Origin: Siphonodentalium dalli
Taxonomy: Eukaryota > Mollusca > Scaphopoda > Gadilida > Siphonodentaliidae
Length of the DNA stretch: 64,000 nucleotides
Assembly (NCBI GenBank): GCA_032622095.1
Contig: CP136066.1
Location: 99,841,319-99,905,318, forward strand
Reading direction: 5' to 3'
Shown here: in pieces, positions 1 to 64,000 of the stretch
Layout of the letters: each line of letters begins with the position of its first letter
Numbering within the stretch: position 1 is the stretch's first letter
The notes under the pieces: generated by a model
Told to the model about the DNA's origin: nothing
The model's database searches: none
Seen by the model: the letters and a program-made list of their open reading frames with translations, nothing else
Position numbers and translations under genes: made by a program

Positions 1-776
1 AGCGCGTTACCATTTCTGACATTGGTTCTCTTGTTTTAACAGATTGAAAATTTCTGACAATTTTCAGCGCTTCCACTGTGCGTTTCTCGTATTTTGATAC
101 TTTTTCAACTCAAAGCAAAAGCCAGCCTGATCGCAGCGGAGTGTGACAGTGGTATGAGCAGACCGCCGGAAGAACGCCATGTATAACGCTTGGGCGTAAA
201 GCTAGCGCCAGAGTCGCAGTGGCAGCACAATGTGGACGTTCGATGAGCGGGAACCAGTCCATAACACCCCATGACAGCGCAATAAGTTTTGGACAGAGCC
301 TCATTGAGCGTATTAAAGACGGGAAAGGCACGTAGTGAGAATTTGATTAAGCTTACTGTAGTCAAAAAAGACAAGATTAATTTCTTGCTGCGATCACGAG
401 AAGCTAATATGCGCTCTTGCTACGTTCACATAACGCTCACGTCGCTCGCTTGGCGCTTTGCTTTGCGCTGTCACGGCGACAGTTCTACGTCCTGGCCAGA
501 ACGCCGAGCCTTTGCGCTTGTTTTGTGCATGCATAAAACAAGCGCGGCGCTCTGTCACTCTAGCCAGTGTCCACTGCGTCACCAATTGGTTCTTGGAGAC
601 CTTAGTGCGTTTAGGTGGCCGCTTTGGTACTTTTGCAGCGCAATGAGAGCGCCGGCCTGAGTGTGACAGGGGCTTTATATGCCATGTATTCCTTTGTCTA
701 TTTTATCTTTACATGTAGGTTGTGCTACACTAATGTGTGTGAATGACCATTAAACGGTATCTTATCTTATCTTATA
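1..776 (+). repeat. Retroposon-like 3' segment ending in a TATCT tail
   Basis: This block is richer in GC and CpG than the DNA after it and ends at 758-776 in short TATCT repeats, the kind of simple-repeat tail left by target-primed reverse transcription. The word GAGTGTGACAG occurs at 139-149 and again at 659-669. No protein frame in it resembles a known domain; the open frames look like chance frames in GC-rich DNA. It may be the 3' untranslated part of a LINE or the body of a SINE-like element. The 5' end lies outside the window or is not visible, so element class is uncertain. Confidence 0.4.
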
Positions 777-1407
777 GTCCAGATAGTTTATACCGGCTGA
801 GGCTCAATGCAAAGTGTGAAGTGGAGAGACATCAACACACTATGCGACACCGGAAATTGCGCAGGAGAAAAAATTGAAACACGACAAAATTGTTCTGACC
901 AACAAACGTCAATATCTTGGGCCTTGTGCGCATACCTAAATTATCCAGATGATCCAGAAATTAAGACTGTCTGTCTACCGAGAAATATACGGCATTGGAA
1001 TACTTAGCCCAAACATAATCCATCACTGTTCTGAAACTAAACCATCGGTCCCCCTAAGCGCATATCAACCTGCGAAACTGTCGAACTATCGTTACTTAAG
1101 AATGTCGCCTAATAAGTCGTTGCACATTGTTATCAGCTGGCAATTGTTTCTAATGATAAGTACGACCAATTAAGTTCGACTTCCCGCTGAATATGACACA
1201 AAAATCGAACGTAAAATTAGTTTTCACTGTTATTTTTATTCGATCTCACACTTAGTACCGGAACCAATACAATGATATGAGTACCCTGCCATAATTTAAG
1301 ATACCCCACTCAGTTGTTCACTTTGACATACATATACAAGGCCCAAGATATTTACGATAAGATAGATCTTATAATCTTCACCACGTGCAAACTATTAAAC
1401 TATACTC
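777..1407. other. Unassigned AT-rich stretch
   Basis: Only short open frames without family resemblance are present. No repeat unit, splice-bounded exon or RNA gene was recognised. Confidence 0.5.
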
Positions 1408-1650
1408 TTCCCCTTTTTGGTGGCAACTTGCCCCTTTTGGAAAGGGTACTTTCATGCCCCCCCCTCGAAGATGGTAAGATATCTAACCGTTTGGGAGGGC
1501 AATTCTACCCAATTTAAGGGGTGCATTTTTCAACTTACTGGGGGTTGCATCTAAGAAATTTCAACCCACTGTGGTTGGTCTCACAACTAGCTTGTGGGTT
1601 ATACCTAACCTATTTGGTGAGCAATATTAACCGTTTCGAGTGTTTATTTA
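1408..1650. repeat. Degenerate minisatellite, about 20-30 bp units
   Basis: A series of units of the general form TTTGGGGGTGCATTTTTCAA can be followed through this stretch: a G-rich half, a pyrimidine-rich half, then CAACCC or CTAACC. Roughly nine units are visible, all diverged. They read as old tandem repeats and no frame crosses them. Confidence 0.45.
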
Positions 1651-2025
1651 ACAACTAGTCCGGAGGTATAGGCCCACACCTCAAAATAGATAAGCTGTGT
1701 TGCTATATTAATTATTGAAAGTTCTCCAATTACAAAATGTCCTATATTTAAACCATTGGTATGTAAACAGAACAGTTACAGTGATTATTCAAGAAACATT
1801 TATAGTAGCGAAGTAAGTTCAAATATTTTAGTCGAACTATTATTAGAATATTTCTCAATTAAATGCATTGACATTTTCCAATATTTAATGTCAATATTAA
1901 AAAAAACCCCTTTGGTATCTGATTTGACTGATCAGACATTGATTGCTAACAGTGATTTAATAAGTGTTTATTCTTACGCTATGTGTACATGGGTTTAAAG
2001 AATTACATAGAACAATAAACTAAAA
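1651..2025. other. Unassigned AT-rich stretch
   Basis: Nothing recognisable beyond short chance frames. It lies immediately downstream, in LINE orientation, of the LINE fragment at 2026-2360. Confidence 0.5.
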
Positions 2026-2360
2026 TTAATATTCACGCGGTATGTATCGTTTTCTTTCATCTACAAAAGCATCACAGCTAAGAAGCGTGTGGTATTCATC
2101 ACCAATCACGTTACGGGTACATAGTTCACATGTACGTTGGATATACGAGGTTTTGTTCCAACGACCGCGGTCTACCGGGAGTATATGATTTGCTGTGCTG
2201 CATCTCGCGAGAATCTGAACATCTTTAAGGCTCCGATTATTAATGTATATTTCGATACCAAAGTTTGGTTTGATTGCCTTATATGTCAACCCCTTAGCAC
2301 AGGCCTCCATTGGAGAGGTTTCGACAAGTGAAGTCCTGTCATTGGAGAGTACTGTTATTA
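2026..2360 (-). pseudogene. LINE ORF2 C-terminal fragment (Cys/His tail)
   Basis: The minus-strand frame encodes about 94 residues resembling the extreme C-terminus of metazoan non-LTR retrotransposon ORF2 proteins. A segment with the pattern ARCSTANHILPVDRGRW is followed by RTCELC, then GDEYHTLLSC and ERKRYI, giving a C-x2-C...H-x4-C knuckle. In intact elements this tail follows the reverse transcriptase and binds nucleic acid. No reverse-transcriptase domain is found upstream on this strand, so this is a 5'-truncated or decayed copy. The frame can be read back to about 2360 before it degrades. CR1-like or related clade is likely, but the clade cannot be fixed from this tail. Confidence 0.7.
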
Positions 2361-4848
2361 ATTAAAATTAGAATATTGTAGATAATGCATTGAGAAAATC
2401 TCACTGCACACAAATGTTCATGAATTATTGTATACCGTAATTATAACTTTCGTCATTAAATTAGGGAAGCAACGTTTTTGGCCCCACACAATTTTACAAC
2501 TACAAATATCTAAACGTATACAGTCGTACTAGTAACTCTATCCATGAGTTGAGAAATCACTCTAATGACAAAACAAATAGTGATGTTTCCGGTAACAGAA
2601 GGAACAATAGTATCGTCGGGCGGGCGAAAATTAATTTAAATTTGTTTTAATTAAAAAAAAATATATTCATTCTGATTGTGTGCTCTTGCAGAGCAGATGA
2701 TATAAAAGGACACAATGAACACATTATTTTTTACTGTGGGTATTATTGGAAGGCATAAATACACGTACAGTAATCCTCGGCAGTATTTTCAAAAAAAAAA
2801 AAAACTATCGCGATATACCCAGCGGTTGAACTGGCCCGCATACACAAGGCCGCCGTCAAACCCAGAATTTCAGTCCAAAACATCGCAGATCGGCGACTAA
2901 TGAGCACAATTTTGCTATGATCAGAGATCGATAAACATGTTGTTTTGTTTCGGTTATTGCATTTGTTGATTGTTTTTCACGGTGTTGATCAAATAGGTAG
3001 GGGCGGAGGTCTCGACTACGGACGGGTGGGTTAGCGGAAACGTCACTATTCTTTTCAGGCCTGAAGGTACTAATTACGTCAATTTTAAACATACGAATCA
3101 GACTTTCCCTTTTGAAGAAATGAAGGAACACGATTAATAGACTATTACAGTTGAATTCACAATTATGTAAGGAAATTTAGATTGCCTGTTGAATATCTTA
3201 TTTGGTGTGTAGAAACAGCCATGTATCAATCACTGGGAATATTCACACACAACACCGACACTGTTCGTGTACAATATATCTGTGGAGTGTATACAATTGT
3301 AGAATAATAAGAGGGTTTATATAGGTCAACATGACCGCCTTCGGAGATTGCTTCTTTCAGTAGAAAGGTACGCACTACTTTCTACATCTACGTTGTCAGT
3401 GATACATCTTTAATACCGATTTGTTGTCATTTAGTCAATCGCTGATTCATGGTCGCAATAGAAATATCAACGTACAAGGTTTCATCAGGATTGTGTACGT
3501 GCTGAATTCAGTCTTACTCTTATAACTTTCATATCCCAGTAGCTGGGATTAGTGGGATTATAACTGATCGACATCACGATCTAACGTCATTAATAATTGG
3601 TTCACTCGATTCGTGGCTCCGGTAATCTTCATTTTCCACCTTGACACCGTGTTCCACTTCCACCACTCGGTCGAGCCAATATGTCAACTTTATTACAACT
3701 CGTTAAATTGGAAACACAATCGGAAGTATCAGCAAGAATGAGCATTATATTAGTATTTCCGAAGAAATTATCCATCAAACATTTTAGTTCTTCCGCCAAA
3801 AACAGCAAATTGTTGTGTTATGCGTAGATGTTAAATGTTAAACCTCAAATATTAAGGACGCAAAACAATCTGGAATTCGCGAGTACGAAAGTTTCACAAA
3901 GCAATGGTCATCGAACTTCTGTAAACTCGAACACTGGGAAAGAAAATTATACGCACACATTTCATGACTCAAAAATTTAACGAGTCGATTAATTTATCAT
4001 TCGCCATTGTTTTATACAAATAAATTGGACCCAATAAAATAGAGGAAATTGGCGTCTGTCAAAAAAGTATACACCCTAAATTATGCTGCTCTGGCCATCT
4101 GCATCAGCGTCATATTGCCACCGTTTCATGGCCATATAACTACCACTCTTTGTGATAGTACACCTGCCTATTATTGTGAGGTGTAACTACTCCTTCGGTG
4201 GTAATATAATCAAATTTGCCCCTAAAGCGTGCCACCAACAAAGGGGTAGTCGTCTGCCGCTCCAGGTTTTAGCGCGTGACCGGATGTATTTCATACATGT
4301 AATTACGAACGTAGCATTCAATGAATACCCTTCCAGTCAAGAAAACGACTGGACGTTCTTTACAACATTAGTTTTGTTGATCTACAAAACAGACAAATAT
4401 TTGTATCTACTATCGCAGGTTTACAATACCTTTTAACAAGGCGGTTAAACTTGATGTTATTACATGTAGCAGTTCAATATACTGAATCGGGATCGGGGAC
4501 CGTCGATCGTACATGTATATAGTCCCAGTGTAGCGTGGCCTAAATACGTAAACTGCATTGATAATGGGAGCCACATAATTGGACATTATTTTGGACATAT
4601 TCGATTGGACGGCTGATTAGCATGAAATTTGTTGCAAAATTAAAGTAAACATTGAAGCGAATGGAACGCGTGATTGCATGCTGCATTTGATTTACATTCA
4701 TTGTGGAGGCACACAGTAATGCTAAGGATGTCATTAGCACAGCCAGACGACACAGTCAAACAGAAACCCGCGCATATAGTCTGTGGGAAGTACATGTATA
4801 CACTGTCTTAGCGATATCGAACAGTTGACATGTATTGTTACACTGTCG
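2361..4848. other. Long unassigned intergenic stretch
   Basis: No gene, RNA or clear repeat was recognised in about 2.5 kb. A 14-base A tract lies at 2791-2804. Open frames are under 100 codons and show no known motif. Confidence 0.5.
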
Positions 4849-4990
4849 TATTGGAGAACAGTTCCCAGAAGTATTGAACTACTTAGTTCTATTCAACGTA
4901 CATATTCAGTGGTAATATTTATTGGAGAACAGTTCCCATAAGTATTAAACTACTTAGTTCTGCTCAACGTACACAGTCAGTGGTAATCAA
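4849..4990. repeat. Two-copy tandem duplication, 71-bp unit
   Basis: The unit starting TATTGGAGAACAGTTCCC at 4849 recurs at 4920 with a few substitutions (shared words include TTAGTTCT and CAACGTACA). The copies abut directly, so this is a local tandem duplication. Confidence 0.85.
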
Positions 4991-5654
4991 ATCTTGATGG
5001 GAGAAATTTTTAGAATCCTTTTTTATGATATAGAAAGTGACCGAATCGTTGCAGTAAAAATTTAAAATCTACCTCTGATTGGCAGTCATATTTAGTAACC
5101 TATTCATTTAGCAGATAATTCGTGACTAAAATGAGGCTACATGTTTTATAGTCTATTGGATGTGGGGAAATTAGTTTATAAGAAATGATAGTGTCAATGT
5201 CATGACTGTAGCTCAACTCGAGGAGCTTAATATTATGCCGAACAGTCAATAGATTGATAAATAATAAGGAAAGTAACAACATTTCAGTTTCAGTAAGTAC
5301 TGTGTAGATGCAATTGTTTTAATTTCAAACATTTCTGCAATAAATGCTGCTGACGGCCATGTTTTTTTTAAACGAAATTATGAAAATATTGATGACTCCA
5401 ATCTGAAGACCACACTAAGACCATGATTTATGAAGTTTCTCAGAGTAGCCTATATTTTTATTCTGAATAGCATGTTTGTACATACATACAGAATTTGACT
5501 TACCGCACATACATTACAAAATGTTAACACGTGTGTCCCAGCATATACGAGATGAGAAAGGCATTAATTTGAGGCGTATTTGACAGTGGAATATTCGATT
5601 TGCCGTGTATATGCATACTCGTGGAATTGTGGCAGTACAGTGCAATTCACGAAT
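4991..5654. other. Unassigned stretch with one AAGATGGC-family relic
   Basis: Around 5344-5400 a segment GACGGCCATGTTTTTTTTAA followed by ACGAAAT matches the core of the tandem repeats at 6073-6760. It is a single diverged relic. The rest is featureless. Confidence 0.45.
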
Positions 5655-6072
5655 TGTTTAAACTCGGAGATCATTTCGCTTCATCTGACAATTCATTCCA
5701 AACTGTAATAGCATGTGGCATAAATGACTTGTGTAAAGAGGTAGAAAATCAAAAGGGAGGTCTTAAGTTATCGTGACTAAATGGGTATCCACTTGAAGTT
5801 GTTGAATCTCTTGGGACATATTTATATAAATATTGTTTTCTCGTCATTTACATAAATCAACAAGTTTTGATTTATCTCACCTTTTCGATAGTTTCTTCCA
5901 TCCAATTGGTACCAATAAGCATCCCTATTACATCTCCTGTAGCCCAGTTATTATACATGCTGCTTCCAATTGCATATCTTCTAATAATTTTGATTCTTCA
6001 TCCGTGCAAATGTCACACACAAAGGAATCATATTCCAAGGCAGGGCGTATAAATGCAGTTTGTTGACGATAG
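5655..6072 (-). pseudogene. LINE reverse-transcriptase C-terminal fragment, frameshifted
   Basis: Read on the minus strand from 6072 downwards, one frame gives TAFIRPALEYDSFVCDICT, then a segment with EDMQLEAACIITG. This is the typical post-reverse-transcriptase 'thumb/C-domain' block of metazoan LINE ORF2 proteins (FIRPxLEYaxxvWdxCT...LexiQleAariiTG). After a stop, another frame continues with IGWKKLSKR and DKSKLVDLCK, and near 5660-5720 with FMPHAITVWNELSDE, the SFFPxxIxxWNxLP motif that closes these proteins. The motifs are in the right order but split between frames, so the copy is dead. Tandem AAGATGGC repeats begin immediately upstream at 6073. Confidence 0.8.
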
Positions 6073-6760
6073 GATGAGGGATGTGGCCTGTATTGTGTGC
6101 CGAACGATTTAGTCAAGAGTATAATCCATGATGGCCGCTTTGATGGCTCCCATCTAGAGATCAGCCCTGACGAACCATCTGATGAGGAATGTGGTCTGTA
6201 TGGTGTACCAGAGGACTTATTCATGCAAAGAGTAAATTCCACAATGGCTACTGGCGGCCATGTTCTTCAACGAAATTCGGAAAAAATAATTGATACCTCC
6301 CATCTAGAGGTCACTCCGAAAATCCGTATGCAGTTTGGTGATGATCGAACGGGGGATGACGTCTGTTGGGTGTGCCAAATTATTTAGTATTGCAAAGAGT
6401 ACAATTCAAGATGGTTGCAGGCGGCCATATTTTTCATTAAAATATCCTTCAAATTTGATAGTTCCCATCTAGAGGTATCCTAAACATGCTTGTAAATGTT
6501 CAAGACATTTCTCAAATAACTGCGGCCTACAGGATGTGCCAATGGATTCAAATTTGAAATCCAAGATGGCTGCTGGTGGCCATGTTTTACAGAGTATTTC
6601 GGGAAAGATCGATGGCTCCCATCTAGAGGCCACCAGAAAGATCCATACGAAGTTTGGTGACAATCGGATGCTATATGTGGCATGTAGGGTGTGCCAAAGG
6701 AAATTGTCGACGGACGCACGGACGGACACCAAGCCATGGTAATAGATCACACTTGATTTC
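6073..6760. repeat. Degenerate tandem array with AAGATGGCNGC cores (about 4 units)
   Basis: Each unit contains a start like ATCCAAGATGGCTGCTGGTG, a GGCCATGTT block, a CCCATCTAGAGGTCA block, AAGTTTGGTGA, GATCGGATG and a final GTGTGCCAAA. Spacing varies between about 120 and 190 bp. The last unit runs into GGACGCACGGACGGACACC and CCATGGTAATAG. The open frames across it are a by-product of the repeat. Related units occur at 26.3-27.6 kb and 40.3-41.0 kb. Confidence 0.75.
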
Positions 6761-6978
6761 GTCGGGTTGAGATAAAAAGCCTAGTATGGCAGGATAAGAC
6801 CTCAATTCTTCAATATAATGTTAACAACTGTTCTTTAGTACATAACACCTCACAAGAAGCATGAATATTTAAAGGATGAATAAGGTTTGTAAATGTTCAT
6901 AGATGTGACACTTTGGTTAAGTTTTTACCATGGCTGCCAATTATGTAACAAGCCATTTATGTGCCATTCAAATCGGTG

Positions 6979-7339
6979 TACACTGTTAAAAAAATTCCGT
7001 TCCCATACGGTACAATGATCCGAAAATTTGCTGCCGGCACAATGTACCGTGAGGGCATGTAACAATGTACCGTAAGGGTTACGGAACAATGTACCGTAAG
7101 TGTTACGGAACAATGTACCGTAAGGATTACGGAACAAGATACCGTAAGGATTACGGAACATTGTACCATTTCAGTACGGCCATATGTTCTGTACCACTAT
7201 AGAACAAAGTTCCATATTCATAAGGGACATAGAACCGTAACAGAACAGGTAAATGTTCCTCAACTTTACGGGACTATGTGCCGGCAGCAATTTTCCGGAT
7301 CTTTGTACCGTATGACAATGGTATTTTGTTAACAGTGCA
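6979..7339. mobile_element. TIR element with internal 24-bp minisatellite (copy 1)
   Basis: The ends are inverted repeats: CACTGTTAA plus a CATACGGTACAATGATCC block at the left matches, in reverse complement, TTAACAGTG and the GGATCTTTGTACCGTATG block at the right. The arms run about 60 bp. Inside, from about 7040 to 7160, there are several tandem units of AACAATGTACCGTAAGG plus NTTACGG (24 bp). No coding capacity. A shorter relative lies at 12938-13043. Class II non-autonomous element is the likely reading; the target duplication is unclear. Confidence 0.8.
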
Positions 7340-7442
7340 TTTCAGTTAAATTGTATTGCCTAGAATGTTTGTTTTTCCCATAATAAGCAGATATCTTCAT
7401 TATATATCATCCTTAAGTTGGTGCTGAATTCCATTCCATTAA

Positions 7443-7660
7443 TAACCCTTTCATGACTGGAGCTTCCTGATTTTTTTGCAAAAACCCAGTGCCAATGCAT
7501 TCTCATTTGCATAACAATATTTACCTTGACTTTGTAAGCCAGTGTATTCTCTTATATATGAGAGGCTCTCTATGCGAGACTTACATATATAAGATAATGC
7601 ACTGTCAAATGGTCTTTAATGCTGCACCAGCGTGGCTCCCGTCATGAAATGGCTAAGGTT
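7443..7660. mobile_element. Palindromic TIR element, ATATATGCGAG family (copy 1)
   Basis: The left end AACCCTTTCATGACTGGAGC is matched by the reverse complement of GCTCCCGTCATGAAATGGCT at the right. Between them lie inverted TGTATTCTCTTATATATG-type blocks. A related copy is at 53088-53323, and the core hairpin recurs twice at 29.2-29.45 kb. Confidence 0.75.
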
Positions 7661-8925
7661 GAATTCCGGATTTAAGCCGAGAGGTGGTGTTACATACATG
7701 TACCACCTCATGGTTTCAGCCACTGCAGATGTAATATAACTAAAATTAATAAATGAATTCAAGATATTTAATCATTTTTGGAAATGAGTTCGAAAATAAT
7801 TTGTGTTCCAAATTTAAGAAGTAGTGTCGCTGTCTGAAAATAAATTATTCTAACATATTCCAAAGTTCACTATTTACCAACAAGAAGAGTTCATAGCATC
7901 AAAGACCCCAACTATGGTAAAGTTGCATTCTTTGAAGCTATAAATGAAATGTGATTAATAGTTTGGCTTTTTGGAGCTGCATGTAGAAATCAATTTCATG
8001 TACACATTAAACACATATTATCGGTATATATTATAGGAAAAATTGAACGCTCAAAGAATTTGGTATCAAATGAAATTTTATATTCCTGTATAATAAAAGA
8101 TTGTACACTATACATGTACCTGTATGGCAATGCACATACCGGTAGCCATGACGTGATGCATGGTATACAATGCAAATGTTTTGAGTAGACATGTAATGTA
8201 CTTGAGTAGACATTACTTGTTAATACCATGTTCAATGTTTTAGTGCTATGCACACACATTCTTTGTATGAAGTAGAAGAAATAGCAATCGGTACATCCAC
8301 TGTCCCCAGAGTACTGTCTCTGTATATTTGATGACTATCATGACTTCATATAGCTGCACAGTCAACAGAGAACATGCTATTCTAATTTCTATAGTTGAAT
8401 ACACATGTATGGTTCATCGTCACTTCTATTCACAATAATCCAGAAAGAAATGATATTCCACAAGTGTCACACTTTTCATGTACCAGGATAGAGATACGGT
8501 TTGTCATCTACCTTGGAACAAACGTCATCTTGGCACGTTGGAGCTATGTCAGGCACATGCATATCATCATACATGCACATGTATATATGTAAGTCCAGTA
8601 ACACCACTTTCCTGCATTATTGTCCAATTGTTTATGCTATGATAAATCTCTTCATATGATATCAGATTTCCACCGCAGTCCTGAAAATATAGACATATAT
8701 CATAAATATACAATTACATATACCACATCACTATCTTTGTCTTTACACCAGTATCGATTCATGCATGGTGTCAGGGTTTGAACTTGCATCCCCACCTGCA
8801 AAGCACACAGCTAAAAATAATTATGCTGATACATGTATTATTTGTATATTCGGATATTGTTCCTAAACTCAAGGAAAGAATTATGGACAATTAAAATTGG
8901 AGGTCGTTCTCCAGATACGGTTACC
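7661..8925. other. Unassigned AT-rich stretch
   Basis: No gene or clear repeat family. TACATGTA-like words are frequent, and there is a short GAGTAGACAT duplication near 8187 and 8204. Confidence 0.5.
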
Positions 8926-9310
8926 GCTACCTTTTTCGTTGATAATAAACGCTCTTCATTGCTAATCAGTAGTGTCTCTTTATGTCATATGCACCTATTT
9001 GTTAAGCCAATGACACCCCCATGTCAAATTACCTTAATGTTCGAATTTGCCGACATATCTTCTAAGCGGATAATAAACGCTCTTCATTGATCATCTAATT
9101 TTTGTTAATATAATTAGTAGTCCCCGTTTAAGTCAGCTGAGGTCAAAGGTGCCTATGTCATGATATTTGCCTGGTCAGGTGACCTCTGTACCAGTTTTCT
9201 TATGTATCGCATAAGCTGATATGGAACGCTCTTTATTGCTCGTATATGAAAATATAATTGTTAAGTCCCCCTTTAGGGTTAACGGCAGACCCCCGGTCAA
9301 TTTACCACTG
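8926..9310. repeat. Three diverged tandem units carrying an ACGCTCTTYATTG motif
   Basis: The words AATAAACGCTCTTCATTG (near 8945 and 9067) and GGAACGCTCTTTATTG (near 9221) sit at the same place in three units of about 120-150 bp. Each unit continues into a TAAGTCCCC or TAAGCCAATGACACCCCC block. The 11-base core is the same word found in pairs inside the TTAA-flanked MITEs of this window. Confidence 0.6.
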
Positions 9311-9380
9311 CATATAAATTTCCAGCGACCATTTCATTCACACACACATTAATGACAGTCTCGTGCCACTAACAATACTA

Positions 9381-9584
9381 GAGTAATGTTCAATGTAATT
9401 GACCAATTAACCACAGCAGAATTATGGGTAATTTTTCAGGATTTAGTCGGAAATATGACTTGTTGCCATTCATCATAAAGCTAGCTTTCCGATGAATGGT
9501 AACAAGCCATATTTCCGAATAAATCCTGAAAAATTACCCATAATTCTGATGTGGTTAAGTGGTCAATTACTTTGAGCATTACTG
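9381..9584. mobile_element. Palindromic TA-flanked MITE, mariner-type (copy 1)
   Basis: The whole element is one long inverted repeat. The left arm has GAGTAATG, AATTGACCA, CAGCAGAATTATGGGTAATT and TTTAGTCGGAAATATG; the right arm is its reverse complement, ending CATTACTG. TA flanks both ends (9379-9380 and 9585-9586). CAGT-type termini with a TA duplication are typical of Tc1/mariner-derived MITEs. There is no coding capacity. A second copy is at 11526-11717. Confidence 0.88.
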
Positions 9585-9586
9585 TA

Positions 9587-10677
9587 GTAGTCTGATGTGC
9601 CCTCAGGCTGTTAATCATTCCTGTTGGCAATTGCTAAAACACGACACTCAAAACTCATATTGTCGGTATATTACATGTATATTGGTATATAAATAAGTCT
9701 ACACAGACTTGTTGATGATATGCATAAGTTCATATGTATCATATATACTCACCGACTCAGGCGCTGTACACCTTCCTATTCACACATTCAAAGATGTTGG
9801 GCAACTTCCACTGGTGGTAATTGTCTGTCTTTTACTTGAGATGGCCGCAAACATAATCCACATGTATACGTATCAGCATATATCTATGTCAGTTGTGTTG
9901 TTCAGCGATGGTGCCTTTCTATTGTGTTTGTACTTTTCTGCTTGCATGTGTGCCATGTTCAATCTATCCTCATCAGCTGTTTCAGGAATCAGACTGTGGA
10001 ATACAAATTGATTGAAAACTTTAATATTAATAGGAATACATGTACGATACATGTACATGTTTTTCATTTGTTTTTAATGATTGGCGAGGTGGATGTAAGT
10101 GTAACATTCACCGGTATTACTGAACCATCCCAAACACCACCACTGCTCCTCGGAGGCCACGTCATCACAGTGACTTGGGTTCGGGACCCATCATAAGAGC
10201 CACTTCATATTGACAACATCTACATGTAACTAGTATTTTAAATAAGATATAAACATAAATTTTAAAATACAAGAAATGGAGTCACACATACATATACAAA
10301 CATTAACCGTGTGCATCCTGTGATGCTGGGCATCCAAACACGGGACCAAAGCCCCTCCAATCGAAACTCCATAACGCGATGTTAAACACGTCTCCAGATA
10401 TTAAATTATAGAACACTTTACAATGACTCCCCTCTTCCCAGATCCATGATGGCTGTGAAAGACCGATCGGTCTATTTTAATCTTTAGCCCTGGCCAATCG
10501 GACTATTATAGTAATGTAGATCGATCAGTGATTCACCTATGCAGTCCCAGACCTATACATGTACATGTAGCTGATTTTTTGTTTACATAGGGGCCATACT
10601 AGTAATCACATGATATGGATTAAATGTGTGTGTGTTTAGTGTCAGAACTATTGTACAAATACACATGTAATATGATG
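9587..10677. other. Unassigned stretch
   Basis: No gene or repeat family identified. Several TACATGTA words and a short GT run near 10626 are present. Confidence 0.5.
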
Positions 10678-11100
10678 TATGGTATCCTGTTTCGCCCCAT
10701 ACTTTTTTCGCTTCCTTCGTTTGTTTCGGTTCTTTCGCGGCAAAGCAAGCGAAATAATCCAAATTATTTCGGGTCCTTTGCTTGCTTCATTTGTTTTTTG
10801 TTTTCAATTTCTTCGGTTCCCTCGTACGACATTTTGTTGTTTATTCAACTTTCGGTTGCTCCTTCCCTTGCTTCACATAGTTTTTCTTGGTTCTTTCGTG
10901 AAGATTCCGCCGAAAGTGAAAAACCAATTGAAGCAAGCGAAATAACAATTTCCAATGATGTTTTTTCGCTTTCATCGTTTACTTTTTTGGCTTGCATTAT
11001 TTATTTTTTTTCGCTTCCTTCCCTGCAAACGAATCGAAGCAAGCGAAAAAAACAAACGAAGGAAGCAAAATAAAGTATGGGGCGGAAACGAGACACCATA
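10678..11100. mobile_element. GCTTCCTTCG palindromic element
   Basis: The left end TATGGTATCCTGTTTCGCCC and the following CCATACTTTTTTCGCTTCC are matched inverted at the right end, where GGAAGCAAAATAAAGTATGG leads to GGGCGGAAACGAGACACC. The interior is dense in GAAGCAAGCGAAA and its complement TTTCGCTTGCTTC in both orientations, so one strand is T-rich with C and G islands. The 149-codon frame across it is a composition artefact. It looks like a foldback or MITE. Confidence 0.75.
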
Positions 11101-11523
11101 TACATACAACAAATTGATATAGGCCCAATTGGAATTGCCACTGGTGACAATGAAAATTTAATTTACAAAGTTAAAAAAAATCAACAGATCAACGATTTTT
11201 ACTAGTAATTTTACACTTCACCTGCTTCATTCTTCCGGAATATTTAACGTTTGGTGGCTGATTTAGTGTTGTTGTGCATTCTATCATGAGCAACATTGAT
11301 TTATCATACACCACACGGTCTACACCTGTTTGAAGTGCTTTAAAATAACTTTTTATTCACAGAAATCACAAAAATGCGATACAAATTATAAACGCCAAAT
11401 TGTTTCCCATTTAGAGTTTTGCTGTTTCGTAAAAAGAGGCCAAAACAATTGGCAGATGTTTAACCCATTCCTTTATGACATGTTGGCATTATATATACCA
11501 CTGTTGGGCCATGGATTAATAAG
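11101..11523. other. Unassigned AT-rich stretch
   Basis: Nothing recognised between the two palindromic elements. Confidence 0.5.
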
Positions 11524-11525
11524 TA

Positions 11526-11717
11526 CAGTAATGCCCAAAGTAATTGACCACTTAAACACAGCAGAATTATGGGTAATTTTACAGTCGGAAATATGGCTTG
11601 TTGCCATTCATCAGGAAGCTTCCGATGAATGGCAACCAGCCATATTTCCGACTAAATCCTGAAAAATTACCCATAATTCTGCTGTGGTTAAGTGGTCAAT
11701 TACTTTGGGCATTACTG
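11526..11717. mobile_element. Palindromic TA-flanked MITE, mariner-type (copy 2)
   Basis: This is a nearly perfect fold-back copy. CAGTAATGCCCAAAGTAATT at the left is the exact complement of AATTACTTTGGGCATTACTG at the right, and the arms meet near AAGCTTCC. TA lies at 11524-11525 and 11718-11719. It is cleaner than the 9.4-kb copy, so it is probably younger. Confidence 0.92.
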
Positions 11718-11719
11718 TA

Positions 11720-12937
11720 GACGATCATGCTAAAATATCCTCTTTTGACAGAAACTGTTGGTACAATTTGTCCGACAGAACCTCATACTACATGTACCTG
11801 TATAGGCCTCGTGGTTCCGATCTAATTATATTGTGGACCGGTACATATAGAAAACGTACATATGTTAGTTACATGTATATGGTGTCAAATCTGACACAAA
11901 TTTAATAAATACCACAGATATATTAATCCATACGGCATATTGCATGAATAGAAATTTAAATATATGCAGGCCTATAGATGTCTAACTGAAAAGGGCATTT
12001 TCATAAACTGTAATAATAAAATAATGTATATATTATAATTATAGCTCTGTCGTCCATGCGACTCAAACGAAATACAGAACAAAACACTTTCCGGACTTTC
12101 TGTGGACTATAACAATATATACCGGCACGGTATAATATCACTCTAATATCGGTATAGGCTAGGGCACATGCATGAAATAGCCATTTAGCTGACCATGACA
12201 ACACACACGCATTTCCCAAAGACCATGTATATATTTGAAAGATATAGAGATATCAATTTACATTTATGACAGCTCAGCTAGACCCAACGTCGAATAGATC
12301 CTTAATTCAATCACCTACATGTATTTATGGCATGCACATGTTAAATAACATATGGACGCAGGCGACCCGCGACCGATTGTAGCTCTCCCTAGCTCATAGC
12401 AGATTTACGACCCATGCACCGATAGATTAATTTGGACACCCCCTAAGGATAACTATTATGTATTTATGTACACTGCATCGGTGTGATTCACAATTAGTAG
12501 ATTGACATTTAACTAAAACTCCATGTCAACTTGTATCCCCACGGGTGGAACTTGAACACCGGGATCATTTTCATATATATAGGCGATGTCCGACTGTGTT
12601 GATTTAACTGTATATCATACTGAGAGCTCGCAAAGCTGTTACAGAAAGTGGCGTTATAAATGAATCAGAATCGGATAGGTATGCCATCATACAGATTTCT
12701 CACCAAACGGCGGTATTAGAAACGAGTTTAAATATATGGTATTCAGTGTTATGCATGTATATATAATCAACCAGAATAAGAATCGAACAATATAATTACA
12801 ATATAAAAGTTAACTTACCTGAAAAAGTCATATATTCCAACATATTAAGTGTCATATTTTATGCCGATTCTCTGATTCTCTAGTTATCTTCTTGAGATAT
12901 TCAAAACAAAGAGCCGGTAACCACGTGACTCATTACC
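11720..12937. other. Unassigned AT-rich stretch
   Basis: No gene, repeat unit or RNA recognised in about 1.2 kb. Confidence 0.5.
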
Positions 12938-13043
12938 CAGTGTTCAAATTACGGTACAAAGTTCCATCAAGGTGCTTACGGAACAATGTACCACGGTGAA
13001 AACGGTACTACGATCCGTTTTCACACGGAAAATAATAACAGTG
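12938..13043. mobile_element. Short relative of the GTACGG TIR element (copy 2)
   Basis: It starts CAGTGTTCAAATTACGGTAC and ends AATAATAACAGTG. It carries TTACGGAACAATGTACC, the minisatellite word of the element at 6979-7339, only once. It is probably a compact or internally reduced member of that family. Confidence 0.65.
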
Positions 13044-13062
13044 TATACATTCACCGACATAT

Positions 13063-14093
13063 ACAGTCTCTTTATAAGGCCGACGAAAATCCTAACGTAT
13101 GTACGTCTCTATATCTCTCTATTAAAATTAGGTTATGTATTGAAGGGATTCCCTCCACTTCATTGGAGAGTGGCGCAGACAACGTGCGCTTCCATTGGTT
13201 TATGGCGTAACAAAACACTTCACATGTCAGAGGTCAATGACGTGTTGACATTGACATTGTCAAACTATTGTTGGAAAACTGAATACAGGGGATATATCCA
13301 TAATTCATTATACTCATCGCAATATATGAGACATCATCTTAAGAGCTTTTATCAGTCAACGATATTCATGACTTATTGGCTGTGGACACACGTACCACAG
13401 TAGCGATGGCATAGTAAGTGTGACAATTTATTATGGTGGAGTTTGGTGACAATTGGTCTTCATAAGGACAATGCAATGTGCATGTTTGCACAATCATTGT
13501 ACCAAGCTCTACCAACGTCGCAGTCGATCTCTCAAGGATTTATCTACCTGGAATTTTTGTCGCCGTTGATCTTTACTCAACACGCAAACATCGCAATTGG
13601 ATAACTGTCTTAATACGCATGAAATTAATGTAAGTATATAAACAAGCATTGAGATCATATCAATAAAACGTACTATATATCATATAGAATACAATTTAGC
13701 AAAACGTAATGAGTAGAGATCAACCTTGGTGAAACGCAATGGGTTAATTGGCCCAGTCGACTCATTGTGCGGAAACTCAACGTGCAACATGGCTAGCTAT
13801 GACATAGTAATTACTGTCACCAAACTCCACCATACTAAGTTGTCACACCTACTATGCCATCGCTACTGTCGTACGTGTGTCTGCAGCCATTATTCTTTCG
13901 TATCTTGTATTTGTAACCATTTCTATATAATACCATTCTCAAAAACATTTACTACGCCAGGAATGCACTCCATTCTTGGAAATGGTGTTTACGTCATGTT
14001 GGGAATGCCGCGTCGTTGTAGATATGGAATATAATGGAAACATCTAGAGACGTACATCCGTTAGGATTTTCATCAGCTTTTCAAAGAGACTGT
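13063..14093. mobile_element. Outer inverted repeat pair enclosing another element
   Basis: About 50 bp at 13063-13113 (ACAGTCTCTTT, GAAAATCCTAACG, ATGTACGTCTCTA) recurs inverted at 14043-14093. The arms enclose the separate inverted-repeat element at 13376-13890, and their distances to that inner element differ on the two sides. A nested insertion is the simplest reading. Confidence 0.65.
13376..13890. mobile_element. Long-TIR element, GTGTGACAATTTATTATGG family (copy 1)
   Basis: Arms of about 100 bp are inverted: the left has ACACACGTACCACAGTAGCG, ATGGCATAGTAAGTGTGACA and TGGTGGAGTTTGGTGACAAT, and the right carries the reverse complement ending in GTACGTGTGTCTGCAG. The unique interior includes GATCAACCTTGGTGAAACGC and AATGGGTTAATTGGCCCAGT. 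The same interior and arms occur in opposite orientation at 49208-49915. No transposase is visible, so the element is non-autonomous. Confidence 0.82.
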
Positions 14094-14699
14094 TAAATAT
14101 ACTATAGACTAATTTCTCGATGTTGTTCAGAAAATTAGTTCAACAGGGACCAAACCACTCCATCGTACACTGAGGGGTGTTCAGATAATACATACAGGTA
14201 ATGTGTATAGAAACACCTTTTATCTTAGTTTCTTTGTTGAACACTTACAATGTAAATAACCGCCACACACTAGATAACAATAATCACGAAACTACCCATC
14301 AAGGAGTATCCGGTTATCAAAGTACGGATATGAAACTAGTCTATCGACCTGATCCTCTTTTGGAAATAATCCCATTGATATACAATACTCCGGCTCGTCC
14401 GTGCGTTAGCCGCATATTTATTGTGCCATAGAGTGAATGCGATTTGGAGATAATTGCATGTATGTATTGTGGGTGTCCTGGTATTGTCCACCACAATGTA
14501 CATGGTAAGACAAACGACTTTACATGTATCTCCGGTTAACATAATTTGTTATGTAATCTGGATGACACTAAAGGTTTTGTCGCGGTTATTGTAATTACAT
14601 AGACCTTTGACGGACTGGACTGATATCTTTCACAAATTTATCAATGATGATGTCTTAAACTTATCTATATTTACAAATTGCTGCGATTCAGTCAGTCGG
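14094..14699. other. Unassigned stretch
   Basis: Nothing recognised apart from short chance frames. Confidence 0.5.
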
Positions 14700-15460
14700 C
14701 TACATAAATAAAAGGTCGCATACCCCACGTCCCCCGAAACGATGTGGTTTATTTGGGACGTTGACCTTTATTTCAAGACCACGTAAGTCAAATTCTGCAT
14801 ACATTTTACGCCAACTTGCGATCGAGCACATGCGTGTTCTCAAAGTGAACCACACACCAAATATCAATATATTCTGGTGCAGATTGCTCAAATTATCATT
14901 TAGACAATGTAAACAGTATGATTTCTAAGTCGAACAAATGCATGCACACAAGTCCGTCATAAATCATTGGTCATGACACAACTCGAAATTGACCTGTGTC
15001 TTCTGTAAACCATTTACCAATACCAAGAGATTTGTTAAACATTGTTAAAGTTATCATTCGGACAACCAAAATATTTAGATTTGTAAGTCGAAAAGAGGCA
15101 TAGGTCCATCATAGGACCATCTTTAAAATCGAACTTAGTCTGTGTCTTCTCAAATGTGAACTACGTGGCGAATATTTAGAAATTACTTTGATATTGCCCA
15201 AATTATCATTCGGACGACCCAAAAATTTAGATTTCTAAGTAAAATAAAAGGCATAACTCCGCCAACAATTATCGCACTATGACCAAAATCGAACTTGGAC
15301 TGGGTCTTATCAAATGAGAACCAACCACGTACCAAATATCAAGAAATTCTGTCGAATATTGCTGAAATTATCATCCGGACAGCATAAATACGATTTTCCA
15401 AGTCGAAAAAGGAGCACAACTGCGACAAAACACATCATCGGAGCGTGACCAATTTCGCTC
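14700..15460. repeat. Degenerate tandem array, about 155-bp unit
   Basis: The marker word ATTATCATTCGGACAACC (and variants) recurs near 14891, 15048, 15201 and 15365. Each is preceded by ACCAAATATCAAGAAATTCT-type sequence and followed by TTAGATTTCTAAGTCGAA, then CATCAT and AAATCGAACTTG. Between three and four units are present, with spacing of about 153 to 164 bp. Confidence 0.8.
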
Positions 15461-16032
15461 TTGACCTTAAAACGTGACACTTTATGAGCCAGGAATGGAA
15501 AAAAGGAGAATGGCGCCAAAATCGATGTTTTTTTATATATAAATGTTAGGGAAGTGGCTGACGAAAAACACATAACTGTTTAGCCAAGTCCGTATTTGTC
15601 TATGGCTGTTAGCCGATACGAAACATGTCAACAGTTTGATTACATGTTGTGGTCAACGCCAGGTAACCATGCACGTAAATTAAATAACATAATACTGCAC
15701 ATGTACAAAAACGCTCATTTTCATTAACTTTACCCTGAAAGATTTTGCTGATACGGTAGCTACCAAAGGTAGCATTTAGCTTTCTGTCGAAGCGGGTTGC
15801 CACTGTACGCCTGATATTGTCACAAATGTAGTTGCTCATTCGCAGGTTTACCGTCAACTCTGTAAAGACATGCTCACACAATGGCGAGGAAAACATTGCA
15901 AAAAGTTTGAGAGCAAAACTTCAGTCACAATTCACAAACTATGTCTCCGATTTCTGTACTTATCACGAGGGGATTTATCATTACAGGGATGACTGTTTAA
16001 TATATGATTCTTGTCAGATAGTATGATGTAGC
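15461..16032. other. Unassigned stretch
   Basis: No family match; short open frames only. Confidence 0.5.
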
Positions 16033-16036
16033 TTCA

Positions 16037-16531
16037 AGGCACGGGCGGCGTTCGTTGCAGAAATATTTTTATCTGTTCAAATCGCCATCAACAGAAGGAA
16101 CACCAATATATATACAGTTCCGCTCATATGCCAAATTATAATCAGCGCGTAAATAGTATATTGTCAAGACGTACGATGGTGTACGCAAACAAGAGACAGC
16201 TCGTGTTACAGAAGGTTGTGATTCTGTTTACATAACACAGCGCAATTCTATTGGTTAATCTCACACAAATGATATAAACGCTCTTTAGTATTTCCATATC
16301 AGGAAAACAGTAACAAATAACGCTCTTTATGTTTACCAATTCCGGATCTAAACAAAAGACAGGAAACGTAGGGTGAACAAAGGGGAAAAATTGACAATAA
16401 CATACTGTTTATGCCATATTTCTGATTGGTATAAGAACAATGTCTGTCTATATCTTACTATTCCTTCTGTTTAAGGCGGTTTTTGATGGAGGTGAATATT
16501 TTAACAAGCATACCCACCGCCACCCGTATCT
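16037..16531 (-). mobile_element. TTAA-family MITE, subfamily A (copy 1)
   Basis: About 495 bp, begins AGGCACGGGCGGCG and ends CCACCCGTATCT, flanked by TTCA and TTAA, which I read as a TTAA duplication with one mutation. It contains two subterminal AACGCTCTTTA words near 16267 and 16316 and the blocks CATACTGTTTATGCCATAT and GACGTACGATGGTGTACG. It is the inverted partner of the copy at 17600-18121. TTAA targeting suggests a piggyBac-like or other TTAA-specific transposase, but no transposase of that kind is in this window. Confidence 0.85.
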
Positions 16532-16614
16532 TTAAGGCAAGAGTCAGTTGAAAAATCTCCTGCAGAATACCATACATTGTATAGCTCAGGTATATATATG
16601 GTGACACACCCCAA

Positions 16615-17130
16615 CTTTAGGGTGAGACGTACGTTTTGCATAAATCCAGCCAAAAATGGCAAGATATTTAAAAAAATGAATTTCTCTGGATCTATCCGGC
16701 AAAATATCTTGAGGTTCTCATATCGTCATCTTCATTGTATATAGACTATGAGCAATTATGAAGAAACAAAAACAAAATGGATTTTAATACATTTGAGAGG
16801 TTGAAAATCTTATTTATTTTTTGTCTCTTTCGGTACCAAGAACTGCTAGAATAATTAACAATGTTTGCACAAAAATCCAATCACCAACTATCTTATTGTC
16901 TTGGGTCTAGGAGATGAGTCTTAATTGTATCACAATGTTGAGTTAGATTTTAATTACATAATATAGCATCATACCACCTCTATTATAATGAAGAATAAAG
17001 CAAATATTCCAGCCCAAATGAAAAAAAATATTGATATGCAGTGTGATCCACTCGATCAGAATGTTATCAACTTGAATTAGGCCACAATGTTAAGATATAT
17101 TGTGGTCAGCTCTAAAATGGCTATGAACCC
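16615..17130 (+). repeat. Dispersed 0.5-kb repeat RA (copy 1)
   Basis: This interval aligns by eye with 46145-46620 in the same orientation. Shared blocks include TTTTGCATAAATCCAGCC / TTTTGTATAAATCCTGCC, AATGGCAAGA, ATCATCTTCATTGTAT, GAATTTTAATACATTT, AATGTTGAGTTAGATTTTAA and ATAGCATCATACC. Divergence is substantial, with many substitutions and short gaps, so the copies are old. No frame is conserved between them in an obvious way. Confidence 0.75.
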
Positions 17131-17595
17131 GTGACCACAACTCATCTCAGTCGAATTTTTCATTGATCAACAGGCGTGACAAGGGAATTCACATATATAG
17201 AATATTAGTTATGGGTAGTTGCCTTTCTAAATTAAAATAATCATTAATTTTCACGAATCAAGAATAATTAAATCTCTTCTCATGATTTTGAGATATATCA
17301 TGGATATAAGAACTACTTTTGAAAAAAATGTATTTTACAGAAGTTCTTGGTACCTGAAAATATTGAAATTTAAAACTTTGTTCATGCAATAAAAGTCAAG
17401 TAAATGATGTGATGATATCCAATTGGTCGATGGTTCTAAAATATTGTGTCACAATAATCGCCTGTACCAAATTTATTTCACTCACGCTCTATATTACATA
17501 ACACGTTTGTCGGACGCAAGCATGGACGCTCTTTATAAGAGACGACCATTGAAATTTTTCCTTGATTGACAAAATGAGTTCAAACTTCTTCTTTT
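17131..17595. other. Unassigned stretch between MITE copies
   Basis: The only item noted is a GACGCTCTTTATAAGAG word near 17525, matching the motif inside the flanking MITEs but lying outside them. Confidence 0.45.
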
Positions 17596-17599
17596 TTTA

Positions 17600-18121
17600 A
17601 GATACGAGCGGCGGTGGTGGTGGTGGGTATGCTGTTAAAATATTCAGCTCCGTCAAAAACCGCCATAAACAGAAAGAATAGTAATATATAGACAGACTTT
17701 GTTCTTATACAAATCAGAGATATGGCATAAACAGTATGCTATTGTCAAATTTTTTCCTTTGTTATGTAAACCAAAGAAAAAAACGTTGCAGAACCTGGCT
17801 TTTGTTTAGATCCGGATATGGTAAACATAAAGAGCGTTATTTGTTACTGTTTTCTTGATATGGAAATAATAAAGAGCGTTTATATAATTTGTGAGTGATT
17901 ATCCAATAGAATGGCGCTGTGTTATGTAAAAAGAAGCAAAACTGTAACACGGGCGGGTTCTTGTTTACGTACACCATCGTACGTCTTGACGACAATATAC
18001 TATTTACGCGCTGATTTTGTTTGGCATATGAACAACACTATATACTGTGTTTTAATATTCCTTCTGTTGGTGGCGATTTGAACAAATATGAATATTTCTG
18101 AAATGAACGCCGCCCGTGCCT
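17600..18121 (+). mobile_element. TTAA-family MITE, subfamily A (copy 2)
   Basis: It begins at TTTAAGATACGAGCGGCGG and ends CGCCGCCCGTGCCT followed by TTAA (18122-18125). It contains AAACATAAAGAGCGTTATTT near 17827 and ATAATAAAGAGCGTTTATAT near 17865. It is inverted relative to copy 1, with about 1.07 kb between them. Confidence 0.85.
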
Positions 18122-18125
18122 TTAA

Positions 18126-18534
18126 AAGTTGATATCTGGCCATCAAAAACCTCATAATAATGTCAAATGGGTACGATCTAATTATGTTCGGGTGTATAAA
18201 ACGTACAAATGATGGTTATATGGTGTCAAACAGGATAAATCATCTTTAAAACGAGTAGAACATCACTGTTGATAACAATTAGTATTGTGCATGCAGCGCT
18301 AATTGAACAGATGATTATTCTATTCACAGCTTTCGTTTTTGAACTTCCAAATGTATCTTTAGCTCTGTTGCAACATTAAATTATAAAACCACGCCCTGAT
18401 ATTGTGAGCATACAGATAGTTTGTCCCGCTTCTTTGTGGAACATATATTGATAACGGTTGTTTATTCTCGGTAAATTATGTGAGGTTTTTTTCAGGGAAA
18501 ATAACGTCTGTATAATAGAAATGTTGTATGAATT
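18126..18534. other. Unassigned stretch
   Basis: Nothing recognised. Confidence 0.5.
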
Positions 18535-18900
18535 ACAGACATATTATGGGCTTGCGAAACTGATAAGTTGGTATACAGGCTCTATGCCAACTGGGGGACT
18601 GAAGCATTCTATTAACATTGCCGAAAATCTCATGAAAATCGACCATACCAATCCATAGAAAACTACGAGTGAACTACGCTCAATTGTAAATATTTACTTC
18701 TCGATTCGGGACGCATCTATCTGCGATAAACTAACGAACACGATCTCGCCATCGAAAGTCACTTTATTGAATTAGTATATAAGAATGTCAATGTGTGTAG
18801 TTAATTTTGGATATTTGTAAAAATAACTACTTTGAGCAAGATTATTCTCCATTTTAATTTGATCACCCTGCCGGAATGTTTCACGTCACTTTAATTGACC
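18535..18900 (+). repeat. Dispersed 0.37-kb repeat RB (copy 1)
   Basis: Three diverged copies exist in this window, all in the same orientation: here, 35780-36160 and 37680-38047. The best conserved block is GAACTACGCTCAATTGTAAA followed by TATTTACTTCTCGATTCGGG ACGC. Others are ATAAGTTGGTATACAGGC, ATCGACC, TGATCACCCT and CACGTCACTTTAAT. Copies 1 and 2 are more alike than either is to copy 3. No protein or RNA family was recognised. Confidence 0.8.
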
Positions 18901-19536
18901 TATACTGGCGAATTACGCAAATATCAATTATGTCAGTTTGAAAGCAAATACCGTCGATGGTACAATTATGTTTCAGGAACATTGAACAAGTATGGCCCTC
19001 TGGATGTATTTCGCAGGTAAACATCAGTTATTGAATTTATATACACTTACCTCCGTATGTGAATACCGGGAACACACAGTAAAGAATTAACAAGGCAGGA
19101 TACATCCTTGTGAATTATCGGAACTTCGGAGCTACAGGTAACCAGCATGAAGGATCCGGTTAATCAATGTTCCTTACTGGAGTCAGCGAAAGTATTTATA
19201 TGCGGAATGATCCAACGATTACAATCAACTCCTTTGTCATTCTGGCTAATTATCAATCGCCGCCAATTTATTGTTGACAGTTGATGACCTGTAGGGCATC
19301 GAATCGGATCGTACATCGAATTATTTCGTTCATTGTGCTGTTCAGAGAAATTAAATGCTGGAGAATATCTTAGCACAAATACTCACATAATTGACCTATA
19401 ACGTGAAATAGGTACATACTGTGATTATTTGATTCTGAAATACGCAGATAATGGAGTCATAGCCTTTATTTCAATTTATGGCGCGGACCACAGTGAAAAC
19501 ATGTTAAAGAGCGTGAACCTGTGCCATTGTTCGCAC
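18901..19536. other. Unassigned stretch
   Basis: No gene or repeat recognised; a TTAAAGAGCGTGAAC word lies near 19504. Confidence 0.5.
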
Positions 19537-19640
19537 ATAATCTGCTTAGAATCGCCTCATCGTGAGTCGATAATGTGACTAAACTATTCTCATTTTCAGC
19601 ACATTATCGACTCAAAATTAGGCAATTCTAAGCAGATTAT
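19537..19640. mobile_element. Hairpin MITE, about 104 bp
   Basis: ATAATCTGCTTAGAATCGCC and TGAGTCGATAATGTG at the left are matched inverted by CACATTATCGACTCA and GGCAATTCTAAGCAGATTAT at the right. The loop is about 20 bp. The size and shape suggest a MITE or solo hairpin. Confidence 0.8.
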
Positions 19641-20640
19641 CTACCTAAAAACACGTTTTATTATAAGGGATCGTGTGCTAGTTTTATGGAGAACAGGCTG
19701 AATGGGGCGTTGGGGTAAACATTTATTCCGAATGATAAAGTAACATAAACATCCATATATATATTCGAATGTAGGTACATGTATGTCTGTCTTTTTGTCC
19801 GCTATATACGTTAGCAGCAGACCATCTAGAAGACATCACATATGTTTAGCGGGAGTAGTTCGTCACGAGAGAGATACTTGGGTAATATTTATAAAGAGAC
19901 ACTGTCGGGGTTATGGACAGAAAATGGGGAGGGGGCAACACAACTCGATATTTTTGTCGCCGATCTCCACTAACTTTATTTCGGCCAATTTGGCCGGTTA
20001 CTTCATGTGACTTTTTCATCTGACGTGTGTGTCGGAATAATGATATGGAGGATTTATGTAAATGTTAGCCCAAACTACATTTCCAAGTAACGATGGTTTT
20101 GTTGTTTATTTTGAGGAATAATACCGCGTCAGATGAATTCAGCCCAAATATGTTAACAGTTGTCGTGTAAAACATTCGGCAGTAAGTTAGCGTTATTTAG
20201 TATTTGTGGATGTCCTTTAACATGGGGAAAATAGACTACTGCGCTTGAACGAGCATGTGAATTGTCGTTTTTAATGTATAGCAACTTTATAATCAATAAC
20301 AGAGGCATTCTCTGTCAAATAAGGTCGCTCTATTTACGATACCAATTGGGGAACTTTGTAAATTAAATTACGCGTAAACTTAACCTGCTGCAAATAGAAA
20401 AGGTGTCGGAATCGGCGTACTCGCCCCATGGGCTAACTCGCCTAATCGGCGCGTGCCAACTCGGAATAAAAGGCCAACTCGGAATAAAAGATGCATACGG
20501 GGTGTTATATGGCGTTTGGTCCGTTGTTTCTCAATGAATATTATTGAAATTTGGTGTATATGTCCGGGCTGGGACATGGAATACAACAACGTTTGAATTG
20601 TTTTAAATTTACAAATTTGTTGATTTTATTCATTTTGTTT
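19641..20640. other. Unassigned stretch with one short duplication
   Basis: CCAACTCGGAATAAAAG occurs twice in tandem near 20457 and 20474. Otherwise nothing was recognised in about 1 kb. Confidence 0.5.
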
Positions 20641-20676
20641 TCGTTCTGAAACACACTATAAAGTGTATATAATATA

Positions 20677-20915
20677 ATAACGAACACGAGACATACATAA
20701 TTTATGAACTGTTAACAAAAGATATCAAATTCAATACATGACAAAGATGACTCAGTGGAGTTTATAAAGTGAACATAAAAACATTGAGGTAAGAATCTGT
20801 TTAAGGAATTCAACTTTATTTAATGATAATAAACACATAAATTAAAATAACAAACATGAGACATACATGATTTATAAACTGTTAACAACAGATATCAAAC
20901 TCAATACATGACAAA
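20677..20915 (+). repeat. 169-bp tandem repeat, interrupted by the giant foldback
   Basis: The unit AATAACGAACACGAGACATA starts at 20677 and again near 20846 (AATAACAAACATGAGACATA). The first copy reads through CATGACAAAGATGACTCAGT. The second stops after CATGACAAA, and the continuation GATGACTCAGTGAAGTTTAT appears 5.27 kb later at 26189. This gives an internal empty-site reference for the insertion. Confidence 0.9.
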
Positions 20916-22733
20916 TAGTCGGGGAGCCAATAAGGTCCACCTGCACCCCCCCCCCCGATGATTACAAATAACCTTATTTTTATTGTTCCCTATGGTATCC
21001 AGATAAAGAATCCGGAATTCTCCGAAAAATAAAGGTGGCCCTACTAGGTGCTAGAGCCATTTGAATCCAAGATGGCCGCCATTTCCTCTAATTCCGACCA
21101 GCTGTATTTAATCGTTGTAATAGATCGGTTGTTAGCAAAAGACACAGACAAAATATATGCCATTTGTTGGTATGATGTCCTTCTTCAAAATGACGGCACA
21201 AAATTTCGAAAAAAATTCAAAATGGCCGCCGAAAAATGACGTCATCTGCACGAAAATAGGAAATTTAATTAATATTTCACCATATCTTCCATTTTTCTTC
21301 ACATTAATCATTAGTAAATGTCAATGTTTTTGAGACAGTCATCAAGCGTGATATTATAGCGTCATTTTAAGACATTTGCCATTGACGAGGGTTCCGTAAT
21401 AGATACAGAAAGAGGATTTGAAAAAGAGGGGTAAGAGTTTCGATTTTTTGCAAGACGATTTTGATAGTCATTTTATCGACAAACCACACAGGCTGTTAAT
21501 AGAATGTCAACAACTATGTGCTTTATTTTATTGGACGGATGTTTTACTTCAATGGGAATGAAATTGGTGTAGAAAATTTCCAAAATGGCCGCCGAAAATA
21601 TGAAAAATGGTAAATATTGCCCCAGGGTGTCCTGCAATGGCTTACAAGTTGTGGTTAATATATAAAATTGGCTAATCTGTATTATATACATTGCATACTA
21701 ACATGTCTGATGCACCATGGATCATTGTTTCTATTGTCACCACTGACATCACCAGAAATATTGGATTTTTCTCTCACAAACTTGACAAAAATTTCGACAA
21801 AAATTCACTTTTCAGGGTTGGACAATTGTTTTAAGTAAAATGCAACTATCATTGGTATCAAAGGTATTTATTGTATTGGTCTATCTTAAATATGTCACAC
21901 TACGGTGTTTATAGACCAAATTGCTCAAGATGGCTTCCAAAATGGCAACCAAATTTATAAAAAGTTAATTTTTTACATATATCCCGAACATTATTCTCTG
22001 CGTTATCCGACAAGGTAGTAAATTGTGACTCACTTGGTTATTGTACGTGTTAGTTAATTAACTGACAACTACGTTCTATTATGTTTGTCCCAGTTCCGTA
22101 TGGGGCATGACAAATTCATTTTAAAGTTGCAGTATGGAATTTTGCGGAGAACCTCTTTTGTGTTTCTTGCCATATTATTGAAAGGAAATGGGCAGAACTT
22201 TGAAACGGAACTGAGATGAACCATAATATGTGGCTATTCTGGTCCATTATGATAAAACATATCAACTGGATACACGGTGGATGCCAAGATGGTAGCCAGG
22301 GAGTTACTATATGGTCATAGATGAGGTGAATAGGTATACAGGGAGTTATTGTATGGTCAACGGTGAGATGAGTACATGTATGTATACAATTAGTGACTGT
22401 ATGATCATAAATGTAATGAATAGCTATACAGGGAGTGACTAAATGGTCATGTGTCAGGTGTATGAGTATACCCGGTGTTCCTGCTTGGTGACGTGTAGGT
22501 CATGTGTAGGTTATACGGGTATACACATGTGTTGCTATATGGTCATGGGCGAGGGGTATGTGTATATAGCGAGCGGCTATATGGCCATGGATGATGTGCA
22601 TATGCATACATGGAGTGAATATACTGACATGGCTGGGGAGTATTAGTATATCTTGAGTGGCTATTCTGCTATGGTGTGACAAATAGGGATACGGGGAGTG
22701 ACATGGCCAAGGGTGAGGTGAATATATATACAA
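20916..22733 (+). repeat. Left inverted arm of the giant foldback
   Basis: The outer part is non-repetitive and contains several ATGGCCGCC words (near 21070, 21222 and 21585). From about 22290 the arm passes into minisatellite units of the form TATACAGGGAGTGACTATAT, GGTCATGGGTGAGGTGAATA. The match with the right arm is lost after GAATATATATAC at 22733. Confidence 0.9.
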
Positions 22734-24368
22734 TGATTGACCATGATCATGTACGAATGTTTTGAATAGGTACACACGGTGTGACTATATGGCCATAGGT
22801 CAGATGAAGGAGTATACCAGGTGCCATGGGTGAGGGTATGTGTATGAAGCGAGTGGCTATATGACCATTGGTGAGGTGGATATGTATACCCGGGGTGACT
22901 CTATGGTCATTGTTGTGGTGTTGATGTATATATTGAATGTCTATTTGACCATGTGTGTGTGGAGAATAGGTATACATGGGATGACCGTATGGCCAATAGT
23001 GAGGTGAATGGGTATACAAGGAGTGACTCTATGGTTATGGGTCATGTTTAGGATTATACCCGGTGTGACTGCATTGTGACTCATGGCTGTATGGCCATCC
23101 ATGGTCATGGGTCAGGTGTACGTTTATACAGTTGGTCACTATATTGTGATGTCTGTAGTGTTTATGTATATATGGAATGACTGTGTGGTAATGGGTGGCT
23201 ATCGCTTTTCACGTTTAAAGTTCCCCCATGTACACAAACACTATCATGGTGGAGAACTCTTTGATATGACCTCTCTATTGATTAACATATCCTTGCATTA
23301 TTGTGGAAAGCGATAGCCACCCAAATTACACATGTACAACCCACCATGACCTCATATGTACATAAACACCACACAAATGACAATATAGTCACCCACTCTA
23401 TACACATACACCTGACCATACAGCCATATTTGGTTATACTGGTACATGCCACAAATGACGATACAGCCATGAGTCACCTTGCATGAACACCAGGTATACT
23501 CCTACACCTGACCATATAGTCACTATGTGTATACATATTCACCACATTCACGATCATAAAGTCACTCATTGTATACCTATGCACCTCACCGTGGACCATA
23601 CAGCCACTACATGTATATCTATTCGCCATACCCATGACCATAGAGTCAATCCAGATATACATATACACCTCATCAATGGTGAGCCCTTCCAAATATACCA
23701 ATACCCGCACACACGACCACTCATAAGTTTAATACTTGCATATACACCTCGCACATGACAATTCAGCAACTCAATGTATACTTATACACGCCATCCATGA
23801 TCATTCATCTACACCCTATACACCACCGATGATAATACATCCACAACATATATCAATATACGACCCACCCGTTACCAAAAGGGCACTCCCTATATAGCCA
23901 CACGTATGCATATAACTTCAATCTTGACCGTACAGGCATACCAGGTGCACCTATACACATTACCCATAACCATAAAATCACTCCCTATTTATCTACGCAC
24001 TCCATCCATGATCATACAGACAGCACAAATATACATATACACCCACATGTCACAATACAGCCACACACGGTACACATATACATCCCACCACGACATTACA
24101 GTCACTCCATATATACATAAACAACTCACATATGACCATGTAGCTACTCTCGTTATATCTATACACCACAGCAATGCCCATACGGTCACAACGGCCACAC
24201 ACAACAATACACCGTACAGTCACTACATGTATACCGATTCACTTCACACATGCCCATACAGCCACTCCTTATATTCCTATGCATCTCACCATGGACACCC
24301 CACTCATAACCATATAGTCACTCCTTGTATACATATTCACACCATTCATGCCCATACAGTAACTCCCT
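22734..24368. repeat. Strand-switching minisatellite core of the foldback
   Basis: Units of about 42-44 bp run in one orientation up to about 23192. They continue in the opposite orientation from about 23323, so the core itself is a degenerate palindrome. At the switch, GGGTGGCTATCGCTTTTCAC (23193-23212) is matched inverted by GTGGAAAGCGATAGCCACCC (23303-23322), leaving a unique 90-bp loop. The units differ from one another far more than the outer arms differ, and the right half is longer than the left. Confidence 0.85.
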
Positions 24369-26185
24369 GTATATATATTCACCTCACCCTTGGCCATGTC
24401 ACTCCCCGTATCCTTATTGTCACACCATAGCAGAATAGCCACTCAAGATATACTAATACTCCCCAGCCATGTCAGTATATTCACTCCATGTATGCATATG
24501 CACATCATCCATGCCCATATAGCCGCTCGCTATATACACATACCCCTCGCCCATGACCATATAGCAACACATGTGTATACCCGTATAACCTACACATGAC
24601 CATACCGCCACATCACCAAGCAGGAACACCGGGTATACTCATACACCTGACACATGACCATTTAGTCACTCCCTGTATAGCTATTCATTACATTTATGAT
24701 CATACAGTCACTAATTGTATACATACATGTACTCATCTCACCGTTGACCATACAATAACTCCCTGTATACCTATTCACCTCACCTAAGATAATATAGTAA
24801 GTCCCTGGCTACCATCTTGGGTTTCCACCCTGTATCCAGTTGATATGTTTTATCATAATGGACCAGAATAGCCACATATTATGGTTCATCTCAGTTCCGT
24901 TTCAAAGTTCTGCCCATTTCCTTTCAATAATATGGCAAGAAACACAAAAGAGGTTCTCCGCAAAATTCCATACTGCAACTTTAAAATGAATTTGTCATGC
25001 CCCATACGGAACTGGGACAAACATAATAGAACGTAGTTGTCAGTTAATTAACTAACACGTACAATAACCAAGTGAGTCACAATTTACTACCTTGTCGGAT
25101 AACGCAGAGAATAATGTTCGGGATATATGTAAAAAATTAACTTTTTACAAATTTGGTTGCCATTTTGGAAGCCATCTTGAGCAATTTGGTCTATAAACAC
25201 CGTAGTGTGACACATTTAAGATAGACCAATACAATAAATACCTTTGATACCAATGATAGTTGCATTTTACTTAAAACAATTGTCCAACCCTGAAAAGTGA
25301 ATTTTTGTCGAAATTTATGTCAAGTTTGTGAGAGAAAAATCCAATAGTTCTGGTGATGTCAGTGGTGACAATAGAAACAATGATCCATGGTGCATCAGAC
25401 ATGTTAGTATGCAATGTATATAATACAGATTAGCCAATTTTATATATTAACCACAACTTGTAAGCCATTGCAGGACACCCTGGGGCAATATTTACCATTT
25501 TTCATATTTTCGGCGGCCATTTTGGAAATTTTCTACACCAATTTCATTCCCATTGAAGTAAAACATCCGTCCAATAAGATAAAGCACATAGTTGTTGACA
25601 TTCTATTAACAACCTGTGTGGTTTGTCGATAAAATGACTATCAAAATCGTCTTGCAAAAAATCGAAAATTTTACCCCTCTTTTTCAAATCCTCTTTCTGT
25701 ATCTATTACGAAACCCTCGTCAATGGCAAATGTCTTAAAATGACGCTATAATATCACGCTTGATGACTGTCTCAAAAACATTGCCATTTACTAATGATTA
25801 ATGTGAAGAAAAATGGAAGATATGGTGAAATATTAATTAAATTTCCTATTTTCGTGCAGATGACGTCATTTTTCGGCGGCCATTTTTAATTTTTTTCGAA
25901 TTTTTTTGCCGTCATTTTGAAGAAGGACATCATACCAACAAATGGCATATATTTTGTCTGTGTCTTTTGCTAACAACCGATCTATTACAACGATTAAATA
26001 CAGCTGGTCGGAATTAGAGGAAATGGCGGCCATCTTGGATTCAAATGGCTCTAGCACCTAGTAGGGCCACCTTTATTTTTCGGAGAATTCCGGATTCTTT
26101 ATCTGGATACCATAGGGAACAATAAAAATAAGGTTATTTGTAATCATCGGGGGGGTGCAGGTGGACCTTATTGGCTCCCCGACTA
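24369..26185 (-). repeat. Right inverted arm of the giant foldback
   Basis: Reverse complement of the left arm. It repeats the minisatellite border, the CAACTGGATACA block, the ATGGCGGCC words and the C/G homopolymer, and ends in CCCCGACTA followed by the AAA duplication. Confidence 0.9.
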
Positions 26186-26188
26186 AAA

Positions 26189-26260
26189 GATGACTCAGTG
26201 AAGTTTATAAAGTGAACATAAAAATATTAAGGTAAAAATCTTTTTAAGCATTACTAAACC
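26189..26260 (+). repeat. Continuation of the interrupted 169-bp tandem unit
   Basis: GATGACTCAGTGAAGTTTAT and the following AAGTGAACATAAAAATATTA match 20746 onward in the uninterrupted copy. Confidence 0.88.
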
Positions 26261-26269
26261 GTTTAGCAC

Positions 26270-27610
26270 AGTCCACTTCACTCATCCGATCATCACTAAA
26301 CTTCATATTTATCTTGATATTGATCTATCAGATGAGAGCTATCAAATATTTTTTTAATTTTATAGGAAAAAATGGTCGCCAGCGGCCATATTGCATTTAC
26401 GTTATATGTTATCGCGTCATGTCGATATCTAGTATTACTTAGAAATTTCACCTTTCCAGATTCATAATTGCTCCATTGACTGTAACAGATGGAATTATTC
26501 CCCTCTTCGGATAGAGTGTCACTGAAACTTTATTTTGTCAGACTGTCTGTATAGTCACTGATTATATATGGCAATAATCTGTAATAAGATGTAGCACTAT
26601 TTTATTTTATATTTACATGCAGTGGTTTTTATACAACAATTCTAATCCCCCCTAGATCATCATGTGATCGACCATACATCGTGCGAGGACCTGGTTGAAT
26701 TAAGGGGGTTTTATGGATAACTTCTGTCCTCAAGCTAGATTATACTTATGACATTTAATGGCATGTTTCTAACATGGAGGGTTAGATATGCGTGAGACAC
26801 CACCTCTCTTCAATTCACACCAAGTTATCAGCTGTCATATTCGGATATTAGAACCCATAGCCATGATATGTGGTTTATTTTGTGTATACTAGTAATATTG
26901 TTATTTTCAGTACCTTTATATACCAGTACTGTGTATAACAATGCATATACATTAATCCATGTATACATGTATATTGATTCAACGGATTCAGTGGTTTTGT
27001 CCACCAGTCTATCAAATTTGCGGGGAAAACATGGCCACAAGCAGTACACCCTGTTAAATTTCGAATTTGAATCAATTGGCGCACCCTGCAGCCAGCTTTT
27101 ATTGGAGAACTTTTTCTCATGTGGATAGTTTGGGTCACCGCTAGATGTGAGCCATGTTTTGTTCTCAAGCTGTCCTTGTGAAGACATCACTGCCAGCGGT
27201 GATCTTGAATTTTACTATTTTTATGGCTAAATAATTTGGTTGATCCTACAGACGACACCCCTTGTCCGATCGTCACCAGATTCCACAATGATCTTCTGGA
27301 TAACCAGGGGGAGAGTAATCTAATTTTCCCGAATTTCGTTAAAAAACATTACCACAGGCAGCAATTTGGTATCTTACTGTTTGATCCTCTTTTGCGTGAC
27401 TGAATTGTTTAGCAACTGTACAGTCATATCCCTCATCTGATAGTCACCACACTTTATATTGATCTTCGGGCTGACAACTAGATGGGAGCTATCGAATGCT
27501 TTGAATTTTTTTGGAAAACATTGTCGCCAGCAGTCATCTTCTATTTTGGTTTTTATATACATGTATATCTCTTCATTCGGATAGCCAGTATTACGTTGGT
27601 ACTTCAACTT
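26270..27610. repeat. Scattered degenerate AAGATGGC-family units
   Basis: Pieces of the 6.1-6.7 kb repeat appear in this interval in the opposite sense: CATCCGATCATCACTAAACT at 26282, ATGGTCGCCAGCGGCCATAT at 26372, GATCGTCACCAGATTCC near 27268 and ACATTGTCGCCAGCAGTCAT near 27517. Units are widely separated and diverged. A 1.2-kb stretch between them is featureless apart from TACATGTA words. Confidence 0.5.
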
Positions 27611-27795
27611 TCCGCATTCCTGTCATCATTTGAAATATAAAAATTTACCTGATACCATGCACCCTTCAAAATTTGTTTCGTCGTATCTATTTAATGACCC
27701 GTATGGTAATATTGATACAGATATATTTGTCAAACATTTCTTTGTACAATATACAGGTATTTAGTTTGTAACTAAATCTAGAAATATATAATAGT

Positions 27796-28262
27796 AGCTG
27801 GTGGACCCTACTTCGTCCGGGATGTTACCCTCTGATTTTCGGAGAATTGCGCGATTTAACCTTGAATTGACCATTTTAAAGGTGAACGTCATGTCGGGTC
27901 ACGATTTGACCCGCCCAAAACACTCCCCGGACAAAAGTCACGACAAAAGTACCGTCGAAATCCGCCCGGCTTTATCCGATTTGACAATTTTGAATGTCAA
28001 GATCAGGTCAGGGTCATAATTTGACCCACCCGAAACACTCCTGGGACAAAAGTAACAGTAGGTATTATATTTCGTTGAAATACTTCGTTTTACCAGATTT
28101 GACCTTGAATTGATCTTTTTGAATGTCAAAGTCAGGTCGGGATCAAGATTTGACCCGTCCAAATAGTCCAGAAACATGCCTACATCAGCACGTTCGAGAA
28201 CATGGTCCCACGTGAAATTGGACCCGTCAATATTGCTCCCGGGATCAAAGTAGTCCTACACA
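27796..28262 (-). repeat. Tandemly expanded, decayed Helitron 3' region
   Basis: The minus strand carries CCCGGACGAAGT then AGGGTCCACC, a degraded version of the Helitron 3' hairpin region found at 31.65, 32.45 and 33.26 kb. Beyond it are about three units of 119-127 bp, each with GATTTGACCTTGAATTGA, GTCAGGTCGGG and ATTTGACCCG. This looks like an old Helitron-related tail expanded in tandem. Confidence 0.6.
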
Positions 28263-28560
28263 CAAATTTTTAGTCGGATCGGTCAAGGTCCAGAAACATG
28301 CCTATGAGCGAGGTCAAGTTGACACGTTAAATACCAAATCCGAGTCGGATCAGTCGAGCAGTGTTAGAGTCTATAACACATACACACATGCATTCATGCA
28401 TACACACATACATACAGACAGGTGTTCCAAAATGTATAATCGATAGCTACAACAATTCTATGGTAGATAGTTTACGGCCGAACTGATGCATGCATCTTAG
28501 TTTTCTTGTATATAATCATTTCCATGATACGAGGGGTCTACTCTAATGTTGCAGCGGTTT
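28263..28560. other. Unassigned, with a short CA-rich microsatellite
   Basis: An imperfect ACACATAC run lies at about 28376-28425. Nothing else was recognised. Confidence 0.5.
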
Positions 28561-28562
28561 AA

Positions 28563-28828
28563 AAGATACGGGCGGCGTTGGTGGTGGATATGCTGTTAAA
28601 ATATTCAGCTCCGTCAAAAACCGCCATAAACAGAAAGAATAGTAAAATATAGACAGACTTTGTTCTAATACCAATCCGAATCTTGACGACAATATACTAT
28701 TTACGCGCTGATTATGCTTGGCATATCATCCGCATGTGAACAAAACTATATATATTTTAATATTCCTTCCGTTGATGGCGATTTGAACAAATATGAATAT
28801 TTCTGCAACGAAGGCCGCCCGTGCCGTT
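28563..28828 (+). mobile_element. TTAA-family MITE, subfamily A, internally deleted (copy 3)
   Basis: Both ends of the family are present: AAGATACGGGCGGCG at the left, GCCGCCCGTGCC at the right, TTAA at 28559-28562 and 28829-28832. The middle is missing. The sequence jumps at about 28680 from the ATACCAATCCGAA part of the left half directly to TCTTGACGACAATATACT of the right half. Length is about half that of full copies. Confidence 0.82.
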
Positions 28829-29072
28829 TTAAATGTGATATCGTTAGAGTCAGTGTTGGTGCAGTTAGAGGGACAACACATTTACATATAAATCCGTGAC
28901 AGGGTGAATCAAATCAAGTTGATTAAAGGCGCAACGTGCGCAGATGGGGAGGGGGCATCAAAATCAAGGTTGCCGACTTACACTAAACCTATCTGATCTA
29001 AGGGTTTGGTCTAAATAAACAACAATGACTCTATTTGAGTCAGGGATGGGAGATGAGGGTATTATTTTTATT

Positions 29073-29472
29073 TTAACCCTTTACCCAACAAACCGGCCAA
29101 AACCGGCCAAATAAAGCTTCAACAGCCTAAAATATCTTGGGTATGTCTCAATAAAACCATACAAATATGGATATCATTGGAACCGGCTCATTGACCACAT
29201 TGTGATGGTTATAGTTATGCCATGTGCCAATGCATTCTCTTATATATGCGAGTCGACCATAGGTCGCCTCGCATATATAAGAGAATGCATTGGCCTAAAA
29301 AAAATCTTTTTTTAACACTTTTTACCATTTTTTCTTACATTCTTTAACAATTTTATAATTTGTAATGTGTTAAGCCAATGCATTCTCTTATATATGCGAG
29401 GCGACCTATGGTCGACTCGCATATATAAGAGAATGCATTGGCACATGGCCCTTCTGTTGGGTAAAGGGTTAA
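29073..29472. mobile_element. Double-hairpin element, ATATATGCGAG family
   Basis: Outer ends TTAACCCTTTACCCAACA (29073-29090) and TGTTGGGTAAAGGGTTAA (29455-29472) are inverted repeats. Inside, two hairpins with arms GCCAATGCATTCTCTTATAT then ATGCGAG lie at about 29225-29293 and 29375-29443. The second hairpin is the exact reverse complement of the first, loop included, so the region 29219-29449 is also one larger inverted repeat around a T-rich spacer. No coding capacity. Confidence 0.88.
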
Positions 29473-30456
29473 ATACTCCCAAATGGCATCATCCTGATCA
29501 GGGATGCGTCTGAGGATGGTATGAAACAATATGTTGGCCGACTTCCGCCAAACATATATAGACATTTCTGAGGAATGAGGAATGATTAGCGGTTCTATTT
29601 TGTTAAAGGGACAGAACCTGCGTCTATGGTGTATGGAGGGGGGGGGGGGAGACATTTTAAGCACCGATCTCCCCAAACTCATAAATATACAACTAAATGA
29701 TATGATATGATATGATGCAATTAACTAATTGTGTTGTTTATATTTTACCGTTCACGGCCAGTCAGGAATGGGGTATTCAAAAACTTGTGTGCGCCAGGGT
29801 CGATGATGAGGCTTTGTGCGGATCAACATATTTGTATCTCCTGCAAATTTATATATAGTTATATAAATCCCCAGTGGTACACGATGGTATAAGAAATATA
29901 ATTTTTATTTTTCGAAGTGGCACAGTTCAGGTCGTTACACCTAAATTGGTAAAACAGTTCTTTTGTTATTACAACATTTTATAGGTATATCTTCCAAACA
30001 AGGAATCCAGTGCGTCTGTTTAAAGTATCCGAGGCAGGGACGGATGTCGAAGGAGGGGAAATAGAACTGCTTTAATCAAAACTGTCAACAGTTTCACAAA
30101 TACAGTTATCTCTATGAAGTATATATTGGTGTATATTTTCAGAATATGAAAAATCAGGGATTATATTTGGGGCACCATAGCAATTACGGAAACTGCTTTG
30201 AATTTATAAAGCATAACATATTCTAACATTCTAACATGTACGTGTATAATTTGTTAACCGGTAGCAACATATCACAGATGTTGATGACCTTTTAACCAGG
30301 GAAACGCCGGATCACCTTGCTAGTATAGGTCGATTGATACGCGATATTATATATACACGCGTGGAACCTTAACGGAAGCATAAAATTTCACCATCTGTTT
30401 AAAATTTTCGAGCAGACGTGAGAAAAACGCTCTTTAGTTTTACCATTTCAAGAATA
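29473..30456. other. Unassigned, with minor simple repeats
   Basis: A G-run lies near 29638-29650 and a short GATAT microsatellite near 29699-29717. A TTTAAAATTTTCGAGCAG segment followed by AAAACGCTCTTTAG (near 30424) resembles pieces of the TTAA-family MITE. No gene was recognised. Confidence 0.45.
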
Positions 30457-30521
<65 letters not shown>

Positions 30522-30522
30522 T
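30457..30522. repeat. (CTA)n microsatellite
   Basis: About 22 tandem trinucleotides. It is bracketed by AAAACGCTCTTTAG on the left and GAACGCTCTTTATT on the right, so it may have grown inside a relic of the TTAA-family MITE. The serine-rich frame on the minus strand is a by-product. Confidence 0.95.
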
Positions 30523-30833
30523 ACCGAACGCTCTTTATTATTGGTTCATACTTTGATAGATTATTTTTTTTATTGACAATCAGGTCACCTTCACAGGTAG
30601 AATAATTTGAATACACAAACAAACATACACATAGACAGAACATATTATCAGAAAGAGTTAAGTGATTGGTGTTGATTGGAGAAATTAAAGTGATACAACT
30701 ATAAGATAAGGCATTAATGGGCCTACATGGTACTCAATAGAGATTTACTATATACATACTATATATATTATTAATTTGAACACGTTAAATAAACTACAAC
30801 GGGTTATTAAACAGAATAGGGACACCGGCATTG

Positions 30834-30835
<2 letters not shown>

Positions 30836-30908
<73 letters not shown>
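30836..30908. repeat. (TA)n microsatellite at the Helitron insertion site
   Basis: A long uninterrupted TA run precedes the first Helitron copy. Similar TA runs separate the copies and follow the last one. Confidence 0.95.
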
Positions 30909-30911
<3 letters not shown>

Positions 30912-31673
30912 ATTATATATTTTGGAAGATCTGTCTGTGTGTGTGTGGTGTGTGTGTGTTCGCGATGAACTCGAAAACGGCCGACCCGATTTCGATGAAA
31001 CTTCGTATGTGAGGTTACTATCGGCCGGGAAGTGGCATAGGCATATTATTTTTCAGATCCGAGGACAACTTTTCGCGTGCCGAGGTCAAATCTGTTTTTA
31101 CGCTGTGTTACGGGATTTTCATTGGAGTTCGGTGCTTACAAATCGATTCGAAACAGCGCGAATAATAAAATGCCAGTCATAATAATGACACTGTGAGAAT
31201 CTTTCGTGTTTCCTCTTTCCAACGATATGTAATGCGTATGTATCCGTTTTAGTTATCTGCCTCAATTATCAAGAAGAAGTGGTACTATCTTCCATCAGGA
31301 TAAAAACAATGCGTAACTTCTGACGTCGTTAGAGGTCATAACGTTAGATCACGTTAACGCTTAACCGGCCGATGCATTTGACTGTTTCAGACGTCTTGGC
31401 GATATCTCGGGCACCTAACTTGATAATTAATGAGCATGTGTATATGAGGCGCGTTTATATACTTGAGTGGAAATCAAATCGGGTTAAACTGGCGGATTTA
31501 TAAGGACGAAATTCGATGCATAGGGTATCTCGGTATCCGCTGGGCCGATTTCCCGGTATCCGCTGGGCCGATTTCCACCATTTTTGGGGTGTTGGTGTTT
31601 GACCCCACCTGACCTTGACCTTCAAAATGGTCAATTCAAGGTCAAAGCCCGGACGAAGTCGGGTCACCTTCTA

Positions 31674-31674
<1 letters not shown>
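30909..31674 (+). mobile_element. Non-autonomous Helitron-like element (tandem copy 1)
   Basis: Starts TCTATTATATATTTTGG immediately after an A of the TA run and ends CTAG immediately before a T, matching the A/T host boundary, 5'-TC and CTRR-3' signature of Helitrons. A CCCGGACGAAGTCGGG imperfect hairpin lies about 10 bases before CTAG. Inside are a GT-rich microsatellite and a direct duplication of GGTATCCGCTGGGCCGATTT. No Rep/helicase gene is present, so it is non-autonomous. The copy is 766 bp. Confidence 0.82.
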
Positions 31675-31710
<36 letters not shown>

Positions 31711-31713
<3 letters not shown>

Positions 31714-32475
31714 ATTATATATTTTGGAAGATCTGTCTGTGTGTGTGTGGTGTGTGTGTGTTCGCGATGAACTCGAAAACGGATGACCCGATTTCGATGA
31801 AACTTCGTATGTGAGGTTACTATCGGCCGGGAAGTGGCATAGGCATATTATTTTTCAGATCCGAGGACAACTTTTCGCGTGCCGAGGTCAAATCTGTTTT
31901 TACGCTGTGTTACGGGATTTTCATTGGAGTTCGGTGCTTACAAATCGATTCGAAACAGCGCGAATAATAAAATGCCAGTCATAATAATGACACTGTGAGA
32001 ATCTTTCGTGTTTCCTCTTTCCAACGATATGTAATGCGTATGTATCCGTTTTAGTTATCTGCCTCAATTATCAAGAAGAAGTGGTACTATCTTCCATCAG
32101 GATAAAAACAATGCGTAACTTCTGACGTCGTTAGAGGTCATAACGTTAGATCACGTTAACGCTTAACCGGCCGATGCATTTGACTGTTTCAGACGTCTTG
32201 GCGATATCTCGGGCACCTAACTTGATAATTAATGAGCATGTGTATATGAGGCGCGTTTATATACTTGAGTGGAAATCAAATCGGGTTAAACTGGCGGATT
32301 TTTAAGGACGAAATTCGATGCATAGGGTATCTCGGTATCCGCTGGGCCGATTTCCCGGTATCCGCTGGGCCGATTTCCACCATTTTTGGGGTGTTGGTGT
32401 TTGACCCCACCTGACCTTGACCTTCAAAATGGTCAATTCAAGGTCAAAGCCCGGACGAAGTCGGGTCACCTTCTA

Positions 32476-32476
<1 letters not shown>
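31711..32476 (+). mobile_element. Non-autonomous Helitron-like element (tandem copy 2)
   Basis: Same length (766 bp) and nearly the same sequence as copy 1, with a few substitutions such as GGATGACC for GGCCGACC and TTTTTAAGG for TTTATAAGG. A short TA run separates it from copy 1 and the orientation is the same. Confidence 0.83.
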
Positions 32477-32512
<36 letters not shown>

Positions 32513-32515
<3 letters not shown>

Positions 32516-32535
32516 ATTATATATTTTGGAAGATC

Positions 32536-32568
<33 letters not shown>

Positions 32569-33285
32569 TCGCGATGAACTCGAAAACGGATGACCCGATT
32601 TCGATGAAACTTCGTATGTGAGGTTACTATCGGCCGGGAAGTGGCATAGGCATATTATTTTTCAGATCCGAGGTCAACTTTTCACGTGCCGAGGTCAAAT
32701 CTGTTTTTACGCTGTGTTACGGGACTTTCATTTGAGTTCGGTGCTTACAAATCGATTCGAAACAGCGCGAATAATAAAATGCCAGTCATAATAATGATAC
32801 TGTGAGAATCGTTCATGTTTCCTCTTTCCAACGATATATAATGCGTATGTATCCGTTTTAGTTAACTGCCTCAATTATCAAGAAGAAGTGGTACTATCAT
32901 CCATCAGGATAAAAACAATGCGTAACTTCTATGACGTCGTTAGAGGTCATAACGTTAGATCACGTTAACGCTTAACCGGCCGATGCATTTGACTGTTTCA
33001 GACGTCTTGGCGATATCTCGGGCACCTAACTTGATAATTAATGAGCATGTGTATATGAGGCGCGTTTATATACTTGAGTGGAAATCAAATCGGGTTAAAC
33101 TGGCGGATTTTTAAGGACGAAATTCGATGCATAGGGTATCTCGGTATCCGCTGGGCCGATTTCCCGGTATCCGCTGGGCCGATTTCCACCATTTTTGGGG
33201 TGTTGGTGTTTGACCCCACCTGACCTTGACCTTCAAAATGGTCAATTCAAGGTCAAAGCCCGGACGAAGTCGGGTCACCTTCTAG
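32513..33285 (+). mobile_element. Non-autonomous Helitron-like element (tandem copy 3)
   Basis: 773 bp, same ends as copies 1 and 2. It is more diverged: a pure (GT)n run replaces the interrupted one, there are scattered substitutions such as GATACTGTGAGAATCG, and there is a two-base insertion near 32931. A TA run follows CTAG. Confidence 0.82.
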
Positions 33286-33299
33286 TATATATATATATA

Positions 33300-33446
33300 T
33301 CGACGAAAGAGAGGTGTCGCAAAATCACGGACATGACTAATATATGTTAAGCTATATGTGTTGCGATAAAATTCAAGTAACCAACAAGTTCCTTTCGCAA
33401 AAATAACGTCGATCTTTATGATTGTTGAAACACGCGGATATATATA
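33300..33446. other. Unassigned spacer
   Basis: Nothing recognised between the Helitron array and the hairpin element. Confidence 0.5.
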
Positions 33447-33588
33447 GAATACACTTAGTGTTTCTGAATACCAAATTTACACCACTCGTGGGATTGATGA
33501 TTTACCACACGAGCTTTAGCGTGTGTGGTAAATTATCAATCCCACGAGTGGTGTAAATTTGGTATTCAGAAACACTACTTGTGTATTT
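33447..33588. mobile_element. Hairpin MITE, about 142 bp
   Basis: GTGTTTCTGAATACCAAATT and TACACCACTCGTGGGATTGA at the left are exactly complementary to the right arm ending in AATTTGGTATTCAGAAACAC. The arms are about 65 bp with very few mismatches around a loop near 33514-33519. Perfect arms suggest a recent copy or strong gene conversion. Confidence 0.88.
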
Positions 33589-34366
33589 TGTTTTTATCAT
33601 GACCGGTACAGGAGCAAAAAATGCTATGAAATCGAAATAAATCCACTTAAATTAAGACGATTCTGTCACACCATTCACAATCATCCCGTTGTGTTCCCCA
33701 CACTTGACCGTACATCGACGTACACTATCACAGCTGATCAGGCGTATTGATACATTGAATTAGGTCAACACTCAATTGTAGGAATATGGCATCAGTTTAG
33801 CCAATTCACAATAAACTGTAATGAAACCGCCATAAATAAACAACATGAATATATTTGGGAATACGAATTTAATGAATATAAATATAACACATTGCGGGAA
33901 CTTTTTTTTCTCCGCCGGACAGTCAACAGGAAACCACGAAAGTCATTTTGAAATCCACCGTTTGTTGTTCGAGTTTGTTACGTCTATTTCTTGAAATATA
34001 TGTTCAATTTTGCTGATCTGGATGTGATTTCCACGGAATTAACTGTTCGTTTTTATCGCATTAGTGAGTATAATATTCATTTGAATCGAAAGTATCAAAT
34101 TGTTTTCATCGCGAAGCGCTACGTTTTAAAAATAGTCATTTTGATCGAGGTCACGGAAGGTTAATAATGAAAGGTCAACTCGGATGTAGTTCTACTATGG
34201 GTATAAACTTTAACCATTGAAATGCCATTCAAACATGTTACCCACAGTAGAAACGTGTTACCCACGGTCGGACTCCTGTTCACACATAGCAGGGTGTACA
34301 GCACAAATTTATTATATAGCATGTTTGTACACAGTACAATAGGGAGTCATGGTATAAATATATATA
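33589..34366. other. Unassigned stretch
   Basis: No repeat or gene recognised; a short direct repeat GTTACCCACRGT occurs near 34238 and 34257. Confidence 0.5.
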
Positions 34367-34936
34367 TCTCATATATATTTTTAAGACCTCTGTTTGTCTG
34401 TCTGTATGTCTGTCATTTATACAAATCTACGATTCTCGACCGATCGGGACGAAACTTGGTACGTGTGTGTAGTTTGACCAGGCGGTCGTCGTTGTCGTAT
34501 TGGCTTCGCGCATGCGCAGACGAGATATCGGACACGGGTGGAGCTATCGACTTGAAATTTGCTATGTGAATGTATCTTGCCCCGGATACGAATTTTATCG
34601 GGTCGCCGAGCCCGTGCGACGCCAGCTTCGCGCATGCGCAGACGAGATCTCGGAAACGGGTGGAGCTATCGACTTGAAATTTGGTATGTGAACGTATCTT
34701 GCCCCGGATACGAATTTTATCGGGTCGCCGAGCCCGTGCGACGCCAGCTTCGCGAATGCGCAGACCAGATCTCGGAAACGGGCAGAGCTATCGACTTGAA
34801 ATTTGGTTTTTGAATAGCCCGGACAACGTCGGGCTCATCGGCTTTTGAATAGCCCGGACAACGTCGGGCTGGGTAGAGCTATCGACTTGAAATTTGGTTT
34901 TTTAATAGCCCGGACAACGTCGGGCTCATCGGCTAG
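34367..34936 (+). mobile_element. Second Helitron-like family with tripled 3' hairpin
   Basis: Starts TCTCATATATATTTTTAAGA after a TA run and ends CATCGGCTAG before (TA)n. Inside, a 122-bp unit (CTTCGCGCATGCGCAGACGA onwards) begins at 34504, 34626 and 34748. The terminal hairpin block TAGCCCGGACAACGTCGGGC is present three times, near 34816, 34853 and 34908, so the 3' end has been duplicated as well. No coding capacity. Confidence 0.8.
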
Positions 34937-35384
34937 TATATATATATATATATACATCGCAAAAAAAAAAAAAAAATAACAACGATTGGGATTGATGTAA
35001 ACATATTTTATTCCAATCCTATACATGTAACATATATGAACATTTAACAACAGTTTTGACAATATAGTATTGCTAGGTGAATCGGAAATGCGTCTAACAA
35101 CAAGCCCATGGCTTTGATTAAGTTTGCTCCCCATTAAGTTTGCTCCTTTTGGGATTATTTAATATGGAAATGAATCGATAATCGTGTGCAGTAAATTTTT
35201 TGCTTTTCACGATCTAACAGACTAAGCACAACGCGTAGTATAATATTAATTGTGTTCAATCGGCCAGTTGAGGATATCCGAGGCTTGATAAGTGCGGTGG
35301 CTATGTGATAGAACAAAACTAATTGACTGGCTGTCTATCTTTAAACGAAGTTTTTTGGTACAAACCGAGCAAAACGTATATCCT
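34937..35384. other. Simple repeats and unassigned DNA
   Basis: The TA run continues to about 34954 and is followed by a 16-base A tract at 34961-34976. The rest is featureless. Confidence 0.55.
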
Positions 35385-35640
35385 GTCGGTTGTGACGGTT
35401 AGGATATCACCCTACAATTAGAACGTACACATAATGTGATGATGCAGTACCCTAATATGACGACATAGTACCCTAAACGTACTCGTAGCTCTATCTGTGA
35501 GTTTTCTGAAACTTCTCTATTGATAAAATATACGTTCTGACGGTTAGTACATCACGTTTGCATAATTTGATGATCGTAGATGCTATACGTGGGTTTTGCG
35601 AAACCTCTCCATTTACTCAGTAGGTGCTTGGTATCCAGCG
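35385..35640. repeat. Diverged two-copy tandem duplication, about 135 bp
   Basis: GACGGTTAGGATATCACC near 35394 parallels GACGGTTAGTACATCACG near 35537. The words CTATCTGTGAGTTTTCTGAA and CTATACGTGGGTTTTGCGAA also occupy equivalent places. Confidence 0.6.
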
Positions 35641-35779
35641 AGCACTAGTCTCTGGACTACTAGGGCAAATGTGAGAGCGTTGTTATCAAACTTTCGGGCA
35701 CATTGCCATAGTGTATTTTCGAAAGCATGTTATCTCTGGCCTTAGAAAACGCATTATGACAAGCTGGAATCCACTGCTT

Positions 35780-36160
35780 AAAGACATATTATGTACTTAA
35801 TCGGGTGCGTGAAACAAATAAGTTGGTATTCAGGCGCTATGCTAACTGTGGGAATGTAGCATTCAAGTAAAATCGCCGAAAATTTCAATCAAATCGACCT
35901 TACCACTTCATAGAAAACATCGTCTGAACTACGCACAATTGTAAATATTTACTTCTCGATTCGGGACGCAACAATCTGCGATAAACTAACGATAACGATT
36001 TCGCCATTGAGTGTCACTGTTTTAATTAATGTATAAGAATGTCGGTGCTTGTTGTCAATTTGGATATAATATTTATAAAATGTACTACTTTGAGCCAGAT
36101 TATTCTCCATTTCTATTTGATCACCCTACTGGAGTGGTTCACATCACTTTAATATCTCGA
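35780..36160 (+). repeat. Dispersed repeat RB (copy 2)
   Basis: Matches 18535-18900 through the AAATAAGTTGGTATTCAGGC, AATCGACCTTACC, GAACTACGCACAATTGTAAA, TATTTACTTCTCGATTCGGG and GATCACCCTACTGGA blocks, in the same order and orientation. Confidence 0.8.
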
Positions 36161-36744
36161 ATAATGGCGAAAGTACCACTAGCGTTACGAGAATAAGATA
36201 TCCCTAAATATTGGGGGTATAGTATTAATAGTTATCATTTTCTATACTTTTCTTTTGCAAACAAAATGTGACCTGTAAAATGTCCGCATGTACATATTTC
36301 AGCTGATGTTGACATTCGTTTGGCGTAAGGTCACGACATTGAACTTTTCCTGAAGGTCAAATGTTAATGCAGAATCTAAAATATAAATTTGTCGTGATCT
36401 CATTCTGGGATATCTAGACGAAATATTATATTTACGTCTGATGAAATACAGGACAATAGAAGCAGTGTTGGTAATGACTGGTCAATGCGAGTTATATAAT
36501 TAATCTTTAAAACAGGCTCGTTGGAACTGTAGCATTGATTACTATAGCACAGTACACTATTGGTATTATCTGGAACAGATTACAACACTGAATAAGTACC
36601 TTAGCCCATTACAAGCAACAAACTAAAACAAGTGAAACGTCAAGCGTGACATAACCCCCGGCGCTCAGTTTAGAGAATGGACAATACTAAATATGTGTAT
36701 GGATGGAACATTTTGTTATTGTCTAAATCCAAGAAGTGGGTAAT
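36161..36744. other. Unassigned stretch
   Basis: Nothing recognised. Confidence 0.5.
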
Positions 36745-37310
36745 ATATCCCATAGGCTGGGTTATAAACACGACAAAGCACGACAAAATCCGATGACCTA
36801 TGCCCATGTTGCAAGCTGAAATTTGCAAACGAACACAACGTTGAGATATTCCACAGTCAAACACGGGTTGTAACTCTGGTGAAATGAATGGACGGAACCT
36901 GTCGTATGTGGGTGTCCTTTATCACAGGATGGTCTACACAGGATGGTCTATCACAATACCAAAGCACAACAGAAACTGATGATCCGATATTTACAAGTAA
37001 AATAAGTGCAATAACTCTGGTAAAAATGAATGGACGAAACCTGTAGTAGGTCGGTATCATTTCCCAGAACTTTGCTATAACCATGCCGAAGCACAACTGA
37101 ATCGGATTATCCTTGCCAAGTTACAAGCTGAAATGTTCGCACGGACAAAACATTCCATATCAAACATGGGCCGTAACCCGTGTAAAACTTAATGGACGAA
37201 ATCCGTAGTATGTGGGTATCCTTTTACCAGACCTATGTTATCACCATGCCAAACAACAACGAAATACGACACTTAACACCAGAGTTTCGAGGTGATATGT
37301 TCGGACGGAC
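36745..37310. repeat. Degenerate tandem array, about 150-bp unit
   Basis: AACTCTGGTGAAATGAATGG occurs at 36870, AACTCTGGTAAAAATGAATG at 37013 and AACCCGTGTAAAACTTAATG at 37174. Each is followed by ACGAAACCTGTAGTA, GTATCCTTT and CCAAAGCACAAC. A partial fourth unit precedes them. The array closes with GGACGGACTGACGC and GACGGACAGGCG. Confidence 0.8.
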
Positions 37311-37679
37311 TGACGCACCGAAAGGCGGTTAGACGGACAGGCGTACAGACGGAGCCATTGGCTATATCATGAATATTTCCCGACTCCGGGGCATAATATA
37401 GAATCACGAAAAGGGAAATTGGTGAAATAAATTTGCGAAAATATGGTAGATATTCAATGTATGGCCTGTTCATAGATTTCATACAACACTCAATTTGACA
37501 AGTCCTTCTATTTTATACCCAGTTAGTTTTTATATATTACCATCCTGATAACAAAACAGAAAACCTTTCTCATTTTTTCAAATTATTTGTATGCATGGTC
37601 GGTGCCAGAAAGTAAACAGGCCAGATTCTTTACCTGCAGTTTGAACCAGGCTTAAAAACATGGACATATAGAGATATTT
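37311..37679. other. Unassigned spacer
   Basis: Nothing recognised. Confidence 0.5.
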
Positions 37680-38047
37680 AAAGACATATGGCATATTTCA
37701 TTGAATAAAAAAATCCTAACACTATCCCCACTGGAAGAACGTAGCAAGGAACAAATATTGTTGAAAATTCCAACCACATCGAATGTACCATTTCACAGAA
37801 CACAACGGTTGAACTACGCACATATGTAAATATTTACTGCTTTATTTGGGACGCCTTATTGGGCGTAAATATTACGGAAATCATTGGGCCAATAATAGTC
37901 ACTGCGTGTCATTCGTTTATAACAATGACGCTGTTTTCTGACTAATTGGATGTCACATTTTATGAAAATAACTTCTTTTGGTATGATTATTTGTTTATCC
38001 GTCCAGGAACACCTCAGTTGAGTGTTTCACATCACTTTAATAGGTTA
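37680..38047 (+). repeat. Dispersed repeat RB (copy 3)
   Basis: The most diverged of the three. Shared blocks are TTGAACTACGCACATATGTA, AATATTTACTG, TTTGGGACGC and GTTTCACATCACTTTAAT, in the same order as copies 1 and 2. Confidence 0.7.
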
Positions 38048-38170
38048 TGTCGATGTCAACTAAGGATTTGGATAATATTGAGCAATTGACTCAAATGTTA
38101 GTCGCAAACAGTTAGAGGAAATAATTCAAACATATATAGAAAGAGGGACATACACGTGAAAATGCATAAT

Positions 38171-38420
38171 GCATCTTTATATAAAAAATAGTAGGACCTG
38201 TCTGTCCACCAGACTGTTCGCGATTTTTCTCCCAGACCACTGGGCCGAATTAAACCAAAATTGGTGAGATGACTTGGGGTATACCCTGGTGGATGTTAAA
38301 ACGGCGTTATAGTAAAAATTGATTTAAATAAAATTAATTGATTTAAAAAAATCTAGTTTGGTAACATTTTCACTGCCAGTGGCGTTATGGCGTCGTGTTG
38401 GGTCGTTGACGTTATGGCCA
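38171..38420 (+). mobile_element. Helitron-like 5' fragment
   Basis: TCTTTATATAAAAAATAGTA followed by GGACCTGTCTGTCC resembles the 5' ends of the Helitron-like elements at 30909 and 34367. The next segment CCCAGACCACTGGGCCGAAT, then AACCAAAATTGGTGAG, is of the same type. No CTRR end with hairpin was found, so the 3' part is missing or too diverged. Confidence 0.5.
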
Positions 38421-39716
38421 TTTACCAGTGGAGAAATATAACAAGAGTATCACGAAAACCACAAAACTTACTCAGTTGAAAGGCTATTGTAACTCACAAT
38501 CGTGGAACATATTACAGTTTGAAACTTAGAGACACCTTTGTTCCGATACGCCAATCTTTGAGGTCCGGTTATGAATAATGGTTAACTGCTAGTGTGCTGA
38601 AATAGGTGCGTGCTATACTCATTTTACGCTTTAAAAAACATCAAATTGGTTAAAAGATCAAAATGTGTGCGAAGAGCACGAAGGGGACGCTGCTGAATCA
38701 AGGATCTGTCTGAGATCAAAATGTGCACCCAGGCCCCTAACGCACAAAGGTTTCGGCCCCCTTCGATGCTGAATACAGGCTCACGAAGGGAGATAGTTAC
38801 TAATAAAACTGCGACACTGGTCACACAAGAGTTATTGGCGCTATTGCTGGCCGGATTAAGAAGCAAAATGGCGCTTTTGTTCAGAATTCTTGATGTGCTC
38901 ACAACGATATGTGTCTACATAAGAAATCGATGCGTGTTATGTAGAGTGTGGCTCAAACTCATTCACAAGTACCATGTTAGCTGCTACTACAACAAAGAAA
39001 TTTGTTCTTCGATTTTGAGTCTCGGATTTCATTGTTCAGACTTCACCGTTGATAGTTGTTATATATCTTGTGTCAGTTAATCTCTCTCATATGTTTGTAT
39101 ACTTGAACATAATTCAGAAAAGTACAACTATTTCTGTTGTGACACCCAATGTATGGATGTCGGTAGAGACTAATCGAGCTTTGATGAACTACATGCATCC
39201 CTGATAGATATCCATAAGGTTGATATTTTGTTTCTGTGTAATTGGGGTAATGTTGTTGAATCAGTGGCGGTCGAATGTGTTGACTTATTTTAAATGTGTT
39301 TTCTTATGCATGTATCGATAAGTTCATGCAAACTTTTTGCGGAGAGAGAAGGCACTTGCCATACACGTATATACGTAACTAGTTTACTGGTCAATATTAC
39401 TTTATGAGATATCTGATCGCATCCGATCGATGGAAGGACAACCGTAAGCGAGATATGGGCACCACATCACATACATTTCAGCACCAGTTTTACTTTGATA
39501 AATAGGGGTCCTACGTTCACCACATGTGCATGCTACAAATTGGGCATGCTAACATGTGTTCTCTCTCTCACCAGTTTAGTGCTCAATATACATCGTTCAC
39601 GTTATTCTACAGACTCATAAAAGAACATCATAAGAACGTCAGTATCTCAGAAGTTGCCCATAGATGCCCGACAATTGTCTCAGAAACCGCTATTCTCCCC
39701 CCACTATGAGTGATCG
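38421..39716. other. Unassigned stretch with overlapping open frames
   Basis: Frames of about 119 codons (+, 38721-39080) and 92 codons (-, 38624-38902) overlap in a GC-richer patch at 38690-38900. Neither shows a motif I recognise, and at most one can be real. The minus frame contains LCALGAWVHILISD and could be a relic of mobile-element coding DNA, but this cannot be supported further. Confidence 0.3.
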
Positions 39717-39724
39717 TGGAATCA

Positions 39725-40034
39725 ACCATATTTTATTTATTTATTGGGGTTTAGCGTCGCTTTCAGCAGCCAGGGCTATATCACGATGTTGTCAGTTCTA
39801 TTGGTGGAGGGAAAGTCTGTGCACTAAGTCAAAACTAGCAGCGATTTCATTGGCTGGAAGAATGACCATTGTGCCCGGCGAAACGACCGACCATCGGCGA
39901 GTAGCTGGCATCTCCCCCAGAAAACGATATGGGATACAAAGTCGGCGATGACGCCACCGAGAATTGAACCCATATCGCCAGCGCTGGAGAGCCAGACTGT
40001 CTGAAGCATAACCCGACTGAACCACCGAGGTCAC
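39725..40034 (-). mobile_element. Full-length tRNA-derived SINE with 8-bp target duplication
   Basis: On the minus strand the element starts with GTGACCTCGGTGGTTCAGTC, where TGGTTCAGTCGG fits an RNA polymerase III A box. The sequence GGGTTCAATTC about 50 bases on fits a B box, as in a tRNA. The middle is SINE-specific and the 3' end reads GAAAGCGACGCTAAACCCC then AATAAATAAATAAAA, a tail of a kind I recall from molluscan SINEs. TGGAATCA flanks both ends (39717-39724 and 40035-40042), the duplication expected from LINE-mediated insertion. The open frames across it are not genes. Confidence 0.9.
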
Positions 40035-40294
40035 TGGAATCATCTATAAAGTTACTTGTGTCAGTTTTCCTTCGACGTAAGCCTGCCAGTGAAATCCGAA
40101 TAATACTGGTTTACGTCGTACGATTGCTTTGCTCTTCTATAGCGGACTTTACGTCCATATCCAGTGGCGGGATTGTTGTTCAATGTTAATCGAGTTTAGT
40201 ATACAGATCATTATACAATGGGACATTTATCAGGAAGTGTAATATCTTAAGGTCATAAGTGTGTAAATATAATAACAAATATTGACAATTTCTT

Positions 40295-40965
40295 GATCAT
40301 AAAAAACGGTAAGTCCTGCAGCTCATGCTAAATAATGGATTGAATTTTGTTCGTGAAATCCATCTTTGTTTGCCGAATGACCTCCAAGTGATTCGTTCAA
40401 ATCTAAATGGCAACTTCAGCACCCACGATTTTTTTTATAATAATCAGACCAACGGTACGGCCTTTAGCCGGTGCTAATGTATGTACATTGTTTAATACTG
40501 AAAACCAAGATTGTGGACGGTAGCCATGTTTTTTGGCCGATTCACCCAAACATATCATTCTCATCTACATGTCAACTTACATGGTACATTTCATTTATAA
40601 CAAAATCGGTAAGGCCTGTAGACCATGTTCATTGAATGAATTTTGAAATCCAAGATGGCCACTGGTGGCCATGTTTTGTTTTGGCCAAATGACCCCAAAA
40701 TGACTCGTTCACATCTACATGTTAATGTCAACAGCCATAACACAATTTATGATAATCAGACCAACGGCACGACATTTAGCCTGCTAATGGATTTACATAT
40801 CTATGTGAAATGCAAGATGGAGCTGGCGGTCACTTTTTTCGCAGAATGACTCCAAAATGACAGTACGACCTGTAGCCCGCGCTTGTGGAAATTGTTGACG
40901 ATCGTCCATCACCACGACGGATACCAATCCATGGCAATAGCTCAAACCTGACATTGTCAAGTTGA
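40295..40965. repeat. AAGATGGC-family tandem array (about 4 units, 170-190 bp)
   Basis: Units contain AAATCGGTAAGGCCTGTAG, AAATCCAAGATGGCCACTGG, TGGCCATGTTTTG, AAATGACCCCAAAATGACTC, TTCACATCTACATG and AATCAGACCAACGGCACG, in that order. The array ends with ACGATCGTCCATCACCACG then ACGGATACCAATCCATGG, echoing the end of the array at 6.7 kb. Confidence 0.8.
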
Positions 40966-41991
40966 GCTTATAATACATATGAATCGAAGACACCTGTCCG
41001 GAAATTATTCAGTCAATTGATATCGATATTTTATTATATAATGCGATAATCAATTGTGACAGTTTTTTTCGTTACTGTTTCAGAACAGAGTGTGATAAGA
41101 TTCCGGCTATCTCAGACAGGGGTAGAGTTTTCCCGTTTGCAAACTCCCCGAACCGTAAAATGTTCCAAACATGTTGTATGCATTATACCAGAAAATTCGA
41201 AATAAAATCAATATTAATTGCATGATGGAAGCTTTTCCGGACAGGGGTCTTCGATTCATATTCATTATTCTACACCGAGGAAACAATATAGAAATTGTTA
41301 TAGGAAGAGATATTCTTTCAGTTGGGTATATTATGAGGCAACTGGTGGCAAATAACTGAGATGCATTGCAGCGAATCTGCATTCACCTATGTACCTACAT
41401 GTATATACATACTATCAACGTATATCCCGTGGACTACAATGACCACCACCCCAAATGGACAGTGCTGGGTGTTCTGACACTAGATCGTACAATTTCAATC
41501 TCTATTCTCAATTTCTTTATTTCGCTCGTTTAAACGGCCACGGTTTCCAAATTATGTCTACGTAATTTGGAAACAAGTATGATCAAGATAGGTCGATGCA
41601 AATAACTATTGATATACCGACTTAGTATGCTCTGGTAAATATTTCCCATGATCACATCCATCCTCTTGTTATTTGCTTGCCTATAAAATAGCGGGAAATT
41701 ACCGAAACGGAGATCGTTATTTCACTCTAGATAGCGTTATTTCACTGTAGGGCTTGAAACTAACACGAGCTGTCAATGTCGATCGAGTGATCATTGCGTG
41801 CACACTGTCTACTAGCCAATCAAAAGACAATAGGTTTGAGTCGTAGCGTGTCAATTTAAACTTTACGCCTAGGCTCTTTCCTGTTTGTAAACACTGACAC
41901 GTGCGCTGATTACTTAAGTACAGTTAATGATTTAATTAATTAAGAAATAACTGAAAAACTTTGAGCCTAAATAATCCGCATATAATAAAAA
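40966..41991. other. Unassigned stretch
   Basis: No gene or repeat family; a short TAGCGTTATTTCACT-type duplication lies near 41717 and 41733. Confidence 0.5.
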
Positions 41992-42131
41992 GAATACCTA
42001 CAGTTTTTTCGTTTGAATACCAGAAACATCTCATTCGTGTCTGGAAAGAAATATCGAATTTTCGATATTCCATATTTTTTTCTAGACACTCATGAGATAT
42101 TTCGGTATTCAAACAAAACCTGTAGGTATTC
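41992..42131. mobile_element. Hairpin MITE, about 140 bp
   Basis: GAATACCTACAG, GTTTGAATACC and GTGTCTGGAAAGAAATATCG on the left pair with CGATATTCC, TAGACACTCATGAGATATTT, GGTATTCAAAC and CTGTAGGTATTC on the right. The centre is CGAATTTTCG. Confidence 0.85.
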
Positions 42132-42454
42132 TCTATTTATTTTTACCATATCAGGAATAGACGAATAGGCTCTTTTATGTTACATGCCCTGTAAATTACT
42201 GGTTTTTTGTTTGGGACCCAAACTTCGTGTTCAAAATTGTATTATTTTTTTTATGACTTTCTGGGACATATAGCGCTCGTAGAAAGGTAGTTCAAGTAAG
42301 TTCGACCTATTTCGATACCTGGACATAACCAAAAGGCTAATATTATTAGATGTATTTTGAAGCGTAAACCGCCTAGTGGATTTGCACAATGTTCAATTAC
42401 AAATCAGTGACAAAGAAATATCGGGGTTGGTCGGGCGAGAGTCATCATCAATAA
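42132..42454. other. Unassigned stretch
   Basis: Nothing recognised. Confidence 0.5.
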
Positions 42455-42540
42455 GCTAGAAGTTATTGTGTGACGTATTCGTGCTCTGCAAATCTAACCA
42501 CCAACGATCGAATACCTCTGACGGGCGAGCCCTCGTTAGG
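42455..42540 (+). repeat. Dispersed 86-bp pair (copy 1)
   Basis: TAGAAGTTATTGTGTGACGT, TCGTGCTCTGCAAATCTAA, CCAACGATCGAATACCTC and CCCTCGTTAG recur at 44983-45070 with few changes, 2.5 kb away and in the same orientation. Confidence 0.8.
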
Positions 42541-44982
42541 TGATTTAATCTTTTTTTTATAGTTTAACCAATACAGGTAAGTGGTTGTCTGACAAGGTGA
42601 CACATACATCAGGCCAGGTTTATACGTCGAGCAGGCACGGGTCGCGCCAGCGTAATTACTGTGAAAATTACAATGTCCAAGATAATGATTACGATATCAT
42701 CATATATGACATATATCGTCAAATAAAACCTTTATCATAATGTCAAAGTACAATTTTTTTTTGCATTTGGCCAATGTAGAGAAATTCATAACACACAAGC
42801 GCACCGAGATATGTGTAAAGGTTTCATCATAACATCTGTTCAGAGAAGTTTGGTATCTGCAAGAATTGATAATGGCCGTGCGATGTACTTTTAACGTCGT
42901 GTCAATGGATGAGTCTCCAGGTGATAATGGACGAGTCGGATTGGCGGATTGGCGCGAACAAAGTGAGGCAACCTCTTGGCTGCTACACGTCAGTACTGAG
43001 TACTAAAATGTCACGTTGTGTGCTTATCCACTGGAAAATGACCATAACGTCAACGGCCTAGCACACGGCGTCATTAGCAGGCAAGACGTTAATCACTCAC
43101 AGGGAAGTGACGTGACAAATCCTTTCTATCAATGGCGTACCCCTTCCACCATCCCTAGTTCTGACATGGGGACAATTCGAAAAATTAAAACTTCCATGCA
43201 TCACAAAGTTTACTTCATTGTTAATATAAGTTTGATGAAAATCTGCGACGAAAAAAAATCATATAAGTTATGGTGCCCCTCCCCCATCCCTGACACCGAC
43301 AGCGTCGCCTTATGTTTTAACCTGCACTACAGAAAGACTCGTTCATTATCCACCTCTCAATATTCTTCGGACTCGTTTCATTGACATTGACACACTCGTC
43401 CAATGACATAATCAATTTCTAGCCCTTATACAGACGATATTCGGTGATAATATCGGGGGATTTTGATTGCTGTTTATCGATACGTGAAGTTTCTTTGAAA
43501 ATAACTTAAGATTGAGTCCGTTAGTCTCGATTCTAATTGCGAAAAATCCCGAAAAGTAGCTAAAATACTATTATTTCGTATTTGTACTGGAAAATAATGA
43601 CACTATATAGTTGACTAAAACTCGCTTTTTCTCATGTGTGTAGCGCCGAATCTTGGTGTTCAAAAGTCGATGGCTATTTCCTTCAAAATTATGCTATCTT
43701 GGCGCTGACTTTGAAACCCACCACGTGGTGCATACATATAAATTGGCCTCGCCCATTATCTTTTACCTCCTCCATTATCGGGTTGTAGGGCGTGAAGATA
43801 GCGCAACGTATAAAACAAACTGGCTCGTCAGAATTTCTCTGGCATTCCCTGATGTGCTGCACGCCTGGTACCGACGTGCTACACGGCTGTGGCTCGACGT
43901 GCTAGACATGGGTTGCGTTAAGATGATTCAGTGAGCTCACTCCCCGTTTAGGATCCCTTTGGCGTAGAGCTGCATAATTTTAAGTTGTTAACGTCTTCCG
44001 TTGGTCGTCCATATAGCGCGACGCGGGTCTGGCACAGCGTCGGGCCACAGACTTGTTGACTCTTGGACGTTGTCAATATACGTTGAAGGTAATATGGTAT
44101 ACGGTACTGCGGGGACATGCATGTATTGACTGACAAAGGACGTTTCGCGACATTTGGGAATACATTTATTGCAGATATATACGAAGGTTCAAGTGCGATG
44201 AATTCCAAGATCGAGGTTTTGAAACCAACTAAAGCTTTCCGAGATTCGTGCACCAGTTGAAGTATTTTGTATAAAGACACAATGGGGCCATTTTACGGTG
44301 TATTGCCAAAGGACACTATCATGGCGCATTTTCGTGAACTCCCCAAGGGAAATGATTACTAGTATAGCAGACGTAAATTTGTATCAGAAATTTTAAAATT
44401 GTTCTAAATATACGAGTATCGCACGTGCCAGCTGGCTCGACGTATAAATCAAACACATATAACACGCGCCAATGTCTAGCCTAGCGAAAATAGCACGACC
44501 CGTGTTTGGCGCGACGAATAAAACTGGCCTCAGGGTAAGCGAAAATCACACTTAGCCCTCCAGAATGACAAGAACATGTCAGAATGGAGAACTGACTGAC
44601 GGACTATAAAGCCTTTCCGTTTGTCAGCATAAGTATAGTGAATGAAATAATAAGATTCGAGGCTAAATATAATAATGACCAAAGGCCACAGTTTATGGCA
44701 GACAAATTGCTCCCCGTTCTCATGACATAAATTTGGAGGTGGAAGCTGTATCCTGGAGCGGTTTAATTGAATTTTGAAAATAGTTTAGAACGTACGCTTT
44801 ATGCCAAAAAGTAGAATTTAGACATTTTTGTAATTTGACTGCCAACGGGTTTAACATATGCCAAACTGTTTGATAGGACCGCCGCAGATTGCTGAGTAAT
44901 GCTGACTATGTGCCATATTAAGGGCATGTCACGTTACCTTTCGGCTTGTTATGATGTTCGGACCAGAGTTATCACCAAAAAA
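42541..44982. other. Unassigned stretch with recurring CGACGTATAAA words
   Basis: Variants of CGACGTATAAANNAAACTGG occur near 43806, 44437 and 44511, and inverted near 42620. They suggest an old dispersed unit. Frames of 122, 93 and 110 codons show no recognisable domain. Confidence 0.4.
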
Positions 44983-45070
44983 AAACTAGAAGTTACTGTG
45001 TGACGTATACGTGCTCTGTAAATCTAATTGCACCAACGATCGAATACCTCCGCCGACGAGCTCCTCGTTA
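44983..45070 (+). repeat. Dispersed 86-bp pair (copy 2)
   Basis: Partner of 42455-42540. It continues into GTGTCGGCGCACATG, which is not shared. Confidence 0.8.
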
Positions 45071-45215
45071 GTGTCGGCGCACATGCACGGTCCCAATTGT
45101 ATCCGGTTAAATCCGGCTGCCGGATATATCGGGCCCGATAAAATCGGAGGGGTCAACGCACACGAGTCGGAATTTCCGATTTTCGCTCCGGTCATATAAT
45201 CATGCGCTCTCGCAT

Positions 45216-45545
45216 CAAGAAATTCACCTTCTGGGGACCTCATTCTGATTAGGTCTCATCTTCTGGGAAATATCCATAGTCTCAACTTAAAATTGGTTTA
45301 GTTACTTTTACCCTTCTGGGAAGTTTCTATATCTCTTAATTTGAAGCGGATACAATGCTAATCGAGGTGACTAATGGGTGAACATCACCGATGTCGACTG
45401 AGGAACCTCCATCTGATCCTAGGTCTCTCATAGAAGTTGAGGCCTAAGCAGAATGAGGCCCCCAGATGGTGCATTTGTTGACGATAGCCCGCCGTGTTGG
45501 ATATATAGCGTCACTAAATTCATCCTCTGGGGACCTCATTCTGCA
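45216..45545. repeat. CTGGGGACCTCATTCTG repeat, three copies (one inverted)
   Basis: AAATTCACCTTCTGGGGACC then TCATTCTG occurs at about 45220. AAATTCATCCTCTGGGGACC then TCATTCTGC occurs at about 45517. The inverted GCAGAATGAGGCCCCCAGA lies at about 45448. The intervening DNA is not repeated. Confidence 0.65.
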
Positions 45546-45609
45546 AACGACATACATACTGTTTGAACTCTTCATTGAATCGATTAACGAGTTGATCATT
45601 ATCTTGTTC

Positions 45610-46025
45610 GGCCATATATGAACAAAGAAAAAAGAGCTAATTGATATTTTTATGTGTTCGCGTACTTCCGATTACAGTTGTTGTAGGACGCTTATGTATC
45701 GAATGTCGAGTCTGCATGAAACAATGTCTGCTGATGGAATCATATTGTGTCATTGTTGTATTATCGACGAAAATAATTTATAATTCTTTGAAAATATTGG
45801 GTATGTTTTGCTTCTTGTCTGGCCATATATCAACGAAGTAAAGATCTAATTGATATTTGTATGTGTTCGCGCGTACTTCCGATTGAGCTTGTTGTAGGAC
45901 ACTTATGTATCGAAGGACGAGTCTGCATGCACCGATATATGTTGACGCAAATGTGTCATTGCTCTCTTATCGACGAAACTCGTTTGAAAATGCTTTGAAA
46001 ATATGGGGTATTTTTTGCTTCTTAA
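45610..46025 (+). repeat. Two-copy tandem duplication, 211-bp unit
   Basis: GGCCATATATGAAC at 45610 and GGCCATATATCAAC at 45821 begin parallel units. They share TTCGCGTACTTCCGATT, GTTGTAGGAC, TTATGTATCGAA, GAGTCTGCATG and TATCGACGAAA, and end TTTTGCTTCTT. Confidence 0.85.
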
Positions 46026-46144
46026 CCACATATAGCCTGAATTACTATGGGACACCCAATTTATAGTAACACTCTGAACCACGGTTAATGCCGCATGTGC
46101 AGGTAACTCCAAACGTTATGCAATTCTCTGCGGGCATATCCCTT

Positions 46145-46620
46145 ATCTTAGCGTCAAGGGGAAAACGCACGTTTTGTATAAATCCTGCCAAAATGGCAAG
46201 AGATTTTCAACAAAGAATTGCTCTTGGTCTATCAGGCGAAAGACCTTGAATTTCACAATTAATCATCTTCATTGTATCTATAATCTGAGCAACTATTAAG
46301 AGACGACAACAGAATGAATTTTAATACATTTCAAAGGTTGAAATTATTTTCTTTTGTTTTTGTCCTTTCGGTTCCTAGACCTTCTAGAATAATTAATAAA
46401 TTCACACAAGACTCCAATCACCAAACAGCTTATTGTGTTGGCTCCACGAGAGGAGGCTTCATTTGTTTTAGAATGTTGAGTTAGATTTTAATTGCACAGT
46501 ATAGCATCATACCCCTTTATATTATAAAACAAAGGGAGCAGTCAACTGGACGAAAGCCACAGTGTTAAGAGATATGGTGGTAAGCTTTAAAAAAAAATGA
46601 CTATCTAAAACAAATTTCGA
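46145..46620 (+). repeat. Dispersed repeat RA (copy 2)
   Basis: Partner of 16615-17130; see that entry for the shared blocks. Here the flanking MITE copies are absent, so RA is not simply MITE interior. Confidence 0.75.
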
Positions 46621-46763
46621 ACACAATTAAAATATAACCAATCGTGAATGTAAAATCTATGGGAAATTAGTGAATAGATAATATGTGCGAACAATGTCAA
46701 CTTATAAAACACTGACGACTTTTTGAAGTGGTGACATCACCTGATGTTGATTGGCTGTTTATT

Positions 46764-47270
46764 CTATAACGCGATTGACACTTCCTGAAAACATAACTTT
46801 CCTTTATTGTTAGTTGGTTTGCCGCCGATGGTATTCAAATTGAGTCCGTTGGTTTTTGACCTGGTTTTTCCTCCCGTTCGCATCTGAAACATTTCTGTGA
46901 TGTAACAAGGTTGTTCCATCTGGAGAGATTTGAAAACAATTACTGCCCATTTATTTTTAGTCCTAAATTTGAATGTCATGATGTCTTCTTGATTTATAAA
47001 ATGGGTTATGTGATCATATTTACATTTGCTATTCATTAAGCGTACACGATTGTTCAAAATGTCGATCTTATCCACGCTCCCCTGAGTGATGGTAGTCAGT
47101 AAATAGTTCAAACATTTCGATACGCGAAACAATGAGTGAAAGTACAGCATGTTTCGTTGCCACCTTGGTAAAAGTCTGATCCCACCGGCGTCTAGGCAAC
47201 GACATGTCGAGCCGATTTTAAGGTCGAACGGCACTACAAGTACGTCTGAGCTAAATTGCTTCTTTCTCAT
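46764..47270 (-). CDS. Hypothetical 168-codon open frame
   Basis: This is the longest uninterrupted frame on the minus strand apart from repeat artefacts. The predicted product starts MRKKQFSSDVLVVPF and is basic and soluble, with no signal peptide and no clear membrane segment. It contains CRCLDAGG near residue 23, an isoleucine- and lysine-rich middle, and ends in a GGKTRSKTNG and TIGGKPTNN region. I recognise no domain. A single exon of this length is at the edge of what chance gives in 64 kb of AT-rich DNA, so it may be spurious, an orphan gene or part of a spliced gene. No promoter or polyadenylation evidence was weighed. Confidence 0.25.
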   Translation of the reverse strand: MRKKQFSSDVLVVPFDLKIGSTCRCLDAGGIRLLPRWQRNMLYFHSLFRVSKCLNYLLTTITQGSVDKIDILNNRVRLMNSKCKYDHITHFINQEDIMTFKFRTKNKWAVIVFKSLQMEQPCYITEMFQMRTGGKTRSKTNGLNLNTIGGKPTNNKGKLCFQEVSIAL

Positions 47271-49200
47271 CTGAGGGAAGTCATATCTTGCGTCGATCGT
47301 GGTTGATCAACTATCAATGCTTACTATTATATAATCACTCGCATACATAATGCATGTCAATGTTTTAAATATAGCGTTAAATTACACAAAGCAATATGAC
47401 TAAGCATTCGACCTTAAATTGTACACGTGATCCGTTTAAGGTTGGGTGCGCCTGTCGTCTCCAATCCAATAATAATGCTGTTCTGTTGTCGCGGGGATAT
47501 TGTTGACGCAATCAATTGATTTCAATTCGTGCATTTTTGGCTTTTCCGAAAACTCGCTCGCGACACTCAGTGCAGGTGTCTTAATCACGAACCGAACATA
47601 ATTATTATATTTCTTGTATCAGTTGATCCGCGAACATCATGCTGGTAGACATTAAGCCTGTGCGATACAAACAAAACTAATTTCTTTCTCTTTACTGGAT
47701 ATGAAACGTAAACGTGTCCTAAACAGGAATTTGACAACCCCTAAAGTTGGAAAGTTCCAACTGGTAGCCATATATCAGTTCAACAAATAAACATGGAGTA
47801 ATACTACGTTTGGCCTAACATTAATTAACCTCATACGAAATACTGGTTGGAAAATTAAACTACCAGAACAATTTAAACCTAATTTTAGTCTGAAATTGTG
47901 TCGGGCATGGAATTTCAAAATATTGAATTTTGACACGCCCCTATGTTATAACAGTAAAACATATTATTAGTGATCCACTGTGCCAGTAGGCGAACATTTC
48001 AGGCGATGTGTAACTGGGAATTGCTAATTTATCCCCTCCCCACCGAAGCAGACCAGAATTCCCTAGTCAAAACAATTTCCATTATTATGCAGCACAACCC
48101 AGAATATGATAAAATTGTCCAAGTCTGGTAGATTTTATTTGCAACTCACCTTATAGGTTGTAATTTTCCAACATGTACTTCAAGCAGGGGCGTAGCTAAA
48201 GGATCTCCGTTGAGGGGATAGGGTCCATCTTGGAATTTTCAAGAGCGCCCCCTTGGACCAGAACCAAATTGCCAAGTCCGTGAAATGGACATGGCAATTG
48301 CCCTCACAGGCTAATCGTCACAAACCAACACATCGGACTTCCCAAAAATTTGGAAAATTTCCAACATGTCGCCTCATATGGTTAGAAATACCCAATAGTT
48401 TATTTTCAACTGATTGCAATTGGAATCTAAATATCTTGCGATTGTGGGATTATAATACACTTTAACAAGCCCAAAAAAATCACCCAAAACATTGCTTGCT
48501 GATAATTAAATTATCAGAATATATTCAATTGTTTTTAAGTCTAAAATTTGCAATTAATATTATGGAATGTACAACTATATTGAAACGTATGGTTAAAGTT
48601 TGGGTGGAACATTGGATCCCCAATAAGCGAATCCCCATCGCCACATCCATGAACTCAAGCCTCTTCAACCTATCATACATGTGGCTGGAATTTTCCAACT
48701 ACGCCATTTCAGTCCAAATAAATTTTTTGAAAGTCGAATATTCTATTAATTTTTACCGAACGAATTATTTCCTACTTTTGGTGAATGTTTTTCAAACCCT
48801 ATAGCGGGAGTGTTTGATTAGTATTCCCAACAAATGGAATTTTCAGGTACCAGTCGGATATTTCAACCAATACAATATTATCAGGAGGTGAACAATGGGG
48901 CTGACTTGGTCATTGTCGCATGGTTTCGTGCAAAAGACACCCGGGATCTCTCAAACGTGCAAACAGACAGGATCTCAAAATATCGTTCGTCTGCGACAGT
49001 TAAACTCAAAGATGGTGGAATACCCATTCAAATACCTTTGAAATTTAACTCGAAAATCACAGACAAATAATTATTGGAATAATAATTAACATGCGACTAA
49101 TTTGAAACCGATTTAGAAATGAAATTTTGAGATGATGGGTGAGTTTTGAATATTTTGTGAGATTCTGTGTGTCGTTTGGCACATTTAGGAGATCCTGAAT
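47271..49200. other. Unassigned stretch with TTGGAAAATTTCCAA-like words
   Basis: Diverged versions of TTGGAAAATTTCCAACATG occur near 47748, 48168, 48351 and 48690, hinting at an old repeat. CAGGGGCGTAGCTAAAGG at 48184 is a word I have seen at transposon ends in other animals, but no partner end was found. No gene was recognised. Confidence 0.35.
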
Positions 49201-49207
49201 TTAGCCC

Positions 49208-49915
49208 ACCACATGTGCTCATAGAATGGCTGCGAACACACGTACCACGGTACCGATGGCACAATAGGTGTGACAATTTATTATGGTGGAGTTTGGTGAC
49301 AATTGTGTGACAATACTTCTGTGCCATAGCAAGCCATGTTGCCCGCTGAATTCGCACAATGAGTTGACTGGACCAAATAACCCATTGCGTTTCACCCAGG
49401 TTGATCTCTGCTCATTAAGCTTTGCTACATTGTATTCTCTACGATATAAATAATTGCACGATCGATCGTCCAGAATTGTGTTTGACCGTTTCAATCCCTC
49501 ATTGCCTCACATATCATGCACGTATAGTATTGTATTGATATGTTCTCACTACTTATATTAAATTCATGCACATTAAGACAGTTCCCCAATTGCGTTTTTA
49601 ATTTTGCGACGTTTAGTTCTATTCATAATTCTGCTAACATTATCATGTGGGCCGATGAAGCTATGTCGGAACTGTTGGTGGAACTACAACTGAAAGAACG
49701 TATCTGGAATAAACAAAGCGAACAATATACACAAGGACCAAAACAAGAAAAAGGCTGATCATAACGAACTTTGGAAGACTCATTGTGCGAATATGCAGCG
49801 GGTGACAAGACTAGCTATGGCATATTAATTGTGACGACCAATTGTCACCAAACTCCACCATAATAAATTGTCACACCTGCTATGCCATAGCTATTGTTGT
49901 ACGTGTGTCCGCAGT
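49208..49915 (-). mobile_element. Long-TIR element, GTGTGACAATTTATTATGG family (copy 2)
   Basis: The left arm AACACACGTACCACGGTACC, with GGTGTGACAATTTATTATGG, matches inverted the right arm ending GTACGTGTGTCCGCAG. The interior contains AACCCATTGCGTTTCACC and AGGTTGATCTCTGCTCATTA, the reverse complement of the interior of copy 1 at 13.7 kb. The element is therefore in the opposite orientation and about 200 bp longer, with extra internal sequence at 49440-49760. Confidence 0.82.
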
Positions 49916-50569
49916 GTACAATGCACAAACTAAATCATGAATATATGTTGGATTTAAATAACAGGTAGTTGTTTCAAATGCTATTTCTAAGTCTGTAATG
50001 CCAAAAAAGCTAATTGTTTGTATAAATGATTTTGACCATCAAGGGTTATGGTTGGTAAATATACAGTTAGCTCGGGTGAATAGCAATTGGATACACTGGT
50101 TGATGTTTCGAAGGGTTTCACAAGTCGAATTTGTAATGTAGCAGCATATTGTGAGGCAGATGTTGGGTTATATCAGTCAAATTACTGAAATAAAATCTCC
50201 AAAACTTTATTTGACATCCTAAATTATTATAGAAAGAGGATTATACTAATTTGGCATAACATAAACTTGATGAATTTTCTTTCGATAAGTGTGTCTATGC
50301 GGTTATATTGCTGCATATCTATTTGTGTTGATATTGGTACCAGGTATAATACGGTATACTGGTAGTAAACAGTATCAGCAACCAATATGAGCCGCTGCTT
50401 TGGATACACATTTGTAAATCGTTATAAACCATTTACCATACCACCCCTCATACCGAGTTACGAGGGAAATATGAATCTGTCCATCTAAGCGTATAGTATA
50501 GCCGCATCTTTTTACGAGCTCTTATTTTTCCCCTACATTTTTCTGTCAATTTGTTTAAAGCTTGCCGCC
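49916..50569. other. Unassigned stretch
   Basis: Nothing recognised. Confidence 0.5.
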
Positions 50570-50850
50570 GATATTTAGTACCATGGGAACTTGTGCATCT
50601 GTGATTATGAGATCCGTCCGACTGCTTTGTGGAGTTATCCCCTTTTTTACTTAAAATATTTCTCAAATGCATACTTTTGTCCGAGCTTGTATTCCTAGTT
50701 TTCACACAATTTTATTACAAACTTGGCACAGCTAGTTAGTACGGTACCATGTGGACCTGTGCACCTGCGATTATGAGGTCCATCCGACGCTTTACTTGAC
50801 AATTTTCGCAACATGATCTCATTTGTCCGAGCTTGTATACTCCTACATAC
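50570..50850. repeat. Two-copy tandem duplication, about 164-bp unit
   Basis: TAGTACCATGGGAACTTGTG near 50576 and TAGTACGGTACCATGTGGAC near 50737 begin parallel units. They share GATTATGAGATCCGTCCGAC / GATTATGAGGTCCATCCGAC and TTTGTCCGAGCTTGTAT. The frame on the minus strand across the first unit is not supported as a gene. Confidence 0.75.
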
Positions 50851-52027
50851 TCCATAGGGATATCCTCAGTCCCATTGGGGCAATCTACCTCCAGTTCATT
50901 TAAGTTAAAATGTTAGTCAGTAGATATGTGACTCATCTAATCTGGTTGTGGTTTACAAAATATCGAACCTTATTAGTGTTACTCGGAATGGGTAAGTAAT
51001 GATACTATTATCTGTTTTGTAAATGTTTGGGTTATGAATAAATAGTTGCAGTCAATCAATTGACTAATGGCGACAACGACATGAAAACATGTGTTTTGAA
51101 TGACTCGTGACCCGTACTACGTGAACAAAACGGGTGACGATTTTATCTAATGACATTAGCATTAAAATTGTATCAACATATTCCTTCGTTTCCCCCCATA
51201 GAAATGTATATTTGGAACCTAATATTTCAATATTTGTTCAATTTGAGCTACATAAAGAATATACACTCAAATTCGATATTTTTACCATAATAACATATTT
51301 CACCATAAATAAATGAACACAAATTGACAAGTATTAACAAATACTGATGTCACACTTTTGACTCCGATTGAAACTGAAATAAGTCCTCTTCTTTGATTGA
51401 CAAATATACACAATACGGAAAAATGTATGTGTGGTTCCCAGATATATCATGTGGTTTCCTTCCGCGCTGCACGACGTAAGCGACAATACGATATTCCGGA
51501 ATCGAGGCAGCTGCTCGGTACGGAAAAAATTATGCGTGGTCTGATGTGGTTCCCAGAAACATCACCGGGTTCGATGTTTACCACACGATATGGGTTTATC
51601 TTGTGTTGGTATCGATCAAGCAAATTGAAGATAGCACACCACACTAGTCAATAGATAATTAATAGTCTATATACGCAAGTAAAGGGTTATGACCGTATAC
51701 ATTCTAAATTATTATCTCGCCCGAACATAATTTTTTACCTAATGAACGAGTCTTGTTAAACGATCTTTATCTTTACCATATTTGGGGAAATTTCAAAGAA
51801 ACGCTCTTTATGTAATTGGCGTATTTTGTTGTTTGGCATCCAAGTCCAGAACAATAATCAGTGGGTAGACGTCCGCATTTGTCTTAAACGCCATGCGTAA
51901 TTTACAAATGTGTATTTCAAAGTGTTTTCCTAATGATATTGTCCAAAAATCAGTCTCGACGAATGGATGACTAGATTAATTAGCCCTCCGTACATTTTAA
52001 AGCATCAATTATGCAGATTGCGTAGTT
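50851..52027. other. Unassigned stretch
   Basis: No repeat family. An 85-codon frame at 51397-51654 spans a GC-richer patch but has no motif I recognise. An AAACGCTCTTTATG word lies near 51795. Confidence 0.4.
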
Positions 52028-52041
52028 GGGTGATTCTCAGC

Positions 52042-52424
52042 GTCACGTACGTTACACTGAACTCATTTTTGAAGAATAAAAGAAGTTACTGTTTGAAAAC
52101 TGAACACTGATATCAACAATTGTTAAGTGTCCAGATAGTCAACTGTATATATGATTGTAACAAAATAGCAGACCAGCGGATCGGTGGTGTTTTAAAATGT
52201 TATGCCGAAACTGAAGTCTGTCGCGTGCGTTAAATTACATGCGAAAACAAACTTTTTCGCAACGTATTGGTTTCATTCATTGCTTCTATAATTTCTGACA
52301 ACTATACGCGATTTCCAATAAACTACCAGTGGCTCAGGCTTTCTTTTGTTTCCCAGAATTAATTTATCTACAGAGCCTCAATGTGTTGTCACGTACGTTA
52401 CATGGAATTGTCACGTACGTTACA
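52042..52424. promoter_or_regulatory. Left subterminal GTCACGTACGTTACA repeats
   Basis: Three exact copies at 52042-52056, 52388-52402 and 52410-52424, all in plus orientation. The centre ACGTACGT is self-complementary. Subterminal repeats of this kind are commonly transposase-binding sites, so that is the inferred role. Confidence 0.7.
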
Positions 52425-53087
52425 TATTCAGGTCACGGACAATGTTTTCATAAATATAGCTTAAAATGCAGACATTTATTTCTAAAATTATTTTATTACC
52501 ACATTTATGTTAAATTGTAATAAAAAAATGATATCCAGAGTATGACAAATCCAAATTCTTTCAAATGGTATAAAAGTAAATAGACACTCTTTTTAAGAGT
52601 GACTATTTCCTTTGATACCATATTTAAGTATAATAAAACATATCATGTCCAGGGTATTAAAGGGAAGTTGTGTAGATGCAGTGAATAGAAACACTCTTTT
52701 TCCCATATCTTTCGGCCCCACCGCCTTATCAATGGCAATATAACTATATATTTACATATCAACTAAGTGTTTCTATGCAATGTATGTAAGTACAGGTTGG
52801 TTATTTGGATATCATAATAAATATAAGATGAAAAATTTCGACTGATTTTTGTGAATATCTTGATGGAAACTAAATGTTCTAAATCCTAAGCCAATGCATG
52901 GTATTGCATATGTATATATTTCTTTTCCTATTTTCATCTAAAAATAATACCATTACTAAATCTACAACAGGCCGCTTTACAGATAATATGCTAAAATATA
53001 ACAGTGTGTAATCTTAGAAATTAAACTAATAAAATAATTCACATATTCACTAAAAATTGTGCAGATATCCTATATTTATTCATTCCT

Positions 53088-53323
53088 TAACACTTTCATG
53101 ACAGGAGCTGCGCTGGTGCAACATTGAAGATCATATGTCAGTGTATTCTATTATATATGCGAGCCTCGCATACCGGCATGTATAAGAGCATGCACTGGTG
53201 AACAAAGTCAATGTAAATATTGTTAGGCAAATGTATTCTCTAATATATGCGAGGCTCCCTATAAGACACTCGCATATTAAAGTTTTTGCAAAATTTCAGC
53301 AAGCTTGAATCATGGAAGGGTAA
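53088..53323. mobile_element. Palindromic TIR element, ATATATGCGAG family (copy 2)
   Basis: Starts TTAACACTTTCATGACAGGA, carries GCGCTGGTGCAACATTGAAG and TTATATATGCGAG blocks in both orientations, and ends GCTTGAATCATGGAAGGGTA. It aligns with the reverse complement of the element at 7443-7660 over its full length. It is inserted in the left half of the 5-kb transposon. Confidence 0.72.
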
Positions 53324-53435
53324 AATTGCCGTTCAATCAATTTGCCTCTCAGCCTCTGAATTTGCTTGGATGGATGGGAAATGATAATAAATAATTGTGA
53401 TGACAAACCAATACTGTAATTGATATGACTATTAA

Positions 53436-53930
53436 AGGTACGGTTGGCCTTGGCGGTGGGTATCATGTGAAAATATTTCCACTCGTCAAAAACCGCCACA
53501 AACAGAAAGAACAACAAAATGTAGACAGACTTTGCCCGTATACAAATAAGAAATATCGCATAAACAGTATGTTATTGTCATATCTTTGACCATTGTTATG
53601 TAAACAAAACCATAAAAAGTAACTTTTCTGGTGTTTGTTTATATTATGATGGTAAACATAAAGAGCGTTCTTTGTTGGTGAATTCCTGATATGGAACGAA
53701 TAAAGAGCGTTTATGCCATTTGTGTGTGATTAGCCAGCAGCATTGTGCTGTCTTCTGTAACACAATCAGGCTCTTGCTTAGGTACAATATAGTAAATCTT
53801 TATGATAACATGCTGTTTACGCGATGGTCATGGTATATATGAACGAAACTGTATGCGTTTTTTATGTTTTTCTGTTTACGGTGATTGGAACAAATATGAA
53901 TATTTTCGACAACTAAGGCCCCACGTGCCT
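53436..53930 (+). mobile_element. TTAA-family MITE, subfamily B (copy 1)
   Basis: 495 bp, begins AGGTACGGTTGGCCTTGG and ends GGCCCCACGTGCCT, with TTAA on both sides (53432-53435 and 53931-53934). Contains the paired AAACATAAAGAGCGTTCTTT and GAATAAAGAGCGTTTATGCC words. Nearly identical copies at 60154 and 61414 indicate recent activity. Confidence 0.9.
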
Positions 53931-54071
53931 TTAAAGGGCAGTTCTAGCATTTACTTGAGAAATAACATGAATACCGGTCTGTCCAAGATTGTTCGATCGT
54001 TGGGTAATGTTTAACAGTCTGACATTCAAATTGATCCAATATATTTAACATGTGAATCCAACACATAAACT

Positions 54072-56030
54072 TTATAGAAACTTGGCAAATTTAAATTGTC
54101 CAGGTGTGCCCGCAACATCTGGAGTGTTTATGGTCTTAACTATTTGGCTACTTGTATAGTATACTCTATCTGGTACTACAGGCCACTTCCAGAAATGTCC
54201 AGACCTGTGCATAACTTGCACCTGATATTCATTATCAATCACACCTGTAACCTCACCAGGAAAAAGTTCCCCATCGTAAGATGCTGCAACCCACTCTCCC
54301 AATTTGATAATCGACTGGCTTGCGTCTACTACAGTACATGCATCACCACAGTCAACAGTAGCGAGTGCCTCCTTGACGCCAAAAACATGATATGTTTCCA
54401 ATTTTCCAGTAGTACTAGTATAACAGTACTTACTAACATGCATCTTTGCTATGGATTAACATACTTTATTAAATTGTCAATATCTTTCTGGGACACAAGC
54501 ATAACTTCCACAATTGGCATCAGGTCCTTTACTAGCTTATAGAAGTCTGAATCATTTTGCACAACAGTATCCCCGGACAGATTCATAACCTTCTGTCTGA
54601 CCAACGACTTGGCTCTTCCACCAACCCCATCAATGACCATCTTCCCATGGGCAGTCGCAAAAAAATGTCCATTCCATGTTCTTCTTGTATTTCAAAGCCA
54701 AATCATGCATTGTTTTCATGGCATATCTGTTCTTGAACTCACTAGTCGGGCCATCACTGAATATTATGTCATTTTGATCAACTGAATTATTATCCTTGTT
54801 CAAATAGTTATAAATTTCCATCAAAAAAGTATATATTGTGTCACGGCCCTTATCCTTTGTGTCAGAACAAATTAGAAATGTCTTGAAATTATCATGGTCA
54901 AACGCAGCCGCTGTGAAAAACTGAACTGTATCCCGTGACCATAGGGCAGATTGTACCTCCTTCTGGTACTCACAAATGTAAGCCATTGCAAAGTCAATTT
55001 GGAGTATTCGGTGTTGGGTTTTGTCTGCATCGAAAGCATTCTGTGGAAGTCATTTTATGCGAACATGCTCCTGAATTTTTGGTATATTCTCCATTATTTC
55101 ATTGAGAAGAACTCCTGCTGTTATCAATTCACATTTTCCTCAATCTACCCTCATCACCCTTCTGCCAAACATACCACCAATCATATCCTGAATTATGCTC
55201 ACAGAAGCACTGAACAATTTGCCTTCTCTACATACATCACATTTTGCCTGCCAGCATTTTCCAGCCAGATCATCTAAATCACAAAGGAACGTTTCCCACC
55301 AACTCCCATCATAACTCCATCCTAATCATTTAATTCGCAACATAAAGTTCTCATGTAACCTGCACTTACACTGATCCCTCGGAGAGTCGCCCAGAAGGAG
55401 AACATTTTTAGGTCTCATCTTGCAGAAAGTTGAAAATGATACCGAACTATCAGCAGACAATTCTGAATATATCGCATAAGCCTCTCTAAAATACAGTCAG
55501 AAAATACTTCCTTTCTCAGTCTCTTTCCATCGATCCATATTGTCATCTCGTCCTTCATTCCAGGTAGAGTTATACTTATATCGGTTCTAACGAAGAAGCT
55601 TTCAACATTCAACCGATCTCCCGATGCCATAAGTTCCTTCAAAGACCCTTCAAACTTATTTCTGATCCTGAGTCCACTTCCTTAGCAAGCTCGCTTTGCA
55701 TGTGACGCCGGTAGACTTATTCGTGTTTGAGACACAGCCTTGCTGGAAGCCTGTCTCGATTTATATGACAGCCGTACAACCAATGGTTGCTCCATCGCCT
55801 TCTCTGGCTTTTTTCCTGTGTAATCTAACTCTCTCCTGTGTCGCTGCCCGGTTTACCTGCTTATCTTCTTCTGACATCATCAATTTCTTATTCCTCCTCA
55901 ACAATTTGATCCGCTCATTCTCACATTTTCTATATTCAGGATCATCCTTCCTCCTTTCCCTCATCTTTCTCATGCTATCAGCACTACTAGTTATTTTTTT
56001 AGGCAGAGACGAATCCATGCCTACATTCAA
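54072..56030 (-). pseudogene. Decayed transposase-like gene of the 5-kb transposon
   Basis: Read from 56030 downward, the segments are as follows. (1) A basic N-terminus, MRKMRERRKDDPEYRK with a second basic block RVRLHRKKA. (2) After a frame change, near 55350-55440, a Cys/His segment SPRDQCKCRLHENF, and near 55215-55285 CWQAKCDVC. (3) At 54660-54986 a core with TVQFFTAAAFDHDNFKTF, IIFSDGPTSEFKNRY and MEWTFF. (4) At 54449-54640, in another frame, VIDGVGGRAKSLVRQ. (5) A C-terminus at 54072-54443 with VMHRSGHFWKWP. From memory, this order matches large uncharacterised proteins of cnidarians and molluscs with an FSDG...FKNR...HGK...DGxGG core. The spaced acidic residues suggest an RNase-H-fold DDE/D transposase (inference). 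At least one break is an indel in a 7-base A/T run (54659-54665). Frames 3, 4 and 5 do not join without shifts, so it is not functional as read. Confidence 0.68.
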
Positions 56031-56157
56031 ACAATTTGGAGAGAAAGGACATCCAAATCATTCAAGCCTTTATATATACATCAGTCCAATTTCAAAACTT
56101 TCAGACACTTTCACTGCCAAAGTTCAACCACATACATATTTGTTTTATTGATTCCAC

Positions 56158-56728
56158 CACATTGTGTGCCTTTAAATATAAAAATAACTAATGTCAGAAT
56201 AGTGCTCTTTGATATATAATGGTTATTATTTAGGCCACTGTCCTAATATATAGCACTGGAAACAACAGTCACATAATTGAAGGGTTAATTTGACATGCAT
56301 AATCTGTATGAAATTCCTACACTTTCTGCTGAAATATTGCTACATTGCACTTTCTGCCGAGATCTTGCTACATTGTGTATGTGTTATGCTGCAGTACAGC
56401 TGTACTGTATGTAATTTGAATTGGGAGGAATGTCAGCCAACTATTACGCAGTTTCTGCAACTCTGGATGACAGAACAGTAAGAAGTAACTGGCCTCTACC
56501 TTTCAATAAGTCATAACACATGTTTGTTTTGCCATATCTGGAACAATTGATTTCAAGAAATTGCACAAATCTACCTATAACCGCTTGAGCTAATGTATAT
56601 AGCTGATCTACTGATAACACAATGGAGATGCATATGTTAAATCCAGTAGCTGAAGTGCTGCTGTTAGTAGAAGCATCATAGTATAGAACAGAAGGGGCAA
56701 TTGATGTGTAGTTGCAATACATCCAAAT
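56158..56728. other. Transposon interior upstream of the transposase-like gene
   Basis: A 92-codon minus-strand frame at 56444-56722 begins MYCNYTSIAPSVLYY and could be an upstream exon or a chance frame; no motif was recognised. The rest is AT-rich. Confidence 0.3.
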
Positions 56729-56927
56729 GTAACGTACGTGACGTCACGTGCGTTACACAACTTGTAAAGTATTTAAGCGTTTTTTACCAACAGCAACCAC
56801 TTTTAATTAACCTCATAATTTTTCAATTAATTTCCTACATACAATAGTGTAATAACTGTTATATTGCTTTACGTGGTTTTCATGTAATGAGAATACTAAA
56901 CAGTTCATTGTTGTCACGTACGTTACA
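56729..56927. promoter_or_regulatory. Right subterminal GTCACGTACGTTACA repeats
   Basis: An inverted copy at 56729-56743 abuts a plus copy with one change at 56743-56757, forming a near-palindrome around GTGACGTCAC. A further exact plus copy lies at 56913-56927. They mirror the cluster at the left end of the element. Confidence 0.7.
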
Positions 56928-57038
56928 GTTCAATTCATAAGATGTAAATTTGAGACTTTTTGCCCCCTGCATCCCACATGCATAAAAAGAAATATATTGG
57001 CATACTGGAATAAAATTTACATTTTTTGAGAATCACCC

Positions 57039-57829
57039 GGTTACCATTTTAAAAGGACAATCGTAGACACAACGTTACATTTTAAATATGACCTGATTTA
57101 TTTTCAAAACATCTTTACATGTGCATTGACCACATGGGGTCTGGGAACCTAAACAAACAATATTACATGTATATGAAATTAAAGCAGAAAACAGTTCCCG
57201 GACCTGTGCTGGAAGGGGTTCTGTGTAGCACGCTTCATATCAACACCATAATTTACTAGTCTCCTACCGTGACTATCGGTAGGCCTGAAGCTGAAATTGT
57301 AAACATTAACAAACCACACACGTGGACAGCGGCGGTCACAAAACTTAAACGGACCCCCTTGACAACCTGTATTTAATTTTTTTATGGGAACACTTTTTTT
57401 CAATACAACTGTATTTCTACCCCCCTCCCCAACCCACATACATGCATGCACATGCAACGAAACAATCAAGATAATATACTTTATTACTATATATTCTAGT
57501 TGAAACGATGGTGGGGCTTGCGGCCCCTTGTTGCGCTTCGCGCACATTATATTATATTGAACAGCGCGCTCTTCGCGCACAATTTGATCCTTTAATCATT
57601 CTTTTATCAGATTTATTCTCATCTGAGAGAAGAAAAGAGCATTAACGTCGGCAGTATTGTTTACACTGTATTATTCCCGGTCCCGGGAATGTGGTTTTTC
57701 TAACCGAGTTCCGGCGAATCTGCTGAACGGTATACCCACTGGCGGGAGGTCAGACTGTGTCCATTTGCCATATTCTGTGTATACCGGTACTGCTTCGATT
57801 CCACATTCAATGCACAACTTTCATAACAA
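57039..57829. other. Unassigned stretch between transposon and recombinase pseudogene
   Basis: A CpG-containing patch with GTGCGCGAAGCGC and CGCTCTTCGCGC words lies at 57520-57580, and CCCGGTCCCGGG lies at 57676-57687. A 133-codon minus-strand frame (57179-57580) with CQGGPFKFCDRRCPR was not recognised. The 5' part of the downstream pseudogene may lie here, because its first readable frame has no start codon. Confidence 0.35.
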
Positions 57830-58228
57830 GAGGACATCGACAAGGTTGATGAGGGGAGGCCACCAACTGGTGAAGAATGCAAGGATGCAGATGAAGAACG
57901 GCAAGAGGACATCGACAAGGTTGATGAGGAGAGGCCACCAATTGGTGAAGAATGCAAGGATGTAGACGAACAGCAAGAGGACATCGACGAGGTTAATGAG
58001 GAGAGGCCACCGACTGGTGAAGAATGCAAGGATGCAGATGAACAACAAGAGGACATCGACGAGGTTAATGAGGAGAGGCCACCATCTGGTGAAGAATGCA
58101 AGGATGCAGATGAACAACAGCAAGAGGACATCGACATATTTGATGAGGAGAGGCCACCAACTGGTGAAGACTGCAAGGATATAGATGAACAGCAAGAGGG
58201 GGACATGGACGATGACGTTGATGACGTA
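57830..58228 (+). repeat. Acidic 20-24-residue repeats in exon 1
   Basis: Five in-frame units of the form EDIDKVDEERPPTGEECKD followed by ADEQQ, each encoded by a 63-72-bp tandem unit. All length steps are multiples of three, so the array has kept its frame despite changing length. Frame is lost after DMDDDVDDV: compared with the next copy of the following segment (58380-58440), about 11 bases are missing near 58228. The serine-rich frame on the opposite strand is a shadow. Confidence 0.8.
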
Positions 58229-58231
58229 TGA

Positions 58232-59712
58232 AGTATATTCAAAGGGTGCGAAGAGGATCAGATACATTTCAAGCAGCAGTTTGAATTATGATGAACATGA
58301 TGAGAGGCCACTAGTTGTTGACGAATCCGAGGATTCTGGAGACGAACAAGAAGAGGACATGGACAAGGACGTTGATGGTGTGGCACCAGTGGATGAAGGA
58401 TCTCCAAAGGGTGCGAAGAGGATGAGATATGTTTCAAGTAGCAGTGGGACTTCTGATGACCAGATTGAAAAAAGAAGAAAAAATGTCCAGTGTTAAAGGT
58501 CCAAAGGTATTCACTCGCAAACTGGTAAAATCACATACAACATCCCACGGTGTTAAGAAAAAAAGGTCGTTTGTTTGGAACCAAGTTCATGCATGTAAAT
58601 TCTGCAAAAAAAAATAAGAACAAACTTTGCTAAACATGTAAAACAAGAGGGATCACAAATGTCAGCCTGAAATTCAGAATATCCTGAAAGTTTCAAAGGA
58701 AAGGGGTTTCGACACAAACATGTTAGAGCGATGTGGGACATTTTGAGGAACAAGGGTGACCATGTCAATAATATTGAAGTACTGTCAAAGGGAAGAGGTG
58801 AAGTCATTGTTTCCAGGCGACAACATGAAACATTTGATTTCTCCTGGTTGTTTCGCTTGGCTCAAATTGGACAGAACTATGTTTAGGCACCAGAAGTGTT
58901 GTCCAGCAATTATTCTGGAACAGACAGATGATTCACATGCAATAGCAAACGAATCACATGCGACAGCAAACGAACTGCGAGTTTGTAGCCTTGGTATGTC
59001 TCTGAGGTTAAATCCTGAAGCTAGCGATCTCCTTAAAAATGAATTTTCCTATTATGACAAATGTTGATGTTACAGCTCAATCACAAAATGACAACTTCAT
59101 AATTTCCCTTGGCAATATGTGGATCACCAAAAACTATTGGAAATCGTCTTAAAAGGAAATACTACACATCTAGAATGCGAGGGGCAGCACGGCTCCTAAT
59201 AATTGCTCGAAAACATGCAAACAAACCAAGCTACAAAATGAACGATTTTGTAATACCCGAACATTTTGATGATCTCGCCGCAGCAGCATTGATGACAGCC
59301 TCTCCAGATTTCGATGACATTGATGACATGAAGTCACCCTCTACTGCCATAAAATTAGGGTTTGATATCAAACGTATGGCAGCAGCCAAATGGGGTCAGG
59401 CCCTGATAGACAAGAATTATGCAGACAAGACAAATTGGAAGGATTTCTTCAAATTGATGGAATTGCAGTGGTCCATGAAGGTTACAAAATTCGCAACAAC
59501 CACTCTACAGTTGCGGAAATTCAATAAAAACAACCACTCCCAGACCCAAGTGATCTTGTAAACCTACAAGGTTACATCAAAGACCAGTTGAAATAATTTG
59601 ATTTGGATCTCAGGGATTTGTCTTCGACCTCTTACCAAAGGGTGTGTGAGTTGGCTGATACGAGACTGCTCCTCTACAACAAGAGACGTGCTGGAGAGAT
59701 TGAAGCAATCAG
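58232..59712 (+). pseudogene. Exon 1 remainder: zinc-finger-like and helical region, broken frames
   Basis: Frames in order are KGAKRIRYISSSS and KGAKRMRYVSSSS (a duplicated basic/serine block), then VWNQVHACKFC followed after a 9-base A run by NFAKHV, together a C-x2-C...H pattern. Next are MWDILRNKGDHVNNIEVLSK and, in another frame, PGCFAWLKLDRTMFRHQKCC, a second C/H cluster. At 59109-59561 there is a clean 150-codon frame with STAIKLGFDIKRMAAAKWG and LQWSMKVTKFATTTLQL. After one more shift and a TAA, QRVCELADTRLLLYNKRRAG runs to the donor at 59712. The order of motifs is coherent although the frames are not. Confidence 0.68.
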
Positions 59713-60153
59713 GTAATTACTGTACTATCATATTTGCAGAAGAATGTTGCAAGACAACTTTAGTAAATAAGGTCTGGACCTCACCAAAGTGAGTCAAGAC
59801 GCAAAATAAAACAATTACAAAAAATCCGACAATGTACGATTTCCAGACATAGTGACAGTTCTGTATAGTATGTTTTATAGGTAAACTGTATAATAAAATA
59901 GCTTATTTGCATATGTATGAATACGATTATCTCAGATTATCTCCAGAAATTGTTCATGTTGGCACCGATATTCAAAATACGATAACTTTGGATTGGAACG
60001 AGGTATACCCCTGTTTTTTCTTTCTACGTAAAGCCCGTATCAACGTCTATCGAATGCAACAGATAACTAAAATATTATTTTTTCTGACATGAGACTGGTT
60101 TTGATATGGCCGGTCATATTTTGAATGTTGTTCACAGTTTCCTTTGCTCTTAA

Positions 60154-60644
60154 AGGTACGGTTGGCCTTGGCGGTGGGTATCCTGTGAAAATATTTCCAC
60201 CCGTCAAAAACCGCCACAAACAGAAAGAACAAAATGTAGACAGACTTTGTCCGTATACAAATAAGAAATATCGCATAAACAGTATGTTATTGTCATATCT
60301 TTGACCATTGTTATGTAAACAAAACCATAAAAAGTAACTTTTCTGGTGTTTGTTTATATTATGATGGTAAACATAAAGAGCGTTCTTTGTTGGTGAATTC
60401 CTGATATGGAACGAATAAAGAGCGTTTATGCCATTTGTGTGTGATTAGCCAACAGCATTGTGCTGTCTTCTGTAACACAATCAGGCTCTTGCTTAGGTAA
60501 AATATAGTAAATCTTTATGATAACATGCTGTTTACGCGATGGTCATGGTATATATGAACGAAACTGTATGCGTTTTAATGTTTTTCTGTTTACGGTGATT
60601 GGAACAAATATGAATATTTTCGACAACTAAGGCCTCACGTGCCT
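60154..60644 (+). mobile_element. TTAA-family MITE, subfamily B (copy 2), intronic
   Basis: 491 bp between TTAA at 60150-60153 and 60645-60648, inside intron 1 of the recombinase pseudogene. Almost identical to the copies at 53436 and 61414. Confidence 0.92.
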
Positions 60645-60687
60645 TTAATATTATTATCGTCATGTGTTAATTTATACATTGTTTCAG

Positions 60688-60811
60688 GGTTAAAGACTAT
60701 ATTGCACGACAAACAGGTGTATCTAATCTGGAATTATCAATGAGGACGTCCTTGAATAGTTTGGAAAAGAAATTGCTGGAAACACAGGAATTGATACAAG
60801 TTCGCGGCAAG
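60688..60811 (+). pseudogene. Exon 2 of the tyrosine-recombinase-like gene
   Basis: A TTTCAG acceptor precedes it and AAG/GTATAT follows. The frame is open throughout and joins exon 1 at a split AGG codon. It encodes VKDYIARQTGVSNLELSM and ends LIQVRGK, bringing in the lysine expected in the recombinase beta-hairpin. Confidence 0.75.
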
Positions 60812-61361
60812 GTATATATCTAAAGCACCGGCAATCGTCAAACATTTGAAATGTTAGCAAGGGTTAAAAGCAACATGCACTTTCATGCATTTTATTGGTA
60901 GTTTGGTATTCGTATATTATTTTTAGTGAATAATGTGATGCCAATCATGCAGTTACAACTTACAAGTTATATAGTAATGATTTTCTGTGCATGCATATAT
61001 TATTAGCTAATGAACCTGATATGTTCCCAATGTAAAATATAGTTGACAAATTTCCCCCGCTAAATGATGTGAATGTTAATTAATCTTGTTGGTTAACACT
61101 ATTTAATAATAGCCCTGCAAGATTTAACGAAAGTTGTATGTTGCTTCGCATGAATGAGAATGCGAGGCTCTTTGAATTGTAACATCATTCTATCGCTCAA
61201 TGTTGTCGTCATATTTATATTAAAGTAATTATTTAATCAAAAGACATGCATTACAATAACTAAGTGCGAAGTGAAGCTCATTGCCAGTTATTATAAGCGC
61301 ATTGTTTTCAAAGTATTCATATTGATGTAGCTATAGTATGTTCTTTCATCCCTATTTTTAG

Positions 61362-61985
61362 TATAATCGTGGTGTTCCAGTTATTGTGTCGGCAGACATG
61401 AAGGACGTTTTAAAGGTACGGTTGGCCTTGGCGGTGGGTATCCTGTGAAAATATTTCCACCCGTCAAAAACCGCCACAAACAGAAAGAACAACAAAACGT
61501 AGACAGACTTTGTTCGTATACAAATAAGAAATATCGCATAAACAGTATGTTATTGTCATATCTTTGACCATTGTTATGTAAACAAAGCATAAAAAGTTAC
61601 TTTTCTTGTTTTTGTTTATATTATGATGGTAAACATAAAGAGCGTTCTTTGTTGGTGAATTCCTGATATGGAACGAATAAAGAGCGTTTATGCCATTTGT
61701 GTGTGATTAGCCAGCAGCATTGTGCTGTCTTCTGTAACACAATCAGGCTCTTGCTCAGGTAAAATATAGTAAATCTTTATGATAACATGCTGTTTACGCG
61801 ATGGTCATGGTATATCTGAACGAAACTGTATGCGTTTTAATGTTTTTCTGTTTACGGTGATTGGAACAAATATGATTATTTTCGACAACTAAGGCCTCAC
61901 GTGCCTTTAAAGTTTCTGGCTAGTGCCAGCGTCAGGCAGAATGTTGGAAGGAGAACTTCAAACACATACTTATTTGCCTCATCTA
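61362..61985 (+). pseudogene. Exon 3, split by a MITE at a TTAA
   Basis: The first part, after a TTTTTAG acceptor, encodes YNRGVPVIVSADMKDVL. The MITE at 61414-61906 then interrupts, with TTAA on both sides. Beyond it the same frame continues with FLASASVRQNVGRR and SNTYLFASS to a GTAAGT donor. Dropping the element and one TTAA leaves the frame intact, so the exon was open before insertion. Confidence 0.78.
61414..61906 (+). mobile_element. TTAA-family MITE, subfamily B (copy 3), exonic
   Basis: 493 bp, begins AGGTACGGTTGGCCTTGG, ends GGCCTCACGTGCCT, TTAA at 61410-61413 and 61907-61910. Its placement inside a readable exon fixes both ends and the target duplication to the base. Confidence 0.95.
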
Positions 61986-62343
61986 GTAAGTATTACAATT
62001 AAGATAAAGATCTGCATTGAATTTGAGATGAACTGTTATTCTTGCTTTCACACTGCCCATAATTTTGACAGCAGTTGTACCTCACAGACATTAACTATCA
62101 GGTATATTATGATCAATATGGCAACTTGTATATACGCGTGTTGAGCGTGAAAAAAAAAGATAAAATATGGAACTAATGGAATTGGTACTGAACATAGAAA
62201 ATTAGAAATCGAATAGTGTGCCTTGTGTATGGTGAATATTTTAACAATCACTAGTATATCCTGAACATTTATATTTATTTGGTCACTCACATACAATTGT
62301 CATGGTTTAGTACAGTTTGAGTAACACTTCCACTAAATTTCAG

Positions 62344-62462
62344 GAGATGAAGTTATCAGAGCCTATGACAGTTTAAAAAGAATTTGCTGCGAAATCAAAC
62401 TGAAGCATCCAGAGAAGATCACGTCAGTGAATTTGAGAAAATATATGGCCATAATCACACAG
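62344..62462 (+). pseudogene. Exon 4 of the tyrosine-recombinase-like gene
   Basis: Bounded by AATTTCAG and GTGAGC. Open throughout, it encodes RAYDSLKRICCEIKLKHPEK and then TSVNLRKYMAIITQ, containing the second catalytic arginine (LRKY). The phase fits exon 3 through a split AGA codon. Confidence 0.78.
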
Positions 62463-62615
62463 GTGAGCAATACAATTTGTTTTAATTCTAAGACATGATC
62501 AATTTAATTGTTTGTTTTTACTAGGATAACTGATTATGAAACAAGTATTTGTTTATCTATTGTAAATACTTGAGTAAATCTAATATACTCAATCGCCCTA
62601 TCCATTATTTTTCAG

Positions 62616-62794
62616 GCATTTTATCTGAGTCATCAACAACAGTCATGGATTACCAACTACCTGAGCCATTCAATGGACATTCACAAGATACATTACCGCA
62701 TGACATATAAAAAATGATGCTTCTACAGGAATTCAACCTCGTTGGAAAGTATGCGGGAAAGAAACTAGATGATATCAGGTTTAATGGTTCGTAA
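62616..62794 (+). pseudogene. Exon 5: catalytic His and Tyr, frameshift in A6
   Basis: After a TTTTTCAG acceptor it encodes AFYLSHQQQSWITNYLS and HSMDIHKIHYRM, holding the histidine and tyrosine nucleophile. A TGA at 62715-62717 follows a run of six A. One base later in frame, MMLLQEFNLVGKYAGKKLDD continues, which fits the C-terminal GKxLDxI of the family, so a one-base loss in the A run is likely. ATCAG/GTTTAA at about 62778 might be a further donor. Confidence 0.7.
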
Positions 62795-62968
62795 TAAGTT
62801 AATGTTTTATCAAGCTTTTTATAGAATACTACTACCTCAATTGTTACCGAGATATCGGTACTGATATTGAACCTGAGAAATGAAATTTCCTTGTATGATT
62901 GATTCGACGGTCAAACTAAAACAGTTAGAAAGTTGGAAAGTATGTAGGAAAGAAACTAGAATATATAT
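62795..62968. other. Unassigned spacer with a partial local duplication
   Basis: GTTGGAAAGTATGTAGGAAA then GAAACTAGA at 62930-62960 repeats GTTGGAAAGTATGCGGGAAA then GAAACTAGA of exon 5 (62739-62768), a small duplication of exon sequence into the downstream DNA. Confidence 0.6.
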
Positions 62969-63128
62969 GCCATCAACGTCGTTTTTCGGTTGATCTATGA
63001 GCCTATAGATCGATCAGTAGACGAATAACATACAGTATAATTCCGCAAAGTGGATTATACTAAGTATGTTATTCGTCTACTAATCGATCTTTTGGCTCAT
63101 AGATAAACCGATAAACGACGTTGATGGC
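62969..63128. mobile_element. Hairpin MITE, about 160 bp
   Basis: GCCATCAACGTCGTTTTTCG, GATCTATGAGCC and AGTAGACGAATAACATAC at the left pair with GTATGTTATTCGTCTACT, GGCTCATAGATAAACCG and AACGACGTTGATGGC at the right. The loop is about 30 bp around TTCCGCAAAG. Confidence 0.85.
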
Positions 63129-64000
63129 TTATAATTACAACGATAACACTTTATTTCAACTATCTACTATTAATCCATCTCAGAAAAATTAATTGCCAAA
63201 ACATGATTTTCCGTTGGACGATCTCCGAATTTGGTTGATGGTCCGAAAATAAATTGGCCGAAATTGTCAACGCGCAACTACACCAAGCAAACTTTCAGAA
63301 AATAAATATTTACACCTCAACTTCAATTTTCAGCAATAAACTATCCATGATAACAAAAATTACTTGTTTGGCTACGATTTAAGTTTAAAATGAGTCAATA
63401 ACAACCCAACAATTATCAACACACACAGAGTCGAATCCGAAGCGATTGGATAGCGATCTCCGGTACAATTATTAACTCCAGACTCCACTCTCCAGCCCGA
63501 TGGCCGATGTAATTTGTAAACAAATGCCATGACCACATCTAATGTTCTCGTGACAAATGCCATGTCATTACCATTGTTACGAAGCAGATAAATGTTAATT
63601 GGGTTGTAATCGGGTAACGCATTTTACTTATTTCCAATAAGATTATCCATGTTCATCAACCTGTTGATCACTCTGATTCATGATAATTTGTGTTCACAGT
63701 AACTATAACGTTGTCATGGACTCTCTTTCGAAAATTGGACAAATGAAAAACGCGGCACGAACTTTTAGTGTTCAGTCGAGCGTTACAAAAACATGAATAC
63801 GGCTGAAATGAACAGACATAAGTATAGTATAGTGTCCGCAAGAAGCCGAAACATGCAATATAGACATCAAATACTTTTTCAAATGTTTCTAGCATTGAGT
63901 TTTCGAGTTTTTTTTTTTCACTGAAATTCTTATGAAATTATCGTTCCGCGCTTTCACGTCATCCGGGGACGTCGTGAGGGGCGACGGCTATAGACTCGCC
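63129..64000. other. Unassigned stretch to window end
   Basis: No gene or repeat recognised. The last 60 bases are clearly GC-richer (GTCATCCGGGGACGTCGTGA) and may begin another element or gene beyond the window. Confidence 0.45.

Follow-up and report, generated by a model that had tools for sequence, protein, structure and literature searches.

The stretch of Siphonodentalium dalli DNA analysed here (64,000 nucleotides, the window) contains at positions 20916-26185 a foldback element of 5,270 bp without an enzyme gene of its own. Both ends are defined to the base: the left one starts with TAGTCGGGGAGCC at 20916, and the reverse complement of TAGTCGGGGAGCC closes the element at 26185, an extent given by the termini, by inverted self-alignment and by full-length copies elsewhere. 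In the self-alignment, element positions 1-1877 pair with 3395-5270 at 97.2% identity over 1,885 columns, defining a left arm of 1,877 bp (20916-22792, plus strand) and a right arm of 1,876 bp (24310-26185, minus strand). The layout is that of foldback elements (long inverted arms, here of 1.88 kb, with internal 42-bp tandem units), and the element likewise has dispersed copies with target-site duplications. A single stop-to-stop frame of at least 170 aa is present, 209 aa long and running through the 42-bp array, and no transposase frame was found among frames of that size. The initial annotation had described a giant foldback without transposase and with a 3-bp duplication, and had proposed a self-comparison of the palindrome; the arms just described, the frames and the AAA flanks (see below) all support that description.

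The core is made of a degenerate 42-bp unit, of which 48 examples were gathered with an iterated matrix, copies lying 42 bp apart. The left half (about 22271-23197, plus strand) starts within the left arm and is G-rich on the plus strand, while the units of the right half (about 23326-24812) lie on the minus strand and extend into the right arm. The turning point, read from the sequence, is a perfect 17-bp inverted repeat (23192-23208 and 23307-23323) around 98 bp. GC skew across the core changes from +0.37 (22-23 kb) to -0.27 (23-24 kb) and -0.47 (24-25 kb), which, together with the orientation of the units, bears out the earlier claim that the core switches strand midway. The idea that the 42-bp unit derives from the element terminus was rejected: scanned with the unit matrix, the real terminus was equalled or exceeded in score by 283 of 300 shuffled ones.

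The history of the insertion can be read from a neighbouring copy of the target repeat (20667-20805, plus strand, found by flank alignment), which retains the empty site, with AAA at 20743-20745. The left flank (20837-20915) is 88.6% identical to positions 20667-20745 of this neighbour and the right flank (26186-26248) 92.1% identical to positions 20743-20805; the two alignments overlap by exactly AAA, and the flanks, once joined without the element, align to the neighbour without a gap at the site. This empty-site alignment places the duplicated AAA at 20913-20915 on the left and at 26186-26188 on the right, base-exact, as had been claimed for both junctions. The accompanying claim of an insertion into a 169-bp tandem repeat holds for the empty-site neighbour, but the register is 170 bp and only two copies are seen.

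The host genome (2.23 Gb in 9 contigs) contains 633 exact occurrences of the 30-bp terminus and none of the reversed control pattern, which rules out a chance origin of the window element; the terminus is thus far from single-copy, whereas a single-copy terminus would, by the initial annotation, have marked the palindrome as spurious. The first 100 termini listed of these 633 yield 31 opposite pairs, of which 25 span 4.6-5.9 kb and show groups near 4.9, 5.25 and 5.65 kb. Three full-length copies of the window element (L009, L014 and L017) show 98.2-99.1% identity to it. The other copies flanked by 3-bp duplications that the initial annotation had suggested looking for do exist: of 14 foldback copies that are whole and two-ended, 12 have identical 3-bp flanks (10 of 12 in one copy set, plus two further copies with ACC/ACC and TAT/TAT). 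In a second set, of terminus pairs, the flanks are identical in 29 of 32 (mean with shuffled partners, 3.2), and 23 of these 29 consist of A/T only. The ends are TAG..CTA, and the target sites vary. These observations bear on the suspicion that the palindrome is a one-off inverted duplication or an assembly artefact. Assembly can indeed create long palindromes, and C8 has a place where inverted copies, their flanks inverted too, are separated by about 103 kb; however, full-length copies at 98-99% on other contigs each have flanks and 3-bp duplications of their own, termini number in the hundreds, and an empty-site copy lies beside the window element, so that we give this explanation practically no credence.

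No second inverted terminus was present in the stretch read for 9 of 20 stretches (L010, L011, L012, L013, L019, L021, L023, L024 and L028); the one-ended L012 contains a LINE with GDSL, endonuclease and RT domains. Long two-ended copies were considered as autonomous elements and rejected after inspection of L031, L029+L030 and L037-L039. The first is a foldback into which a 4.4-kb insertion is nested; this insertion has ends of its own, CAGTCCTTCCCA, is flanked by TATAT and looks by eye like a hAT element, and a 767-aa ORF in it matched no Pfam family. L029+L030 contains a 13.4-kb tandem array, and L037-L039 (middles only) start in the foldback core and then depart from it, L038 coming back into arm sequence close to its end. 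Also rejected was the idea that two CCC-type termini on C8 bound an element of 103 kb: the flanks there are inverted copies of each other, which points to an inverted duplication or a matter of assembly.

The near-identity of the arms had been taken to imply recent mobility or strong arm-to-arm conversion. Mobility is supported for the window subfamily, in which divergence is 0.4-0.7% among the left arms (five copies) and 0.9-1.2% among the right arms (four copies). Conversion since insertion is not: the window copy's own arms are 1.46% apart (positions 1-1650), against 0.73-1.40% when they are compared with opposite arms in three other copies, and in those three the divergence between own arms (0.48-0.85%) falls within the 0.43-1.40% range to other copies. 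The window copy thus shows no sign of arm conversion since it inserted, its own arms being no closer to each other than to opposite arms in other copies, although conversion may have occurred before the last burst. Fixed differences between left and right arms along the whole length were rejected as well: in a comparison of four copies, none of the 29 side-specific columns comes before position 1766, and the palindrome decays in the part that holds them.

A search had also been suggested for a long relative with a transposase gene, and such a relative probably exists. The good candidate is C1:81039288-81046944 (7,657 bp, predicted protein-coding, with ORFs of 729, 321 and 509 aa), which matches the window ends at 95-97% over about 690 bp. 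The outer part of the left arm (20916-21599, plus strand) is 95.9% identical to its left end and 96.5% to its right end, that of the right arm (25506-26185, minus strand) 95.2% and 96.1%, and its own inverted ends are 98.9% alike over 710 bp. Beyond these outer 690 bp, the two elements share nothing but repeats of the end sequence. Between foldback copies and the coding copy the outer ends diverge by 2.4-5.0%, so that a different copy may have been the exact helper in the last burst; the 16.8% obtained for L020 arises because the first 400 bp pass the turn of that short copy. Five further relatives of the 509-aa stretch match it at 97-98% over 394-505 residues, and one of these forms part of an open frame of 1,425 aa; many others match at 30-62%. 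For a second coding copy (C1:166599176), the distance to a family terminus listed at 166605552 is 4,863 bp, against 4,847 bp for the equivalent point in the first copy; among the termini listed, no opposite one stands near the expected far end of this second copy. The end of a third (C4:65660152) reads GGCTCCCCGACTA; over the last 210 bp this copy is 98.6% like the first, and its left end was not found at the expected position. Family ends are thus present in three coding copies, at one or both sides, one by listed position only.

To which superfamily might this protein belong? AcademX transposases carry a nuclease of XPG type. No transposase domain was recognised in the coding protein at the curated Pfam cut-offs; the only Pfam match of the 321-aa piece, DUF6589, lies below its cut-off (E 1.1e-4, 21.5 bits vs 27). 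For the 509-aa piece a nuclease reading found no profile support: Pfam gave no nuclease match, NCBIfam gave only two unrelated weak matches, and PDB gave no match in one search and four unrelated chains in another. Four relatives of this piece share invariant E-E-x-D, D-x-D, T-x-x-D and G-K motifs, a pattern that looks nuclease-like by eye. When their four-sequence alignment was compared by hhalign with human FEN1, and with a set of 80 archaeal FEN1 fragments to which the human sequence was added, short unrelated stretches were aligned and not the acidic residues, with scores reached by 7 of 200 and 2 of 150 shuffles. XPG_I has 12 matches in the genome, none at the coding places of the 509-aa relatives. 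AcademX, described with duplications of 3 or 4 bp and a nuclease (PMC10045372), resembles our family in duplication length, long element and large protein, and by eye in the nuclease-like pattern of acidic residues; the foldback copies have 3 bp, and the C1 coding copy is flanked by CAT and CAG, not an exact duplication. The 3-bp duplications and the protein suggest an AcademX-like superfamily, and we lean slightly towards the AcademX branch of Academ for the coding protein.

It is also conceivable that the foldback family is as we describe it but is helped by a member of another superfamily (Zator, Chapaev/EnSpm or Harbinger), the C1 coding element having merely acquired its ends. Several superfamilies are described as producing 3-bp duplications (Zator; Chapaev, 3-4 bp), and the lack of a profile match at cut-off fits this idea. 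However, Chapaev is described with CAC..GTG ends and Chapaev3 with a TWA target, against TAG..CTA ends and varied targets here, and three coding copies bear the family ends, as qualified above. PF07592, the Zator-related model for an ISAzo13-like transposase, had no match in the genome, but control genomes were silent too, so this result speaks neither for nor against Zator. We consider such a helper unlikely.

FB and Tm1 are Mutator/P-type foldbacks with 7-10 bp duplications. Drosophila FB and sea-urchin TU have longer duplications, and ends unrelated to those of the window element. Foldbacks of flies and sea urchins are on record, and the initial annotation had likened our element to both; the likeness lies in the general foldback shape and does not extend to duplication length (8-10 bp in Tetris, 7 in Galileo, 3 here). 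A foldback of Mutator or P type, as in Drosophila and nematodes, would share the long, internally repetitive, noncoding inverted arms, and Galileo, a foldback-like member of the P superfamily in Drosophila, is described with long variable ends of this kind, many near-ends-only copies and a coding form with the same ends, but with 7-bp duplications and a P-type transposase (PMC3573991), against 3 bp and a different protein here. Tetris/DAIBAM of the Drosophila virilis group also has the foldback layout, tandem repeats within the arms and a non-autonomous character; its description mentions 8-10 bp duplications, three complete copies and no coding relative found (PMC4079207), whereas our family has 3 bp, a coding relative and hundreds of termini. 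With duplications of 3 rather than 7-10 bp, and no Mutator or P domain in the coding relative (Pfam), this origin seems to us highly improbable.

We think it likely, therefore, that the window element belongs to a family of non-autonomous DNA transposons with a foldback layout, moved in trans by a coding relative, with a window subfamily that would have spread recently. The protein of that relative, we infer, is the transposase that moves the foldback copies; it would cut and paste them in trans, its likely source being the C1 element and its close kin, which carry the family end sequence, inverted, over about 0.7 kb and encode a long multi-domain protein. Insertion duplicates 3 bp of the target, at sites that vary but are mostly A/T. 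The outer 0.68 kb, which the transposase should recognise, has been kept in the foldback form, the remainder being palindromic filler whose inner part consists of inverted 42-bp arrays.

Academ elements are described as abundant in bivalves (PMC10294476), and no paper pairing "Academ" with "foldback" was found in the literature searched. More tentatively, and with real doubt, this could be the first foldback family that a coding relative with common ends links to AcademX, or else to a superfamily not yet described, the filler being a module kept through several bursts of amplification (the three size groups). If this is true, the filler with its end-to-centre 42-bp arrays would not be idle padding, but for instance a hairpin-forming or transposase-loading structure, and the foldback form would have arisen again in a group with 3-bp duplications. 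A candidate helper with the same ends in the same genome makes both the mover of this giant palindrome and the length of end that it needs directly testable.

The foldback element at window 20916-26185, a transposon of 5,270 bp with two long inverted arms and without its own transposase, carries TAGTCGGGGAGCC at one end and its reverse complement at the other, and AAA adjoins both ends when these are read from the sequence. A self-inverted alignment gives arms of 1,877 and 1,876 bp that are 97.2% identical, and the core, which lies between the arms and partly within them, is made of degenerate 42-bp tandem units directed from each end to the centre, where a perfect 17-bp inverted repeat enclosing 98 bp marks the reversal of strand; the inverted arms and strand-reversing minisatellite core described in the initial annotation are therefore genuine. 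The target is a tandem duplication of two copies whose neighbouring copy does show the empty site, as proposed, although its register is 170 bp and not 169. Since the flanks, once joined by script, align to this neighbour without a gap at the site, we agree that the AAA target duplication is base-exact.

The element belongs to a multicopy family. The host genome (2.23 Gb in 9 contigs, with the window at C6:99841319-99905318) contains the exact 30-bp terminus at 296 forward and 337 reverse sites, against 0 and 0 for the same pattern reversed. Twenty stretches around exact termini yielded 11 two-ended copies and nine that are not, and with the window copy identical 3-bp flanks were found in 10 of 12 (GTT, AAA, TTG, ATA, TTA, TAT, AAT, AAA, TTT, AAA), the exceptions being L015 (AGA/ATA) and L026, in which one end is missing its final three bases. 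Two further long copies (ACC/ACC and TAT/TAT) bring this to 12 of 14, so that other copies with 3-bp duplications, a search for which had been suggested as a check, do exist. Among the places listed by a flank-pattern search, which excluded duplications beginning with G or ending with C, 29 of the 32 pairs with both sides displayed were identical (mean 3.2 and maximum 10 in 2,000 shuffles of partners), 23 of these 29 consisting of A/T only. Within the first 100 exact-terminus places listed, 38 have no partner and 31 opposite pairs lie less than 30 kb apart. Most of these pairs, 25, measure 4.6-5.9 kb and cluster near 4.9, 5.25 and 5.65 kb; four are short (362-1,876 bp), and the remaining two span 9.6 and 17.9 kb. 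In L019, two termini that point the same way (positions 401 and 6322), with identical flanks and 5.9 kb between them, mark a tandem duplication that includes a foldback end. On C8 (C8:76531975-76635469), copies some 103 kb from each other are inverted together with their flanks, which is either a large inverted duplication or an assembly matter.

The near-identity of the arms had been attributed to recent mobility or strong arm-to-arm conversion. Three copies (L009, L014, L017) match the window element over its full length at 98.2-99.1%, and others, including a 5.6-kb form in which part of an arm is duplicated, match it piecewise at about 91-96%. Left arms from five copies of the window's subfamily differ by 0.4-0.7% and right arms from four copies by 0.9-1.2%, L031 being more divergent. 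Over arm positions 1-1650, the window element's own arms are 1.46% apart, against 0.73-1.40% to the opposite arms of the three full-length copies, whose own-arm values (0.48-0.85%) fall in the lower part of their range of differences from other copies. Its own arms being no closer than this, conversion since insertion of the window copy is not seen, and recent spread of the subfamily is the part of the proposal that stands. As no column before 1766 in a four-copy alignment separates all four left from all four right arms, the founder's arms were nearly identical there, owing either to recent origin or to earlier homogenisation.

A shorter terminus pattern occurs at 916 places (control 0), and among the first 100 one opposite pair, at C1:81039288-81046944 (7,657 bp, assembled from three contiguous stretches), has no foldback core but encloses long open reading frames (ORFs; 729, 321 and 509 aa), each in a different frame. 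This is a candidate for the long transposase-encoding relative for which a search had been suggested. The relative has inverted ends (710 bp, 98.9% identical) and shares with the window only its outer 690 bp, at 95.2-96.5% to each arm, and further end-sequence repeats just inside; its flanks, CAT and CAG, form no exact duplication. With the pieces searched separately, the 321-aa piece matched the Pfam family DUF6589 (E 1.1e-4, 21.5 bits, under the cut-off of 27), and the others gave nothing relevant. Scoring 102 candidates for DUF6589 itself gave 90 matches in this genome (best E 7e-39) and none in 14 control genomes; it is a large protein family here, perhaps transposon-borne. For the 509-aa piece, 84 of 3,573 candidates were scored, which gave at least 89 matches in this genome. 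Besides shorter close pieces and many matches at 30-62%, these include five further places with 97-98% identity along 394-505 residues; two of the five contain one or two stops, and one lies within a 1,425-aa open frame. Ends were examined for two of the five: that at C1:166599176 lies 4,863 bp from a listed terminus, compared with 4,847 bp in the first coding copy, with no opposite terminus among those listed near the expected far end, and that on C4 has this terminus where its right end should lie, its left end being absent from the expected place. Near two less similar places on C1 (93-94%; at 43.03 and 155.83 Mb), the shorter-pattern matches listed include no terminus.

A Mutator- or P-type foldback, or Chapaev, could be considered as the superfamily, but the 3-bp duplications, variable targets and TAG..CTA ends speak against these: the Drosophila foldback-type elements Tetris and Galileo have duplications of 8-10 and 7 bp, and Chapaev has CAC ends. 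Academ proteins combine an XPG-type nuclease with a cysteine-rich finger. Motifs that are invariant across the 509-aa piece and three relatives (E-E-x-D, D-x-D, T-x-x-D and G-K) resemble an XPG core by eye, but searches of Pfam, NCBIfam and PDB and two hhalign tests did not support such a nuclease in this piece. We therefore assign no membership and put the odds that the coding relative belongs to AcademX, a branch of Academ, only slightly above even. AcademX duplications are described as 3 or 4 bp and linked to the nuclease it encodes (PMC10045372), and bivalves are reported to be rich in Academ (PMC10294476). Open-licence PMC literature returned no paper for "Academ" with "foldback", nor for "foldback" with "terminal inverted repeats" and "3-bp target site duplication", which in a search of this scope is weak evidence of novelty.

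A base other than A follows TAGTCGGGGAGCC at 38 places (control 2), and in 32 of them it is C. This corresponds to a sister foldback family with terminus TAGTCGGGGAGCCC (for example L013:8168), whose relatives L033-L035 are palindromes, their arms being about 0.5-1.1 kb long and 75-76% identical; it is older and more diverged, and the two copies scanned (L034, L035) have no ORF above 148 aa. A 122-bp tandem repeat at window 34362-34946 recurs at 90% beside the sister terminus in L013 and is a dispersed repeat family. A 23-bp doublet occurs three times in the window (31531, 32333, 33142; spacing about 0.8 kb), which suggests tandem triplication.

Foldback copies also harbour or adjoin other elements: a LINE (L012:3715-8506) whose ORFs encode a GDSL lipase, an endonuclease and a reverse transcriptase; a 4.4-kb insertion (L031:3567-7936) that has CAGTCCTTCCCA as its ends and TATAT as its flanks, holds a 767-aa ORF with no Pfam match and looks hAT-like by eye; and a 13.4-kb tandem array inserted in an arm (L029 and L030), at whose junction the aligned arm pieces share an overlap of three bases. 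Beside a truncated copy in L023, ORFs on the reverse (3-1661) and forward (5071-5622) strands resemble, by eye, the start of a protein-primed DNA polymerase B and an OTU-like protease, as found in Polinton-type elements; Pfam gave only a weak zf-met match.

Foldback and coding sequences diverge at about position 684, within a motif, AAAATGGCCGCCGAAAA, that is present more than once in the arm, and among subfamilies there is a shift back from position 563 to 186; arm length thus seems to have been changed by recombination between repeats, as has been discussed for Galileo. We propose that the protein of the coding copies would bind the outer few hundred bases of foldback and coding elements alike, cut at the TAG/CTA ends and insert with a stagger of 3 bp. 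Foldback elements would be derivatives in which the gene was lost and the ends were retained; their interior is palindromic, with the 42-bp array innermost.
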